From NCBI GenBank assembly GCA_021768085.1, contig JAETOJ010000011.1, positions 1 through 64,000 on the forward strand: 64,000 bases of DNA. The letters run 5' to 3'. This DNA is from Bacillota bacterium. Its GTDB lineage: Bacteria; Bacillota; Clostridia; Oscillospirales; Oscillospiraceae. The notes under the pieces were generated by a model. It worked only from the letters and a program-made list of their open reading frames with translations, was not told where the DNA came from and did not search any database. A program made the position numbers and the translations under genes. How positions within the stretch are numbered: the stretch's first letter is position 1; the number at the start of each line of letters is the position of its first letter. Below, piece by piece: positions 1 to 64,000 of this stretch.

Positions 1-81
1 CCCCGGGGCCTTACTGCCCCAACGATTTGAGGCGGGGTCTACTGTGGCTCCAGAGTGCTTTTGGGCGTAGAAATCGGCATC

Positions 82-231
82 ATGAAAAAGGCCGCCCCAC
101 AATCAAAATTTGCACCACTGAAAACAAAGAAAAGATTCTCCCAGGCGCTGATGTGCCAGTGCGCGAATTGCACCACTGTCTCCAAAGAAAAGGCCCATCA
201 GCACATACGAAAAAATATGTGTCTGAAGTGA
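82..231 (+). CDS. small Cys/Lys-rich hypothetical protein (49 aa), possible element cargo
   Basis: Translated by hand: MKKAAPQSKFAPLKTKKRFSQALMCQCANCTTVSKEKAHQHIRKNMCLK*. Cys/His pattern resembles a zinc-binding peptide. No clear SD; below the ORF-track cutoff. Confidence 0.3.
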   Translation: MKKAAPQSKFAPLKTKKRFSQALMCQCANCTTVSKEKAHQHIRKNMCLK

Positions 232-305
232 TAATTCTCTCCGTTCCCACTGGCTATTCCCGACCAGGTGTGGTATGTTGTGTCGCTACGAAGGAGGTGG
301 AGAAA

Positions 306-608
306 ATGCGCAAGACCCTGGAAGATTTCTACTATGGCAACATCGTCCCCTGTGAACGGCAGATGGCGCACGGTTCAGAATTGAAGAAGGCGGCAGACCG
401 TATCGCCCACTATGAGAGCCAGCTCACAGAACAGCTCAATGAAACCCAGCAGGCAGTTCTCGCAAAACTCATCAGGTCGCAGCACGAGATCGACAGCATC
501 ACAGCCGTGGAAAATTTTATCCTGGGCTTCCGGCTGGGAGTTCGCATGATGGCTGAGTGCATGGACGATCACGACGGCGACACTTGGGAGGTGACCGACA
601 GTGGCTAA
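306..608 (+). CDS. DUF6809-like small protein encoded next to integrase
   Basis: MRKTLEDFYYGNIVPCERQ... from an ATG preceded by GGAGGTGGAG; overlaps the integrase start by 8 bp. Family assignment is from memory of the N-terminal pattern. Confidence 0.65.
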   Translation: MRKTLEDFYYGNIVPCERQMAHGSELKKAADRIAHYESQLTEQLNETQQAVLAKLIRSQHEIDSITAVENFILGFRLGVRMMAECMDDHDGDTWEVTDSG

Positions 609-1755
609 GAAGCGGGCCAACGGCGAAGGGAGCCTTCGGAAACGCTCCGATGGCCGCTGGGAAGGACGCTACACAGCAGGCCATGACCCGGAAACAGGAA
701 AAGCGATCTACAAAAACGTACTGGCGAAAACCCAGAAGGAGTGCAAGGAAAAGCTGTCGGCGGCACTGGAACAGGCCGGAAAAGTCGATGCCAGCAAAAC
801 GGGCCAATTCACAGTGGGTCAATGGGCGGAAACCTGGTTCGAGAACTACGCCAAGCCCTCCATCCGGGAGACCACCGCAGCCTACTACAAGAACTACATC
901 GACAAACATATCGTGCCCAACATCGGAAAAATCAAGCTCAATAAGCTGACTACGCTGGACATTCAGAAGTTCTACAACAAAGCCAAAACAAAAGGCCGAG
1001 TCAAACGGTACGAAGGTATGAAGGATCTCAGTTTGAGCGCCAAGACCATCCGGGGCCTCCACGCCATGCTCCGACAGTGTCTCGACCAGGCAGTGCAGGA
1101 GCGGCTGATCCCCTACAACCCCGCCGCAGGGTGTAAACTGCCGCCCAAGGAGAAGAAAGAGATGCACACCCTTCCGGCAGAGAAAATCAGCGCCTACCTC
1201 GCCGCCGCCGAGGAACACGGCGTACTCCCGATGTTTTACCTGGAGCTGACCACAGGGCTGAGAAGGGGAGAGCTGGTAGCCCTTCTCTGGGATGACCTTG
1301 ACCTGGAGGCTCAAACCCTCACCATCTCCAAATCTGCCGGACGGATTAACGGTGAGGTAAAGGTGACCCAGCCCAAGACCGCAAATTCTGTGCGTACCAT
1401 CTTCCTGCCGAGAGAAACGGTGAACCTGCTCGTCCAGGAGCACAGCAAACATCCCAGCAACCCGATCATGTTCCCCTCCCCGGTGACAGGCAGGCTCTAC
1501 GGCCCGGATTGCATCGGGCGGTTGCACAAGAACCTGCTGAAGAAAGCTGGAATCACTGAGAACATCCCCTTCCACGGATTGCGGCATACGTTCGCAACCT
1601 TGGCCATCCAGCAGGGAATAGACGTCAAAACGGTCTCCAGCATCCTGGGGCACTACAGCGCAGGGTTCACCCTTGACACCTACACCCACGTCACCAACGA
1701 AATGCAGCGAGACGCCGCCCAGCGGATGGGCAGTTTCATGGCCCAGGCAGTCTAA
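601..1755 (+). CDS. site-specific tyrosine recombinase/integrase
   Basis: 384 aa, GTG start. N-terminal Arm/AP2-like and SAM-like domains; catalytic motifs TTGLRRGEL, HGLRHTFAT and LGHYSAGFTLDTYTH. Confidence 0.95.
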   Translation: MAKKRANGEGSLRKRSDGRWEGRYTAGHDPETGKAIYKNVLAKTQKECKEKLSAALEQAGKVDASKTGQFTVGQWAETWFENYAKPSIRETTAAYYKNYIDKHIVPNIGKIKLNKLTTLDIQKFYNKAKTKGRVKRYEGMKDLSLSAKTIRGLHAMLRQCLDQAVQERLIPYNPAAGCKLPPKEKKEMHTLPAEKISAYLAAAEEHGVLPMFYLELTTGLRRGELVALLWDDLDLEAQTLTISKSAGRINGEVKVTQPKTANSVRTIFLPRETVNLLVQEHSKHPSNPIMFPSPVTGRLYGPDCIGRLHKNLLKKAGITENIPFHGLRHTFATLAIQQGIDVKTVSSILGHYSAGFTLDTYTHVTNEMQRDAAQRMGSFMAQAV

Positions 1756-1890
1756 AACCCAGAAAAAAGAACGCGGGAGTGCCACATCAAGAGACTGGTA
1801 CTTCCGCAAAATTTTCTGGTATGGGTCTTGTCAGGGTCAAACCAAAAATACGCAAAATCCGAGCAAACAAATCCGCACAAAAAGCAAGCA

Positions 1891-1924
1891 AAATCTCCTG
1901 ATTCAGCCAAGAATCAGGAGATTT
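1891..1924 (-). terminator. intrinsic terminator of the tRNA cluster
   Basis: Perfect 14-bp inverted repeat AAATCTCCTGATTC-agccaa-GAATCAGGAGATTT, followed on the minus strand by TGCTTGCTTTTT. Confidence 0.75.
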
Positions 1925-1925
1925 G

Positions 1926-2002
1926 TGGTCGGAGTGCCGGGATTCGAACCCGGGGCCTCTTGGACCCGAACCAAGCGCGATACCAAACTTCGCCACACCC
2001 CG
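1926..2002 (-). tRNA. tRNA-Pro(CGG)
   Basis: Minus strand CGGGGTG...CTTGG-TTCGGGT-CCAAG...GGTTCGAATCC...CACTCCGACCA. Cloverleaf, encoded CCA, anticodon CGG. Confidence 0.93.
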
Positions 2003-2050
2003 ATATTGAATTAAAAGGCAGAGGGCGGGCCGCAGCCCGCCCTCTCGTTT

Positions 2051-2125
2051 TGGAGGCGCCACCCAGATTTGAACTGGGGCATCAGGATTTTGCAGACCCT
2101 TGCCTTACCACTTGGCTATGGCGCC
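2051..2125 (-). tRNA. tRNA-Cys(GCA)
   Basis: GGCGCCA...loop CTGCAAA...GTTCAAATC...TGGCGCCTCCA. Confidence 0.93.
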
Positions 2126-2140
2126 AGACACTATATTATA

Positions 2141-2174
2141 TTCAAAAAGAAGTGCTTTAGCACTTCTTTTTGAA
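2141..2174 (-). terminator. hairpin between tRNA-Gly and tRNA-Cys
   Basis: Perfect 15-bp inverted repeat TTCAAAAAGAAGTGC-TTTA-GCACTTCTTTTTGAA. Confidence 0.6.
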
Positions 2175-2181
2175 ATTTTTC

Positions 2182-2257
2182 TGGAGCGAGTGACGAGGCT
2201 CGAACTCGCTACCTCCACCTTGGCAAGGTGGCGCTCTACCAGATGAGCTACACTCGC
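2182..2257 (-). tRNA. tRNA-Gly(GCC)
   Basis: GCGAGTG...CCACC-TTGCCAA-GGTGG...GTTCGAGCC...CACTCGCTCCA. Confidence 0.93.
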
Positions 2258-2260
2258 ATA

Positions 2261-2336
<76 letters not shown>

Positions 2337-2350
2337 ATAGAAAAGAGAAA

Positions 2351-2427
<77 letters not shown>

Positions 2428-2435
2428 ACAAAATG

Positions 2436-2511
2436 TGGTGGGAACAACAGGGCTCGAACCTGTGACCCCTTGCTTGTAAGGCAAGTGCTCTCCCAGCTGA
2501 GCTATGCTCCC
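2436..2511 (-). tRNA. tRNA-Val(TAC)
   Basis: GGGAGCA...CTTGC-CTTACAA-GCAAG...GTTCGAGCC...TGTTCCCACCA. Confidence 0.93.
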
Positions 2512-2638
2512 CAATCATTCTTCCATTCGTCAGACGGCGAAAGCAATTATACCAAACAAAGTGGAGCCTGTCAAGAACAAAATGAAAAATTCTGGCTTTA
2601 ATCGTCTAATTGGCTGCTCCATAGAAATTGGGGCCTGC

Positions 2639-3097
2639 TTACCGTAGATCTACCCGGAACGTCCTGCCGCATACCGTCACCACAGCGTATCCCGGGCGGT
2701 TGTTCACCCCGCCCGCCGTCCCCGGGTTTAGCAGCCATATACCGCCCTCTGGCTGGCTCAGCGCCTGGTGGGTGTGGCCAAAGCACACCACCGCTGCCCC
2801 CTGGCGCTTTCCCTCCTCCACCAGCCGATCTGTGCCCTGCTTGGCGTAGAAGCGGTGACCGTGGGCCAGGAAAAACCGCACACCCTCTGCCTCCACCAGC
2901 AGCTCGTCCGGCCCGATGCAGAGATCGCAATTTCCACGCACCATATCCATAGGTAAGTCCGGGTAGACGTCTGCCAGGGCCTGGCCGTCCCGGTAGTTGT
3001 CCCCCAGGAAAAATACCCGCTGGGGCTGTTCCTTTTCCATGGCGTCCAGCATCAGGCTCAGCCGCCCGTGAGAATCGGAAAAAACTAAAATCTTCAT
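2639..3097 (-). CDS. YfcE/MJ0936-family metallophosphodiesterase
   Basis: MKILVFSDSHGR, FLGDNYRD, VRGNCD, LAHGHRF, FGHTHQ, NPGTAG motifs. Confidence 0.9.
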   Translation of the reverse strand: MKILVFSDSHGRLSLMLDAMEKEQPQRVFFLGDNYRDGQALADVYPDLPMDMVRGNCDLCIGPDELLVEAEGVRFFLAHGHRFYAKQGTDRLVEEGKRQGAAVVCFGHTHQALSQPEGGIWLLNPGTAGGVNNRPGYAVVTVCGRTFRVDLR

Positions 3098-3152
3098 GGG
3101 GTTCACCATTCCTTTCCCCGCACATATACTGGGAATGATTGGAGGGAGTCCT

Positions 3153-3413
3153 ATGCCGAATTTTGACGAACTGATCAAAGGAAAAGAGGCGGCCCGCCTC
3201 ATGAGCGACAAGGGCAAGCTGGAGCAGCTCCGGGACGCGCCAGAGACTCAGCAGATCTTTTCCATGTTGAGCCGCACCACCGGCGATCTGGAGTCCGCCG
3301 CGGAACGGGCCGCCAAGGGAGACGCTGCCCAGCTCACTGAGGCCATCCGCCAGCTTATGCGGGATCCGGAAGGGGCCCGGCTCATCCAGAAGATGAAGGA
3401 TAGTTTACACTAA
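3153..3413 (+). CDS. hypothetical small protein (86 aa), gene 1 of small-protein cassette
   Basis: MPNFDELIKGKEAARLMSDKGKLEQLRDAPETQQIFSML...; GGAGGGAG SD; followed closely by two co-oriented ORFs. Confidence 0.75.
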   Translation: MPNFDELIKGKEAARLMSDKGKLEQLRDAPETQQIFSMLSRTTGDLESAAERAAKGDAAQLTEAIRQLMRDPEGARLIQKMKDSLH

Positions 3414-3437
3414 TTCACAGGTTAGGAGGGGGAAGCC

Positions 3438-3917
3438 GTGAGCGAATTAGAAGAAAAACTGGAGGGCATCCTCGGCAACCCCCAGGCCATGGCCCAGATC
3501 ATGTCCCTGGCTCAGTCGCTGAACGGGGGTGGCAGCCCGCCTGCCGCCGGGGCAGGGGAGACGTCACAGCCCCAGGAGCAGGTCCAAACGCAGGCACAGA
3601 GCCCCGCTCCTCCTCCGGTGCCCCCCGCGTCTGGAGGCTCCGGGGACGGGCTGGGCAGCCTGCTGGGGGGCCTTGGCTCCCTGGATCCCAAGCTGCTGTC
3701 TGCCGCCGCGGGCCTCATCGGCCAATTCAACAGCGGCGCGGATGATCAGCGGGTGGCCCTGCTCACCGCCCTGCGCCCCTTTGTGAAGGAGCAGCGTTAC
3801 GCCAAGCTGGACAAGGCCATCCAGATCGCCAAGCTGTCCCGGCTGATCCGCTCCGGCCTGGAGCTGTTCCGAGCCCAGCGGGAGAGCAACCGCGGGGAGG
3901 AGGACGGCCATGTATAA
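3438..3917 (+). CDS. hypothetical protein with Pro/Gly-rich linker, gene 2 of cassette
   Basis: MSELEEKLEGILGNPQAMAQIMSLAQSL..., Pro/Gln linker, helical C-terminal domain; AGGAGGGGG SD; overlaps next ORF. Confidence 0.75.
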   Translation: MSELEEKLEGILGNPQAMAQIMSLAQSLNGGGSPPAAGAGETSQPQEQVQTQAQSPAPPPVPPASGGSGDGLGSLLGGLGSLDPKLLSAAAGLIGQFNSGADDQRVALLTALRPFVKEQRYAKLDKAIQIAKLSRLIRSGLELFRAQRESNRGEEDGHV

Positions 3918-4287
3918 CCAATACCTGGACGGCAGCGACTTTGTCCTGCTGGATCCCGAGCCCCAGGCCCAACCATCCAGCCGCCACGCGCAGGGGCCCA
4001 GCCGCCCCGGCCCGGGGCCGTCCCACCGACCAATGCCCCAGTCCGGCCCCCGGCCCCAACCAAAAAACGACCTGATGGGTGAGATCACCGGTGGGCTGGG
4101 CCAGCTGCTGGACGGGGTGCTGAAGCATTTTTCTCTGGAAAACTTCGATACCGGCGACATCCTGCTGGTGTTGATCATCCTGTTTCTCTATCTGGAGGGG
4201 GACAATTTGGAGCTGGTGATCACCCTGGGTCTTATGCTGCTACTGGGCCTGGGGGATGACAAGCCCAAGGAAAAGGAGGAGTCCTGA
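3910..4287 (+). CDS. hypothetical membrane-associated protein, gene 3 of cassette
   Basis: MYNQYLDGSDFVLLDPEP..., proline-rich middle, hydrophobic C-terminal segments ILLVLIILFLYLEGDNLELVITLGLMLLLGLG. Confidence 0.72.
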   Translation: MYNQYLDGSDFVLLDPEPQAQPSSRHAQGPSRPGPGPSHRPMPQSGPRPQPKNDLMGEITGGLGQLLDGVLKHFSLENFDTGDILLVLIILFLYLEGDNLELVITLGLMLLLGLGDDKPKEKEES

Positions 4288-5052
4288 TCACCGCCCCGGC
4301 GTGTAAAGTTGGGTTCCGTCCGGGAGGGTAAAAATGCCCGCCGGCTGATCCAAGGGGCTCACCACCTGCTGGGAGGACATGGCGTACACCAGCTCGCCGT
4401 CCTTTTCCGTCTCCGCTGCCATCAGCAGGCCGCTGGTTTCCGAGATCCAGTACCGCTCCACATAGCCCAGCTCCGGGGAGCTCGCCTCCACAAAGACACA
4501 GGGCAGGCCGTCCCGTTCCACGTAGCCCGCGGCGGTGATCTGCTCCCTGTCCAGCGCCAGCACATCCTCATAGGTGGGCAGGCGCTGGATCAGATCGGCG
4601 GACAAGTCCTCCGCCGGGCCCTCATACACCGCGCTCTCCCGGTCGTACCACAGCCACAGCCGGCCGTCCCCCAGGATGGCGTGCTCCACCCGACCGGAGG
4701 CCAAGGCCACATCTGTCCGGCTCCAGCCCCCGTCTGCCCAGATCTGGGCGGAGGCGGTGCCCACCGGCTGTCCCGCGTCAAAATACTGGACGGTCACCGT
4801 CCGGCTGTAGCTCTCGTACCGGGTCAGGGAGGCGATGAGGCTCTGCACTGTCCGGGTGGACACCTCCACCATCAGCCCGCCCTGCCCGCTGCTTGGTTCC
4901 GCGCTGGGATCCAGGCTGGCGGTGGCGTCCGGGTTGGCCAGCTCCAGCTTGGGAGTGGGGGCGAACAAATTCATGGAAAAGCTGTAAAGCACCGCCGCCA
5001 GCACCACCAGGATGATCACCACCGCCAGGATGGTGCGCTTTCGCTCCTCCAC
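4288..5052 (-). CDS. membrane-anchored hypothetical protein, possibly LolA/GerS-like fold
   Basis: N-terminal TM (RTILAVVIILVVLAAVLYSF) then a beta-rich ectodomain (...DGRLWLWYDRESAVYEGPAEDL...); fold is a guess. Confidence 0.7.
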   Translation of the reverse strand: MEERKRTILAVVIILVVLAAVLYSFSMNLFAPTPKLELANPDATASLDPSAEPSSGQGGLMVEVSTRTVQSLIASLTRYESYSRTVTVQYFDAGQPVGTASAQIWADGGWSRTDVALASGRVEHAILGDGRLWLWYDRESAVYEGPAEDLSADLIQRLPTYEDVLALDREQITAAGYVERDGLPCVFVEASSPELGYVERYWISETSGLLMAAETEKDGELVYAMSSQQVVSPLDQPAGIFTLPDGTQLYTPGR

Positions 5053-5085
5053 ACAAAGGCCCCCTTTCCCGCCGCCGGCCTCCGG

Positions 5086-6240
5086 TCAGCGGCTTTGAAA
5101 TGTCTCCGGCGGACGGCTGGATCGGCCGAAGTAGTACAAAATGGCGTCGGCGATCCGACGGCAGGCCGTCCCATCCCCGTAGGGATTGACGGCGTGAGCC
5201 ATCCCAGCATAGGCCGCCGGGGACTCAATCAGCTCCGACGCCAGGTTGAAAATATCCGTCTCTCGGGTGCCCGCGATGCGAACTGTCCCCGCCGCCACCG
5301 CCTCGGGCCGCTCCGTCTCCCGGCGCAGGACAAGCACCGGCTTGCCCAGGGCGGGGGCCTCCTCCTGGAGGCCGCCGGAGTCGGTGAGCACCAGATAGCT
5401 CCGGGCCATCAGGTTGTGCATCTCGTCGGCGGTGAGGGGATCCACCAGATGGACGTTGTCCAGCCCCTCCAGCCGGCTCCGGGCTGCCTTCTGCACCACC
5501 GGAGACAGGTGCACCGGGTACACCAGCTCAATCTGCTCCGCATAGGTGAGAGCCAGTCGCCGCAGGGCCGCCATGATCTGTGCCATGGGCTCGCCATAAT
5601 TTTCCCGGCGGTGGCAGGTGACCACAATCACCTTTTTGCCCTGATAGTCCAGCCGGTTCAGTTCCTCGGTGGTGAACCGGAAGTCGTCTCGCACAGTGGT
5701 GCCCAGGGCGTCAATGACGGTGTTTCCGGTGACAAATACACCTTTCGTCACCCCTTCCACCGCCAGGTTGCGGCGGTTGCTCTCGGTGGGGCAGAAGTGG
5801 AGATCCGCCAGCCGGCCCACCATGGAGCGGTTCATTTCCTCCGGGAAGGGGGAATACTTGTCCCCGGTGCGCAGGCCGGCCTCCACGTGGCCGATGGAGA
5901 TCTGCTGGTAGAAGGCGGCCAGCGCTCCGGCAAAGGTGGTGGAGGTGTCGCCGTGCACCAACACCAGGTCGGGCCGCACCTGCTGGAACACGGTTTCCAG
6001 CCCCAGCAGGCACTTGGAGGTAATGGTGGACAGGCTCTGCTTGGCCTCCATGATATCCAGGTCGAATTCCGGCTTGATCTGGAAGATGTCCAGCACCGTG
6101 TCCAGCATCTGCCGGTGCTGGGCGGTGACACAGCAATAGCTCTCAAATTCCGGGCGGCGCTCCAGCTCCTTCACCAGGGGGGCCATCTTGATGGCCTCGG
6201 GCCGGGTGCCGAAAATCGTCATCACCTTCAGCTTATCCAT
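5086..6240 (-). CDS. wecB: UDP-N-acetylglucosamine 2-epimerase (non-hydrolysing)
   Basis: MTIFGTRPEAIKMAPLV, VHGDTSTT, GHVEAGLRTGD, PFPEEMNR, LTDSGGLQEEAP, LRRETERPE motifs. Confidence 0.96.
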   Translation of the reverse strand: MDKLKVMTIFGTRPEAIKMAPLVKELERRPEFESYCCVTAQHRQMLDTVLDIFQIKPEFDLDIMEAKQSLSTITSKCLLGLETVFQQVRPDLVLVHGDTSTTFAGALAAFYQQISIGHVEAGLRTGDKYSPFPEEMNRSMVGRLADLHFCPTESNRRNLAVEGVTKGVFVTGNTVIDALGTTVRDDFRFTTEELNRLDYQGKKVIVVTCHRRENYGEPMAQIMAALRRLALTYAEQIELVYPVHLSPVVQKAARSRLEGLDNVHLVDPLTADEMHNLMARSYLVLTDSGGLQEEAPALGKPVLVLRRETERPEAVAAGTVRIAGTRETDIFNLASELIESPAAYAGMAHAVNPYGDGTACRRIADAILYYFGRSSRPPETFQSR

Positions 6241-7360
6241 CCCGCTTGTCCTCCCCCTGTTCTCCTGAGCCGTCCTTCTTGTCGGGTTCGTCCCCCTCCC
6301 CGGAGGGCCCCACCAGGAACACCCGCCACGCCACGGCCACCGCCACCCCCATGGCCACCAGGAACAGCATGGCCCGGGCGGCGCCCCCGGTGGTGAGCAC
6401 CACGGCGGACAGGCCCAGAATGGCGGAGATCACATACAGCACCCCCACCGCCTGCTTTTGGGAGAAGCCCATGTCGATGAGCCGGTGGTGGACGTGGCCC
6501 CGGTCGGGCTGCATGGGGCTCTGCCCGTGGGACACCCGGCGCACCACCGCGAAACACACGTCAAAAATCGGCAGGCCCAGCATGAGAAAGGGCACCACGA
6601 AGGAGATGATGGTGTACTGCTTGAACATCCCGTTCACCGACACCGTGGCCATAATGAAGCCCAAAAAGGTGGAGCCGGTGTCCCCCATGAAGATCTTGGC
6701 GGGGTTGAAGTTATAGGGGAGAAAGCCGATACAGGCCCCCACCAGCGCCGCCATCATTACCTCCACGTCCAGCTGCTCGCTGACCAGCCGGGCGATGATG
6801 AGCATGGTGGCCGAGCTGATGGTGGACACGCCGCAGGCCAGCCCGTCCAGCCCGTCGATGAGGTTGACGGCGTTGGTGATGGCCACGATCCAGATTACCG
6901 TGATGGGGTAGGACAGCCAGCCCAGCTGCCACACCTCGTTGGCGCTGAAGATGTTGGGGTTGGACAGCACCTCAATGCGGTTGCCCGCCATCACGGCGAT
7001 GAGGGCAGCCACGATCTGCACCAGAAATTTGGGCTTGGCGGGCAGGGCATACTTGTCATCCAGCACGCCCAGCACCACGATGATCACCGCCCCCAGCAGC
7101 ATCCCTTTTTTCTCGGTGTCCAGGGGGACGAACACCAGCACCGCCGCCAGAAAGCCGAAGAAGATGGCCAGCCCGCCCATGCGGGGGATAGGGTGATCGT
7201 GCATCCGGCGGCCGTCCTTGGGCACGTCCACCGCCCCATACTTCACGGACAGCACCTTGACCAGCGGCGTGAACACGCAGGATATGATCGCCGCCGTCAG
7301 CAGCGCCAGCAGCACATACCAGATGTCCTGTGATGCAAGGATTCTCCCTAAATCATTCAA
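6233..7360 (-). CDS. MraY-family undecaprenyl-phosphate sugar-1-phosphate transferase (WecA/TagO-like)
   Basis: Multi-TM; DHPIPRMGGLAIF, NAVNLIDGLDGLA, NFNPAKIFMGDTGSTFLGF, HVHHRLID motifs; overlaps wecB by 8 bp. Confidence 0.93.
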   Translation of the reverse strand: MNDLGRILASQDIWYVLLALLTAAIISCVFTPLVKVLSVKYGAVDVPKDGRRMHDHPIPRMGGLAIFFGFLAAVLVFVPLDTEKKGMLLGAVIIVVLGVLDDKYALPAKPKFLVQIVAALIAVMAGNRIEVLSNPNIFSANEVWQLGWLSYPITVIWIVAITNAVNLIDGLDGLACGVSTISSATMLIIARLVSEQLDVEVMMAALVGACIGFLPYNFNPAKIFMGDTGSTFLGFIMATVSVNGMFKQYTIISFVVPFLMLGLPIFDVCFAVVRRVSHGQSPMQPDRGHVHHRLIDMGFSQKQAVGVLYVISAILGLSAVVLTTGGAARAMLFLVAMGVAVAVAWRVFLVGPSGEGDEPDKKDGSGEQGEDKRDG

Positions 7361-7401
7361 GTGAATTTCGCTCCTTTACCCAGCGTCTTTCTCTCTCCCG
7401 C

Positions 7402-8406
7402 TCACCGGGGTAAAAAGCCCACCTTTTTGTAGACCTTGCGCAGGGTCTTGTTGGCAATATACTCCGCCTTCTCCACCCCGGCCCGGTAGACGCCCTCCAG
7501 GTACGCCTTATCCGCCAGCAGCCGCTCCGTCTCCTCCCGGATGGGCCGCAGGGTCTCGATGACTGCCTCGCCCACGGCAGGCTTGAATTTGCCATAGCCC
7601 TGGCCGTCGAATTCCCGCTCGATCTCCTCATAGCTCTTGCCGGTGGCGGAGGCGTAGATCTGCATCAGGTTGGACACCCCGGGCTTGGCCGCCGGGTCAT
7701 AGCGTACACAGTGCTCGACGTCGCTATCGGTGATGGCCCGCTTGAACTTCCGGGCGATGTCCTCCGGCTTCTCCATCAGGAACACGCAGCCCTCGGGCTG
7801 GGATTTGCTCATCTTGCTGTCCGGGGTGGACAGGCTCATGATCCGGGCCCCCACCTTGGCGATGTAGGGCTCGGGCACCTTGAGCACGTCGCCGTACACG
7901 CCGTTGAAGCGGTTGGCGATGTCCCGGCAGATCTCCACGTGCTGCTTCTGATCCTCCCCCACGGGGACAAAATCCGGCTGATAGAGCAGGATATCCGCCG
8001 CCATCAGCACCGGGTAGGTGAACAACCCCGCGTTGATGTTATCGGCGTTCCGGGCGGACTTGTCCTTGAACTGGGTCATGCGGGACAGTTCGCCAAACAT
8101 GGCGTAGCAATCCAGCACCCAGGCCAGCTGGCTGTGGGCGGGGACGTGGGACTGGATGAACAGCACGCACTTGTCCGGATCCAGCCCGCAGGCGATGTAG
8201 TTGGCCAGCAGCGTCAGCACCCGGCGGCGCAGCTGGGCCGGATCCTGCCGCACAGTGATGGTATGCAGATCCGCCAGAAAGAAATAGCAGTCGTATTCGT
8301 CAATCATCTCGGGCCAGTGGCGCAGCGGCCCCAGGTAGTTTCCCAGATGCAGCTCACCGCTGGGCTGGATGCCGGAGAGCATCACTTTCTTTTCTTGGTT
8401 TTCCAT
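7402..8406 (-). CDS. trpS: tryptophan--tRNA ligase
   Basis: SGIQPSGELHLGNYLGPLRHW, DLHTITV, MAADILLYQPDFVPVGEDQKQHVE, KMSKS motifs. Confidence 0.97.
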   Translation of the reverse strand: MENQEKKVMLSGIQPSGELHLGNYLGPLRHWPEMIDEYDCYFFLADLHTITVRQDPAQLRRRVLTLLANYIACGLDPDKCVLFIQSHVPAHSQLAWVLDCYAMFGELSRMTQFKDKSARNADNINAGLFTYPVLMAADILLYQPDFVPVGEDQKQHVEICRDIANRFNGVYGDVLKVPEPYIAKVGARIMSLSTPDSKMSKSQPEGCVFLMEKPEDIARKFKRAITDSDVEHCVRYDPAAKPGVSNLMQIYASATGKSYEEIEREFDGQGYGKFKPAVGEAVIETLRPIREETERLLADKAYLEGVYRAGVEKAEYIANKTLRKVYKKVGFLPR

Positions 8407-8427
8407 ATCAGCTCACGCCTTTCCTTC

Positions 8428-8796
8428 TTACTCGCCTTGGGCCGTCAGGTACTGGGACACGTCTACCGGCTTGGCGTCCGACCACAGCCGCTCCAGGTCG
8501 TAAAATGCCCGGCCCTCCTCGGTAAACACGTGCACCACCACCGCGGAATAGTCCAGCAGCGTCCACTGGCCCCCCCGGTGCCCCTCGATGTGGTGGGGTT
8601 CCTCGCCCGCCTGGGACAGGGACTCCTCCACCGCCTCCGCCAGCGCCCGCACCTGGGTGTTGGACGTGCCGGTGCAGAGGATAAAATAGTCCGCCAGGGT
8701 AGTCTGATCGGCGGTATACAATACCTTGAGATCCTTGCCCTTCTTGTCGTCCAGCGCCTTCACGGCCACGGCGATGATCTCTTTCGGATTCAGCAT
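8428..8796 (-). CDS. rsfS: ribosome silencing factor
   Basis: MLNPKEIIAVAVKALDDKKGKDLKVL...TTLADYFILCTGTSNTQVRALAEAVEE...GHRGGQWTLLDYSAVVVHVFTEEGRAFYDLERLW. Confidence 0.95.
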   Translation of the reverse strand: MLNPKEIIAVAVKALDDKKGKDLKVLYTADQTTLADYFILCTGTSNTQVRALAEAVEESLSQAGEEPHHIEGHRGGQWTLLDYSAVVVHVFTEEGRAFYDLERLWSDAKPVDVSQYLTAQGE

Positions 8797-8822
8797 ATGA
8801 TCGTCTCCTTTGATCTGTAAAT

Positions 8823-10244
8823 TCATTCAAAAGTTCCATCCTCGCCCTGCTGGTTTTCGCCGCCGGGCTCGGTAGACACCGGGGGCACCGTCTCCGGCGG
8901 GGGATCGCTGGCGGGGGGCGGCTCCGTCTCCGCCGGCCTGGTGGGCAGGGGATCGCTCTCCAGCGGCGGGGTGGGCTCTGGGGGCTGGCTCTCCGGCGGG
9001 GCGGTGGGCTCCGGTGTGTTCACAACCGGGGGAATGCCGGCGCTGGGGTCGGCCAGTACCCCGGTGCTGGAGGACAGGGTATTGCCGTCGGCGCTCACCC
9101 GGATCAGGTCAAGCTGCTTGATGGTGACCTCCTCCACAAAGGGGTTCAGCTTCTCGTTGATGACCTTCAGCAGCTCCGTCTGGTTGGGGTACACCCTTCC
9201 GCGATACCGCGCATTCCTGTCGTTGGACGCCCCATAAAACGGCATGGTAAAGAACTCCACATCGTCCACGCCCAGCCCGCCGAACACCGCCTGGGAGCCG
9301 AACCACAGAATATTCTCCACCTGCAGATCGCTCTCCACCCGGCGGCCGAACAGGTCGGCCAGCTGGGTGATTTTCGTCATGTTCTGGATCTGCAGCGTCT
9401 GCTTCAGCACCGCCTTCAGGAAATCGTGCTGGATCTTCAGCCGGGTGATATCGCTGATGGCGTTTCCATCGTTGCTGTGCCGGAAGCGGACGATCTGCAT
9501 GGCGTCGTTGCCGGTCAGCTTGCGGTAGCCCTTGTCCTGGTGGATATACAGGTCTTGCAGCGGATCGTCATAGTGCATATCCCTGGGGACGTCGAACCAG
9601 ACGCCGCCGATGGCGTCCACCATCTCGCCAACCAGCTCCCAGTCGATCTTCACGTAGTAGTCCGGGGTGAAGCCCACCAGCTCGGACACCTCGCTTTTCA
9701 GCGCCTCCACCCCCTGGGCGGGATCCTTGTAGGAGCTATAAACGGCATTTAGGCTCTTGTTCCACCGCCGCACGTTGATCAGCGTGTCCCGGGGCAGGGA
9801 CATGACGGCGGCCCGTTGGTTGGCCACGTCATAGGTCACCACCATCATGGTATCCGTCAAGCCGGAGGCCACGTCCGAGCCAAACACCAGGAAGGTGTAG
9901 ATGCTGTCGCTCTTGCGCTCCCCGCCCACCTTGGGCTGGACGGCGTCAATGTCCAGCGTGGGCCCGGGGGTCTCCCCGGGCTGAAGGGAGGTGGTGGGAT
10001 CTCCAGAGTTCACCGGCCCCGGCGGAAGGGAGGGCTTTTTGAACCAGCGGTTATACAGTAGCAGTGCCGCCGCCGCGATCACCATCACCACCGCCAGCAC
10101 GATCATGACGATCATGATCCGCCGCTCCCGTCGGCGCTTGGCCTCCTCCGGGCCCAGCGGGGGCTTGGCCCCGTGCTCCAGCCGCTTGCCCGGCCCGGAC
10201 GGATCCGGAGCCGAGCTGTTGGGCCTGTTGCCATAGTCGCTCAT
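8823..10244 (-). CDS. LCP (LytR-CpsA-Psr) family protein
   Basis: Cytosolic basic N-terminus, TM, TYDVANQRAAVMSLPRDTLINV, DYYVKIDWELVGEMVDAIGGV, IVRFRHSNDG; Pro/Glu-rich C-terminal tail. Confidence 0.94.
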   Translation of the reverse strand: MSDYGNRPNSSAPDPSGPGKRLEHGAKPPLGPEEAKRRRERRIMIVMIVLAVVMVIAAAALLLYNRWFKKPSLPPGPVNSGDPTTSLQPGETPGPTLDIDAVQPKVGGERKSDSIYTFLVFGSDVASGLTDTMMVVTYDVANQRAAVMSLPRDTLINVRRWNKSLNAVYSSYKDPAQGVEALKSEVSELVGFTPDYYVKIDWELVGEMVDAIGGVWFDVPRDMHYDDPLQDLYIHQDKGYRKLTGNDAMQIVRFRHSNDGNAISDITRLKIQHDFLKAVLKQTLQIQNMTKITQLADLFGRRVESDLQVENILWFGSQAVFGGLGVDDVEFFTMPFYGASNDRNARYRGRVYPNQTELLKVINEKLNPFVEEVTIKQLDLIRVSADGNTLSSSTGVLADPSAGIPPVVNTPEPTAPPESQPPEPTPPLESDPLPTRPAETEPPPASDPPPETVPPVSTEPGGENQQGEDGTFE

Positions 10245-10247
10245 GCT

Positions 10248-11438
10248 TCAAGTCCCTTTCCGATAGTATTCATAGGCCCCCAGGGTGTCGTGGTGGAGCT
10301 CCTTGCCCCGCTGAACCATCTCCTGCATGGACAGCGACGCGCCCATGCCCACCGCTCCGTCCAGGTCGCTGTAGGCCAGTCGGCGCAGCTCTCCCACCTC
10401 CGGGAAGTCCCGGTTGGGCTCCATATAGTCGGCGATGTAAAGCAGCTTCTCCTCCAAACTCATGCCCGCCCGGGCGGTAGTATGGTAGAGGATGGCGTCA
10501 TAGATATCGTCCTGCCCAAACATGTATTTGGCCAGGGCCGCACCGCTCTTGGCGTGAAGCAGCTTGTCGGTGGCCCGCTCCAGCGGCTCCAGCGCAATCC
10601 CATACTGGTCGCAAATGGCCAGATGCTCCTCGTGGCTGAGGTATTTGGTGCAGTCGTGGAGGATGGCCGCCCGGCGCATCCGATCCTCGTCCGCCCACCA
10701 GCGACGGGCCAGTCGCGCCGCCTCCTCCTCGCAGCCCCGGATGTGGGCCAGCCGCTTGGCGTATACCATGGAGTAGGACACGCAGCGCAGATCCTCCAGG
10801 GTGAGGTGCTTCAGATCGGCGTTTGTCCCATATAGTTTTTCCCGCAAAATGTAACCGTACACCGCTTCCGGCAAAAATTCCCGGCCCGCCCCCGCGGCCA
10901 GCTCTGCCCGCAGCCGGGTGGACGAGATATCCACCAGCCCGGGGATGGAGATGGTGGCGATCCTGGCCCCGTAGGTTTTGGACAGATAGTCCCGCTGGGG
11001 GGCGAACACCGCCTCGCTGTCCGCCTCGGTTCTGCCGAAGGCGCACACTCCGGCCATGGCGAGGATCCGCTCCGGCTCGTGCCACTGGTGGAGGGTGAGG
11101 AACATATCCGTCCCCATCAGCAGCCACAGCTCCCCATCGGGCCAGCGCCGGGCGGCCTCCTTCAGGGTGTCGGCGGTGTAGCTCTTGCCCTCCCGGTGTA
11201 GCTCCGCGTCCCAGACCTCCGTCACCTCCGGCAGCAGAAGCTGATCGGCGGCGATCCGCGTCATGGCGAACCGCTGCGACCCTGTGGGGCTGCCGGGGGG
11301 CAGCTCCTTGTGGGGGGGCAGGCCCGCGGGAACAAAAACCAGCTTATCCAGCCCCAGCGCCGCCGCGGCGGCCCGGGCCGCCGCCAGATGCCCCAGGTGG
11401 GGGGGATTGAAGCTGCCGCCATAGATGCCGATTTTCAT
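10248..11438 (-). CDS. nadD: fused nicotinate-nucleotide adenylyltransferase + YqeK-type HD-domain hydrolase
   Basis: N-terminal KIGIYGGSFNPPHLGHLAAA, VPAGLPPHK, ISSTRLRAEL; then C-terminal RLAHIRGCEEEAARLA, AAILHDCTKYL, YHTTARAGMSLEEKLLYIADYMEPNRDFPEV in the same frame. M at 11438 chosen. Confidence 0.93.
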   Translation of the reverse strand: MKIGIYGGSFNPPHLGHLAAARAAAAALGLDKLVFVPAGLPPHKELPPGSPTGSQRFAMTRIAADQLLLPEVTEVWDAELHREGKSYTADTLKEAARRWPDGELWLLMGTDMFLTLHQWHEPERILAMAGVCAFGRTEADSEAVFAPQRDYLSKTYGARIATISIPGLVDISSTRLRAELAAGAGREFLPEAVYGYILREKLYGTNADLKHLTLEDLRCVSYSMVYAKRLAHIRGCEEEAARLARRWWADEDRMRRAAILHDCTKYLSHEEHLAICDQYGIALEPLERATDKLLHAKSGAALAKYMFGQDDIYDAILYHTTARAGMSLEEKLLYIADYMEPNRDFPEVGELRRLAYSDLDGAVGMGASLSMQEMVQRGKELHHDTLGAYEYYRKGT

Positions 11439-11470
11439 GGGAACCACCCTCTCTAAAGATTTGGGTACGC

Positions 11471-11776
11471 CTATTTTACCAGCTTAATTCGCTTCTCCCT
11501 GGGCTTGCCGTGGGTCTCCCGGTAGAGCACGAATTTGGTGCCGATGACCTGCACCACCTGGCTCCGGGTGGCGCGGGCCAGCTCCTCCGCCCCCTCCCGG
11601 GGGGACAGGGGGCTGTTTTCCAGCACCTTGCCCTTGATCAGCTCCCGGGCCTCCAGGGCGTCGTCCGCCTGCTTGATGAGGTTTTCGCCCACGCCGTCCT
11701 TGCCGATGTGGACAATGGTGTCGATGTCATTGGCCAGCCCCCTCAGCTGTGCCCGCTGCTTGCCGGTCAATCCCAT
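11471..11776 (-). CDS. yhbY: YhbY family (CRM-domain) RNA-binding protein
   Basis: MGLTGKQRAQLRGLANDIDTIVHIGKDGVGENLIKQADDALEARELIKGKVL. Confidence 0.95.
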   Translation of the reverse strand: MGLTGKQRAQLRGLANDIDTIVHIGKDGVGENLIKQADDALEARELIKGKVLENSPLSPREGAEELARATRSQVVQVIGTKFVLYRETHGKPREKRIKLVK

Positions 11777-12099
11777 GGGTCATTCCTCCTGGTGTTGTTC
11801 CGCTTTTGCTCAGCGGACTCCCGCTGGGCCGCCTGCTCGCCTTCCAGCGCGCTCATCTGCTTCTCCCACTTCTCCCAGTATTCCTTGCCACCGGAGCGTA
11901 CAAATTCCTCCGAATTCACCCAGCTCTCCAGATAGCCGCAGGCGCAGCACAGATAGCGGTTTACCGGCACAAAATACTGAGGCTTGCTGGACAGCAGGCC
12001 CTTGATCCGCACCCGGGGATCCGAACCATCGTTCAGGTTTCCCCGCATCACAACAATTTCCCGTCCGCCGCACTTGGGGCAGACCCCTGTGTGTTTCAT
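11767..12099 (-). CDS. zinc-ribbon hypothetical protein
   Basis: CPKCGG...CCACGYLE double Cys-x2-Cys pattern. Confidence 0.75.
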   Translation of the reverse strand: MKHTGVCPKCGGREIVVMRGNLNDGSDPRVRIKGLLSSKPQYFVPVNRYLCCACGYLESWVNSEEFVRSGGKEYWEKWEKQMSALEGEQAAQRESAEQKRNNTRRNDPWD

Positions 12100-12127
12100 C
12101 TACGGCACTCCTTTCCGTCGAATCCTG

Positions 12128-12715
12128 TCACTTCAGGTATTCCTCCAGCTTCTTCTGGAACGCCGCCAGCGCCAGCCCCCGGTGGGAGATGGCGTTCTTC
12201 TCCTCGGGGGAGAGCTGGGCGAAGGTCTTTTTGAGCTTGGGCAGGAAGAACACCGGGTCGTACCCGAAGCCGCCCTCCCCCATGGGGGCGAAGGCGATGG
12301 TGCCGGGGCACTCCCCCCGGGCGGTGAGCACGTCTCCGCCGGGGAAGCAGCAGGTGATCACCGACACGAATTTGGCCGTCCGGGCCGCCCCCCGGGGCAT
12401 ATTGGCCAGCAGCATCCGGTAGCGCCCCGCGTCGTCCAGCCCCTCGCCGCCGTACCGGGCGGAGTACACGCCGGGAGCGCCGTTCAGCGCGTCCACGCAC
12501 AGCCCGGAGTCGTCCGCGATGGCGGGCAGGCCGCTGGCCTCCATCACCGCCTTGGCCTTCAGCAGGGAGTTCTCCTCGAAGGTGGTTCCCGTCTCCTCCA
12601 CGTCGATGTCGATGCCCACGTCCGCCTGAAGGCACACCTCCACCCCCATGCCGGACAGGATCTCGTTCATTTCCTTCAGCTTTTTCTGATTTTTGCTCGC
12701 CAGTACCAGTTTCAT
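12128..12715 (-). CDS. rdgB: RdgB/HAM1 XTP/dITP diphosphatase
   Basis: MKLVLASKNQKKLKE, TFEENSLLKAKAV, AIADDSGLCVDAL, GFGYDPVFFLP, SHRG motifs. Confidence 0.95.
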   Translation of the reverse strand: MKLVLASKNQKKLKEMNEILSGMGVEVCLQADVGIDIDVEETGTTFEENSLLKAKAVMEASGLPAIADDSGLCVDALNGAPGVYSARYGGEGLDDAGRYRMLLANMPRGAARTAKFVSVITCCFPGGDVLTARGECPGTIAFAPMGEGGFGYDPVFFLPKLKKTFAQLSPEEKNAISHRGLALAAFQKKLEEYLK

Positions 12716-12719
12716 TTTT

Positions 12720-13052
12720 CTACAACTCCCACGGGTCTTTTGACCCAAATTCTTTCTTTTTCTTCTGCTCCTTTGTCTGGCTGCGCTGGGCTTCCCACCG
12801 CCTCTGCACCGTTCCGATTTTTTCCGACGCGGTATCTATTTTCTGCTGTACCGCTCCCATAAATCCGGCGTTCTCCGGCACGGGCAGAACGATCTGACGG
12901 CAGTCCGGGCAGTAAAACGACTTTGGCGCTCTCCCCAGCAGGCCGGTGGACAGGGGGATCCCCTCCCAGGCGTCCCGGCCATCCTCCACCCATTTAAACC
13001 CGCCGGAGATAACGCCCTCCTTCATTTCCTTTCCGCATAACGGACAATCCAT
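12720..13052 (-). CDS. zinc-ribbon hypothetical protein (PF20097-like)
   Basis: MDCPLCGKEMKEGVISGG...FYCPDCRQIVLPV pattern. Confidence 0.72.
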   Translation of the reverse strand: MDCPLCGKEMKEGVISGGFKWVEDGRDAWEGIPLSTGLLGRAPKSFYCPDCRQIVLPVPENAGFMGAVQQKIDTASEKIGTVQRRWEAQRSQTKEQKKKKEFGSKDPWEL

Positions 13053-13067
13053 CGTTCCATTCTCCCC

Positions 13068-13934
13068 TTACAGCAGAGCCTGGGTGAACTCCGCGGCATC
13101 AAAGGGCTGGAGGTCGTCCACGCCCTCGCCCACCCCGGCGAATTTGACAGGCACGCCCAATTCCTTCGCGATGGCGATGACAATGCCCCCCTTGGCGGTG
13201 CCGTCCAGCTTGGTGAGCACGATGCCGGACACCCCCGCCGCCTTGGAAAACTCCTTGGCCTGGATCAGCCCGTTCTGCCCGGTGGTGGCGTCCAGCACCA
13301 GCAGGGTCTCCCGGCTGGAGCTGGGGCACTCCCGGTCAATCACCCGGGAGATCTTGTTCAGCTCGTTCATCAGGTTGGCCTTGTTTTGCAGTCGTCCGGC
13401 GGTGTCCACCAGCACCACGTCCGCGTGCCGGGCCTTGGCGGCGGACAGGGCGTCGTAAACCACGGCGGCGGGATCCGCCCCCTCGTGCTGCTTGATGATG
13501 TCCACCCCGGCCCGGTCGGCCCAGATGGTGAGCTGCTCGGCGGCGGCGGCCCGGAAGGTGTCCCCGGCGCACAGCAGCACCTTCTTGCCCTCCCGCTTCC
13601 ACCGGGCGGCCAGCTTGCCGATGGAGGTGGTTTTACCCACCCCGTTCACCCCGATGAACAGCACCACGGCGGGGGCGCTGGACAGATCCACCGACAGCTC
13701 GCCGGTGGTGAGGTATTCTGCTAAAATGTCCCGCATACACTGGCGGGCGCCCTCAATGTCCTTGATCTTCTCCGCCTTGCAGCGGCGTTTCAGCTCCTCC
13801 ACCGCCTCCAGAGTGGTTTCCGCGCCTAAATCGGCCATCACCAGGGACTCCTCCAGCTCCTCGTAGAAGTCGTCGTCCAGCTGGGAGAAGCCGTTGAAGA
13901 TGCCGATTTTTTTAATCTTATCAAAAAAGCCCAT
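13068..13934 (-). CDS. ftsY: signal recognition particle receptor FtsY
   Basis: GVNGVGKTTSIGKLA, DTFRAAAAEQL, DTAGRLQNKANLMNEL, LTKLDGTAKGGI, FAGVGEGVDDLQPF. Confidence 0.97.
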   Translation of the reverse strand: MGFFDKIKKIGIFNGFSQLDDDFYEELEESLVMADLGAETTLEAVEELKRRCKAEKIKDIEGARQCMRDILAEYLTTGELSVDLSSAPAVVLFIGVNGVGKTTSIGKLAARWKREGKKVLLCAGDTFRAAAAEQLTIWADRAGVDIIKQHEGADPAAVVYDALSAAKARHADVVLVDTAGRLQNKANLMNELNKISRVIDRECPSSSRETLLVLDATTGQNGLIQAKEFSKAAGVSGIVLTKLDGTAKGGIVIAIAKELGVPVKFAGVGEGVDDLQPFDAAEFTQALL

Positions 13935-13951
13935 TTAAATCTTCCTCTATT

Positions 13952-14260
13952 TTATGAATAATTCGGATTCTTCAGGCCGCAGCCGGGGCATTTGGGATCG
14001 TCCAGGTCGTGCTTCGTCCCGCACTTGCAGCAGATCACCTGGGGCATATGCCCCTCCTCCCGCCAGGTCTCGGAGCTGCCCTGACGGTAGAACTCAATCT
14101 TGCCGCAGGCAGGGCACGCCCAGATCTCCACCTCCAGGGAACCGGACAACAGGTTGGACAAGCGCCCCAGGACAACGCCCGCCTGCCCAAGCTGGATCTG
14201 TTCCTCACTCAAAAAGTCCATCTCCGCGCCGCAGCTGGCGCACTTCCTGATCTTACTCAT
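13952..14260 (-). CDS. zinc-ribbon hypothetical protein
   Basis: CASCGAEMDF..., CPACGKIEFY, CCKCGTKHDLDDPKCPGCGLKNPNYS. Confidence 0.75.
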   Translation of the reverse strand: MSKIRKCASCGAEMDFLSEEQIQLGQAGVVLGRLSNLLSGSLEVEIWACPACGKIEFYRQGSSETWREEGHMPQVICCKCGTKHDLDDPKCPGCGLKNPNYS

Positions 14261-14275
14261 AGGATGCTTTCTCCT

Positions 14276-17200
14276 TTATTTGATGTTCAGCTCTTTTTCA
14301 ACGTCGTTCAAATTGATGGTGAGCATCCGGGACACGCCCTTCTCCTGCATGGTGACGCCGTAGAGCACGTCGGCCTCCTCCATGGTGCCCCGGCGGTGGG
14401 TGATGACGATGAACTGGGTCTTGTCGCTGATCCGCCGGAGATACCGGGCGTAGCGCACCACGTTGGACTCGTCCAGCGCCGCCTCGATCTCGTCCATGAC
14501 GCAGAAGGGGGTGGGCCGTACCTTCAGAATGGCGAAGTACAGCGCGATGGCGATGAGCGCCCGCTCCCCGCCGGACAGGGCGCTCATATTCTGCACCGTC
14601 TTGCCCGGGGGCTGGGCCTTGATCTCGATGCCGCAGTTGAGCACGTCGTCCGGATCCTCCAGCTCCAGGTTGGCCTTGCCGCCGCCGAACAGGTCGGTGA
14701 ACGCCTGCCGGAAGCCCTCGTTGATCAGGGCGAACTGCTCGGTAAAGATGCCCGTCATCTCGCCCACGATCTGGGCGATGATATCCTGCAATTCCTTCTT
14801 GGCCTTGGCCACGTCGTCCCGCTGGTCGGTGAAGTAGGTGTACCGTTCGTTCACCCGCTGAAACTCCTCCACCGCGTCCGGGTTGATGCTGCCCAGGGCG
14901 GAGATGGACTTTTTCAGCTCCCCGATGCGCCGCTGGGCCTTGGGGACGGATTCCAGCTCCACCCGCTGGGCCCGGGCCGCCTCGTGGGACAACTCGTAGC
15001 TCTCCCACAGCTTGTCCAGAATCTGGCTCTCCTCCATGGCGGCCGCCGCCGCCTTGTTCTCCAGGGCGGACACCTCGCCCTCCATCCGAACCAGCTCGTC
15101 GTTCCGATCCCGGATCTGCTTGTCGGCCTGGTTTCGCTCCCCCTCCAGGGCCAGCTTCTCCTCATTGAGCCGGCGTACGGCGGCGTTTCCGTCCCGGCTG
15201 GCGGCCTGAAGGGCCTGCAACCGCCCCTTCTCCTCCTCGATCCGCCGGGTCAGGTAGCCGTTCTGCTCCTCAAACTGACCGATCATGGCGGTGCGGCTGG
15301 CGGTGTCGCCGCTGAGATCGTCCCGCAGGCGCTCCAGCTCGCCCACGCTCTGCCGCAGGGCGGACTGCTCGCCCTCCAGCCCCGCCAGCTTGGCGCTGTA
15401 CTGGGCGGATTCCTCGTTCAGTGCCGCCACCTTGTCCTGCAGGGCGGTGCGGCCCTGGGCCTTGGCCTCGCCCTCCGCCCGCAGGGCGGCGGCGGAGCCC
15501 TCCAGCGCCTCGATCCGGGCCTTGGCCTGGTCGGTATTGGCGGTGTTCTCCTCCATGCGGCGGCGTACCTGCTCTCGCTCCCTGGCCAGGGTCTGGCGGC
15601 GCAGCTCCACGTCCCCCAGCTGGATCCGGGCGCTGTCCGCCCGCTCGGAGTATTTCAGCACCGCGTCCTCCGCCTCCCGGAGCTGAGCGGCGGCGGTGTC
15701 CAGCTCGTACTGGGCGGCGGTGACCTCCCGCTGGGCCTGGGCCAGCTCGTCCCCGGCGGTTTTGAGGTCGGCGGCCAGGCCGTCCTTCTGCTGGTTGAGC
15801 CGCTCCAGCTCGTTGGCTCGGCTCAAAATCCCCGCCGAGCGGGACACCGAGCCACCGGTCATGGAGCCGCCGGCGTTGAGCACCTGTCCGTCCAGCGTCA
15901 CAATGCGGAACCGGTGGCTGAACTTCCGGGCCATGCCCATGGCGCTGTCCATATCCCGGGCGATGACCACCCGTCCCAGCAGGTTGGAAAAGATGTTGGC
16001 GTACTCCGGCGCGAAGGAGATCAGCACATCTCCCATGCCCACGAAGCCGTCCTCATGTTCCACGGCCCTATCTCGGAAGTCGGCGGGCCGGATGGTATTC
16101 ATGGGCAGGAAGGTGGCGCGCCCCCCGTCCCGCCGCTTCAGGTAGTTGATGGCGTTCTTGCCGTCCTCGTCCCGCTCCACCACCAGGTTCTGCATGGCGC
16201 CCCCCAGGGCGATCTCGATGGCTACGGCATAGGGATCAGGCACGTGGAGCAGGCCCGCCACCGGGCCCCGGACGCCCCGCAGGCCGCCCCGCTCTGCCTC
16301 GCCCATCACCAGCTTCACCGCTTTGGAGTAGCCCTCGTACAGCTTTTCCATCTCGGCCAGCATTTTAATCCGGGCGTTCAAATTGTTCTCGTCCATTTGG
16401 AGGCGGCGGTGCTTCTCCTGGGCCCCGTCCAGCTTCCGCTGCCGGGATTGGAGGCGCATCTGGTAGCCGCTGATCACGTTTTTGGCCGCGTCCCGATCCT
16501 CGGTGACCTTGTCCAGCTCCTTCCGGGTGGCGTCCAGAGCCTCCCGAGCCTGGACCGCCTTGTCCTCCTGCTCCTGGAGCTCCTGGCCCAGCTTTTCCTC
16601 CCGGTCGTACAGCTCCTGGGCGGCGGCGGCCAGGGCGGACAGCAGCTCCCGAGCCTCCCCGGCGGAGGCGGTCTCCAGCCGCTCCCGCTCCTGGAGCCGC
16701 TCCAGCTCCTCGTTCAGGCTGCCCGCCGAGCCCAGCACCTCCTGGGCGCGCCGGTTCAGAGCGTCCATCTGCTCTCGGCAGGCGGCCATGTCCCCCTCGA
16801 TCCGCTCCAGCCGCCCTTTGCCCTCGGTGATCTGGGCGGCCAAGGAGCCAGCCCGGCCCTCCTGCTGCTCCAGCTCCTGCCGGATGCGCTGGGCGTTGGC
16901 GCTGTTGTTTTTGATGTCGTTTTTCAGCAGGGCGATGCTGTTCTCACAGGCGTGCACCTGTTCGTCCAGGCCGGACTGCTTTTCCCGTAGGGACTCCGTC
17001 TCAATGTCCTTGTCCCGCATCCGATCGGCAAGGGTGTCTCGCCGGGTGTATAGCTCCTCCACCGCGGCCTTGGCTTCATCCCGCTGGCGGACGGCGGTCT
17101 CGCAGTCTGCCTTCACCTTTAAGCTGTTGGCCCGGATCCGCTCCAACGTCTCCAGCCAGACGGAGATCTCCAGCCCCTTCAGCTCGTCCCGGAGGACGTT

Positions 17201-17854
17201 GTATTTCTTCGTTTTCTCCGCCTGAACTCGCAGGGGCTCCACCTGGAGCTCCAGCTCGCCGATCTTGTCGTTGATCCGCACCAGGTTTTCGTCGGTACGC
17301 TCCAGCTTGCGCTCCGCCTCCTCCTTGCGGTGGCGGAAGCGGGAGATGCCCGCCGCCTCCTCAAAGACCTCCCGGCGGTCGGCGCTCTTGACGGACAGGA
17401 TCTCGTCGATGCGGCCTTGGCCGATGATGGAGTAGCCCTCCCGGCCCAGGCCGGTGTCCATGAACAGCTCGTTGATGTCCTTCAGGCGGCAGGCCCGGCG
17501 GTTGATGTAGTACTCGCTCTCCCCGGAGCGGTAGTACCGGCGGGTCACTGCCACCTCCGTCTCCTCCAGCGGGAAGATATGCTCCGTATTGTCCAGCACC
17601 AGGGTGACCTCGGCAAAGCCCAGGCCCTTGCGTTTCTCCGTGCCGTTGAAGATCACGTCCTCCATCTTGCTGCCCCGGAGGGTGCGGGTGGACTGCTCCC
17701 CCATCACCCAGCGGATGGCATCCGCGATGTTGGACTTACCCGAGCCGTTTGGCCCCACCACCGCCGTGATGTCCGAGCCAAAGGCCAGAACCGTTTTGTC
17801 AGGGAAGGATTTGAATCCCTGTATTTCAAGCGCTTTTAAATACAATCGCTGCAC
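14276..17854 (-). CDS. smc: chromosome segregation protein SMC
   Basis: 1192 aa; Walker A GPNGSGKSNIADAI, long coiled coils, hinge, signature LSGGERALIAIAL, Walker B FCVMDEIEAALDESNV. Confidence 0.97.
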   Translation of the reverse strand: MQRLYLKALEIQGFKSFPDKTVLAFGSDITAVVGPNGSGKSNIADAIRWVMGEQSTRTLRGSKMEDVIFNGTEKRKGLGFAEVTLVLDNTEHIFPLEETEVAVTRRYYRSGESEYYINRRACRLKDINELFMDTGLGREGYSIIGQGRIDEILSVKSADRREVFEEAAGISRFRHRKEEAERKLERTDENLVRINDKIGELELQVEPLRVQAEKTKKYNVLRDELKGLEISVWLETLERIRANSLKVKADCETAVRQRDEAKAAVEELYTRRDTLADRMRDKDIETESLREKQSGLDEQVHACENSIALLKNDIKNNSANAQRIRQELEQQEGRAGSLAAQITEGKGRLERIEGDMAACREQMDALNRRAQEVLGSAGSLNEELERLQERERLETASAGEARELLSALAAAAQELYDREEKLGQELQEQEDKAVQAREALDATRKELDKVTEDRDAAKNVISGYQMRLQSRQRKLDGAQEKHRRLQMDENNLNARIKMLAEMEKLYEGYSKAVKLVMGEAERGGLRGVRGPVAGLLHVPDPYAVAIEIALGGAMQNLVVERDEDGKNAINYLKRRDGGRATFLPMNTIRPADFRDRAVEHEDGFVGMGDVLISFAPEYANIFSNLLGRVVIARDMDSAMGMARKFSHRFRIVTLDGQVLNAGGSMTGGSVSRSAGILSRANELERLNQQKDGLAADLKTAGDELAQAQREVTAAQYELDTAAAQLREAEDAVLKYSERADSARIQLGDVELRRQTLAREREQVRRRMEENTANTDQAKARIEALEGSAAALRAEGEAKAQGRTALQDKVAALNEESAQYSAKLAGLEGEQSALRQSVGELERLRDDLSGDTASRTAMIGQFEEQNGYLTRRIEEEKGRLQALQAASRDGNAAVRRLNEEKLALEGERNQADKQIRDRNDELVRMEGEVSALENKAAAAAMEESQILDKLWESYELSHEAARAQRVELESVPKAQRRIGELKKSISALGSINPDAVEEFQRVNERYTYFTDQRDDVAKAKKELQDIIAQIVGEMTGIFTEQFALINEGFRQAFTDLFGGGKANLELEDPDDVLNCGIEIKAQPPGKTVQNMSALSGGERALIAIALYFAILKVRPTPFCVMDEIEAALDESNVVRYARYLRRISDKTQFIVITHRRGTMEEADVLYGVTMQEKGVSRMLTINLNDVEKELNIK

Positions 17855-17950
17855 CTCATTATCCTTGCCCCACCGTCCGAACTCCCTGTCAGGAGGGACA
17901 CGGCGGAACCAACTTCTTCCTGTTGATCCGGATATGCTTATAGACAGTCT

Positions 17951-17979
17951 ATTCTATCACCATAAGTGCCGTATTGCAA
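17951..17979 (-). promoter_or_regulatory. sigma-A-type promoter upstream of smc
   Basis: Minus strand TTGCAA - 17 nt - TAGAAT. Confidence 0.6.
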
Positions 17980-18083
17980 CTGTTTTCTACGGCGAAGGCG
18001 CTTCAGCAAGGCGGCGAAACGGATGGGCCGAAGGCCCTCTCCGGAGGGGAAGACAGCAGGGGAGGGGGGAGGGAACCTCGTGG

Positions 18084-18121
18084 CCAAAAAAGGCTCAGGA
18101 GATAAACTCCTGAGCCTTTTG
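18084..18121 (-). terminator. intrinsic terminator downstream of tsf
   Basis: AAAAGGCTCAGGAG-tttat-CTCCTGAGCCTTTTTT (minus). Confidence 0.85.
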
Positions 18122-18137
18122 GAATGCGGACCGGGTC

Positions 18138-19049
18138 TTACTTCGCCAGCTTTGCGATCTCCTCGGCAAAATTTTCCTGCTTCTTCTCAATGCCCTCGCC
18201 CCGCTCGAAGCGCACGGCGTCCTTCAGGGTGACGGAACCGCCCAGCTTCTTAGCGGCGGCGGCCACGTACTGCTCCACGGTGACCTCGCTATCCTTCACG
18301 AAGGTCTGCTGGAGCAGGCAGTTCTCGGCGTAGAACTTATTGAGCTTGCCCACCACGATCTTCTCCTTCACCTGGGCGGGCTTGGCGGCCATCTTGGGAT
18401 CGTTGTCCATCTGGGCCAGCAGGATCTTCTTTTCCTCATCCAGCACGTCCTGGGTGACCTGGGACTTGTCCAAGAAACGGGGGTTCAGAGCGGCGATCTG
18501 CATAGCCAGATCCTTGCCGATCTCGGTGGCGTCGATGCCGCCCTCCACGGCCAGGTTCACCAGCACGCCGATCTTGCCGCCGGCGTGAATATAGGGCACG
18601 GACACGCCGTCCGCGAAGCGATGGAACCGGCGCACCTTGATGTTCTCGCCGATGACCAGCACCATCTCCTGCTGCTGCTGAGTGACGGTCAGGTCGGTGC
18701 CGTTGTACTTGCACTCCATCAGAGCGTCCATATCGGCGGGGGCGCAGGCGGCCACGGTGGCGGCTACGCCCTTCACGAAGTCCACAAACTTCTCGTTCTT
18801 GGCCACGAAGTCGGTTTCAGCGTTGACCTCGACCACGACGCCCGCGCCGTCAATGACGGCGGCGTAAGCCATGCCCTCGGCGGCGATGCGGCCGGCCTTC
18901 TTCTGGGAGGCGGCCAGACCCTTCTCCCGCAGCCACTCGATGGCCTTGTCAAAGTCGCCGTCGCTCTCGGTAAGGGCCTTCTTGCAGTCCATCATGCCCA
19001 CGCCGGTCATCTCGCGCAGCTTCTGCACGTCTTTTGCGGAAATTGCCAT
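18138..19049 (-). CDS. tsf: translation elongation factor Ts
   Basis: MAISAKDVQKLREMTGVGMMDCKKALTESDGDFDKAIEWLREKGLA. Confidence 0.98.
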   Translation of the reverse strand: MAISAKDVQKLREMTGVGMMDCKKALTESDGDFDKAIEWLREKGLAASQKKAGRIAAEGMAYAAVIDGAGVVVEVNAETDFVAKNEKFVDFVKGVAATVAACAPADMDALMECKYNGTDLTVTQQQQEMVLVIGENIKVRRFHRFADGVSVPYIHAGGKIGVLVNLAVEGGIDATEIGKDLAMQIAALNPRFLDKSQVTQDVLDEEKKILLAQMDNDPKMAAKPAQVKEKIVVGKLNKFYAENCLLQQTFVKDSEVTVEQYVAAAAKKLGGSVTLKDAVRFERGEGIEKKQENFAEEIAKLAK

Positions 19050-19089
19050 AGTATATTACCTCCAAATTGAAATGGTGTATGGTTACCGA

Positions 19090-19169
19090 TGTAGGGCGTG
19101 ACGACCCCGGCACGCCGCTTTCCCGGATGTGAATGCGGTGTGCGGCGCGCCGAGTCGTCGCGCCCTACA
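19090..19169. repeat. imperfect inverted-repeat element (REP/MITE-like) between tsf and rpsB
   Basis: TGTAGGGCGtGACGACcCCGGCaCGCCGC ... with the opposite arm reading TGTAGGGCGcGACGACTCGGCGCGCCGC on the complementary strand; termini GTAGGGCG/CGCCCTAC. Confidence 0.6.
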
Positions 19170-19186
19170 CAAAATGATGCGTAAAA

Positions 19187-19924
19187 TTACTCCTCGGCGG
19201 CGGGGGCCTCAGCCTCGGCCTCAGCGGCGGGGGCGGCGTCCTGGCCCTGGCGGCCCTCCTGCACGGCGTTGGCCATGACAGAGGAGATGAGCTTGATGGC
19301 GCGGATGGCATCGTCGTTGCCGGGGATCACGTAGTCGATCTCGTCGGGGTCGCAGTTGGTGTCCACGATGGCCACGATGGGGATGTTCAGCTTGCGGGCC
19401 TCGTTGATGGCGTTGCGCTCTTTGCGGGGGTCAACCACAAACAGCGCGCCGGGGAGCTTCTTCATCTCCACCACGCCGCCCAGGTACTTCTCCAGCTTGG
19501 AGATCTCGCCCAGCAGCTTCATGACCTCTTTCTTGGGGAGCATATCGAAGGTGCCGTCCTCCTGCATCTTCTTGAGCTGGTTCAGGCGATCCACCCGGGT
19601 GCGCATAGTCTTGAAGTTGGTCATCATGCCGCCCAGCCAACGGGCGTTGACATAGTACATCCCGCAGCGACCGGCCTCCTCCTTGATGGCCTCCTGGGCC
19701 TGCTTCTTGGTGCCCACGAACAGCAGGGACTGGCCGTTGCCCGCCAGCTCCTTCACGAAGCTGTAGGCCTCCTCCAGCTTCTTCACCGTCTTCTGGAGAT
19801 CGATGATATAGATGCCGTTGCGCTCGGTGTAGATGTAGGTGGCCATCTTGGGGTTCCACCGGCGGGTCTGGTGGCCGAAGTGCACGCCGGCCTCCAAAAG
19901 CTGCTTCATAGATACGACTGCCAT
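19187..19924 (-). CDS. rpsB: 30S ribosomal protein S2
   Basis: [41 protein letters not shown]. Confidence 0.98.
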
Positions 19925-20034
19925 TGTTTTTTCCTCCTAAAATTGGTTTTGTACCTCCGGGGGCCTCATCCCTCCTGCCCGCCTTCCGGGGAAGGCACCG
20001 GGCAAAAGATCCGCTCCCGTGCGGAATCCGAGAT

Positions 20035-20063
20035 ATTCTATCACGTGTTTCCGGGAAACGCAA
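20035..20063 (-). promoter_or_regulatory. sigma-A-type promoter upstream of rpsB
   Basis: Minus strand TTGCGT - 17 nt - TAGAAT. Confidence 0.55.
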
Positions 20064-20115
20064 GAGCTTTTTGCGGATTTCTCCAAAAAATTGCCGTCAG
20101 TGCCGTCATTTGCCG

Positions 20116-20382
20116 TTAGCGGCGGTTCCGATCCCGGCTGTTCCTGGCCCGGCCCTCCACCAGGATGATATCCTCCCCAAACCGCTTGATGGACGGCCAG
20201 GGAAACACCTGATCCGGCTCCCGCCCCAGCAGGCCGAAGCAGCGGCTCCGGCCGCCCACCACAATGCTCTCGATGGCCCCCTTCTCGGGATCCAGCTCCA
20301 CATCCTCCACGAACCCGTACCGGGTGCCGTCGGAGATGTCGATGACTTCCTTATATTGTAGCTCCGCGATGCGGCAGATCAT
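20116..20382 (-). CDS. YlmC/YmxH family sporulation protein (PRC-barrel)
   Basis: MICRIAELQYKEVIDISDGTRYGFVEDVELDPEKGAIESIVVGGR...FPWPSIKRFGEDIILVE. Confidence 0.88.
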   Translation of the reverse strand: MICRIAELQYKEVIDISDGTRYGFVEDVELDPEKGAIESIVVGGRSRCFGLLGREPDQVFPWPSIKRFGEDIILVEGRARNSRDRNRR

Positions 20383-20568
20383 AGTATGTCCTCCTTCCAC
20401 AATCTGTATTTATATGTATGAAGGGGGCCTGTCCCACTATACGTTGTGGATGGAATAGGGGAAAAACGGAAAATACACGGAAAATTTTCAATTTGCCCCT
20501 ATGCAAATGGGAGGTTTTAGTATAAAATAGAGACACGTAAAAAACAGGATGGGAGCGTGAGGGAGACT

Positions 20569-21294
20569 ATGGAAGAATTGAAGTACAAGCGCGTCCTGCT
20601 GAAGGTGAGCGGTGAGGCCCTGGGGGGCACCGCTGGCCGGGGGCTGGACTTCGACGTGATCGAGAAGGTGTGCGACGTGGTGGCCCGCTGCGCGGCGGAG
20701 GGCGCCCAGGTGGGCATCGTAGTGGGCGGCGGCAATTTCTGGCGGGGCCTGAAGGACGGCCGGGGGATGAGTAACCGCACCCGGGCCGATCATATGGGGA
20801 TGCTGGCCACTACCATCAACTGCCTGGCTCTGGCCGACGTGCTGGAGAACAAGGGGGTGGACGTGCGGGTGCAGACCGCCATTGAGATGAAGTCCATCGC
20901 CGAGCCCTACATCCGCTCCCGGGCGGTGCGGCACCTGGAGAAGGGCCGGGTGGTGATCTTCGGCTGCGGCACGGGCAGCCCCTTCTTCTCCACCGACACC
21001 GCCGCGGTGCTCCGGGCGGCGGAGATCGGCGCAGACATCATCCTGCTGGCCAAGAACGTGGACGGCGTATACAGCGCCGACCCGCAAAAGGATCCGGCGG
21101 CGGTGAAGTACGACAGCATCACCTATGACGATGTGCTGGCCAACCACCTGGGCGTGATGGACTCCACCGCCGCGTCGCTGTGCATGGACAACAATATTCC
21201 GATTCTCCTCTTTGCGCTGAAGGATCCGGAGAACATCCTCCGGGCCATCCACGGGGAGAAGATCGGCACCATTGTGAAGGAGGAAGTAAAATGA
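20569..21294 (+). CDS. pyrH: UMP kinase
   Basis: [62 protein letters not shown] at 20557 is an alternative start. Confidence 0.97.
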
Positions 21295-21845
21295 CGGATT
21301 TCTGCAAGACCTACGATGAGAAGATGGGCAAGACCATCGAGTCGGTGAAGGGGGACTTCGCCAGCGTCCGGGCGGGCCGGGCCAACGCCGGCGTGCTGGA
21401 TCGGATCCAGGTGGAATACTACGGCACTCCCACCCCCATTCAGCAGGTGGCCAGCATCTCCACCCCAGACCCCCGCACCCTCCAGATTCAGCCCTGGGAC
21501 GCCAGCATCCTCAAGGCCATCGAGAAGGCCATCCAGACCTCCGACCTGGGCATCAATCCCCAGAACGACGGCCGGGTGATCCGCCTGGCCTTCCCCCAGC
21601 TCACCGAGGAGCGCCGTCTGGAGCTCACCAAGCAGGTGCGCAAGTACGGCGAGAACGGCAAGGTGGCCATCCGCAACATCCGCCGGGACGCCATGGACAA
21701 GCTGAAGGCCCTGGAGAAGAAGTCCGAGATCACCGAGGACGACCGCAAGGAGGACGAGAAGGAGCTCCAGGATCTCACTGACAAACGCTGCAAGGAGATC
21801 GACGCCCTCACCGCCGCCAAGGAAAAGGAACTGATGGCGGTTTAA
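21291..21845 (+). CDS. frr: ribosome recycling factor
   Basis: [50 protein letters not shown] overlap with pyrH. Confidence 0.97.
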
Positions 21846-21863
21846 ACGAACTGCTTTGGCGAT

Positions 21864-21887
21864 ACAAGGGGGGCGCGCCCCCCTTGT
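21864..21887. repeat. perfect 24-bp palindrome between frr and uppS
   Basis: ACAAGGGGGGCG-CGCCCCCCTTGT, no spacer, not followed by a U-tract. Confidence 0.7.
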
Positions 21888-21949
21888 GTGCTGTCCGGGC
21901 GGTTGATTGGGTTCTTTTTTGTCAACACTATCACATAGGTTAGGATGGG

Positions 21950-22696
21950 TTGCATATGGCATTCTTTCGCCGCAGCAAAGCGCCCCGGGTGGATTTGGAG
22001 CGCCTGCCCCGCCACGTGGCCATCATCATGGACGGCAACGGCCGCTGGGCCAAAAAGAGGGGCCTGCCCCGAAAGGCGGGCCACCGGGCCGGGGCGGAGA
22101 CCTTCCGCACCATCGCCACCTTCGCCAGGGAGCTGGGGCTGGAGTACCTGACGGTGTACGCCTTTTCCACCGAGAACTGGAAGCGGCCCGCCGACGAGGT
22201 GGCCTCCATCATGAAGCTGCTGGAGAAGTACCTCCACGAGGCCATTGAGACCATGGCCCGGGACAGGGTAAAGATGGCCTTCTTCGGGGATCTGTCCCCC
22301 CTGGCCCCACACCTCCAGGCCCTGTGCCACGAGACGGAGGAGATCTCCAAGGGGTACGACGGCTGCCAGGTGAACATCTGCCTGAACTATGGCGGCCGGG
22401 ACGAGCTGCTGCGGGCGGCCAGGGCCTTCGCGGCGGACTGTGTGGAGGGCCGGGCGGATCCCGCCCATCTCACAGAGGAGGCATTCGGGCGCTACCTCTA
22501 CTCCGCCGGGGTGCCTGACCCGGATCTGATCATCCGGCCCAGCGGCGAGGTGCGCATATCCAATTTCCTGCTCTGGCAGTCCGCCTACGCGGAATTCTAC
22601 TTTACCGACGTGCTCTGGCCCGATTTCAGCAAGGACGAGCTGCTGCGGGCGCTGGCGGCCTACCAGGGCCGCTCCCGCCGGTATGGAGGTGTGTGA
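21950..22696 (+). CDS. uppS: isoprenyl transferase (undecaprenyl diphosphate synthase)
   Basis: HVAIIMDGNGRWAKKRGLPRKAGHRAG, LTVYAFSTENWKRP, DLIIRPSGEVRISNFLLWQSAYAEFYFTDVLWPDF. Confidence 0.97.
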   Translation: MHMAFFRRSKAPRVDLERLPRHVAIIMDGNGRWAKKRGLPRKAGHRAGAETFRTIATFARELGLEYLTVYAFSTENWKRPADEVASIMKLLEKYLHEAIETMARDRVKMAFFGDLSPLAPHLQALCHETEEISKGYDGCQVNICLNYGGRDELLRAARAFAADCVEGRADPAHLTEEAFGRYLYSAGVPDPDLIIRPSGEVRISNFLLWQSAYAEFYFTDVLWPDFSKDELLRALAAYQGRSRRYGGV

Positions 22697-22697
22697 C

Positions 22698-23537
22698 ATG
22701 GCGAAACGAATTTTAGTGGCGGTGATCTTCGTGCCGGCGCTGCTGGCGGTGATGCTGGTGCCGCCCCCCATCGCCTGGACGGCGGTGGTGTGCTTTATCT
22801 CCGCCATGGCCTGCTTCGAGCTGCTGCGGGCCACGGGGGAGGGGAAGCTCACCCCGCCCATGAAGGCGGCCGCCATCCTGTCCGCCGCGGTGCTGCCCCT
22901 GGGGAGCTGGGCGGGGCTGGGCACGGCCTATGTGAACCTGTGCGCTTTTGTGGTGACTGCGGTGTGCTTTTGGTGCGCCATCCGGGCCTATGACGGGCAG
23001 AAAGCCCCGGTGGGCTTCTTTCAGGTGCTGGTGTGCCTGTTCGGGGGCGTGATCATTCCCCTGGCCCTGGCGGCGCTGGTGGAGCTGCGGTGCATGGAGC
23101 ACGGAAAGTATCTGGTGCTGTTCGCGGTGCTGCTCACCTTTGTCACCGACGCGGGGGCCTACTTCGCCGGGGTGTTTCTGGGGAAGCACCGGGGGATCAC
23201 CCGGGTGAGCCCCAATAAAAGTGTGGAGGGGTACATCGGCGGCTTCGCGTCCGGGGTGGTGTTCGCTCTGATCTACGGCCTGGTGATCACGGAGCTGGCT
23301 CGGGCGCCTGCCAACCTGCTGTCTCTGGCCCTGTGCGGGCTGTTCGGGGCGCTGGCCACCGAGGTGGGCGATCTGGCCTTCTCCTTTGTCAAGCGGCAGT
23401 ACGGCGTGAAGGATTTCGGCCACCTGCTGCCGGGGCACGGCGGGATGCTGGATCGGTTTGACAGTATGCTGTTCTGCGGGCCGGTGGTGCTGTTCATCGT
23501 CCAGTGCCTGCCGGTCTTCGAGGCGGTGGCGACATGA
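22698..23537 (+). CDS. cdsA: phosphatidate cytidylyltransferase
   Basis: Multi-TM; TDAGAYFAGVFLGKHRGITRVSPNKSVEGYIGG; KDFGHLLPGHGGMLDRFDSMLF signature. Confidence 0.97.
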   Translation: MAKRILVAVIFVPALLAVMLVPPPIAWTAVVCFISAMACFELLRATGEGKLTPPMKAAAILSAAVLPLGSWAGLGTAYVNLCAFVVTAVCFWCAIRAYDGQKAPVGFFQVLVCLFGGVIIPLALAALVELRCMEHGKYLVLFAVLLTFVTDAGAYFAGVFLGKHRGITRVSPNKSVEGYIGGFASGVVFALIYGLVITELARAPANLLSLALCGLFGALATEVGDLAFSFVKRQYGVKDFGHLLPGHGGMLDRFDSMLFCGPVVLFIVQCLPVFEAVAT

Positions 23538-24682
23538 GGCGGACGCTTTCCATTCTGGGCTCCAGCGGCTCCATCGGGCGGCAGACGCTGGACGTGGCGG
23601 CGGCCTGCGGCCACGAGGTGGCGGCTATCACGGTGAACCGCAGCGTACCAATGGCGGAGGAGCAGGCCCGGCAGTTCAGGCCCAAGCTGGCGGTGGCGGT
23701 GGACGAGAAAGCCGCGGCGGATCTCCGGGCGCGGCTGGCGGATACAGATGTAAAGGTGCTGTCCGGCCGGGAGGGCCTGCTGGAGGCCGCGTCCCTGCCC
23801 GAGGCGGACACGGTGGTGACCGCCATCGTTGGGGTGGCGGGGCTGGAGCCCACCCTGGCCGCCATCGACGCGGGCAAGCGCATTGCCCTGGCCAACAAGG
23901 AGACGCTGGTGTGCGCCGGGGAACTGGTGATGGCCCGGGCGGAGGAGCGGGGGGCGGAGATCGTCCCCGTGGACTCGGAGCACTCCGCCATCTTCCAGTG
24001 TTTGCAGGGGTGCAAAAACAGGGGAGAGGTGCGGCGGCTCATCCTCACCGCCTCCGGCGGGCCCTTCTTCGGCAAAAGCCGGGAGGAGCTGGCCCAGGTG
24101 ACCAAGGCCCAGGCCCTGCGCCATCCCAACTGGGCCATGGGTGCAAAAATAACCATCGACTCTGCTACCCTGATGAACAAGGGGCTGGAGTTCATCGAGG
24201 CCATGCGGCTGTACGCCGTGCCGCGGTCGAAAATCCAGATTGTGATCCACCGGGAGAGCATTGTGCACTCCCTGGTGGAGTTTGAGGACGGGGCCATCCT
24301 GGGCCAGCTGGGCAGCGCGGATATGCGCCTGCCCATCCAGTACGCTCTCACCTGGCCGGAGCGGGCCCCCGGCCCAGCCAAGCCCCTGGATCTGCTGTCC
24401 TGCCCGCCGCTGACCTTCCAGAGGCCGGATCCGGACACCTTCCGGTGTCTGGGGCTGGCGCTGGAGTGCGCCCAGCGGGGGGGCACGTCCACCGCCATTC
24501 TCAACGGGGCCAACGAGGCGGCGGTGGGGCTGTTCCTGGAGGACAGGATCGGGTTTTTGGATATTCCCCGCCTGGTGGAGGCGGCCCTCAACCGGGTGTC
24601 CGCCCTGGACAGCCCGGGGCTGGACGAGATTCTGGAGGCCGACCGCGCCGCCCGCGAGGCGGTTTATCAATCTGTGAGGTGA
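23534..24682 (+). CDS. dxr: 1-deoxy-D-xylulose-5-phosphate reductoisomerase
   Basis: ILGSSGSIGRQTLDV, LANKETLVCAGELV, PVDSEHSAIFQCL, TASGGPFFGKS, NWAMGAKITIDSATLMNKGLEFIEA. Confidence 0.98.
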   Translation: MRRTLSILGSSGSIGRQTLDVAAACGHEVAAITVNRSVPMAEEQARQFRPKLAVAVDEKAAADLRARLADTDVKVLSGREGLLEAASLPEADTVVTAIVGVAGLEPTLAAIDAGKRIALANKETLVCAGELVMARAEERGAEIVPVDSEHSAIFQCLQGCKNRGEVRRLILTASGGPFFGKSREELAQVTKAQALRHPNWAMGAKITIDSATLMNKGLEFIEAMRLYAVPRSKIQIVIHRESIVHSLVEFEDGAILGQLGSADMRLPIQYALTWPERAPGPAKPLDLLSCPPLTFQRPDPDTFRCLGLALECAQRGGTSTAILNGANEAAVGLFLEDRIGFLDIPRLVEAALNRVSALDSPGLDEILEADRAAREAVYQSVR

Positions 24683-24688
24683 CGCATT

Positions 24689-25771
24689 TTGGCAAGATTC
24701 CTGTATATCCTGCTGGTGATTGTGCTGTTTGGCGTGCTCATCGCCATCCATGAGTTCGGCCACTTCATCACCGCCAAGCTGCTGGGGGTGAAGGTGAACG
24801 AGTTCGCCATCGGCATGGGCCCCGCCCTGTGGACGAAGCAGAAGGGGGAGACGCTGTACGCCCTGCGGGCCTTTCCCGTGGGGGGCTACTGCGCCATGGA
24901 GGGGGAGGACGAGGACACCGGCGACCCCCGGGCGTTCTCCCGGCAGAGAGGCTGGAAGAAGATCATCATCCTGTGCGCCGGTTCGTTTATGAACTTTCTG
25001 CTGGGGCTGATCATCGTGGTGGCGCTGGCGCTGGGCTTCTCCCAGGTGGCGGTGCCGGTGGTGACGGAGCTGCTGGACGGTTTCCAGCACCAGGGGGAGG
25101 CCGGACTGATGGTGGGGGATCAGATCGTCAGTGTGGATGGGAACCCCGTCCTGGTGAACGGTGACGCGGCCTTCTTTCTCCGCCGGAACGATGGGAACGG
25201 CATGGATCTGGTGGTGGAGCGCCAGGGCCGACGGGTGGAGCTGAACGACCTGGATATGAAGCGGTTCGAGTACACCTATGCGGGCCAGACCAGCACGGGC
25301 TTCGGCATCATTCTGGGGGAGAAGCGGGACGCCTCCATCCCCCAGCGGCTGGCCTCCGGCTTCGCGGAGACCATTGACTATGTGCGTATCGTCTGGATCA
25401 GCCTGGGCGATCTGGTGACGGGCCGGGTGGCGGTGTCTGAGCTGTCCGGGGTCATCGGTGTGGTGGACGTGGTGTCCGAGATGGGGACCCAGTACCAGAC
25501 GGAAGCCCAGTCCGCCCTGGCGGGGGTGCTGGGAGTGCTGAGCATGATGGCACTCATCGCCGTCAACCTGGCGGTGATGAACCTGCTGCCCATCCCGGCG
25601 CTGGACGGCGGACGGATCTTCTTTGTGCTGCTCAACGGGATCCTCTACGCCGTGGCCCGGAAGCGCATCCCGGAGAAATACGAGGGCTACGTCCACGCCG
25701 GGGCCTTTGTGGTGCTGCTGGCCCTGATGGCGGTGGTGGCCCTCCATGACGTGTGGAATATCTTCACATAG
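24689..25771 (+). CDS. rseP: RIP-type site-2 metalloprotease
   Basis: HEFGHF zinc motif, PDZ-like middle, [15 protein letters not shown]. Confidence 0.95.
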
Positions 25772-25784
25772 GCAGGTGGCTGAC

Positions 25785-26822
25785 ATGACCAGAAAACTCA
25801 ACGTGGGCGGCGTCCCCCTGGGCGGGGGCGCCCCCGTTTCCATTCAGTCCATGACCAACACCGACACCCGGGACGTGGAGGCCACCCTGGCCCAGATCCG
25901 GGCGCTGGCGGCGGCAGGGTGTGACATCGTCCGGGTGGCGGTGCCCGACCTGGCGGCGGCAAGGGCTGTCGGCGCGCTGAAGGCGGGCAGCCCGGTGCCG
26001 CTGGTGGCGGACATCCACTTCGACTACCGGCTGGCGTTGGAGGTGGCGGAGCAAGGGATCGACAAGATCCGTATCAACCCCGGGAATATCGGCGCGCCCG
26101 AGCGGGTGGAGGCGGTGGCCAAGGCCTGCAAGGAGCGGGGCATCCCCATCCGGGTGGGGGTGAACGGCGGCTCGCTGGAGAAGGAGCTGCTGGCCAAGTA
26201 CGGCGGCCCCACCCCGGAGGCCATGGTGGAAAGCGCCCTGGGCCACATCCGCCTGTTGGAGCGGTACGGCTTTGAGGACATCTGCGTGTCGCTGAAGGCG
26301 TCCTCTGTGCGGGTCACTATGCAGGCATACCGGCTGATGGCGGAGCGGTACGACTACCCCCTGCACCTGGGCGTCACTGAGGCAGGCACCCGGGAGATGG
26401 GGGAGCTGAAGGCGGCGGCGGGTATCGGCGGGTTGCTGGCGCTGGGGATTGGCGACACCCTGCGGGTGTCCCTCACCGCTGACCCGGTGGAGGAGGTCTA
26501 CGCCGCCCGGCGGATTTTGAAGGCCATCGGCCTGCGCCGGGAGGGGCCGGAGCTCATCTCCTGCCCCACCTGCGGGCGGACACAGATCGACCTGATCCCC
26601 ATGGCGGAACGGGTGGAGGAGCTGCTGAAGGGCGTGGACAAGCCCATCACCGTGGCGGTGATGGGGTGTATCGTCAACGGCCCCGGCGAGGCCCGGCACG
26701 CAGACGTGGGGCTGGCGGGCGGCCGCGGCGAGGGCGTGCTGTTCAAGCACGGGGAGATTGTGGCGAAGGTGCCGGAGGAGGAACTGGTGCCCGGGCTGAT
26801 GAAGCTGATCGAGGAGCTGTGA
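25785..26822 (+). CDS. ispG: (E)-4-hydroxy-3-methylbut-2-enyl-diphosphate synthase
   Basis: [70 protein letters not shown]. Confidence 0.97.
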
Positions 26823-26832
26823 GGGGAGCGTT

Positions 26833-27384
26833 ATGAACCACATAGGGACGCAGTACATAGAGACGGATCGGCTGATCCTGCGCCGGTTCGAGCTGTCCGA
26901 CGCTCCCGCCATGTTCGCCAACTGGGCGTCGGACGACGAGGTGACGAAATACCTGACCTGGCCCAGCTATACCGATGTGTCGGCGGTGGAACAGAAATTG
27001 GAACAGTGGGTTTCCCGGTACACGGATGCCGACCGCTATCACTGGGCAATCGTCTTGAAAGGAAACGGCCCCGAACCCATCGGGAGTATCGGTGCATGTC
27101 ACTGGCATGAGGATGGAGAGGTGCCGGAGATCGGTTACTGCATGGGCAAACGCTGGTGGCATCAGGGTATCATGAGCGAAGCCCTGAGCGCGGTCATTGA
27201 TTTTCTGTTCCATCAGGTGGGTATTCGGCGGATTTTGGCTCTCCATGATGTCAACAACCCCCATTCCGGCGATGTGATGCGCAAATGCGGCATGAAGTTT
27301 GAGGGCATCCGGGAGAAGGCGGGACAAAACAACCAGGGCGTAGTTGACATGGCCTGCTATGCCATCGAAGCCAATGACAGATAA
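26833..27384 (+). CDS. GNAT N-acetyltransferase (RimJ/RimL-type)
   Basis: IETDRLILRRFELSDAPAMFANWASDDEVTKYLTWPSY...GYCMGKRWWHQGIMSEALSAVIDFLF. Confidence 0.9.
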   Translation: MNHIGTQYIETDRLILRRFELSDAPAMFANWASDDEVTKYLTWPSYTDVSAVEQKLEQWVSRYTDADRYHWAIVLKGNGPEPIGSIGACHWHEDGEVPEIGYCMGKRWWHQGIMSEALSAVIDFLFHQVGIRRILALHDVNNPHSGDVMRKCGMKFEGIREKAGQNNQGVVDMACYAIEANDR

Positions 27385-27399
27385 GGAGCGAACAGAACT

Positions 27400-30300
27400 A
27401 TGCCGACCTTTCAACAGACCTTTGCCAACTGCCCCTTCCCGGAAGGGGTTTTGGCTGTTTTGGGGAGCTATCCCGTCCGGGTGCGGGTGAACCGGGCCCA
27501 GCGGGCCATGGAGGTGGCGGCAGTTGGGGCGGAGGTTCCGGGCGAAACGCTGGCCCAGGCCGCGGCGGCGCTGAAGAAGGCCCTGGGGCTCAGCGAGGCG
27601 TGGGTGACGGTGGAGCCCTCCGCTCCGGTGGAGAAGCCCACCCCGGCGCAGAGGTTGGAGGAACCCGCACCCGCGCCGGAACAGCCCATGCCGGAACAGC
27701 CCGCCCCCCGGGAAACGCCCGCTCCCGCGCCAAAGGCAAAGGAGCCCGCCGCCCCGGCAGCGCCCCGCCCTCCAAAGGCGCCGCCCCAGGGCCTGGAGGC
27801 CCAGATGGAGGCCATGCGCCGGAAGGTGCTCCGGAAGGACGCCCCGCCCTCCGGCGGCGGGAAAAAGCGGATCAAGCAGATCTACGGTAAGATCAGCGGT
27901 AAAAAAAAGCCCGTCCCCATGGGGGAGTTGACGCTGGACATGGGCAGCGTGCTGGTGGAGGGCGAGGTGTTCAACATCGAGCACCGGGAGCTGCCCCGGC
28001 GGAAGGCGTGGGTGGTGTGCTTCGATGTCACCGACCTGACCGGCTCCATCCGGGTCACCCGGTTCCTGGAAGGGGAGGAGGCCAAGCCCATCATCAGCCA
28101 GATCAAGAAGGGCCAGCGACTCCAGATCCAGGGGCGGCTGACCCTGGGCCGGTTTGACAACAATGATCTGGTGCTGGAGCCCTACGGCATCAACGAGGCC
28201 CCCAAGCCCGAGGGCAGGAAGGACGCCGCCCCGGACAAGCGGGTGGAGCTGCATTTACATACCAAAATGTCCATGATGGATGCCCTGTGTGACGCCAAGG
28301 CGGCGGTGAAGCGGGCCATCGAGTGGGGCCATCCCGCCATCGCCATCACGGATCACGGGGTCGTGCAGTCTTTCCCGGACGCCTACAGCGCCTCCGGCCG
28401 GGGAGAGAAGATCAAGGTGCTCTACGGCGTAGAGGCCTACTACCAGAACGACCTGGACGAGCAGACGGCGGTGCACGGCCCCGGGGATCTGCCTCTGGAC
28501 GGGGAGTTTGTGGCCTTCGACCTGGAGACCACCGGCCTGGACGCCAGGACGGACGCCATCATCGAGATCGGCGCGGTGCGCATACGGGGCGGGGAAGTGG
28601 TGGATAAGTTCGCCTCCTTCGCCCATCCGGGGCACCCCCTCAGCGCCAAAACCGTGTCCCTCACCGGGATCACCGACGAGCTGTTGAAAGGGGCCCCCGG
28701 GCCGGAGGCGGCGGTGGATGCCTTCCTGGACTGGGCGGGGGACGCGGCCCTGTGCGCCCACAACGCCGCCTTTGACACCGGCTTTCTCCGGGAATACTGC
28801 CGCCGCTCCGGGCGGCGGTTCGACCCGCTGTACTTCGACACTATGCTGCTGGCCCAGTACCTGTGCCCCAAGCTGCCCAACCACAAGCTGGACACGGTGG
28901 CCAACGCCCTGGGCCTGCCCCCCTTCCAGCACCACCGGGCCTATGACGACGCGGAGACCTGCGGCCTGATCCTGTCGGCCCTGATCCCCCTGCTGCGGGA
29001 GCAGGGGGTGGAGCGGGCGGCCCAGATCAACCGGGCCTTTGCGGGCCGGAAGCGGGGGGGCCGGGGGCGGCGCTCCGCCTACCACCTGATCCTGCTGGCA
29101 AAAAACCAGATTGGCCTGCGCAACCTCTATAAGCTGGTGTCCAAATCCCACCTGGAGCACTTCAACCGCTATCCCATCATGCCCAAGTCCCTCATCCAGG
29201 AGAACCGGGAGGGGCTGATCATCGGCTCCGCCTGCGAGGCGGGGGAGCTGTTCCGGGCGGTCATCGCCGGGAAGGAGGATCGGGAATTGGAGCGGATCGC
29301 CTCCTGGTACGACTTCCTGGAGATCCAGCCCCTGTCCAACAACGCCTATATGCTCCGCCCGGACAAGGAGGGGCGGAAGATCGCCCGGGACAAGGAGGAT
29401 CTGCGCGCCTTCAACCGCCGGGTGGTGGCCTTGGGGGAGCGGTTGGGCAAGCCGGTATGCGCCACCGGGGACGTCCACTTCATGGAGCCCGAGGAGGAGA
29501 TCTACCGTCACATCCTGCTGGCCGCCAAGGAGTTCGAGGACGCGGACAGCGACAACCCGCTGTACTTCCGCACCACCGACGAGATGCTGGAGGAATTCTC
29601 CTACCTGGGGAAGGAGAAGGCCCATGAGGTGGTGGTGGACAACCCCAATCTGGTGGCAAGCTGGTGCGACAACGTGCGGCCCCTGCCTGACGGGCTGTTT
29701 GCCCCCAAGCTGGAAAACTCCGACGGGGAGCTAAAGGATCTGGTGTGGGGCAAGGCCCGCCGGCTCTACGGGGACAACCCGCCCCAGATTGTGGTGGATC
29801 GCATCAACGCGGAGCTGAAGGACATCATCGGCTGCCACTACGACGTGATCTATATGTCCGCCCAGAAGCTGGTGCAGAACTCCCTGGAGCACGGCTATCT
29901 GGTGGGCTCACGGGGCTCGGTGGGTTCGTCCCTGGTGGCCTTCCTGTCGGGGATCACCGAGGTGAACTCCTTGCCCGCCCACTACCGCTGCCCCAACTGC
30001 AAGCACGCCGACTTTGACTACGCCCAGGATCCCGCCCACCCCTACGGCTGCGGGGCGGATATGCCGGACAGGAAATGTCCGGTGTGCGGCGCGGACTACG
30101 AGAAGGACGGCTTCCATATCCCCTTTGAGACCTTTTTGGGCTTTGGCGGCGACAAGGTGCCCGACATCGACTTGAACTTCTCCGGCGAGTACCAGTCCAG
30201 CGCCCACAGGTACACCTTTGAGCTGTTCGGCCAGGAGCACGTGTTCCGGGCGGGCACCATCGGCACCGTGGCGGAAAAGACCGCCATTGGCTATGTGCGC

Positions 30301-31611
30301 AAGTATTTGGAGCAGGCGGGCCGGGAAAACGTGCCCTTCGCGGAGGTGCTGCGGCTGGCCCGGGGGTGCATGGGGGTGAAGCGCACCACGGGGCAGCACC
30401 CTGGCGGCATGGTGGTCATCCCCCAGGACAAGGAGATCTACGACTTCTGCCCGGTGCAGCACCCGGCGGACGACAAGGACTCCGACATTATCACCACCCA
30501 TTTTGAATACCATTCCATGGAGTCCAACCTCTTGAAACTGGATATGCTGGGCCACGACGACCCGTCCATGATCCGGATGCTGGAGGATCTCACCGGGGAA
30601 AACGCACAAAGAATCCCTCTGGACGACCCGGACACCATGAGCCTGTTCACCACCTCGGAGAAGCTGGGCTTTGAGGACGACCCCGTACTGGGCCCCACCG
30701 GGGCGGTGGCCATCCCGGAGTTCGGCACCCCCTTCGTCCGGGGAATGCTGGAGGACACCCACCCCAACCAGTTCGATATCCTGATCCGGCTGTCCGGTTT
30801 TTCCCACGGTACCGACGTGTGGCTGGGCAACGCCAAGGATCTGATCACCTCCGGCACCGCCAAGGTCAACGAGGCCATCGGCTGCCGGGACGATATCATG
30901 CTGTTTCTTATCTCCAAGGGGTTCAAGGACACCCGGGCCTTCAAGATCATGGAGGCGGTGCGTAAGGGCCGGGGCCTGCCCGAAGGGGCGGAGGACGAGA
31001 TGAAGGAGCATGGCGTACCCGAGTGGTACATCGAGTCCTGCAAGAAGATCGCCTACCTGTTCCCCAAGGCCCACGCGGTGGCCTACGTGATGATGGCCTT
31101 CCGCATCGCCTGGTTTAAGGTGCACCGGCCGCTGGCCTTCTACGCCGCCTATTTTTCCATCCGGGCCAAGGCTTTCGACGAGAAGTATATGTGCCGGGGC
31201 ATGGAGGTGGCCAAGCGGAAGATGGCGGAGATCAACGCAAAAAAGAACGCCAAGGAGAAGAAGGACAGGCCGTCCGCAGTGGAGGAGGATATGCTCACCA
31301 CTCTGGAGGTGTGCTACGAGTTCTACCTGCGGGGGTTCCGCTTTGCCCGGATGGATATCTGCCGCTCTGAATCTACCAGATTTTTAGTGGATGAGGAGAA
31401 GGGGGCGCTTATCCCGCCCTTCACCTCGGTGGCGGGGCTGGGCGAGACGGTGGGGGACGACATCGTGGAGAAGCGGCAGGGAAGGGACTTTTTGTCCATT
31501 GAGGAGTTCGCCCTGGCCTGCACCAAGGTGTCCTCCACCCACCTGGAGCAGCTCAAGGAGGCGGGGGCCTTCGGGGATCTGCCGGACAGCAGCCAGTTCA
31601 GTCTGTTCTGA
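27400..31611 (+). CDS. polC: DNA polymerase III PolC-type alpha subunit
   Basis: 1403 aa; OB fold, PHP (VELHLHTKMSMMDALCD) split by an exonuclease domain (FVAFDLETTGLDARTDAIIEIGAV), PDIDLNFSGEYQ, Zn cysteines, HAVAYVMMAFRIAWFKVHRPLAFYAAYFS. Confidence 0.98.
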   Translation: MPTFQQTFANCPFPEGVLAVLGSYPVRVRVNRAQRAMEVAAVGAEVPGETLAQAAAALKKALGLSEAWVTVEPSAPVEKPTPAQRLEEPAPAPEQPMPEQPAPRETPAPAPKAKEPAAPAAPRPPKAPPQGLEAQMEAMRRKVLRKDAPPSGGGKKRIKQIYGKISGKKKPVPMGELTLDMGSVLVEGEVFNIEHRELPRRKAWVVCFDVTDLTGSIRVTRFLEGEEAKPIISQIKKGQRLQIQGRLTLGRFDNNDLVLEPYGINEAPKPEGRKDAAPDKRVELHLHTKMSMMDALCDAKAAVKRAIEWGHPAIAITDHGVVQSFPDAYSASGRGEKIKVLYGVEAYYQNDLDEQTAVHGPGDLPLDGEFVAFDLETTGLDARTDAIIEIGAVRIRGGEVVDKFASFAHPGHPLSAKTVSLTGITDELLKGAPGPEAAVDAFLDWAGDAALCAHNAAFDTGFLREYCRRSGRRFDPLYFDTMLLAQYLCPKLPNHKLDTVANALGLPPFQHHRAYDDAETCGLILSALIPLLREQGVERAAQINRAFAGRKRGGRGRRSAYHLILLAKNQIGLRNLYKLVSKSHLEHFNRYPIMPKSLIQENREGLIIGSACEAGELFRAVIAGKEDRELERIASWYDFLEIQPLSNNAYMLRPDKEGRKIARDKEDLRAFNRRVVALGERLGKPVCATGDVHFMEPEEEIYRHILLAAKEFEDADSDNPLYFRTTDEMLEEFSYLGKEKAHEVVVDNPNLVASWCDNVRPLPDGLFAPKLENSDGELKDLVWGKARRLYGDNPPQIVVDRINAELKDIIGCHYDVIYMSAQKLVQNSLEHGYLVGSRGSVGSSLVAFLSGITEVNSLPAHYRCPNCKHADFDYAQDPAHPYGCGADMPDRKCPVCGADYEKDGFHIPFETFLGFGGDKVPDIDLNFSGEYQSSAHRYTFELFGQEHVFRAGTIGTVAEKTAIGYVRKYLEQAGRENVPFAEVLRLARGCMGVKRTTGQHPGGMVVIPQDKEIYDFCPVQHPADDKDSDIITTHFEYHSMESNLLKLDMLGHDDPSMIRMLEDLTGENAQRIPLDDPDTMSLFTTSEKLGFEDDPVLGPTGAVAIPEFGTPFVRGMLEDTHPNQFDILIRLSGFSHGTDVWLGNAKDLITSGTAKVNEAIGCRDDIMLFLISKGFKDTRAFKIMEAVRKGRGLPEGAEDEMKEHGVPEWYIESCKKIAYLFPKAHAVAYVMMAFRIAWFKVHRPLAFYAAYFSIRAKAFDEKYMCRGMEVAKRKMAEINAKKNAKEKKDRPSAVEEDMLTTLEVCYEFYLRGFRFARMDICRSESTRFLVDEEKGALIPPFTSVAGLGETVGDDIVEKRQGRDFLSIEEFALACTKVSSTHLEQLKEAGAFGDLPDSSQFSLF

Positions 31612-31623
31612 GGGGGCGGGGTA

Positions 31624-32145
31624 ATGTGGATTGAGACAGAGCGGCTGACGGTGAGGCCGCACACGCCCGCCGATTTTGAGGATTATTTCGGGTACATCAT
31701 GGACGGAGAGCTTCAGCGGCTGCTGGGGCTGAACGGCGTGGTGGACAGGGAATCGGCGCTGGAAACCTTTCAATGGCTGCTGGACAACGTGGAGTTTTTG
31801 GCGGTGGTCAGCCAGGAGACCGGGCGGATCATCGGCCATATCTGCGTCGAGCCGCCGGTGGAACAGGTGGCCCGCGCCCCGGAGTTCCAGGGCAAAAAGG
31901 GCGCGTCGCTCACCTTTGCCATCGCCAGGGCTGAGCAGAGAAAAGGGCTGATGCTGGAGGCGCTGACGGCGCTGACTGGGCAGCGGTTCCAGGCGGGCGC
32001 GGTGGACTACTTTGACTGTGAGTACGAAGCCGCCAATGCGGCGTCTCGGGGGCTTCAGGAGAAGCTGGGGTTTCGGTATTGGGGGACGGGACAGTTTGGA
32101 GATGTGGAGCTGATCATCAATGTCCTGCGAAATCCGACCAGCTGA
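31624..32145 (+). CDS. GNAT N-acetyltransferase
   Basis: MWIETERLTVRPHTPADFEDYFGYI...GRIIGHICVEP...AEQRKGLMLEALTALT. Confidence 0.85.
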   Translation: MWIETERLTVRPHTPADFEDYFGYIMDGELQRLLGLNGVVDRESALETFQWLLDNVEFLAVVSQETGRIIGHICVEPPVEQVARAPEFQGKKGASLTFAIARAEQRKGLMLEALTALTGQRFQAGAVDYFDCEYEAANAASRGLQEKLGFRYWGTGQFGDVELIINVLRNPTS

Positions 32146-32165
32146 TTTGACCACATAAGAAGGGG

Positions 32166-32194
32166 TTGACACCGCGGCGGGGGTGTGGTAAAAT
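32166..32194 (+). promoter_or_regulatory. sigma-A-type promoter of the his operon
   Basis: TTGACA (32166-32171) - 17 nt - TAAAAT (32189-32194), about 40 nt before hisZ. Confidence 0.85.
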
Positions 32195-32234
32195 TCATCA
32201 CATTAGCGAGCTAAAGAATTTGGAGGCAAACCCA

Positions 32235-33401
32235 ATGAATATCCGCATCAACACCCCCGAGGGCACCCGGGATCGCCTGTTCTCCGAGTGCCTGGAGCGC
32301 CGACGGGTGCAGTCCGCCCTGGTGGAGCTGTTCCGCCGCCGGGGCTATACCGAGGTCATCACCCCCGAGGTGGAATTTTACGACCTGTTTGTCCAGTCGG
32401 GCAACCCCATCCCCCAGGAGTCCATGCTGAAGATCATCGACCGCTCCGGGCGTATCATGGTGATGCGGCCCGACTGCACCGCCCCTATCGCCCGGGTGGC
32501 GGCCACGAAATTGAAGCATCTGCCCCTGCCCCAGCGGCTTTACTATGACCAGACGGTGTTCCGCGACCGCCTGGCCCACGCGGGAGGCAGCCGGGAGATG
32601 GCCCAGTGCGGCGTGGAAATGATCGGCGCGGTGGGGGAGAAGGCGGATCTGGAGATGGTGGCCCTGGCAGTGGACGCCCTGCGCTGCTGCAGCCTGGAGC
32701 AGTTCCACATCGAGCTGGGCCACGCCGGGTTCTATCGGGCGCTGGCGGGCCGGATGAAAATGCCGGGGGAGGAGCAGGAGCGGCTGCGCTCCGCCATCGA
32801 GGGGAAGAACTTCGCCCTGCTCAACGACCTGCTGGAGCCCTACCGGGACGGGGATGCCTACGCCGCCCTGCGCCGCCTGCCCTACCTGTTCGGCGGGCCG
32901 GAGGTGCTGGACGAGGCGGAGGGGCTGGCGGGCCCCTGCGAGAGCCTGGACTACCTGCGGCGGCTGTACGCCGAGCTGGCCGCCGCCGGCTGCGGGGACT
33001 GCGTCCGCTTCGACCTGGGGCTGGTGCACCAGCTGGACTATTACACCGGCGTGGTGTTCCGGGGCTACGCCCAGGGAGCGGGGGCCCCGGTGCTGTCCGG
33101 GGGTCGGTACGACGGCCTGATGGAGCAGTTTGGCCGGAAGGCGGAGGCCACCGGCTTTGCCGTGGACGTGGACGCGGTGGGGGCCTGCCTCACCGTGGAG
33201 ACGCCCAGGCTGGAGACGGTGATCCACTACGGCCCCGGCCAGCTGGCCCGGGCGCTGGCGGAGGTGGACGGCAGGCCGGCGGGGAGCTGCGAGCTGTCCC
33301 CCTGCCGGACGCTGGACAGCACCCTGAGCCTTGCCCGGGAAAAGGGGGCGGCCCAGGTGCTGGTGCTGGAGGCAGAGGGAGCGAGGTGGCTGACGGTATG
33401 A
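32235..33401 (+). CDS. hisZ: ATP phosphoribosyltransferase regulatory subunit HisZ
   Basis: Class II HisRS-like paralog (MNIRINTPEGTRDRLFSE, QRLYYDQTVFRD, GLVHQLDYYTGVVFRGYA) directly overlapping short-form hisG. Confidence 0.95.
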   Translation: MNIRINTPEGTRDRLFSECLERRRVQSALVELFRRRGYTEVITPEVEFYDLFVQSGNPIPQESMLKIIDRSGRIMVMRPDCTAPIARVAATKLKHLPLPQRLYYDQTVFRDRLAHAGGSREMAQCGVEMIGAVGEKADLEMVALAVDALRCCSLEQFHIELGHAGFYRALAGRMKMPGEEQERLRSAIEGKNFALLNDLLEPYRDGDAYAALRRLPYLFGGPEVLDEAEGLAGPCESLDYLRRLYAELAAAGCGDCVRFDLGLVHQLDYYTGVVFRGYAQGAGAPVLSGGRYDGLMEQFGRKAEATGFAVDVDAVGACLTVETPRLETVIHYGPGQLARALAEVDGRPAGSCELSPCRTLDSTLSLAREKGAAQVLVLEAEGARWLTV

Positions 33402-34039
33402 GCGAACGGCTGAGGATCGCCCTGACCAAGGGGCGTTTGCAGGACAAGTCGGTGGAGCTGTTCGAGGCCGCGGGGCTGGACTGCGCCCCGGTGCGCAGCC
33501 CGGGCCGGCGGCTCATCCACACCCTGCCCAACTACCCGTTGGACGTGGTGCTGGCCAAGGCCCCCGACGTGATCACCTACGTGGAGCACGGGGTGTGCGA
33601 TTTGGGCGTGGTGGGCAAGGACACCATTCTGGAGAAGGGCGGGGCCTTTTACGAGGTGCTGGATCTGGGCTTTGGTCGGTGCCGGTTTGCCCTGGCGGTA
33701 AAGAAGGGCAGCGACTTTTACGACACCTATAAGACCCGCCGCGTTGCGTCCAAATATCCCAACGTCACCCGGGCCTTTTTCGAGGGCAAGGGGATGGACG
33801 TGGACATCATCAAAATTGAGGGCAGCGTGGAGCTGGCCCCCATCCTGGACTTGGCCGACGGCATCGTGGACATCGTGGAGACGGGAGCCACGCTGAGGGA
33901 GAACGGGCTGGAGCCCATCGAGGACGTGGCCCAGGTGTCGGCGCGGCTCATTGTGAACACCGCGTCCATGAAGCTGTATAGAAACGAGATCACGGACTTT
34001 TTGTCCCGTGTGGAGCGGGAATTGGGGGGAAAGACATGA
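33398..34039 (+). CDS. hisG: ATP phosphoribosyltransferase catalytic subunit (short form)
   Basis: LRIALTKGRLQDKSVELFEAAG, DLGVVGKDTILEKG, VDIVETGATLRENGLEPIEDV. Confidence 0.97.
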   Translation: MSERLRIALTKGRLQDKSVELFEAAGLDCAPVRSPGRRLIHTLPNYPLDVVLAKAPDVITYVEHGVCDLGVVGKDTILEKGGAFYEVLDLGFGRCRFALAVKKGSDFYDTYKTRRVASKYPNVTRAFFEGKGMDVDIIKIEGSVELAPILDLADGIVDIVETGATLRENGLEPIEDVAQVSARLIVNTASMKLYRNEITDFLSRVERELGGKT

Positions 34040-35310
34040 TCACCATCATCAAAGCGGACGGTTCCGCCGAGCGCCGCCAACTGGACGCCATGCGGGCCCG
34101 GGCGGCGGAGAAAAACGCGGACATCGAGCTGGCCGTCAAGGCCATCATGGAGAACGTGCGGCAGGAGGGCCTGCCGGCGGTGGAGCGGTACTCCCGCCAG
34201 TTTGACCACAAGGTGCCCTATGAGATCAACCGGGAGCGGCTGGACGAGGCGTACAACGCCTGCCAGCATGAGCTCATCGCCGCCCTGGAGCACGCGGCCC
34301 GGAACATCCGGGACTACAACGAGAAGCTGCTGACCCGTTCGGCGCAGTGGGATTCCCCCGACGGGGGCCGGGTGGGCCGGATCGTCCGGGGGCTGGGCCG
34401 GGTGGGGATCTACGTCCCCGGCGGCACCGCCGCCTACCCCAGCTCGGTGCTGATGAACGCCGTCCCCGCCAAGGTGGCGGGGGTGGGGGAGATCGTCATG
34501 ATCACGCCCCCCACGGAAAACCTCAGCGACGCGGTGCTGGCGGCGGCGAGAATCGCCGGGGTGGATCGGGTTATCGCCGTGGGCGGGGCCCAGGCGGTGG
34601 CGGCGGTGACCTACGGTGCGGGCTTCATCCCCCGGGTGGATAAGCTGGTGGGGCCGGGGAACGCCTATGTGGCGGCGGCCAAGCGGCTGGCCTACGGTAC
34701 GCTGGACATCGACATGGTGGCCGGCCCCTCCGAGGTGCTGGTGATCGCGGACAAAACCGCCAATCCCAAATACGTAGCCGCCGATCTGCTCAGCCAGGCG
34801 GAGCACGACCGGCTGGCCTCCGCGGTGCTGCTCACCGACGATGGGTCGCTGGCCCGGGCGGTGGACGGCGAGATCGTCCGGCAGACGGGCTATCTTAGCC
34901 GTTCTGAGATCATGGAGGCGTCCCTGCGGGACTTCGGCTGCGCCATTGTGTGCGAGACACTGGACGACTGCGTGGAGATTGCCAACGAGATCGCCCCGGA
35001 GCACCTGGAGATCGTCACGGAGGATCCCCGGGCCCTGCTGCCCCTGGTGAGGAACGCGGGGGCGGTGTTCCTGGGGGCATACACGCCGGAGCCGTTGGGG
35101 GACTATCTGGCGGGGCCGGATCACGTGCTGCCCACCAGCGGCACGGCCCGGTTCTTCTCGCCGCTGAGCGTGGACAGCTTCCTGAAGTCCATGAGCGTGC
35201 TGGAGTTCAGCCGGGAGGCGCTGGAGCCCATTTCCGGGGAAATCATTGCGCTGGCCCAGGCGGAAAAGCTCACTGCCCACGCCAACTCTATCCAAGTACG
35301 ATTTGAATAG
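34036..35310 (+). CDS. hisD: histidinol dehydrogenase
   Basis: GRVGIYVPGGTAAYPSSVLMNAVPAKVAGV, GGAQAVAAVTYG, LVGPGNAYVAAAKR, AGPSEVLVIAD, LSQAEHD. Confidence 0.98.
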   Translation: MITIIKADGSAERRQLDAMRARAAEKNADIELAVKAIMENVRQEGLPAVERYSRQFDHKVPYEINRERLDEAYNACQHELIAALEHAARNIRDYNEKLLTRSAQWDSPDGGRVGRIVRGLGRVGIYVPGGTAAYPSSVLMNAVPAKVAGVGEIVMITPPTENLSDAVLAAARIAGVDRVIAVGGAQAVAAVTYGAGFIPRVDKLVGPGNAYVAAAKRLAYGTLDIDMVAGPSEVLVIADKTANPKYVAADLLSQAEHDRLASAVLLTDDGSLARAVDGEIVRQTGYLSRSEIMEASLRDFGCAIVCETLDDCVEIANEIAPEHLEIVTEDPRALLPLVRNAGAVFLGAYTPEPLGDYLAGPDHVLPTSGTARFFSPLSVDSFLKSMSVLEFSREALEPISGEIIALAQAEKLTAHANSIQVRFE

Positions 35311-35321
35311 GAGAAAATGCC

Positions 35322-35930
35322 ATGGATGTCCCGATTTTTTCAGGAGCTGAAAATGCGAGAGCCTACACGATCCAGCGCACCACCAAAGAGACCGACATCA
35401 CCCTCAGCCTGTGCCTGGACGGGGGGGAGGTCAGCGTGTCCACCGGCATCGGGTTCTTCGACCATATGCTGACGGCCCTGGCCTATTATGCCGGGTTCGG
35501 GTTGGAGCTGTCCGCCCTGGGCGATCTACACGTGGACGGCCACCACACGGTGGAGGACGTGGGCATCGTGCTGGGACAGGCGCTCACAGCCGCGCTGGGA
35601 AGCAGGAAGGGCATCCGGCGGTACGGCTCGGCCCTGGTGCCCATGGACGAGGCGCTGTGCCGGACGGTGCTGGATCTGTCCAACCGGCCCTATTTGGTGT
35701 TTGACGCGCCCATGCCCCAGCCCATGCTGGGAGGCTATGACAGCTGCTTGACAGTGGAATTTATGCGGGCGCTGGCAGTGAACGGTGGAATTACGTTACA
35801 TCAAAAGTGCGAGTATGGCGACAACGCCCACCACATCACCGAGGCCCTGTTCAAGTCCCTGGGGCTGGCGTTGAAAGAGGCCGTCCGGGTGGAGGGGGAC
35901 GCCGTTGTCTCCACCAAGGGGGCGCTGTGA
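35322..35930 (+). CDS. hisB: imidazoleglycerol-phosphate dehydratase
   Basis: VSTGIGFFDHMLTALA, DGHHTVEDVGIVLGQAL, VPMDEALCRTVLDLSNRPYLV. Confidence 0.98.
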   Translation: MDVPIFSGAENARAYTIQRTTKETDITLSLCLDGGEVSVSTGIGFFDHMLTALAYYAGFGLELSALGDLHVDGHHTVEDVGIVLGQALTAALGSRKGIRRYGSALVPMDEALCRTVLDLSNRPYLVFDAPMPQPMLGGYDSCLTVEFMRALAVNGGITLHQKCEYGDNAHHITEALFKSLGLALKEAVRVEGDAVVSTKGAL

Positions 35931-36538
35931 TGAAAACCGTGGCCATTGTGGACTACGGCGTGGGCAACCTGAAAAGCGTGTCTAACGCCCTGACCTACCT
36001 GGGGCAGCAGACCCTGATCACCGGCGACCCGGCGGAGCTGGAGCGTGCGGATGCCGTGCTCCTCCCTGGGGTGGGGGCCTTCCCCGATGCCGCGGACAAG
36101 CTGCGGCAGACAGGGCTGGACGGCGTGTTGCGCCGTCAGGCGGGGCGCAAGCCTATGCTGGGCATCTGCCTGGGGATGCAGCTGCTATTCGATTGGGGAG
36201 AGGAGGGGCGGCGGTGCGCCGGCCTGGGCCTCGTCGGCGGGGGCGTGGAGCGGATCCAGACCGGCCTAAAGCTGCCCCACATCGGCTGGAACAGCCTGAG
36301 CTTCCCCAACCCCTCGCCCCTGTTCCGGGGGCTGGGGGAGGGGGACTATGTGTACTTTGTCCACTCCTATTGCGGCCTCGTCGCCAGCGGGGAGGACGTG
36401 ATCGCCGAGACCCAATACGGCGGGCCGGTGACGGCGGCGGTGGCCCATAACGGGGTGTACGGTTGCCAGTTCCACCCGGAAAAGAGCGGTGAGGTTGGCC
36501 TGCAAATTTTAAAGAATTTCGGAGCGTTAATCCAATGA
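35930..36538 (+). CDS. hisH: imidazole glycerol phosphate synthase subunit HisH
   Basis: VAIVDYGVGNLKSVSNAL, LPGVGAFPDA, LGICLGMQLLF, YGCQFHPEKSG. Confidence 0.97.
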   Translation: MKTVAIVDYGVGNLKSVSNALTYLGQQTLITGDPAELERADAVLLPGVGAFPDAADKLRQTGLDGVLRRQAGRKPMLGICLGMQLLFDWGEEGRRCAGLGLVGGGVERIQTGLKLPHIGWNSLSFPNPSPLFRGLGEGDYVYFVHSYCGLVASGEDVIAETQYGGPVTAAVAHNGVYGCQFHPEKSGEVGLQILKNFGALIQ

Positions 36539-37260
36539 TACTATTACCTGCCATCGACATGAAGGACGGGCGGTGTGTCCGTTTGAAAAAAGGGGAGTTC
36601 TCCACCGTCAGCCAGGTGGCCAACAGCGCCCTGGAGACGGCCCGGGCCTTTGCCGCCGCCGGGGCAAAGTGGATCCACATGGTGGATCTGGACGGCGCCC
36701 GGGACGGGGTGCGGCACAACTTTCCCCTGATCTACGAGGTGATTCAGGAATCCGGCCTGTCTGTGGAGCTGGGCGGCGGGATCAAAAACGAGCTGGACGT
36801 GATCACCATCGGCGAGGCGGGGGCGGCCCGGATGGTCATCGGTTCCGCCGCCGTCACAAAGCCGGAGGTGGTGGACTACGCCCTCCGGCAGTATGGCCCG
36901 GATCGGGTGGCGGTGGGCATCGACTGCCTGGACGGCCGGGTACGCACCGCGGGCTGGGAGCGGGATTCCGGCCTGGACTGCCTGGAGCTGGCCCGCCGGG
37001 TGGAGGAGCAGGGAGTGAAAACCCTGATCTTCACCGACATCGCCACCGACGGGATGCTGTCCGGCCCCAGCTTTGATCAGCTTGCCGCCCTGCAAAAGGC
37101 GGTGGGGTGCGACATTGTGGCCTCCGGCGGGGTGACGACCCTGGACGATGTGAAGCGGCTCCGGGACATGGGGTTGTACGGGGCCATCATCGGCAAGGCG
37201 TACTATGCTGGGACGCTGGATCTGGCCCAGGCCGTCCGGGAAGCGGGGCCCCAGCAATGA
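36535..37260 (+). CDS. hisA: phosphoribosylformimino-AICAR ribotide isomerase
   Basis: LLPAIDMKDGRCVRLKKGEF, MVDLDGARDG, ELGGGIKN, TDIATDGMLSGPSF, ASGGVTTLDDVKRL. Confidence 0.97.
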   Translation: MILLPAIDMKDGRCVRLKKGEFSTVSQVANSALETARAFAAAGAKWIHMVDLDGARDGVRHNFPLIYEVIQESGLSVELGGGIKNELDVITIGEAGAARMVIGSAAVTKPEVVDYALRQYGPDRVAVGIDCLDGRVRTAGWERDSGLDCLELARRVEEQGVKTLIFTDIATDGMLSGPSFDQLAALQKAVGCDIVASGGVTTLDDVKRLRDMGLYGAIIGKAYYAGTLDLAQAVREAGPQQ

Positions 37261-37766
37261 AAATTGCTGTGCTGGGGTACAGCGGGGCGGGGAAGTCCAC
37301 CCTGGCCCGGGCGCTGGGGGAGCGGTTTGGCATTCCGGTGCTCCACTTCGATACGGTACAGTTTACGCCCAACTGGGAGGAGCGGGATCGGGCGGAGGCC
37401 CATCGGATGGTTCATGCGTTCATGGAGCATCCCGCGTGGGTTATCGACGGGACTTACTCGAATTTCGAGTATGAACGCCGCCTGAATGAGGCGGATACCA
37501 TCATTTTCTTGAACTTTCCACGGCTGGTGTGTTTCTGGCGCGCGTGGAAGCGATACCTCCAGTTTCACGGCAGATCCCGGCCGGATATGGCGGACGGCTG
37601 CTGCGAGAAGATGGATGGGGAGTTCCTGTGGTGGCTGCTCTGGGAAGGCCGCACCCGGCGGAGGCGGGAAAAATTTCAACGGGTTTTGGAACAATATCCC
37701 GAGAAAACAGTGGTTTTGAAGTCTCAAAAGGACATCGACCGCTATTTGGAGGGCATTTCATGTTAG
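37257..37766 (+). CDS. P-loop kinase of the adenylate kinase/topology-modulation (FlaR-like) family
   Basis: [49 protein letters not shown]; overlaps hisA and hisF by 4 and 7 bp. Confidence 0.85.
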
Positions 37767-38518
37767 CCAAGCGCATCATCCCCTGCCTGGACGTGCGGGA
37801 CGGCCGGGTGGTAAAAGGGGTCAACTTTGTGAACATCCGGGACGCCGGGGATCCGGTGGAGCTGGCCAGGTTCTACTCGGATCAGGGGGCGGACGAGATC
37901 GTGTTTCTGGACATCACCGCCACCAGCGACGCCCGGGACACCGTGGCCGACGTGGTGGAGCGCACCGCCGCCCAGGTGTTCGTCCCCCTGACGGTGGGGG
38001 GCGGCATCCGCACCCTGGACGATTTCCAGCGGCTGCTCCGGGCGGGGGCGGACAAGATCTCGGTGAACTCCGCTGCGGTGAAGGACGAGACGCTGATCTG
38101 CCGGGCGGCGGAGCGGTTCGGCTCCCAGTGCGTGGTGCTGGCCATCGACGCCCGCCGCCGCCCCGAGGGCTGGTATGAGGTGGTGACGGCGGGAGGGCGC
38201 ACCCCCACCGGCATCGACGCAATCGAGTGGGCCCGCCGGGGGCAGGCGCTGGGGGCGGGGGAGATTCTGCTCACCTCCATGGACGCGGACGGCACCAAGA
38301 CGGGCTTCGACCTGGACATGACGCGGGCGGTGACGCGGGCCGTGTCCATCCCGGTGATCGCCTCCGGGGGCTGCGGCAGCCTGGAGCACTTCGCCCAGGT
38401 GTTTGAGGAGACGGACTGCGACGCGGCGCTGGCGGCCTCCCTGTTCCACTTCGGGGAGCTGACGGTGCCCCAGGTGAAGGACTTTCTGCGGGGACGGAAT
38501 ATCCCGGTGCGGAGGTGA
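37760..38518 (+). CDS. hisF: imidazole glycerol phosphate synthase subunit HisF
   Basis: [77 protein letters not shown]. Confidence 0.98.
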
Positions 38519-38524
38519 GGAACC

Positions 38525-38692
38525 GTGATAGACGATCTGCTGGAGCTGGTGCTGGACATCGGCGGCGAGGTGGTGGAAGCCGTGGTAGAGAGCAGGGTGG
38601 AAAAACACAGGCGGACGAAGCAAGAACGGCCCTGTGCGAAGGAGAAGGAACCATGGGAGCGGAGGAAGGAAGCTCCGCCCTGGGAGGAGTAG
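38525..38692 (+). CDS. small acidic/basic hypothetical protein (55 aa) inside the his operon
   Basis: GTG start; [55 protein letters not shown]; preceded by GGAGGTGAGG SD and ending 3 nt before hisI; missing from the supplied ORF track (length under 60 aa). Confidence 0.65.
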
Positions 38693-38695
38693 GAA

Positions 38696-39016
38696 ATGTT
38701 TGATTTGGATCTGCTGTTTCAAAAATCGGAGCTGATCCCGGTGGTGATCCAGGACGTGGACAGCCGGAAAGTGCTGATGGTGGGCTTCACCAACCGGGAG
38801 GCAGTGGAGCTGACTCTGAAGACCAAAACGGCCTGGTTCTGGAGCCGGAGCCGGAACCAGCTGTGGAACAAGGGGGAGACCAGCGGGCACTTCCTCCACG
38901 TCCGGGAGGTCTACACCGACTGCGACACGGACACCCTGCTCTACCTCTGCGTCCCCGATGGGCCCACCTGCCACACGGGGGCGGAGAGTTGCTTTTTCAA
39001 TCAGATTGCGCTATAA
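38696..39016 (+). CDS. hisI: phosphoribosyl-AMP cyclohydrolase
   Basis: [57 protein letters not shown]. Confidence 0.97.
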
Positions 39017-39042
39017 TAAGAATTGCGCGGGAGGGATATGCT

Positions 39043-39369
39043 ATGGACAGCACGCTGAAGACCCTGTACCAGGTGATTCTGGATCGGAAGGCCAACCCCC
39101 GGGAGGGTTCGTATACCTGCTATCTGTTCGACAAGGGGCTGGATAAGATCCTGAAAAAGGTGGGGGAGGAGTGCGCCGAGACCATCATCGCGGCCAAGAA
39201 CGATGTGCCCGCCGATACGGTGGGGGAGGCGTCGGATCTGATCTACCATCTGCTGGTGCTGCTGGCGGAAAAGGAGATCCCCCTGGACGACGTGCTGGCC
39301 GAGCTGGATCGCCGCGCGCAGAAAATCGGAAACCTGAAGCAGATGAAACAGGTGGATAAGGAGAGTTGA
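39043..39369 (+). CDS. hisE: phosphoribosyl-ATP diphosphatase
   Basis: TLYQVILDRKANPREGSYTCYLFDKGLDKILKKVGEECAETIIAAKN...EASDLIYHLLVLLAEK. Confidence 0.97.
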   Translation: MDSTLKTLYQVILDRKANPREGSYTCYLFDKGLDKILKKVGEECAETIIAAKNDVPADTVGEASDLIYHLLVLLAEKEIPLDDVLAELDRRAQKIGNLKQMKQVDKES

Positions 39370-39371
39370 CG

Positions 39372-40091
39372 ATGGAAGAACGCAATCTGAACCGCTACGA
39401 TTTCGACAGCGACTACGCCAAGGCGGAGCTGACGCTGAACCAGTACGTGGCCCGTACCTACGGATGGATGTTTGTGGGACTGATGATCACCTTTGTGCTG
39501 GCGGCGGCGCTGGCCTACACGGGGGCGGTGATCTCCCTGTTCTCCATCCCCTACCTGCCCATGGTTCTGCTGATCGCGGAGCTGGCGGTGGTGCTGATCC
39601 TGTCCGCCGGGATCCAGAAGCGGTCGGTGGGGGTGACGCGGGCGCTGTTCGCGCTGTATTCCGTGATCAACGGCATGGTGTTTTCCGTGTACTTCGTGCT
39701 GTACGATGTGGCCAACCTGATTTTTATCTTTGGGCTGACCGCCCTGTTTTTCGGGGCGTTCGCGCTGTACGGGCGGTTTGCCAAAGCCGACCTGTCCCGG
39801 CTGCGCCCGCTGCTCGTCGGCGGGCTGATCTTCCTGGTGATCGCGGGACTGCTGACCATGTTCATCAATTTCACCGCCCTGGAGCGGATTGTCTGCATGG
39901 TGGGCATCGTGGTGTTCCTGTGCTTCACCGCTTACGACAACCAGAAGATCAGGGCCAACTACGAGTATTTCTACGGCGACCAGGTGATGCTGCAAAAGGC
40001 GTCCATCTACTCCGCCCTCCAGCTGTACCTGGACTTCATCAACCTGTTTTTGTATCTGCTGCGGTTCCTGGGAAGGAACAGCCGCAGGTGA
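39372..40091 (+). CDS. Bax inhibitor-1/YccA family membrane protein
   Basis: Seven hydrophobic segments, ARTYGWMFVGLMITFVLAAALAY, YDNQKIRANYEYFYGDQ...SIYSALQLYLDFINLFLYLLRFLGRN. Confidence 0.92.
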   Translation: MEERNLNRYDFDSDYAKAELTLNQYVARTYGWMFVGLMITFVLAAALAYTGAVISLFSIPYLPMVLLIAELAVVLILSAGIQKRSVGVTRALFALYSVINGMVFSVYFVLYDVANLIFIFGLTALFFGAFALYGRFAKADLSRLRPLLVGGLIFLVIAGLLTMFINFTALERIVCMVGIVVFLCFTAYDNQKIRANYEYFYGDQVMLQKASIYSALQLYLDFINLFLYLLRFLGRNSRR

Positions 40092-40097
40092 GCGCAA

Positions 40098-40139
40098 AGA
40101 ACCCGGCTGCCTGTCCATGCAGGCGGCCGGGTTCTTTAC
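40098..40139 (+). terminator. intrinsic terminator after the his/BI-1 operon
   Basis: AAGAACCCGGC...CCTG-tccatg-CAGG...GCCGGGTTCTTT. Confidence 0.8.
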
Positions 40140-40145
40140 AAAATA

Positions 40146-40166
40146 AAAACGTCCCCAAGGGGACGA
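40146..40166 (-). terminator. intrinsic terminator of microprotein unit
   Basis: Minus strand CGTCCCCTTGGGGACGTTTTTATTTT. Confidence 0.75.
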
Positions 40167-40200
40167 GTCATCTTTGCCTGTAAAGTTTCCGCAATCAGCT

Positions 40201-40281
40201 TCAGCGCTCGCTGGGAACGGTAATCTCTCCGGCGAAGATCAACTCGTCGATATCAACGGGAACAGCACAGATGACCTTCAT
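40201..40281 (-). CDS. putative 26-aa microprotein
   Basis: MKVICAVPVDIDELIFAGEITVPSER*; SD AAAGGAGG 8 nt before ATG; own promoter and terminator flank it. Confidence 0.55.
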   Translation of the reverse strand: MKVICAVPVDIDELIFAGEITVPSER

Positions 40282-40313
40282 CGCCATCGCCTCCTTTCAA
40301 ACTGGTGTGACAT

Positions 40314-40342
40314 AGTATAACAGTTTTCGGCTGGATTGTAAA
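40314..40342 (-). promoter_or_regulatory. sigma-A-type promoter for microprotein unit
   Basis: Minus strand TTTACA (40342-40337) - 17 nt - TATACT (40319-40314). Confidence 0.75.
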
Positions 40343-40451
40343 GGGTTTTTTGTAAGTTTTATGTATTTGTACGATATTAACAAAACTGTATAAATATGGA
40401 GTTTCCGGCCGGAGCCGCCGCTTCCCCCGTATCCGTATCCGGGAATAGGGT

Positions 40452-40480
40452 TTGACAAAGGGGGCGGAGTATGGTATGAT
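40452..40480 (+). promoter_or_regulatory. sigma-A-type promoter for T-box/tyrS
   Basis: TTGACA - 17 nt - TATGAT. Confidence 0.85.
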
Positions 40481-40484
40481 GCTG

Positions 40485-40752
40485 GCAGCGCGAGGATGAG
40501 GATCAGTACCCATGGGCCTCCTGCCCAGAGAGCCCCCGGCTTGGTGGAAGGGGGAGAGGAGCCCTTGGCGAATACCCCTCGGAGCGGCCGCCTGAACGGG
40601 ACGATCCCCAGTAGGGCCGGACGGGTGCGCCCGGTACAGCGCCGGGGTTCTGCTGGGAACCCCTTGAGGCCGCTTTTGTGAGAAAGCGGCAACACAGAGG
40701 TGGTACCGCGAGCTTTCGCCCTCTGTCCCTAAGGGACAGGGGGTTTTCTGTT
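40485..40752 (+). ncRNA. T-box leader (tyrosyl) upstream of tyrS
   Basis: Long structured leader; canonical T-box AGAGGTGGTACCGCGAG at about 40696-40712 followed by terminator CCCTCTGTCCCT-AA-GGGACAGGGGGTTTTCT; possible TAC specifier in GATCAGTACCC. Confidence 0.92.
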
Positions 40753-40779
40753 CCAAAAACTGAAAAAGGAGAAAGAAGC

Positions 40780-42012
40780 ATGACAATTTACGACGAACTC
40801 GTGGCCCGGGGCCTGGTGGCCCAGGTCACCAGCGAGGACGAGGTCAAAAACCTCATCAACAACGGCAAGGCCACCTTCTATATCGGCTACGACTGCACGG
40901 CGGACAGCCTGACGGCGGGGCACTTTGTCACCCTCACCCTGATGAAGCGGCTCCAGCAGGCGGGCAACAAGCCCATCGCCCTCATCGGCGGCGGCACCAC
41001 CACCATCGGCGACCCCTCCGGCCGCACCGATATGCGGAAAATGCTCTCCCGGGAGGACATCAACCACAACGCCCAGTGCTTTAAGCACCAGATGGAGCGG
41101 TTCATCGACTTCGGAGAGGGCCCCGGCCAGGCCATGATGCTCAACAACGCCGACTGGCTGTTGGATCTCAACTACGTGGAGCTGCTGCGGGAGGTGGGGG
41201 CCTGCTTCTCGGTGAACAATATGCTCCGGGCGGACTGCTACAAGCAGCGCATGGAGAAGGGCCTGTCCTTCCTGGAGTTCAACTATATGATCATGCAGTC
41301 CTACGACTTCTACCATATGTTCCAGACCGTGGGCTGCAACCTCCAGTGCGGCGGCAACGATCAGTGGAGCAATATGCTGGGCGGCACGGAGCTCATCCGC
41401 CGCAAGCTGGGCAAGGACTCCCACTGCATGACTATCAACCTGCTCACCGACTCCCAGGGGAACAAGATGGGCAAGACCGCGGGCAACGCCGTGTGGCTGG
41501 ATCCCAACAAGACCAGCCCTTACGACTTCTACCAGTACTGGCGTAACGTGGGGGACGCGGACGTGATGAAGTGCGTCCGCTGGCTCACCTTCCTGCCCCT
41601 GGAGCAGATCGACGAGATGGATCACTGGAAGGACGCCCAGCTCAACCAGGCCAAGGAGATCTTGGCCTGGGAGCTGACCAATATGGTGCACGGCAAGGAG
41701 GAGGCGGACAAGGCTCAGGCCGCCGCCCGGGCGCTGTTCTCCGGCGGCGGGGACGCGGGGGAGATGCCGTCCACCCAGCTGACGGACGCCGATTTCACCG
41801 ACGGCTCCATTGGCGCGCTGACCCTGCTGGTGAAGTGCGGGCTGGCGGCATCCAACGGCGAGGCCCGGCGGCTCATTCAGCAGGGGGGCGTGGCCGTGGC
41901 GGACGAGAAGGTGTCCGACCCGGCGGCCCAGTTCCCCAGAGAGAAGTTCGCCGGGGAGGGCGTTATCCTCAAGAAGGGCAAGAAGGTATTTCATCGGGCT
42001 GTTTTGGCTTGA
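40780..42012 (+). CDS. tyrS: tyrosine--tRNA ligase
   Basis: FYIGYDCTADSLTAGHFVTLTLMKRLQ, IALIGGGTTTIGDPSGRTDMRKML, QCGGNDQWSNMLGG, GNKMGKTAGNAVWL; C-terminal S4 domain. Confidence 0.98.
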   Translation: MTIYDELVARGLVAQVTSEDEVKNLINNGKATFYIGYDCTADSLTAGHFVTLTLMKRLQQAGNKPIALIGGGTTTIGDPSGRTDMRKMLSREDINHNAQCFKHQMERFIDFGEGPGQAMMLNNADWLLDLNYVELLREVGACFSVNNMLRADCYKQRMEKGLSFLEFNYMIMQSYDFYHMFQTVGCNLQCGGNDQWSNMLGGTELIRRKLGKDSHCMTINLLTDSQGNKMGKTAGNAVWLDPNKTSPYDFYQYWRNVGDADVMKCVRWLTFLPLEQIDEMDHWKDAQLNQAKEILAWELTNMVHGKEEADKAQAAARALFSGGGDAGEMPSTQLTDADFTDGSIGALTLLVKCGLAASNGEARRLIQQGGVAVADEKVSDPAAQFPREKFAGEGVILKKGKKVFHRAVLA

Positions 42013-42023
42013 TTGGTGTGAAA

Positions 42024-42061
42024 AAAGAGTGGGGATCGCATTTGCGGTTCCCACTCTTTTA
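42024..42061 (+). terminator. terminator between convergent tyrS and tautomerase genes
   Basis: AAAAAGAGTGGG-gatcgcatttgcggtt-CCCACTCTTTTA. Confidence 0.8.
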
Positions 42062-42065
42062 TCGT

Positions 42066-42281
42066 TCAATGTGTTTTGTGGCTTTGAATGTATTCCGATT
42101 TTACCTTGTCGATGGTTTTGCCACCGATTCCAAAGTTTAAATCGGGCAGCTCCTTGATAGTGACGGTAAAAAACTCCTGGGGCACGCGCATGACACTGGA
42201 GGCCGTTTCTGTCAGGCGCTGGATCAGCTCCACCTTCTGTTCGTCCGACAGTGCGCCGCTCTCTACTGAGATGTAGGGCAT
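42066..42281 (-). CDS. 4-oxalocrotonate tautomerase family protein
   Basis: MPYISVESGALSDEQKVELIQRLTETASSVMRVPQEFFTVTIKELPDLNFGIGGKTID; Pro after initiator Met. Confidence 0.9.
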   Translation of the reverse strand: MPYISVESGALSDEQKVELIQRLTETASSVMRVPQEFFTVTIKELPDLNFGIGGKTIDKVKSEYIQSHKTH

Positions 42282-42295
42282 TTTCTCCGCTCCTT

Positions 42296-43054
42296 TCAGT
42301 TGGCGATCAGGTGGGACATATCATACAGCCCCGGCCTGTCCACCCCGGCCAGGAACTTGGCCGCCTTCACCGCCCCCACGGCGAACACCTCCCGGCTGGC
42401 GGCGTGGTGGCGGAACTCGATGACCTCGTCCCGTCCGGCAAATACCACCGTATGCTCCCCCACGATGGTGCCCCCCCGGAGGGAGGAGATCCCGATCTCC
42501 CGCCCATCCCGGGGCCTGCGGACGCTGTGGCGGTCATAGACGTACTGCGCCTCATAGGGCAGAGCCTGCGCCGCCGCGTCCGCCAGCATCAGGGCGGTGC
42601 CGCTGGGGGCGTCCAGCTTCCGGCGGTGGTGGCGCTCCTCGATCTCCACGTCGAAGTCCTCCCCCAACAGGGCCGCGGCCCGGCGCACCAGATCCACCAG
42701 CACGTTGACGCCGATGGACATATTGGCGGAACGGAACAGGGGGATCTCCCGGGCCGCCGCTTCAATCCGGGCCAGCTGCTCCTCCGAATAGCCGGTGGTG
42801 GCCAGCACCGCGGGCAGCCGGCGGGCGGCGCAGAACTCCAGCAGCCCCTCCAGGGCGGCGGGGTGGGAGAAGTCGATGAGCACGTCCCCCTCCAGGTTGC
42901 AGGCGGCGGGGGAGGGGAACACGGGGAAGCCCTCCATGGGCTGGGCCAGCAGGTCGATGCCGGCGGCTATCTCCACGTCCGGGTCGCTGGCGCAGATGTC
43001 CGCCACCGCCAGGCCCATGTGGCCACAGCAGCCGGAAAGGATGATCTTTTGCAT
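42296..43054 (-). CDS. dapB: 4-hydroxy-tetrahydrodipicolinate reductase
   Basis: IILSGCCGHMGLAVAD, IDFSHPAALEGLLEF, TTGYSEEQ, DVEIEERHHRRKLDAPSGTALMLADA. Confidence 0.97.
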   Translation of the reverse strand: MQKIILSGCCGHMGLAVADICASDPDVEIAAGIDLLAQPMEGFPVFPSPAACNLEGDVLIDFSHPAALEGLLEFCAARRLPAVLATTGYSEEQLARIEAAAREIPLFRSANMSIGVNVLVDLVRRAAALLGEDFDVEIEERHHRRKLDAPSGTALMLADAAAQALPYEAQYVYDRHSVRRPRDGREIGISSLRGGTIVGEHTVVFAGRDEVIEFRHHAASREVFAVGAVKAAKFLAGVDRPGLYDMSHLIAN

Positions 43055-43106
43055 AAGAGCAGCTCCTTTTGCCGCCCTGCCATCCCCTGGGACGGCGGGG
43101 CGGAGG

Positions 43107-43997
43107 TTACTTCAGCAGTCCCGCCCGCTCCATGGCGCGGCGGAGGACGTCCAGGTTCTTGTCCGAGATGTCGCACAGGGGCAGGCGCAGAGAGCCCGCG
43201 TCCATGCCCAGCAGGTTCATGGCGGCCTTGATGGGGATGGGGTTCACCTCGGTGAACAAAGCGTCGATGAGATCCATGTACTGGATTTGCAGCTTGGAGG
43301 CGGCGGCGAAGTCGTTGTCCAGGCACAGGTGGCTCATCTTTACCATGACCTCGGGGATGATGTTGGAGGCCACCGAGATCACGCCCCTGGCGCCCAAGGC
43401 CATCATGGGCACCACCTGATCGTCGTTGCCCGACCAGATGTAGAAGTCGTCCCCGCACAGGAACCGGGTGTGGGCCAGCAGGGAGAAGTTGCCGCTGGCC
43501 TCCTTCACGCCGTTGATCTTGGGGTTCCGGGACAGCACCTGGTACGTCTCGGCGGTGAAGGACACGCCGGTGCGTCCGGGCACGTTGTAGAGGATGATGG
43601 GCAGATCCACCCGGTCGGCGATGTACTCATAGTGCTTGATGAGGCCGGTCTGGCTGGCCTTGTTATAGTAGGGGGTGACATGGAGCAGGGCGTCCGCCCC
43701 GGAGTCCTGGGCGTGCTGGGACAGGTAGACGGCGGCGGAGGTGTCATTGCTCCCCGCCCCGGCGATGACCTTCACCCTGTGGTTCACCCGCTTCACGCAG
43801 AACTCCACGGCGGCGATGTGCTCCCGGAGGGACATGGTGGCGGACTCGCCGGTGGTGCCGCATACGCACACCGCGTCCACCCCCGCCTCGATCTGCTGGT
43901 CGATGAGGCGGCCGAAGGCATCGTAGTTGATGATGTTGTTCTGATCAAAGGGGGTGATCAGGGCGGGGCAGGAGCCGGTAAAGACAGGAGTTCTCAT
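43107..43997 (-). CDS. dapA: 4-hydroxy-tetrahydrodipicolinate synthase
   Basis: GSCPALITPFDQ, VCGTTGESATMSLREH, HVTPYYNKASQTGLIKHYE, LYNVPGRTGVSF, GVKEASGN. Confidence 0.98.
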   Translation of the reverse strand: MRTPVFTGSCPALITPFDQNNIINYDAFGRLIDQQIEAGVDAVCVCGTTGESATMSLREHIAAVEFCVKRVNHRVKVIAGAGSNDTSAAVYLSQHAQDSGADALLHVTPYYNKASQTGLIKHYEYIADRVDLPIILYNVPGRTGVSFTAETYQVLSRNPKINGVKEASGNFSLLAHTRFLCGDDFYIWSGNDDQVVPMMALGARGVISVASNIIPEVMVKMSHLCLDNDFAAASKLQIQYMDLIDALFTEVNPIPIKAAMNLLGMDAGSLRLPLCDISDKNLDVLRRAMERAGLLK

Positions 43998-45088
43998 AAA
44001 TCAGCATCCTTTCCAATATATCCCTCGGCGCACAGCAGCTCGGCCAGCTCCACGCCGCCGCCCGCCGCGCCCCGCAGGGTGTTGTGGGACAGGGAGACAA
44101 ACTTGTAATCGTACTGGGTGTCCGGGCGCAGGCGGCCGATGGACACCGCCATGCCCCCCTCCAGATCCCGATCCAGGCGGGCCTGGGGCCGATCCGGCTC
44201 CTCAAAGTAGTGGAGGAACTGCTTGGGGGCGGAGGGCAGCGCCAGCTCCTGGGCGCGGCCCTTGAAGCCGGCCCACGCCTCCTTCATCTGCTCCATGGTG
44301 GGCTTGTTTCGGAAGGTGACGAAGGCGGCGGCGGTGTGGCCGTTGGACACGGGCACCCGCAGGCACTGGGCGGTGATAGAGACGCCCTCCGCGTTGACAA
44401 TGACGCCGTTTTCCACGTGCCCCCACACCTTCAGCGGCTCCTGCTCACTCTTTTCCTCCTCGCCGCCGATGTAGGGGATCAGGTTATCCACCATCTCGGG
44501 CCAGGTCTCAAAGGTCTTGCCCGCGCCGGAGATGGCCTGGTAGGTGCACACCAGCACCTTCTCCACCCCGAACTGGCGCAGGGGGGACAGGGCGGGGACA
44601 TAGCTCTGGATGGAGCAGTTGGACTTGACGGCGATGAAGCCCCGCTTGGTGCCCAGACGCTGGCGCTGGGCCTTGATCACCTCGATGTGCTCCGGGTTCA
44701 CCTCGGGAATGACCATGGGCACGTCGGGCGTCCAGCGGTGGGCGGAGTTGTTGGACACCACCGGGCACTCCCGGCGGGCGTACGCTTCCTCCAGGGCGCG
44801 GATCTCGTCCTTCTTCATGTCTACGGCGGAGAATACGAAGTCCACCATGCCGCAGATCTGCTCCACATCGTCTTGGGCGGAGAGCAGGATCAAGTCCTTG
44901 GCCTCCTCCGGGATGGGGGTATCCATGGCCCAGCGGCCCGCCACCGCGTCCTCATACCGCTTGCCCGCGGAGCGGGGACTGGCGGCCACCACAGTGAGCT
45001 GGAACCAGGGGTGGTTTTCCAGAAGGGTGACGAAACGCTGGCCCACCATGCCGGTGGCGCCGATGACGCCCACTTTATACTTTTCCAT
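43994..45088 (-). CDS. asd: aspartate-semialdehyde dehydrogenase
   Basis: YKVGVIGATGMVGQRFVTLLENHPWF, VVSNNSAHRW, VKSNCSIQSYVPAL, QAISGAGK, VPVSNGHTAA. Confidence 0.97.
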   Translation of the reverse strand: MEKYKVGVIGATGMVGQRFVTLLENHPWFQLTVVAASPRSAGKRYEDAVAGRWAMDTPIPEEAKDLILLSAQDDVEQICGMVDFVFSAVDMKKDEIRALEEAYARRECPVVSNNSAHRWTPDVPMVIPEVNPEHIEVIKAQRQRLGTKRGFIAVKSNCSIQSYVPALSPLRQFGVEKVLVCTYQAISGAGKTFETWPEMVDNLIPYIGGEEEKSEQEPLKVWGHVENGVIVNAEGVSITAQCLRVPVSNGHTAAAFVTFRNKPTMEQMKEAWAGFKGRAQELALPSAPKQFLHYFEEPDRPQARLDRDLEGGMAVSIGRLRPDTQYDYKFVSLSHNTLRGAAGGGVELAELLCAEGYIGKDADL

Positions 45089-45129
45089 GACACTTGACCT
45101 CCTCGCGCCCGCCGGGGGCAATTTGGGGC

Positions 45130-45158
45130 TTGCGGCCTGACGGCGGATACGCTATAAT
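45130..45158 (+). promoter_or_regulatory. sigma-A-type promoter upstream of the spoIID-like gene
   Basis: TTGCGG - 17 nt - TATAAT, about 120 nt before the ATG. Confidence 0.6.
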
Positions 45159-45232
45159 AAAAATACTGTCGAAATTTGGGATGCCGGGATGAACCCGTGT
45201 ATTACCTATCAATATAACATTAACACGCTAAA

Positions 45233-45247
45233 GTGTCAATTTGACAC
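45233..45247. promoter_or_regulatory. palindrome in leader of spoIID-like gene, possible operator
   Basis: GTGTCAA-t-TTGACAC perfect 7+1+7 palindrome between promoter and SD. Confidence 0.4.
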
Positions 45248-45278
45248 CGCCGCCCGAAGTGGAGAAATGGAGAAGCCC

Positions 45279-47021
45279 ATGAAGCGAAAATTCGTGCAAA
45301 TTGCAGCCCTGTGCCTGTGTGCCGTCCTGCTGTCTCTGTGCGCCGGGGGGCAGCGGGCCGCCGCCGCCCCCGCCGGGAGCTCTGACCGGATCATCCGGGT
45401 GGGGCTCCACTTTGGCACCGGGGCCATGGAGGGGCTGAACTTCGACAACACCACTGGCAACGGCTACCGGTTTGGTTATTACGACGGGGCAAACCAGTTT
45501 GTCCCCCTGGGTTCCACTGGGCAGAAGGCTATCTCCGTCGTCAAGACTATGAACGTCTACTATGGCACCTTCAGCGGCTATACCAGCTATCACTCCGCCC
45601 TCACTACCGCCAACGTGGCGGTGGGGGAGTACCACCTCCAGCTTCCCGGCAGCTACTCCTCCTTCGCAGAGGCCCAGGCGGCGGCGTCCGCCTATGCGGG
45701 TGGCTTCCCGGCGTACATCGGTGGGGTGTTTTATGCCCGTGTGGGCAACTACACCGCCCGAGGGGGAGCGGAGACCGCCCAGGCCGCGCTGGCGGCCCAG
45801 GGGGTGGAGACCACTATCAGGGGCACCTCGGAGTACGGCATCAGCGTGGTGGCCACCGGCACCAACAACATCTTATTCCAGTTCGACGACCTGGGCCAGG
45901 GCACCGGTATGGGTATGGAGCCCAACGCCGAGGGGCCGGGGGAGTACGTCACCCTCAGCAAGGGCTGCACCTATGTGGGCGGCTTCCGATTTGAGCGGGT
46001 GAACGGAGGCAGCCTCACGGTGGTGAACATTCTGGGCTTTGAGGACTATATCAAGGGCGTAGTGCCCCACGAGATGTCCAACAGCTGGCCCATCGAGGCG
46101 TTGAAGGCCCAGGCGGTGGCCGCCCGGAGCTACGCGCTGTCCCTGGGCAGCAAGCACAGCAATTACCATTTCGACATCTGCGCCGAAACCCACTGTCAGG
46201 CCTACTCCGGCCGGACCCGGGCGGGGAGCAACTCCGACGCCGCCGTGGAGCAGACCGTGGGGCAGGTGGCCATCTGGAACGGAAAGATCGCCCAGACTTC
46301 CTACTACTCCAGCAACGGCGGGGCCAGCGAGAGCTCCTCCACCGTCTGGGGCAGCAATCAGGCTAATTACCCCTATCTGGTGGGCAAGGTGGATCCCTAT
46401 GAGGCGGCGTCCGGGGTAAAGAACGACTACACCAAGACGGTGGATTCGGCCGCATTGGCCTCCAAGCTGAAGGCCAAGGGCTGCGACGTGGGGGACGGCG
46501 TCGCCTCCATCGCCGTCACCTCGCTGACGGATTCGGGCAACCCCAAGCTGGTGACCTTCACCGGCAGCAACGGGAAGAAGTTCTCCCTGAACTCTCGGGA
46601 GGTGGTGGGGATGCTGGCCCTGTCTTCCTACCGCTACGGCTTTGAGACGGCGGCGGCCCCGGAGCCCTCCAACCCCGAGCTGAGCGTCAACGGGAAGCCG
46701 GTGGACAGCCTTTCCGGGCTGTACGCTGTGGACGGGTCGGGGAACATCGTCCCGGTGGGCGAAAACGCTTACGTGATCACCGGCAGCGGCGCCACCCAAC
46801 CCATCGGGCAAGGCTCCGGTGGCGGCTCAAATGGTTCCGGCGGGCTGGGCGCCCTCAGCAGCACCACGGGGAACAACGGCGTATTCACCTTCATCGGCAA
46901 GGGCTGGGGCCACAACGTAGGCATGAGCCAGTGGGGGGCTTACGCCATGGCCCAACAGGGGTATACTTACCTCAACATCTTACAGTTCTACTATACTGGC
47001 ATTACGGTGGGATATATGTGA
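45279..47021 (+). CDS. SpoIID/LytB domain-containing secreted protein
   Basis: Signal peptide [99 protein letters not shown]. Confidence 0.94.
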
Positions 47022-48040
47022 AAACCTCGGATTTTTATTTCGACCTCCCTCCGGAGCTCATCGCCCAGACCCCCCTGGAGCGGCGGGACGGCTCCCGGCT
47101 GCTGACGCTGGACAAAGCCACGGGGGAGACCCGGCACCTGCACTTCTACGACCTGCCCACCCTGCTGCGTCCCGGAGACTGTCTGGTGCTCAACGACAGC
47201 CGGGTGCTGCCCGCCCGTTTGATCGGCAAGCGGGCGGGGGGCGGGGCCTGCGAGGTGCTGCTACTCATCGACCGGGGGGACAAGACCTGGGAGTGCCTGG
47301 TGCGTCCGGGCAAAAAGCTGCGTACCGGGGCAAAGGTCACCTTCGGGGACGGCGAGCTGTCCGCCGAGATCATAGGCGAGCTGGAGGGCGGCAACCGGCT
47401 GGTGCGCTTTGACTACGAGGGCATTTTTCTGGAGACGCTGGAGCGGCTGGGCAAGATGCCCCTGCCCCCCTATATCAAGGCGGAGCTGGCCGACGGGGAG
47501 CGGTATCAGACGGTGTATTCCAAGGTGGTGGGCTCCGCCGCCGCCCCCACGGCGGGGCTGCACTTCACAAAGGAGCTGCTGGAGCAGGTGCAGGCCATGG
47601 GGGTAAGGGTGTGCTACGTAACCCTCCATGTGGGCCTGGGCACCTTCCGCCCAGTGAAAGCGGAGAACCTGGACGAGCACGAGATGCACTCGGAATACTG
47701 CGTGATCCCCCAAGAGACGGCGGATACGATCAACGAGACGAAGCGGGCAGGGGGTAGGGTGATCTGCGTGGGCACCACCTCTTGCCGCACCATTGAGAGC
47801 TGGGCGGACGAGGACGGCACGATGCGGGCGTCGGCGGGATGGACGAGCATCTTCATTTACCCCGGCTACCACTTTAAGGTGCTGGACGCTCTGATCACCA
47901 ACTTCCATCTGCCCGAGTCCACCCTGATCATGCTGGTGTCCGCCCTGGCGGGCCGGGAGCGGGTGCTGGCGGCCTATGCGGAGGCGGTGCGGGAGCGCTA
48001 CCGCTTTTTCTCCTTTGGAGACGCCATGTTTATCGCATAG
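47018..48040 (+). CDS. queA: tRNA preQ1(34) S-adenosylmethionine ribosyltransferase-isomerase
   Basis: GTG start overlapping the preceding stop; [74 protein letters not shown]. Confidence 0.97.
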
Positions 48041-48049
48041 GAGGAGCTT

Positions 48050-48304
48050 ATGGAAAAACTGACGGATCTGCCCAACATCGGCCCGAAGCTGGGGGAAAAT
48101 CTGAAGAAAATCGGCGTCACCACCCCGGAGGAGCTCCGGGCGCTGGGGGCGGAGGGGGCCTTTGTCCGCATCCGCGCCCAGGTGGATCCCACCGCCTGCC
48201 TCCACCAGTTGGAGGCGCTGGCCGGCGCGGTGGAAGGGGTCAAAAAGAGCCTGTTGCCTCCGGAGCGCAAGGCGGAGCTGAAAACCTGGTATCGGGGATT
48301 GTGA
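48050..48304 (+). CDS. TfoX/Sxy C-terminal-domain protein
   Basis: MEKLTDLPNIGPKLGENLKKIGVTTPEELRALGAEGAFVRIRA... Confidence 0.87.
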   Translation: MEKLTDLPNIGPKLGENLKKIGVTTPEELRALGAEGAFVRIRAQVDPTACLHQLEALAGAVEGVKKSLLPPERKAELKTWYRGL

Positions 48305-48314
48305 GGAGAATCGT

Positions 48315-49448
48315 ATGTTTCGCGTGATCAAAACGGAGGGCGCCGCCCGCCGGGGGGAGTTCACCTGTCCCCATGGAACGGCCCAGACCCCGGTCTTTAT
48401 GAACGTGGGCACCCAGGGGGCCATCAAGGGGGCGGTGTCCGCCCTGGACTTGAAGGAGCTGGGCTGTCAGATCGAGCTGTCCAACACCTACCACCTCCAC
48501 CTGCGCCCCGGCGACGGCGTGGTGCGGCAGATGGGGGGGCTCCACAAGTTCATGGGCTGGGACGGCCCCATGCTCACCGACTCCGGCGGCTTCCAGGTGT
48601 TCTCCCTGGCGGGGCTGCGGAAGATCACCGAGGAAGGGGTCACCTTTTCCTCCCACATCGACGGCAGACGGATCTTTATGGGCCCCGAGGAGTCCATGGC
48701 CATCCAGTCCAACCTGGGCAGCGACGTGGCCATGGCCTTTGACGAGTGCGTGGAAAACCCCGCCCCCTACGACTACGCCAAAGCCTCCTGTGAGCGCACC
48801 CTGCGCTGGCTGGAGCGGTGCAAGGCGGAGCACGACCGGCTGTGCGCCCTGCCGGACTGCGTGAACCCGGGGCAAGTGCTGTTCGGCATCAACCAGGGGG
48901 CCACCTATGAGGATCTGCGGGTGTGGCACATGAAGGAGACAGCTAAGATCGACTGCGGCGGCTACGCCATCGGCGGGCTGGCGGTGGGGGAGCCCACCGA
49001 GGTGATGTACCGGATCATCGAGGCGGTGGAGCCCCATATGCCGGCGGACAAGCCCCGGTACCTCATGGGGGTGGGCACGCCTTCCAACATCATTGAGGCG
49101 GTGGCCCGGGGGGTGGACTTCTTCGACTGCGTCATGCCCGCCCGCAACGCCCGCCACGGCAAGCTATTCACTTGGGAGGGATCGCTGAACCTGAAGAACG
49201 AGCGGTTCAAGCTGGATGAGCGGCCCATCGATCCCCACTGCGGCTGCCCGGTGTGCCGGAACTTTTCCCGGGCCTACCTGCGCCACCTGTTTGTGGCAGG
49301 GGAGATGCTGGCCATGCGGCTGGCGGTGATGCACAACCTGTATTTCTACAACGAGCTGACCCGGCGGATCCGGGAGGCCCTGGACGCGGGGCAGTTCGCC
49401 GCGTTCCGGGCTTCATTCTCGGAGAAGCTGGCGGGCCGGGCGGACTGA
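48315..49448 (+). CDS. tgt: queuine/preQ1 tRNA-ribosyltransferase
   Basis: VFMNVGTQGAIKG, NTYHLHLRPG, MLTDSGGFQVFSL, GPEESMAIQ, GGYAIGGLAVGE, RGVDFFDCVMPARNARHG, CGCPVC. Confidence 0.98.
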   Translation: MFRVIKTEGAARRGEFTCPHGTAQTPVFMNVGTQGAIKGAVSALDLKELGCQIELSNTYHLHLRPGDGVVRQMGGLHKFMGWDGPMLTDSGGFQVFSLAGLRKITEEGVTFSSHIDGRRIFMGPEESMAIQSNLGSDVAMAFDECVENPAPYDYAKASCERTLRWLERCKAEHDRLCALPDCVNPGQVLFGINQGATYEDLRVWHMKETAKIDCGGYAIGGLAVGEPTEVMYRIIEAVEPHMPADKPRYLMGVGTPSNIIEAVARGVDFFDCVMPARNARHGKLFTWEGSLNLKNERFKLDERPIDPHCGCPVCRNFSRAYLRHLFVAGEMLAMRLAVMHNLYFYNELTRRIREALDAGQFAAFRASFSEKLAGRAD

Positions 49449-49477
49449 GGGCCCGGGCGCCGGGGTATAAGACAAAA

Positions 49478-49527
49478 AACAGCGACCTCCCGCCGGATGT
49501 CCGGATGGGGAGGCCGCTGCGTTATTT
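49478..49527 (+). terminator. hairpin terminator downstream of tgt
   Basis: AACAGCGaCCTCCC ... GGGGAGGcCGCTGcGTTATTT. Confidence 0.55.
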
Positions 49528-49550
49528 GAAGGAATGTCACAGAGCAGAGC

Positions 49551-50087
49551 TTACTGCTCGTAGCTCCACCGGGCGTCCAGAATGGTGCCATAGAAGTCAA
49601 AGTGGGCGGTCTTGACGTACTGGGTGTTGCCCACCCGAACCTCCTGGCTGCCCACGGCGTTGGTGATAGTGTTGGTGACCGTGGCCTCCAGGGTAAAGGT
49701 GAGATCCAGCCGCTTGTCCTCCCCCGAGGAGGGAACCGCGCTGACCTGGCCGTTGGCGTCAGTGGTGTAGCTGATGTGGGGGACGGCCACGCAGTCGGTC
49801 ACATAGCCGTCAAGAAGCTGGGTGCCGGTCATCAGCCGATCTTTTTTGTCCGAGGCCTTGTCCACGAAGCGGCGAACCACCTCATAGGATTCGGGCTGGA
49901 CGTTGGCTACGGTGACGGTGTAGACGATTGTGACGGGATCCTTGTCGCTGGTGGGCAGGCCGGAGCCCCGGCCCTTGGCCATTCTAACCACCAGCAGCAC
50001 CGCCACTGCGGCCACCAGCAGCAGGGCCAGCAGGTCGATCACATTCAGTTTGCCGAACAGGCGGCCTTTTTCATCGATCACTTTCAT
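49551..50087 (-). CDS. DUF4330 domain-containing membrane-anchored protein
   Basis: MKVIDEKGRLFGKLNVIDLLALLLVAAVAVLLVVRMA...; N-terminal TM. Confidence 0.85.
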   Translation of the reverse strand: MKVIDEKGRLFGKLNVIDLLALLLVAAVAVLLVVRMAKGRGSGLPTSDKDPVTIVYTVTVANVQPESYEVVRRFVDKASDKKDRLMTGTQLLDGYVTDCVAVPHISYTTDANGQVSAVPSSGEDKRLDLTFTLEATVTNTITNAVGSQEVRVGNTQYVKTAHFDFYGTILDARWSYEQ

Positions 50088-50126
50088 GGGGATACCCCTT
50101 TCCTTTTTCCTATAGTTTTTTACGTC

Positions 50127-51686
50127 TCAGGCGCGGGCCGCGGGGGAGGGTCGATGCTGTCCGGCCATCCGGACGCCGGCCAGCAGCAAGGACACCGTAA
50201 ACCAGAAGATCAGCATGACCCGCGGGTAGGTAAACAGATAGTCCGCCATGCCACCCACCAGGCTGCCCAGCATTCCGGCGGCGACGCCAATGATGATGAG
50301 TCGGGCTTGCGGGGGACAGCTGGGCAGGGCGGCGGCCTTGGCCCCCCGCTTGATTGCGTTGTAGGAGGCCAGGACGAAGGTGACCATGCCCAGCAGGCCG
50401 TGCTCCAGCCAGAGCTGGAGGTACATATTGTGGGCGTGGGTGAAGTTACCCCGGGAGCCGTGGAAGGAGCCAAATTCCCAGACCGCGCCCCGGGCCGCGT
50501 CTCCGCCCAGGCCCGCCCCGGTGATGGGACTGCGCCGCAGCACGTCGATGGCGGCCTCCCACAGGTAGATGCGGCTGGTGGCGGAGGTGTCGCTGCCGCT
50601 GTTGAAAATCGTCAGGATCCGATTGAGCACATGGCTGGGCAGGAGGGGGATGCAGGCCAGCCCCACCCCCAGAAAGAGGGGCAGCAGCTTCCGGTTCCAC
50701 AGGAATACAAAGACCACAGCGGCCACCGCGAAGGCCACCCAGCTGGCCCGGGAGTAGGTCATGATCAGGGCCAGGGAGCCCAGGGCGGCACTGACCAGCC
50801 CCACCAGCTTCCACCAGGGGGAGCGGGCCCCCAGCAGGAGCCCCACGGCCACGGGGATAAGGAATACCAGCACCTCGGCGAAGGCGTTGGGGTTCTCATA
50901 GGCGGAGTAGATCCGGCTGGGCAGGTCGGAGTTCAGGGACACGTCCACGAAGGCCCGGCTGACCTCCAGGCCGCCCACCCGCTGGAGGATGCCCTCCACC
51001 GAGGCGACGGCCATGCCCAGACAGCCGAAGCCCGCCAGACGAACCAGCTGATCCTCCGTCTCCACCGTGGCCGTCACCACCAGCACGCACAGGATGCAGG
51101 TGACGTGGTAGAACAGATACCGGGCGGAGAGGGCGGGGAACAGGGACAGCGGCCAGGACAGGCACACCGCCACGAAGAAGCACACGATATATGGCCCCAC
51201 CGGTCCCACGTCCAGCCGGAGGCTCCGCCGGCGCATCCCGCCTGCCAGGGTGAGCAGGGCGGCCAAGATATAGGCCATCAGGGCATAGGCGTTGTTCCAC
51301 TGCTCATAGGGGATGATCATGATGGCCAGCATGAGCCAGCCAGTGGCGGCGGGAACCTGCTCTCCCAGGCCGAACACCAGGCGGGCGGCAAAGCTGTCGT
51401 CCCACACCGGGCGGAGCTTTTGATAGAGCCAGTGGAGCAGGGCGGCGGGCAGGTTGATCAGCAGGTTCAGCCCCCGGCACAGCCAGCTATCCGGCCAGGA
51501 GCGGGGGAGCACGCCCTCCTTCTCAAAGAAGAAATGGGCCAGGGTGCTGCCGTGCCACCAGCGTTTCCACCAGGCGGCGATGGCCCGGAAGCCCCGGGCC
51601 AGCAGGCTTTTGTCGTACAGCCCCCGCAGTGCGCTCCACAGCAGAACGAAGAACTGGCAGACTGCGCTGCCTTGGATCAGGTGCAT
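50127..51686 (-). CDS. O-antigen ligase/polymerase (Wzy/WaaL) family membrane protein
   Basis: About 12 hydrophobic segments; ...SRASWVAFAVAAVVFVFLW..., ITGAGLGGDAARG...HAHNMYLQLWLEHGLLGM. Confidence 0.9.
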   Translation of the reverse strand: MHLIQGSAVCQFFVLLWSALRGLYDKSLLARGFRAIAAWWKRWWHGSTLAHFFFEKEGVLPRSWPDSWLCRGLNLLINLPAALLHWLYQKLRPVWDDSFAARLVFGLGEQVPAATGWLMLAIMIIPYEQWNNAYALMAYILAALLTLAGGMRRRSLRLDVGPVGPYIVCFFVAVCLSWPLSLFPALSARYLFYHVTCILCVLVVTATVETEDQLVRLAGFGCLGMAVASVEGILQRVGGLEVSRAFVDVSLNSDLPSRIYSAYENPNAFAEVLVFLIPVAVGLLLGARSPWWKLVGLVSAALGSLALIMTYSRASWVAFAVAAVVFVFLWNRKLLPLFLGVGLACIPLLPSHVLNRILTIFNSGSDTSATSRIYLWEAAIDVLRRSPITGAGLGGDAARGAVWEFGSFHGSRGNFTHAHNMYLQLWLEHGLLGMVTFVLASYNAIKRGAKAAALPSCPPQARLIIIGVAAGMLGSLVGGMADYLFTYPRVMLIFWFTVSLLLAGVRMAGQHRPSPAARA

Positions 51687-51690
51687 GGAA

Positions 51691-52716
51691 TCACTTCCCT
51701 CGGTTTTTGATTCGGTAGAGCAGGGCCAGCAGGGTGAAGTGCCTGCTCAGCAGCAGCTTTGCCACCAGCCCTTTGTTGCCCGCCAGACCCCGAGGCTGTA
51801 GGCGTTCCATGGCCCCGGCCATCTCCGGATCGGCGCACAGCCCCTTGAGGTAGGCGGTCTTTTCCCCCATGGATTTGGAGTTGCCGGGGGCGAACTCGTT
51901 GCCCACGGCGATGAGCAGTCCCGCCCAGCAGGTGTTGTCCTCCCAGCCCGGGCACAGGCCGTCCAGCCCGTACCGCTGGGCCAGCGCCCGCTTACGCTCC
52001 AGGAACCGCTGGAATTCCTCCCGATAGCGGGGCAGATAGCGGCGGGTTACTGAGGCGGGGTTTTGCAGATAGAGGTAGAGGGGCTTGTCCACCATAGCCA
52101 GCTTTTGGGCGTGGAGGAAGTATTCCATCAAAAACAGCTCATCCTCCAGATAGGCTCCCTCGAATTCGATGTGGTTGCACCGGATGATCTCTCGGCGGAA
52201 CAGAAAGCGGAAGATAAAGCCGTTGAGCACCCCCTGGCCGAAATCCAACCGCTGGCCCAGCAGAGGCTTGACGATGCCCTCCCGCAGCTCCGACGGGCCG
52301 TATACCCCGGCGGGGAGCACACCGGCGCAGTCCTCTGTCCGCCCGTCGGGCCAGAGGAGGCAATGTCCGCATCCAGCGGTGTCGGCCTCAGCTTGGGTGA
52401 GCGCGGCGTACAGCGTTTCCAGCAGTTCGGGCTGGAAGGAGTCGTCCGCGTCGCAGAAGGCGATGTATTCCCCCTGGGCGGCGGCGATGCCGTCGTTGCG
52501 GGCGCGGCTTACCCCGCCGTTGGCCTTGTGGATGACCCGCACCCGGCCGTCCTCCCGGGCCGCCTGATCGCACAGGGCGCCGCTGCCGTCGGAGGAGCCG
52601 TCGTCCACCAGGATGAGCTCCAGATCCCGGAAGGTTTGGCCCAGTACGGAGCTGACGCAGGTGTGCAGGAAGGACTCCGCCTGATAGACAGGCACGATCA
52701 CTGAAATGACGGGCAT
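51691..52716 (-). CDS. family 2 glycosyltransferase
   Basis: MPVISVIVPVYQAESFLHTCVSSVLGQTFRDLELILVDDGSSDGSGALCDQ...ARNDGIAAAQGEYIAFCDADD. Confidence 0.95.
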   Translation of the reverse strand: MPVISVIVPVYQAESFLHTCVSSVLGQTFRDLELILVDDGSSDGSGALCDQAAREDGRVRVIHKANGGVSRARNDGIAAAQGEYIAFCDADDSFQPELLETLYAALTQAEADTAGCGHCLLWPDGRTEDCAGVLPAGVYGPSELREGIVKPLLGQRLDFGQGVLNGFIFRFLFRREIIRCNHIEFEGAYLEDELFLMEYFLHAQKLAMVDKPLYLYLQNPASVTRRYLPRYREEFQRFLERKRALAQRYGLDGLCPGWEDNTCWAGLLIAVGNEFAPGNSKSMGEKTAYLKGLCADPEMAGAMERLQPRGLAGNKGLVAKLLLSRHFTLLALLYRIKNRGK

Positions 52717-52749
52717 TTGTCCGCCTCCTTTTTTGCACAGGCTTTTAGT

Positions 52750-52778
52750 ATTATATAGCGTCCGCCTCTTTAGCGCAA
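52750..52778 (-). promoter_or_regulatory. sigma-A-type promoter for GT2/O-antigen ligase/DUF4330 genes
   Basis: Minus strand TTGCGC - 17 nt - TATAAT. Confidence 0.75.
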
Positions 52779-52806
52779 GAGCCTATTTGTTAAGAAATCC
52801 AAAAGA

Positions 52807-52838
52807 AACCGCCGGACGGTGTTTGCTGTCCGGCGGTT
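52807..52838 (-). terminator. terminator downstream of sigma-54 activator gene
   Basis: AACCGCCGGAC ... GTCCGGCGGTT followed by TCTTTT on the minus strand. Confidence 0.8.
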
Positions 52839-52895
52839 GTTCAGCGTGCGGGGGAACGAGAAAACGGATGGCCGGGGAATTGACGGCCGGTGAAA

Positions 52896-54296
<1,401 letters not shown>

Positions 54297-54315
54297 GGGA
54301 ATACCCCCTCCCGCC

Positions 54316-54996
54316 CTACCAGCGCAGGGACTTGATGTAGGGCTCCGCCATCAGCGGGGCCAGCAGCCTGCCCAATTCCCCCGCAGGGCAGGGCAGGCGG
54401 TCGAAGTGGAGGGTGGCGGACACGCCGTCCTCCTTCCGCTCGTACTTGCAGCCGGAGGGCTTCAGTCCCAGCCCCTCCAGGGTCTGCTGGAGGTGCTCCA
54501 GAGCGTCCGGCTCGCCGCTGAGCTGGACGGAAACGACCGCCGCCACGTGGCCCACCAGCACGTGATCCCGGTGGAGGATGGCCTGCACCACCACGATGAA
54601 GCCGGTACCGAACAGGCTGATCAGGTACATACCCGCGCCCAGGGTCATGCCGATGCCCACCGTGGCCCACAGACCCGCGGCGGTTGTCAGGCCGGTGACC
54701 ACCCGGTTGCGGGCGAAGATGGTGCCCGCGCCTAAAAAGCCGATGGCGGTGACCAGTCCGGCAGCGATCCGGCTGGGATCCAGCTTCATGGTGTCATAGC
54801 TGTGGGCGGCGGCGAACTCCAGCATATCATAAAAGCCGTATTTGGACACCAGCATCATCATGCAGGAGGCGAAGCACACGATCAGGTGGGTGCGAACCCC
54901 GGCCTCCTTGAGGCGGATCTCCCGCTCCAGGCCGATGGCGCCGCCGCAGACGGCGGCCAAGGCCAGCCGCAGCAGATATTCCATGATATCAGGCAT
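54316..54996 (-). CDS. MgtC/SapB family protein
   Basis: [85 protein letters not shown]. Confidence 0.95.
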
Positions 54997-55105
54997 GGCG
55001 CTCCCCCCAAATCGTCTAAAGATATACTTATTATACGGCGAGGACAGGCGGATTGTCAACAAAAGCCCGGAAAACAGTTGGGACAATCGCCCGGAAAGAA
55101 CAGAA

Positions 55106-55134
55106 AAGCGTCCCAGGCTCCGCCTGGGACGCTT
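55106..55134 (-). terminator. terminator overlapping the DUF2752 gene stop
   Basis: 13-bp stem AAGCGTCCCAGGC-gga-GCCTGGGACGCTT followed by TTCTGTT (minus). Confidence 0.75.
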
Positions 55135-55519
55135 AATGGGTTAACGGCAGATTGCGAATCACGCCCCAGGCAATCAGCAGGGCGACCAGCGCCCAGCACA
55201 GGGCGTTTTCCCAGCGGGGGCCGGCCAGCCGTCCCTCCCGGACATACCGGAGGGTCATGCGGACGGCCAGCAGCCCCAGGACGGGAAGCAGGATCAGCAG
55301 CACCGGGTTGGCCTCCCACGCCGCCTCCCAATCCCCTCGGAGGAGGGCGAGGCACATCCGGGTCACCCCACAGCCGGGGCACAGCAGGGCGGTGACCGCC
55401 CGGATGGGGCAGGGAAGGGCCAGGCCGGTGAACCGCACCCAGAGGGCATAGGCCAGCCCCGCCGCCAGCAGCGCGGCACCGCCCCCCAGCACCCGACGCA
55501 GGCGGCAGGCGCGATCCAT
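55133..55519 (-). CDS. DUF2752 domain-containing membrane protein
   Basis: PCPIRAVTALLCPGCGVTRMCLALLRGDWEAAWEANP. Confidence 0.92.
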   Translation of the reverse strand: MDRACRLRRVLGGGAALLAAGLAYALWVRFTGLALPCPIRAVTALLCPGCGVTRMCLALLRGDWEAAWEANPVLLILLPVLGLLAVRMTLRYVREGRLAGPRWENALCWALVALLIAWGVIRNLPLTH

Positions 55520-55866
55520 CAGACGTTGGGGGAGTAGTTGTTCAGCTCACTTTGGACGATAGCCAGGGTGACGATGGACAGGCCGAACAGGTTCAGCAGG
55601 AGAAACAGGATGGAGAAGGAGCCGGGCACCACGCCGTTCCTGGCCCGGGAAGCGTCCAGCTTGTCGCCCATCTTCCAGCCCCAGTAGATGTTGTAGATGC
55701 CGCAGGTGACAATGGTGAGCAGCAGGCACATTCCGCCGCCAGGGCCGGGGTCTTCCGTCACCGCGTCCACCTCGTTGACGGCACAGACATACCAATACAG
55801 CATATAGATCCCGCAGGTGACAATGGACAGGATGACGCACATGGGGACGCTGCGTTTGATGATCAT
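55519..55866 (-). CDS. DUF4234 domain-containing membrane protein
   Basis: MIIKRSVPMCVILSIVTCGIYMLYWYVCAVNEVDAVTED...LLTIVTCGIYNIYWGWKMGDKLD. Confidence 0.9.
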   Translation of the reverse strand: MIIKRSVPMCVILSIVTCGIYMLYWYVCAVNEVDAVTEDPGPGGGMCLLLTIVTCGIYNIYWGWKMGDKLDASRARNGVVPGSFSILFLLLNLFGLSIVTLAIVQSELNNYSPNV

Positions 55867-55967
55867 ACAGCTCACTCCTTTCTTTGGAAAGAGCATACCA
55901 CAGTTCAGAGGGATCTGTCCACAGCCCGAGCGGTTTTTTCAGGAAATCTTAATAGAGATGAAAAGAA

Positions 55968-56849
55968 TTATAAGGGCTTTACAGTGAGGGAAAGAGTGCG
56001 CGCCTCCCCGGGTAGGAGGATAATGCAGTGGGGTTTGTCCTCAAATCGGCCGCTCTCATTGTCCCAGGCGGCACAGCCGTGCCAGGGCTCCAGGCAGAGG
56101 TAGGGGGCGTCGGTCCCGGCCATGGTCCAGAAGGCGATCATGGGGAAGTCCCCGAACTCCATGCGCACGCCCCGGCCAGTGTCCTTGTGGATGAGGCGCA
56201 CCCCGGTGGAGCGCAGCCCGTCGAAGATCAGGGTGTCCAGCCGGTCAAAGGGCTCGTGGCTCAGAGGGATAGTGTCCGTGCCGCGGAGGAGGGGGATGCC
56301 CGGGCCGAGGGCCAGAAGTCCTTGGTTGGTGAGGGGGAGGGAGTCGGAATCCTCCGTCTGATCGAACACCAGCCGGTAGTCCTCAAACTGCTCGCCGGGG
56401 TACAGGGGGCAGTTGAAGGCGGTGTGGGCGCCGATGCAGAAGGGTAGGGGGGCCTCTCCGGGGTTGGAGACAGTGAAGGAGGTGGAGAAGCCGTTCACCA
56501 GCAACTGGTGCCGCACCCGCAGCAGGAAGGGGAAGGGGTAGCGGGCCAAGGTGTCTGGGCTGTCCCGCAGTTCCAGCACGGCGAAGTCCTCCCCTTGTTC
56601 CGCCAGGGTGAATTCACTCCCCCGGGCAAAGCCGTGGCGGTTCATCTCATAGGTCTGGCCGCCGATGTCCACCTGACCGTTTTTCAGGCTGCCCACGATG
56701 GGGAACAGAATAGGGTTCCGGCCTGTCCAGTAGGCCGGATCGCCCCCCCAGATGTACTCCGTGCCGGCCCCGTCCCGGAAGGAGACCAGCTCGCCACCCT
56801 TGGTGTCCACAGCGGCGGTAAAGGGGCCCTTTTGAAGTGTAATCTGCAT
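55968..56849 (-). CDS. aldose 1-epimerase family protein
   Basis: AAVDTKGGELVSFRDGAGTEYIWGGDPAYWTGRNPILFPIVG, HGFARGSEF, CIGAHTAFNCPL. Confidence 0.92.
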   Translation of the reverse strand: MQITLQKGPFTAAVDTKGGELVSFRDGAGTEYIWGGDPAYWTGRNPILFPIVGSLKNGQVDIGGQTYEMNRHGFARGSEFTLAEQGEDFAVLELRDSPDTLARYPFPFLLRVRHQLLVNGFSTSFTVSNPGEAPLPFCIGAHTAFNCPLYPGEQFEDYRLVFDQTEDSDSLPLTNQGLLALGPGIPLLRGTDTIPLSHEPFDRLDTLIFDGLRSTGVRLIHKDTGRGVRMEFGDFPMIAFWTMAGTDAPYLCLEPWHGCAAWDNESGRFEDKPHCIILLPGEARTLSLTVKPL

Positions 56850-56928
56850 GACAATCCCTCCTCTATTTTAAAATAGTATACCATAATTTGCCGGAGAGAG
56901 CAAGCAGAGAAAGTGTATGTTTTCCCCC

Positions 56929-56957
56929 TTGACAAAAGCCCAGTACCGTGATAGGAT
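56929..56957 (+). promoter_or_regulatory. sigma-A-type promoter of csoR-copA
   Basis: TTGACA - 17 nt - TAGGAT. Confidence 0.85.
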
Positions 56958-56962
56958 AACAC

Positions 56963-56979
56963 TACCCCCCAGGGGGGTA
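56963..56979. promoter_or_regulatory. CsoR-type operator
   Basis: TACCCCCC-AGGGGGGTA G/C-tract palindrome at the expected transcription start, just upstream of csoR. Confidence 0.8.
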
Positions 56980-57002
56980 TTCCTATTGAGGAGGGACAAC
57001 CC

Positions 57003-57263
57003 ATGATGGCCGATCAAAAGACGGTGCTACGGCTGTTGAAAACTGCCCGGGGACAAATCGACGGCATCATCAAGATGGTAGAGGAGGATCGCTACTGCAT
57101 GGACATCTCCCAGCAGGTGACCGCCGCCGACGCCATGCTCCGCCGGGCCAACCGGGAGATCCTCACCGCCCACCTGAAGCACTGCGTGGAGCACGCTGGC
57201 AGCGACACGGAGCGGGCGGAGAAGATCGATGAATTGGTAAAGGCGCTGGAGAAGATACTATGA
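57003..57263 (+). CDS. csoR: CsoR-family metal-sensing repressor
   Basis: LLKTARGQIDGIIKMVEEDRYCMDISQQVTAADAMLRRANREILTAHLKHCVEHA; conserved Cys/His/Cys. Confidence 0.95.
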   Translation: MMADQKTVLRLLKTARGQIDGIIKMVEEDRYCMDISQQVTAADAMLRRANREILTAHLKHCVEHAGSDTERAEKIDELVKALEKIL

Positions 57264-57294
57264 AAAAGCCTGTTTTAAGCGAGGTGAACCGGGC

Positions 57295-59835
57295 ATGAAG
57301 CAAAAATTCAACGTCACCGGCATGACCTGCTCCGCCTGCTCCGCCCATGTGGACAAGGCGGTGCGGAAGCTGGACGGGGTGTGCGAGGTGAACGTCAACC
57401 TGCTGGGCGGCTCCATGACGGTGGACTGGGACGGGGTACTGACCCCGGATCAGATTGTGTCCGCCGTGGAAAAGGCGGGGTACGGTGCGTCCCTGCCCGC
57501 CGCCCCGGGGGAGGGGGCGGCCCAGGCCTCGGCCAAGCCCGCCACGGATGCCATGGAGGATGATTTGAAAAACATGAGGGCGCGGCTGATCTCCTCCTTT
57601 GTGTTCCTCATACCCCTGTTTTACCTGTCCATGGGGCACATGATGGGCTGGCCCATCCCCCACTTTTTCCACGGAACGGAAAACGCTATGATCTACGCCC
57701 TGACGCTCTTTCTGCTCACCGTGCCCATCCTGGTGATCAACCAGAAATACTACCGGGTGGGGTTCAAAACCCTGTTCCACCTGTCCCCCAATATGGACTC
57801 CCTCATCGCCGTGGGCTCCGCCGCGGCCGTGGTGTACGGCGTTGCGGCGCTGTACTGCATCGGCTGGGGGCTGGGCCACGGGGACATGGATCTGGTGGAG
57901 CACTATTCCATGGATCTGTATTTCGAGTCCGCCGGGATGATCCTGACCCTGATCACTCTGGGCAAATATCTGGAGACCCGCTCCAAGGGCAAGACGGGCC
58001 AGGCCATCGCCCGGCTGATGGATCTCACCCCCAAGACCGCCACCGTGCTCCGGGACGGCGGGGAGGTAGAGGTACCTGTGGAGCAGGTGCAGGCGGGGGA
58101 TCTGGTGCTGGTGCGGCCCGGCGGCTCCGTGCCGGTGGACGGCGTGGTGGTGGAGGGGGCGTCCAGTGTGGACGAGTCCGCCCTCACCGGCGAGTCCATC
58201 CCGGTGGACAAGGGCCCCGGCGATACGGTGATCTCCGCGTCCCTCAACAAATCCGGGGTGCTCACCCTCCGGGCCACCCGGGTGGGGCAGGACACCACCT
58301 TGGCCCAGATGATCCGGCTGGTGGACGAGGCGGCCTCCTCCAAGGCTCCCATCGCCAAGCTGGCGGACAGGGTGGCGGGGGTGTTCGTCCCGGTGGTGAT
58401 GGCCATCGCGCTGATCACCGCTGTGGTGTGGATGATCGCCACCGGATCCATTGAGCGGGCCCTCACCTCCGGCGTGGCGGTGCTGGTGATCTCCTGCCCC
58501 TGCGCCCTGGGCCTTGCCACCCCGGTGGCCATCATGGTGGGCACCGGCAAGGGGGCGGAGTACGGCATCCTGGTAAAGTCTGCGGAGGGACTGGAGCACC
58601 TGCGTTCCGTCACCACGGTGGTGCTGGACAAGACGGGCACCGTCACCGAGGGCAAGCCCCGGGTCACCGACGTATATCCCCTGGGACAAACCACGGCAGA
58701 GGAGCTTTTGTGCGTGGCGGCTTCCTTGGAAAAGCCCTCCGAGCACCCTCTGGGCGGGGCCGTGGTGGAGGAGGCGGAGCGCCGCTCCATCCCCCTGGCC
58801 CCGGTGACGGGCTTTGAGGCCGTCCACGGCAAGGGAGTGCGGGGGAGCATCCAGGGCGCGTCCTATCTGGCGGGCAACGCCGCCATGCTGGCGGATGCCA
58901 AGGTGGAGCTGGGCCAGGACGCCATGATCGCCGACGGGCTGGCGGGGCAGGGCAAGACGCCGCTGTTCTTCGTGGAGGACGGCAAACCCATCGGCATCAT
59001 CGCCGTGGCGGACACGGTGAAGGAGACCAGCCGCGCTGCCATCGAGGGCTTCCAGAGGCTGGGACTGAAGGTGGTAATGCTCACCGGCGACAACAGGCGC
59101 ACCGCCGAGGCCATCGGCAAGGAGCTGGGTCTGACAGACGTTGTGAGCGAGGTGCTCCCCGCCGACAAGGAGCGGCAGATCGCCGCCCTCCAGGCCCAGG
59201 GGGAGAAGGTGGCCATGGTGGGCGACGGCATCAACGACGCCCCGGCCCTGGCCCGGGCGGACGTGGGCCTGGCCATCGGCGCGGGGGCGGATGTGGCCAT
59301 CGAGAGCGCCGACATCGTGTTGATGAAGTCGGATCTGGCGGACGCGGTGACGGCGGTGGAGCTGTCCCGGGCCACCATCCGCAATGTGAAACAGAACCTA
59401 TTCTGGGCGTTTTTCTACAACGCCGTGTGCATTCCAGTGGCGGCGGGGGTGCTGGCCATCTGGGGCGGGCCCCAACTCAGCCCCATGATCGCTGGGGCCG
59501 CCATGAGCTTCAGCTCGGTGTGCGTGGTGAGCAACGCCCTGCGGCTGCGGTTCTTCAAGCCCAGTATTCAGCATAAAGCAGAAGTCAAAACCGGCGGAGC
59601 ACCCGCCGCTGAATTGAAAGGAGAACAAAAAGCTATGGAAAAGAAAGTCGTCATTGAGGGCATGATGTGCCAGAACTGCCGCGCCCACGTGGACAAGGCG
59701 CTCAACGGCATCCCCGGCGTGTCCGCCACGGTGGATCTGGACAGCAAGACCGCCGTCGTCACGGGGGACGTGACCGACGAGGCCATCCGGGCCGCCGTGG
59801 AGGAGGCCGGGTACAAGGTGGTGTCCATCCAGTAA
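57295..59835 (+). CDS. copA: copper-translocating P1B-type ATPase with N-terminal HMA and C-terminal CopZ-like HMA domain
   Basis: GMTCSACSAH, CPCALGLATPVA, DKTGTVTEGKP, SEHPLGGAV, GDGINDAPALARADVG; C-terminal GMMCQNCRAHVDKALNGIPGVSATVDL. Confidence 0.97.
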   Translation: MKQKFNVTGMTCSACSAHVDKAVRKLDGVCEVNVNLLGGSMTVDWDGVLTPDQIVSAVEKAGYGASLPAAPGEGAAQASAKPATDAMEDDLKNMRARLISSFVFLIPLFYLSMGHMMGWPIPHFFHGTENAMIYALTLFLLTVPILVINQKYYRVGFKTLFHLSPNMDSLIAVGSAAAVVYGVAALYCIGWGLGHGDMDLVEHYSMDLYFESAGMILTLITLGKYLETRSKGKTGQAIARLMDLTPKTATVLRDGGEVEVPVEQVQAGDLVLVRPGGSVPVDGVVVEGASSVDESALTGESIPVDKGPGDTVISASLNKSGVLTLRATRVGQDTTLAQMIRLVDEAASSKAPIAKLADRVAGVFVPVVMAIALITAVVWMIATGSIERALTSGVAVLVISCPCALGLATPVAIMVGTGKGAEYGILVKSAEGLEHLRSVTTVVLDKTGTVTEGKPRVTDVYPLGQTTAEELLCVAASLEKPSEHPLGGAVVEEAERRSIPLAPVTGFEAVHGKGVRGSIQGASYLAGNAAMLADAKVELGQDAMIADGLAGQGKTPLFFVEDGKPIGIIAVADTVKETSRAAIEGFQRLGLKVVMLTGDNRRTAEAIGKELGLTDVVSEVLPADKERQIAALQAQGEKVAMVGDGINDAPALARADVGLAIGAGADVAIESADIVLMKSDLADAVTAVELSRATIRNVKQNLFWAFFYNAVCIPVAAGVLAIWGGPQLSPMIAGAAMSFSSVCVVSNALRLRFFKPSIQHKAEVKTGGAPAAELKGEQKAMEKKVVIEGMMCQNCRAHVDKALNGIPGVSATVDLDSKTAVVTGDVTDEAIRAAVEEAGYKVVSIQ

Positions 59836-59876
59836 AAAGCTCCCTCCCCCGCCTGCGCGGGGGAGGGAGCTTTTTC
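59836..59876 (+). terminator. terminator downstream of copA
   Basis: AAAAAGCTCCCTCCCCCGC-ctgc-GCGGGGGAGGGAGCTTTTT. Confidence 0.92.
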
Positions 59877-60441
59877 ACCCCTCCGAAAGGAATGAAAACT
59901 TGTCTTTGAGAAAGTACCGGTATTCAGGATGATCCCCGGCGCCGTCGTACTCCTCCCGCATGGTGCGCCGGATCCACGCCCGCTTTTGCTCCGTCAGCTC
60001 CCCGTACCGGGTGAGGGCCAGCAGCCCGGCCCGCTCCGCCGCCAGGATGGCCTCCAGCGCGTCCGGGACGAACTCCGCCCCGTCCACCGGCACGGGGTGG
60101 GCGGACCCGGCGGCGTCCGGTATGCCGATCTCCTGAGGCGCCTCCGGGAGGGCGGCCGCCCGGTAGATGTACCCGGAGACGCCCCGGTAGGTGTCCTCCA
60201 GCGCGTCGGGGTAGTATTCCTCCAGCAGCAGTATCCCGTCCCGGAAGCCGTAGGGGCCCCATTTCGTCCACGGGCCGGCATGGGGGAAGCCTGCCTCCCG
60301 GCAGAATTTTTCCACCGCGTTGCTCAGGTAGACCAGCACGTTTTCCCGCTTTGTGGAGAAGTAGACCAGGGGGACGCCGTGGTTGGAGCGCCGGGGCTCC
60401 AGCACCGTGATCCCCGGCGTGGGGGACGCGTGATAGTACAT
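59875..60441 (-). CDS. hypothetical protein (188 aa)
   Basis: MYYHASPTPGITVLEPRRSNHGVPLVYFSTKRENVLVYLSNAVEKFCREAGF...; intact ORF with coding-like composition; no family recognised. Confidence 0.75.
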   Translation of the reverse strand: MYYHASPTPGITVLEPRRSNHGVPLVYFSTKRENVLVYLSNAVEKFCREAGFPHAGPWTKWGPYGFRDGILLLEEYYPDALEDTYRGVSGYIYRAAALPEAPQEIGIPDAAGSAHPVPVDGAEFVPDALEAILAAERAGLLALTRYGELTEQKRAWIRRTMREEYDGAGDHPEYRYFLKDKFSFLSEG

Positions 60442-60456
60442 AGAAGCCCTCCCGCC

Positions 60457-60912
60457 TTACAGGATAAAATTGACGATGGTGGAGATCAGATGGCACGCCG
60501 CGAAGCCTCCTGCTGCCAGCAGAGCGGGGGCGTTTTTCCGCGCCGCGGAATGGAACAGAAAGGCCCCGCAGGGGGCGAGGCAGAGCGTCAAAACTACAGC
60601 GGTGCTTATGAGTCCAGTGTAATAGGTTGCCCATCCGGTGAAGTACAGCACCGTGCAGACAGCCACACCCGCCAGATATCTGCGCTTCATGGGCCTGCCC
60701 CGCGTAATGTTTACTACCACACACAATGCTGCCACTATGAAAATTTGAAAGATCTGGGCGATGGTATCCAGTAGCGGGGTAACGGATTCACCCCGCAAAA
60801 TGTCATTGGGGGCGGGAACCGAAAACCATATGAAATTGGGGAGCATGATCAGCAGAAACAGCCCCAGCCCCCAAGGGTCGAACCCAAACCTGTAGTTTTT
60901 GATATGCCACAT
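60457..60912 (-). CDS. hypothetical multi-TM membrane protein
   Basis: FDPWGLGLFLLIMLPNFIWFSVPAPNDILRGE...; about 5 hydrophobic segments. Confidence 0.75.
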   Translation of the reverse strand: MWHIKNYRFGFDPWGLGLFLLIMLPNFIWFSVPAPNDILRGESVTPLLDTIAQIFQIFIVAALCVVVNITRGRPMKRRYLAGVAVCTVLYFTGWATYYTGLISTAVVLTLCLAPCGAFLFHSAARKNAPALLAAGGFAACHLISTIVNFIL

Positions 60913-60915
60913 CCT

Positions 60916-61383
60916 TCACACACCCCATTTGCGGACATACATCCGGGAGGGCACTTCCTCCCCGTCCCCCTGGGCCATGCAGAAAAACTCCCAGCCGTAC
61001 CGCTCATAGAAGGACGTGTGATCGGTGAGCAGATACAGGGTGTCCACCCCCAGCCCCGCCATATCGGCGCAGGCGTGCTCCAGCAGCGCCCCGGCGATCC
61101 CTTGGCAGCGGTACGCCTCCTCCACATAGACGGCGCACACGTTGGGGGTCAGATCCTTCCGGTCGTGGAAGTCGTTCTCAATGACCCCCAGCCCGCCGAT
61201 GACAACGCCGCCATCCACGGCCACGTACCACTGGGGCACAGGGCCTTTTCCCTCAATACATTCTGCCATGCTCTCCCGGTAGGCGGCCAGGGGGACGCCC
61301 CATTTCTTGTGGAACCACGCCGCCGCCTGATCCAGCTCGCCCAGCGACCGCCGCTCCCGCAGGTTCCAAATCTCCCAACTCAA
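60916..61383 (-). CDS. GNAT N-acetyltransferase
   Basis: VVIGGLGVIENDFHDRKDLTPNVCAVYVEEAYRCQGIAGALLEHACADMAGLGVDTLYLLT. Confidence 0.9.
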   Translation of the reverse strand: MSWEIWNLRERRSLGELDQAAAWFHKKWGVPLAAYRESMAECIEGKGPVPQWYVAVDGGVVIGGLGVIENDFHDRKDLTPNVCAVYVEEAYRCQGIAGALLEHACADMAGLGVDTLYLLTDHTSFYERYGWEFFCMAQGDGEEVPSRMYVRKWGV

Positions 61384-61389
61384 GGCCCC

Positions 61390-62340
61390 TCATCCCTTTG
61401 GAAAGTATTGCTCCACAAAGTCCACATCTTCCACCGTCCACTCCTGACCGTTCAGCGGTTCCAGGCACCCTGCATCGGTGGTGAAGGCAAACCGTAGCTT
61501 GTAGGAGTATAGTGCCTGATACCGCCGCCCGTCCCGTTCCCGGCCATATTTGCCGTCTCCCAGCAGGGGATGGCCCGCGGCGGCGAACTGGGCCCGGATC
61601 TGGTGGGTGCGCCCGGTGATGAGGTCGCACTCCACCAGCGACAGTCCGTTTCGCGCCTTTAGCGTGCGGTATAGTGTCACCGCCGTTCTGGCCCCCGGCA
61701 CGGGCTTGTGGAACACCCGCACCTGGGCCCGGTTTTCATCCTTGAGAAGATAGCCCTTCAGCTGTCCCTCCCGGGGCGACATCTCCCCGTGGATCACGCA
61801 CAGGTACAGCTTTTGCAGCTCCCGATCCCGGATTTTCTGGTTCATCACCCGCAAGGCCTCCGCCGTCTTGGCGGCGATGACAATTCCCCCGGTGTTCCGG
61901 TCGATGCGGTTGCATAGGGCGGGGGCGAAAGTGTGCTCCCGGTAGGGCGACCACTCCCGCTTCTGGTACAGGTACGCCTGCACGTGGGTGATAAGGGTGT
62001 CCACCTGCGACCTGTCGTCAGGATGTACCACCATGCCCGGGCGCTTATCCAGCAGGAGCAGGTTTTCATCCTCGTACAGAATGTTCAGCCGGGGTTTGAC
62101 CACTCGAAGGAAGGCGTTGTCCGGAGAGGGCGCGTCGAAAAACTCGTCGTTGAGGTAGAGCTGGAGCACGTCCCCGGCCTGGAGCCGCTCGTCCCGCTTG
62201 GCGGGCCTGCTGTTGCGCTTTACCCGCTTCAAACGGATATATTTTTGGGCCAGTGGCCCGGGGAGGAGGGGGACGGCCTTGTCCAGCCAGCGATCCAGTC
62301 GCTGACCCGCGTCGTTGGGACCGATGGTAAATTCCTTCAA
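61390..62340 (-). CDS. RluA family RNA pseudouridine synthase
   Basis: TTG start with GGAGG SD; S4-like N-terminus; HRIDRNTGG-type motif NRIDRNTGGIVIAAKTAEAL; ITGRTHQIRAQFAAAGHPLLGDGKYG. Confidence 0.93.
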   Translation of the reverse strand: MKEFTIGPNDAGQRLDRWLDKAVPLLPGPLAQKYIRLKRVKRNSRPAKRDERLQAGDVLQLYLNDEFFDAPSPDNAFLRVVKPRLNILYEDENLLLLDKRPGMVVHPDDRSQVDTLITHVQAYLYQKREWSPYREHTFAPALCNRIDRNTGGIVIAAKTAEALRVMNQKIRDRELQKLYLCVIHGEMSPREGQLKGYLLKDENRAQVRVFHKPVPGARTAVTLYRTLKARNGLSLVECDLITGRTHQIRAQFAAAGHPLLGDGKYGRERDGRRYQALYSYKLRFAFTTDAGCLEPLNGQEWTVEDVDFVEQYFPKG

Positions 62341-62356
62341 GTGAACGCCTCCCCGA

Positions 62357-62397
62357 AAAAGTACCTCCGCACGCCCCGAAAGGGGGTGCGGAGGTAT
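62357..62397 (-). terminator. terminator downstream of galT
   Basis: TACCTCCGCACcCCC-tttc-GGGGcGTGCGGAGGTA followed by CTTTTT (minus). Confidence 0.8.
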
Positions 62398-62430
62398 TCT
62401 ATCACAAAGCCATTTGGGACGCAAGGGTAC

Positions 62431-63924
62431 TTACACGGAGCCCAGGAACCGCAGGAAGGCCGCCTTGCCCTCGGGGGTGCGAGCGTACACGCCGGCGTGC
62501 TCCAGCACCTTAGCAAACACCAGCCCCGTCTCCTTCTTCACAATGTCCAGGGCGTTGTCAGCGGTGATGGTGTAGTGCTGGGCGAAGCCCTCCGCCCAGT
62601 CGGCGTGCTTGGCGGTGCGCTCGTCCGCCCGGAGATCCGAACCCTTGACCAGCCCGTCCGCCACCGCCGCCAGCTCGTCCTTCAGCCGCGCCGGGAGCAC
62701 CGCCAGCCCCATCACCTCGATGAGGCCGATGTTCTCCTTCTTGATGTGGTGGAGCTCCGCGTGGGGGTGGTAGACGCCCAGGGGGTGCTCCTGGGTGGTG
62801 ATGTTGTTGCGCAGCACCAGATCCAGCTCGAACTTGTCCCCTCGCTTCCGGGCGATGGGGGTGATGGTGTTGTGGGGCTCGCCGTCGGTCTCGGCGAAGA
62901 TGAAAGCGCTCTCGTCGGTGTAGCCCCGCCAGGCGGTGAGGATCCTGTCCGCCAGCTCCACCAGCCGATCCGGCTTTTCGGAGGCGATGCGCACTACCGA
63001 CATGGGCCATTTCACAATGCCCGCCTCCACGTCCTCAAAGCCGGGGAAGGAGAAGGGGGTCTCCACCGGTGCCTTGGCCATGGCGAACTCGTACCGCCCG
63101 CCCTGGAAGTGATCGTGGGCCAGGATAGAGCCGCCCACAATGGGCAGATCGGCGTTGGAGCCCACGAAGTAGTGGGGGAACTGGCCCACGAAGTCCAGCA
63201 GCTTGCCGAAGCAGGCCCGGTCGATCTTCATGGGCACGTGCTGGCTGTTCAGGCAGATACAATGCTCGTTGTAGTACACATAGGGGGAATACTGCAAGAA
63301 CCAGGGGGAGCCGTTGATGGTGATGGGCACAATCCGGTGGTTCTGCCGGGCGGGGTGGTTGACGCGCCCCGCATAGCCCTCGTTTTCCGCGCACAGCTGG
63401 CACCGGGGGTAGGCGGAGGCGGGGAGGTTCTTGGCCGCGGCGATGGCCTTTGGGTCCTTCTCCGGCTTGGACAGGTTGATGGTGATGTCCAGCTCGCCGT
63501 ACTCGGTGGGGGCCTTCCACTGTACGTCCTTGGCGATCCGATCCCGGCGGATGTAGTTGGTGGACTGGCTGAATTCATAGTACCAGTCGGTGGCCCGCTT
63601 GGGGTCGCGGGCGCAAAGCTTCTGGAACTTGTCGATCACCTCGGCGGGGCGGGGGGTCAGGCGGCCCATGATCTCGGTATCCAGCAGGTCGCGATAGACC
63701 ACCGAGTTTTCCGCCAGCACGCCCCGCTCGTAGGCGTCGTCCAGCAGAGCCTCCAGCACCGGGGCCAGCTCCACCTGCTTGTAATCCCAGGGGACAGGGG
63801 TGTAGTCGTCCAGCTTCAGCACATCCAGGATGGTGTTGACGGCCCAGACGCATTCGTTTTCCTCAATCAGCCCTTCCTGGACAGCATAGGTGACCAGCTT
63901 GGATATGGCTTCGTTTCGATCCAT
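62431..63924 (-). CDS. galT: UDP-glucose--hexose-1-phosphate uridylyltransferase (Firmicutes type)
   Basis: MDRNEAISKLVTYAVQEGLIEENECVWAVN...CQLCAENEGYAGR, FLQYSPYVYYNEHCICLN, GGSILAHDHFQGGRYEFAM. Confidence 0.95.
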   Translation of the reverse strand: MDRNEAISKLVTYAVQEGLIEENECVWAVNTILDVLKLDDYTPVPWDYKQVELAPVLEALLDDAYERGVLAENSVVYRDLLDTEIMGRLTPRPAEVIDKFQKLCARDPKRATDWYYEFSQSTNYIRRDRIAKDVQWKAPTEYGELDITINLSKPEKDPKAIAAAKNLPASAYPRCQLCAENEGYAGRVNHPARQNHRIVPITINGSPWFLQYSPYVYYNEHCICLNSQHVPMKIDRACFGKLLDFVGQFPHYFVGSNADLPIVGGSILAHDHFQGGRYEFAMAKAPVETPFSFPGFEDVEAGIVKWPMSVVRIASEKPDRLVELADRILTAWRGYTDESAFIFAETDGEPHNTITPIARKRGDKFELDLVLRNNITTQEHPLGVYHPHAELHHIKKENIGLIEVMGLAVLPARLKDELAAVADGLVKGSDLRADERTAKHADWAEGFAQHYTITADNALDIVKKETGLVFAKVLEHAGVYARTPEGKAAFLRFLGSV

Positions 63925-63938
63925 CTTGTTTTCCTCCC

Positions 63939-64000
63939 TTATTCCGCCACAACGCAGCCGCCCTGGGGTCGAATGCGCAGCACGTGGCATTTGCCCGCCC
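63939..64000 (-). CDS. 3' end of an upstream gene, possibly galactokinase (truncated by window)
   Basis: Minus frame ...AGKCHVLRIRPQGGCVVAE* ends 14 nt upstream of galT; galK-galT is a common order. Only about 20 codons visible. Confidence 0.4.
   Translation of the reverse strand, partial: AGKCHVLRIRPQGGCVVAE

Follow-up and report, generated by a model that had tools for sequence, protein, structure and literature searches.

Does a complete set of expression signals around a reading frame of only 26 codons mark a gene and, if it does, what is the product for? The case considered here lies in a window of 64,000 nucleotides (the whole stretch of DNA analysed) from a member of the Oscillospiraceae, where the space between the his/BI-1 operon and the T-box of tyrS had been predicted from the letters to carry a minus-strand promoter, a Shine-Dalgarno sequence, a 26-codon frame and a terminator. 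All four are present as the original prediction described them. The sigma-A-type promoter (40314..40342, minus strand) consists of a −35 element TTTACA at 40342–40337, a 17-nt spacer and a −10 element TATACT at 40319–40314, with 10/12 consensus matches and a TG preceding the −10. The Shine-Dalgarno sequence AAAGGAGG (40290..40297, minus strand) stands 8 nt before the ATG at 40281, from which the frame (40281–40204, stop codon TGA at 40203–40201, minus strand) encodes the 26-aa peptide MKVICAVPVDIDELIFAGEITVPSER. An intrinsic terminator, CGTCCCCTTGGGGACG followed by TTTTT (40145..40165, minus strand), was recovered by a terminator scan, giving a predicted transcript from about 40307 to 40145, approximately 160 nt in length. 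Beyond it, an inverted repeat at 40096..40139, assigned to neither strand, would terminate transcription in both directions, ending the convergent his/BI-1 operon and giving a second stop for read-through.

On the opposite flank, the tyrS leader matches the Rfam T-box model at 40484–40726 (E 3.7e-19); its score of 86 bits lies just below the Rfam gathering score of 93, so that an automatic scan misses it. Six tRNA genes lie elsewhere in the window, on the minus strand at 1929–2511.

Signals of this kind are modest evidence when taken alone, because similar sites turn up in shuffled sequence: a scan over 1.5 kb returned 2 promoter-like sites (0.5 in shuffles) and 6 terminator-like sites (1.5 in shuffles). 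It is conservation, rather than the signals, that places the locus beyond chance.

Selection on the reading frame

A translated search covered 60 relatives and recovered the peptide from most of the 37 genomes that belong to the genus of the window. Once more distant forms were added to the results of that search, orthologues were counted in at least 27/37 genus genomes, named records with the motif including Pseudoflavonifractor and Candidatus Enterenecus. Orthologues within the genus show the same order of promoter, Shine-Dalgarno sequence, frame and terminator, and most are convergent to BI-1, even where tyrS no longer adjoins. Within the narrower clade of the window (22 genomes), the position of the promoter is kept in 22/22 members and a Shine-Dalgarno sequence is present throughout. 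A second in-frame ATG lies upstream at 40287; the clade keeps only that at 40281.

Constraint within this clade was confined to the coding frame, with pN/pS of 0.27 compared with 1.31 and 2.47 in the alternative frames (0.26 for the coding frame when recalculated in the comparison of frames), and for the whole set of sequences the corresponding values were 0.42 against 1.09 and 1.17. Clade differences fell predominantly at third codon positions (751, compared with 370 and 224 at the others), and changes in length of the frame were multiples of three. Frame-specific constraint, in-frame insertions and deletions and homologues across the family together show, by the pattern of substitution, that the reading frame is under selection, and hence that this is a protein gene and not purely a small RNA. 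The outcome that had been named in advance as pointing to an sRNA, in which homologous regions keep promoter and terminator and lose the frame, was looked for, and the frame was found to be kept; the proposal of a dedicated gene is therefore borne out. A chance reading frame lying within a non-coding sRNA would account for the promoter, the terminator and the possible RNA structure described below, but it is contradicted by the same three lines of evidence, and its probability is negligible.

The peptide is acidic, as had been proposed (net charge −3.6, pI 4.2), whereas its description as ‘not hydrophobic’ was inexact: its GRAVY is +0.71, compared with a hydrophilic median of about −0.3 to −0.9 for the rest of the family. 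The stated dissimilarity to type I toxins held, given the charge, the acidic core and a transcript that has no promoter-like site on the opposite strand.

Predicted pairing within the transcript

In the predicted fold, the reading frame pairs with its own 3′UTR and with the 5′ arm of the terminator, although the whole transcript (z −1.33) is not unusual in stability. The 5′ half of the long intramolecular stem, GACGAGUUGAUCUU, lies within the frame (40235..40248, minus strand) and the 3′ half, AAGAUGACUCGUC, overlaps the 5′ arm of the terminator (40162..40174, minus strand); both halves are kept in the clade. All 22 clade transcripts were predicted to fold better than versions with synonymously recoded frames (mean z −1.47) and 21/22 better than versions with shuffled 3′UTRs. 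When the comparison was repeated anchored on the terminator, the counts were 21/22 (recoded frame) and 20/22 (shuffled 3′UTR) within the clade, and outside it the signal was weak (mean z −0.36 and −0.66). For a stem of 32 pairs between frame and 3′UTR, pairing was kept in 92.7% of cells and five pairs had changes in both partners, a result reached by 12/500 shuffles, in an alignment that was fitted to the structure and composed of related genomes; RNAalifold, given the plain clade alignment, recovered little beyond a GACGAG/CUCGUC stem. A family-wide pairing between the terminator arm and either the Shine-Dalgarno sequence or the frame was also considered, and was rejected because swapped partners did equally well.

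Local mRNA structure is probable in the window clade on these predictions, short of proving an sRNA function, and a part RNA function there is possible, though no more than moderately supported. Such a function would make it a dual-function RNA, an alternative already raised in the original prediction, in which the peptide-coding transcript would also be a base-pairing regulator or a self-regulating structure, as SR1 is in Bacillus. A selected reading frame, the folding advantage of the clade transcripts over both kinds of control and the five doubly changed pairs are what this would lead one to expect; the structure-fitted alignment, the kinship of the genomes, the weakness of the signal outside the clade and the failure of the terminator arm to outperform swapped partners all count against it, and we regard it as unlikely, if the most credible of the alternatives.

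Bases 40162–40165 belong to both the long stem and the terminator, which are therefore mutually exclusive. Such an arrangement would also suit an attenuator, in which the frame would be a leader peptide, its translation choosing between the two structures and thereby controlling a gene downstream. A same-direction gene does follow the terminator in Pseudoflavonifractor relatives (L032 and L035), and prfB follows some members of the family. The gene that comes next in the window, as in most genomes of the clade, is however BI-1, which is convergent and set apart by a further terminator; the same-strand regulated gene directly downstream that characterises the Trp and TnaC types is absent, downstream genes vary by lineage, and runs of any one amino acid are absent from the peptide. 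Attenuation is accordingly an improbable explanation, well behind a dual-function RNA.

The C-terminal module and its two promoter classes

The conserved unit of the family comprises the 17 C-terminal residues, D[IV]D[DE][LM]I[FY]...S[EDQ][RK]-stop, in which the opening D-[IV]-D-[DE]-[LM]-I-[FY] is followed by a variable stretch, usually a P, and then S-[EDQ]-[RK] and the stop codon. The window copy of this module, DIDELIFAGEITVPSER, is encoded at 40204..40254 (minus strand). The distance from first Asp to C-terminus is fixed, at exactly 17 residues in 39/42 members of the sigma-A class and 42/52 of the spore class, while the N-terminus is free in both length and sequence. Members are mostly 18–49 aa long and their adjoining genes are unrelated; the window gene, a stand-alone short gene with a Shine-Dalgarno sequence and the module, is one of them.

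A first profile, built from 14 genus peptides, gave weaker matches through family and order, which on read-out repeatedly yielded this short peptide. The second, A2, has 42 rows and matched 149/246 good genomes of the family; the window peptide scores 4e-11 against it, being itself one of the rows, and relatives outside the row set score as well. At the level of the class, A2 matched 10/341 genomes, the non-family ones mostly from f43, and elsewhere in the phylum it gave chance-level matches only, in longer ORFs. In these searches the module was found in two families besides Oscillospiraceae, and the rest of the phylum essentially lacked it. Sixty further profile matches, fetched by coordinate, read out in 60/60 cases as short ORFs with the module, in a procedure that favoured ORFs in which a Ser lies close to the end and so slightly overstates the invariance of that Ser; L065 and L070 were the only two loci dropped from the set. 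Members from genus g121 (L034, L039, L050 and L057) carry a few residues beyond the S-[EQ]-R motif, for example SQRSHVF and SERLTGWPSPL, indicating that a free C-terminus is not always required. A scan of the source genome with GCATATACTG returned a paralogue, together with mostly chance-like places.

Profiles from Pfam, NCBIfam, PHROGs and PADLOC matched the peptide at chance level at best, no solved structure in the PDB matched it, and a literature search for the motif found nothing, in keeping with the suggestion of an undescribed small protein. The published small-protein catalogues GMSC (PMC11364881) and sORFdb (PMC11796252) may nevertheless contain such peptides as clusters without a name. 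A viral origin was considered, and the strict form of the motif had no match in viral contigs, a weak negative in that the window peptide does not itself fit the strict pattern. We class these peptides as a new and previously unnamed family, here called the DxDDLIF family, which belongs to Oscillospiraceae and a few families close to it and falls within a known kind, the conserved bacterial microproteins.

No general clue to function came from the neighbours, as no partner, receptor or enzyme gene recurred among the family loci. In several genera the micro-ORF lies just upstream of prfB (L034, L039, L050, L057, L113, L162 and L170), often after a metallophosphoesterase gene.

Upstream of the start codon, the family divides. 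The sequence GCATANN[AC]T was found at −80 to −15 of the start in 46/139 distinct loci, compared with 1.1% expected under a first-order model, and alignment on GCATA often revealed GTCAT, GCAT or GAATA approximately 20 nt further upstream, a spacing equal to that of sigma-E-type spoIVA promoters in the same genomes (GTCATATT...CCATACATA). The promoters recognised by sigma-E and by sigma-K in C. difficile have very similar −10 elements (CATATTAT, CATATAAT) and different −35 elements, that of sigma-E promoters being ATA (PMC3789822). The spore class has a promoter of mother-cell type, which would suit sigma-E or sigma-K alike, and from this sequence we infer that its copies are under sporulation control. 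The cut-offs used for classification leave 45 loci without a class, although inspection by eye clearly places some of these in the spore type. The second large group, the window gene among them, has promoters of sigma-A type; outside the spore-promoter class, a terminator followed 80/87 loci, compared with 65/408 control windows.

Two further features recur at these loci. A terminator stem of CCACACC/GGTGTGG or CCACGC/GCGTGG is found across genera in many sigma-A-class members (for example, L134, L152, L132 and L049), and the palindrome GTTACATTTGTGTAAC or a close variant, perhaps an operator, lies upstream of the promoter in L066 and L068, with similar sequences in L041, L046, L047 and L051.

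The source genome possesses one member of each class. The paralogue, MKKDKRFQSPGNPPQDVDDLIFSGQTDARISQR (L119, contig C90 of genome G000, near 11750–11794), has a sporulation-type promoter, GTCATT-N15-GCATATACT, whereas the window copy has TTTACA-17-TATACT in place of the CATA-type −10 with ATA or AC −35 of mother-cell promoters. Window-type and spore-type copies are found together in G000 and G003 and, in another genus (g27), in G231 and G440. SpoIVA was detected in 85/87 tested genomes with the peptide, compared with 26/32 without a detected peptide (Fisher p ~0.005, kinship ignored), an association that is weak because SpoIVA is near-universal in the family; the co-occurrence fits a family of spore-formers and is no proof of a role in sporulation. 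One near-complete genome, G184, has the peptide and no detected SpoIVA.

Proposed function and known systems

What might so short a protein do? We consider it probable that the locus is a monocistronic gene for a cytosolic microprotein, a sigma-A-class member of the family, that works as a short docking peptide. A fixed short acidic-hydrophobic motif, a fixed C-terminus and the want of any recurrent neighbour gene suggest docking, a step that we infer only from the shape of the conservation. AlphaFold2, run without an alignment, predicted a short helix at IDELIF only (pLDDT about 87), with extended ends, a picture that suits a docking motif better than a domain. One conserved partner protein would be bound by the acidic-hydrophobic turn D-I-D-E-L-I-F together with the C-terminal S-E-R, and its activity would change as a result. 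During growth this would be the work of the sigma-A copy, and in the mother cell that of the sporulation copy. In the window clade the predicted fold-back of the mRNA from frame to terminator arm may tune translation, termination or stability.

A short precursor with a conserved C-terminus could also represent a secreted signalling peptide of the Phr or PapR type, with the TVPSER part as mature signal. Inspection by eye, however, shows no signal sequence, conservation is highest in the acidic D-x-D-D-L-I-F core, the C-terminus varies little between lineages, and no recurrent receptor gene adjoins; a secreted signal is thus very improbable, more so even than attenuation. Starting instead from the docking peptide, a wider and distinctly tentative proposal is that across Oscillospiraceae a single 17-residue module is made from two microgenes, one under sigma-A and one under a mother-cell sigma factor, and reaches the same target before and during sporulation.

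Oscillospiraceae are abundant and poorly studied gut bacteria, mostly with sporulation genes, and a microprotein present in most of their genomes, partly under sporulation-type promoters, offers a concrete handle on their cell biology. A gene below the usual length for annotation can still be family-wide, and a unit of 17 residues is small enough for direct capture of its partner.

In way of working, the gene comes closest to SR1/SR1P and to the small Bacillus proteins of sporulation, but no known family was found to include it. SR1/SR1P of Bacillus subtilis is a dual-function sRNA with a small protein, and is linked to sporulation in that SR1 inhibits translation of kinA (PMC8501984, PMC8152036). 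The window gene is alike in being a short stand-alone transcript with a small ORF; it differs in that mRNA targets are known for SR1, and GapA as the protein bound by SR1P, and also in that the DxDDLIF family includes a paralogue with a sporulation promoter. To our knowledge, SR1P and the window peptide have no apparent relation in sequence. The Bacillus sporulation microproteins SpoVM (26 aa), MciZ (40 aa) and CmpA (37 aa) are similarly very small, and spore-class members here are, like them, apparently made in the mother cell, but the promoter of the window member is of the sigma-A and not of a sporulation type, and the DxDDLIF family is acidic; we know of no motif that the three have in common with it. 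A resemblance of another kind, and a resemblance only, is to the C-terminal tip of SSB (e.g. DFDDDIPF), a docking motif in which acidic residues are followed by hydrophobics and a Phe, as they are in the DxDDLIF core: SSB ends on that Phe, whereas the F here lies within the peptide, 10 residues short of its end, and the chain closes with S-[EDQ]-[RK].
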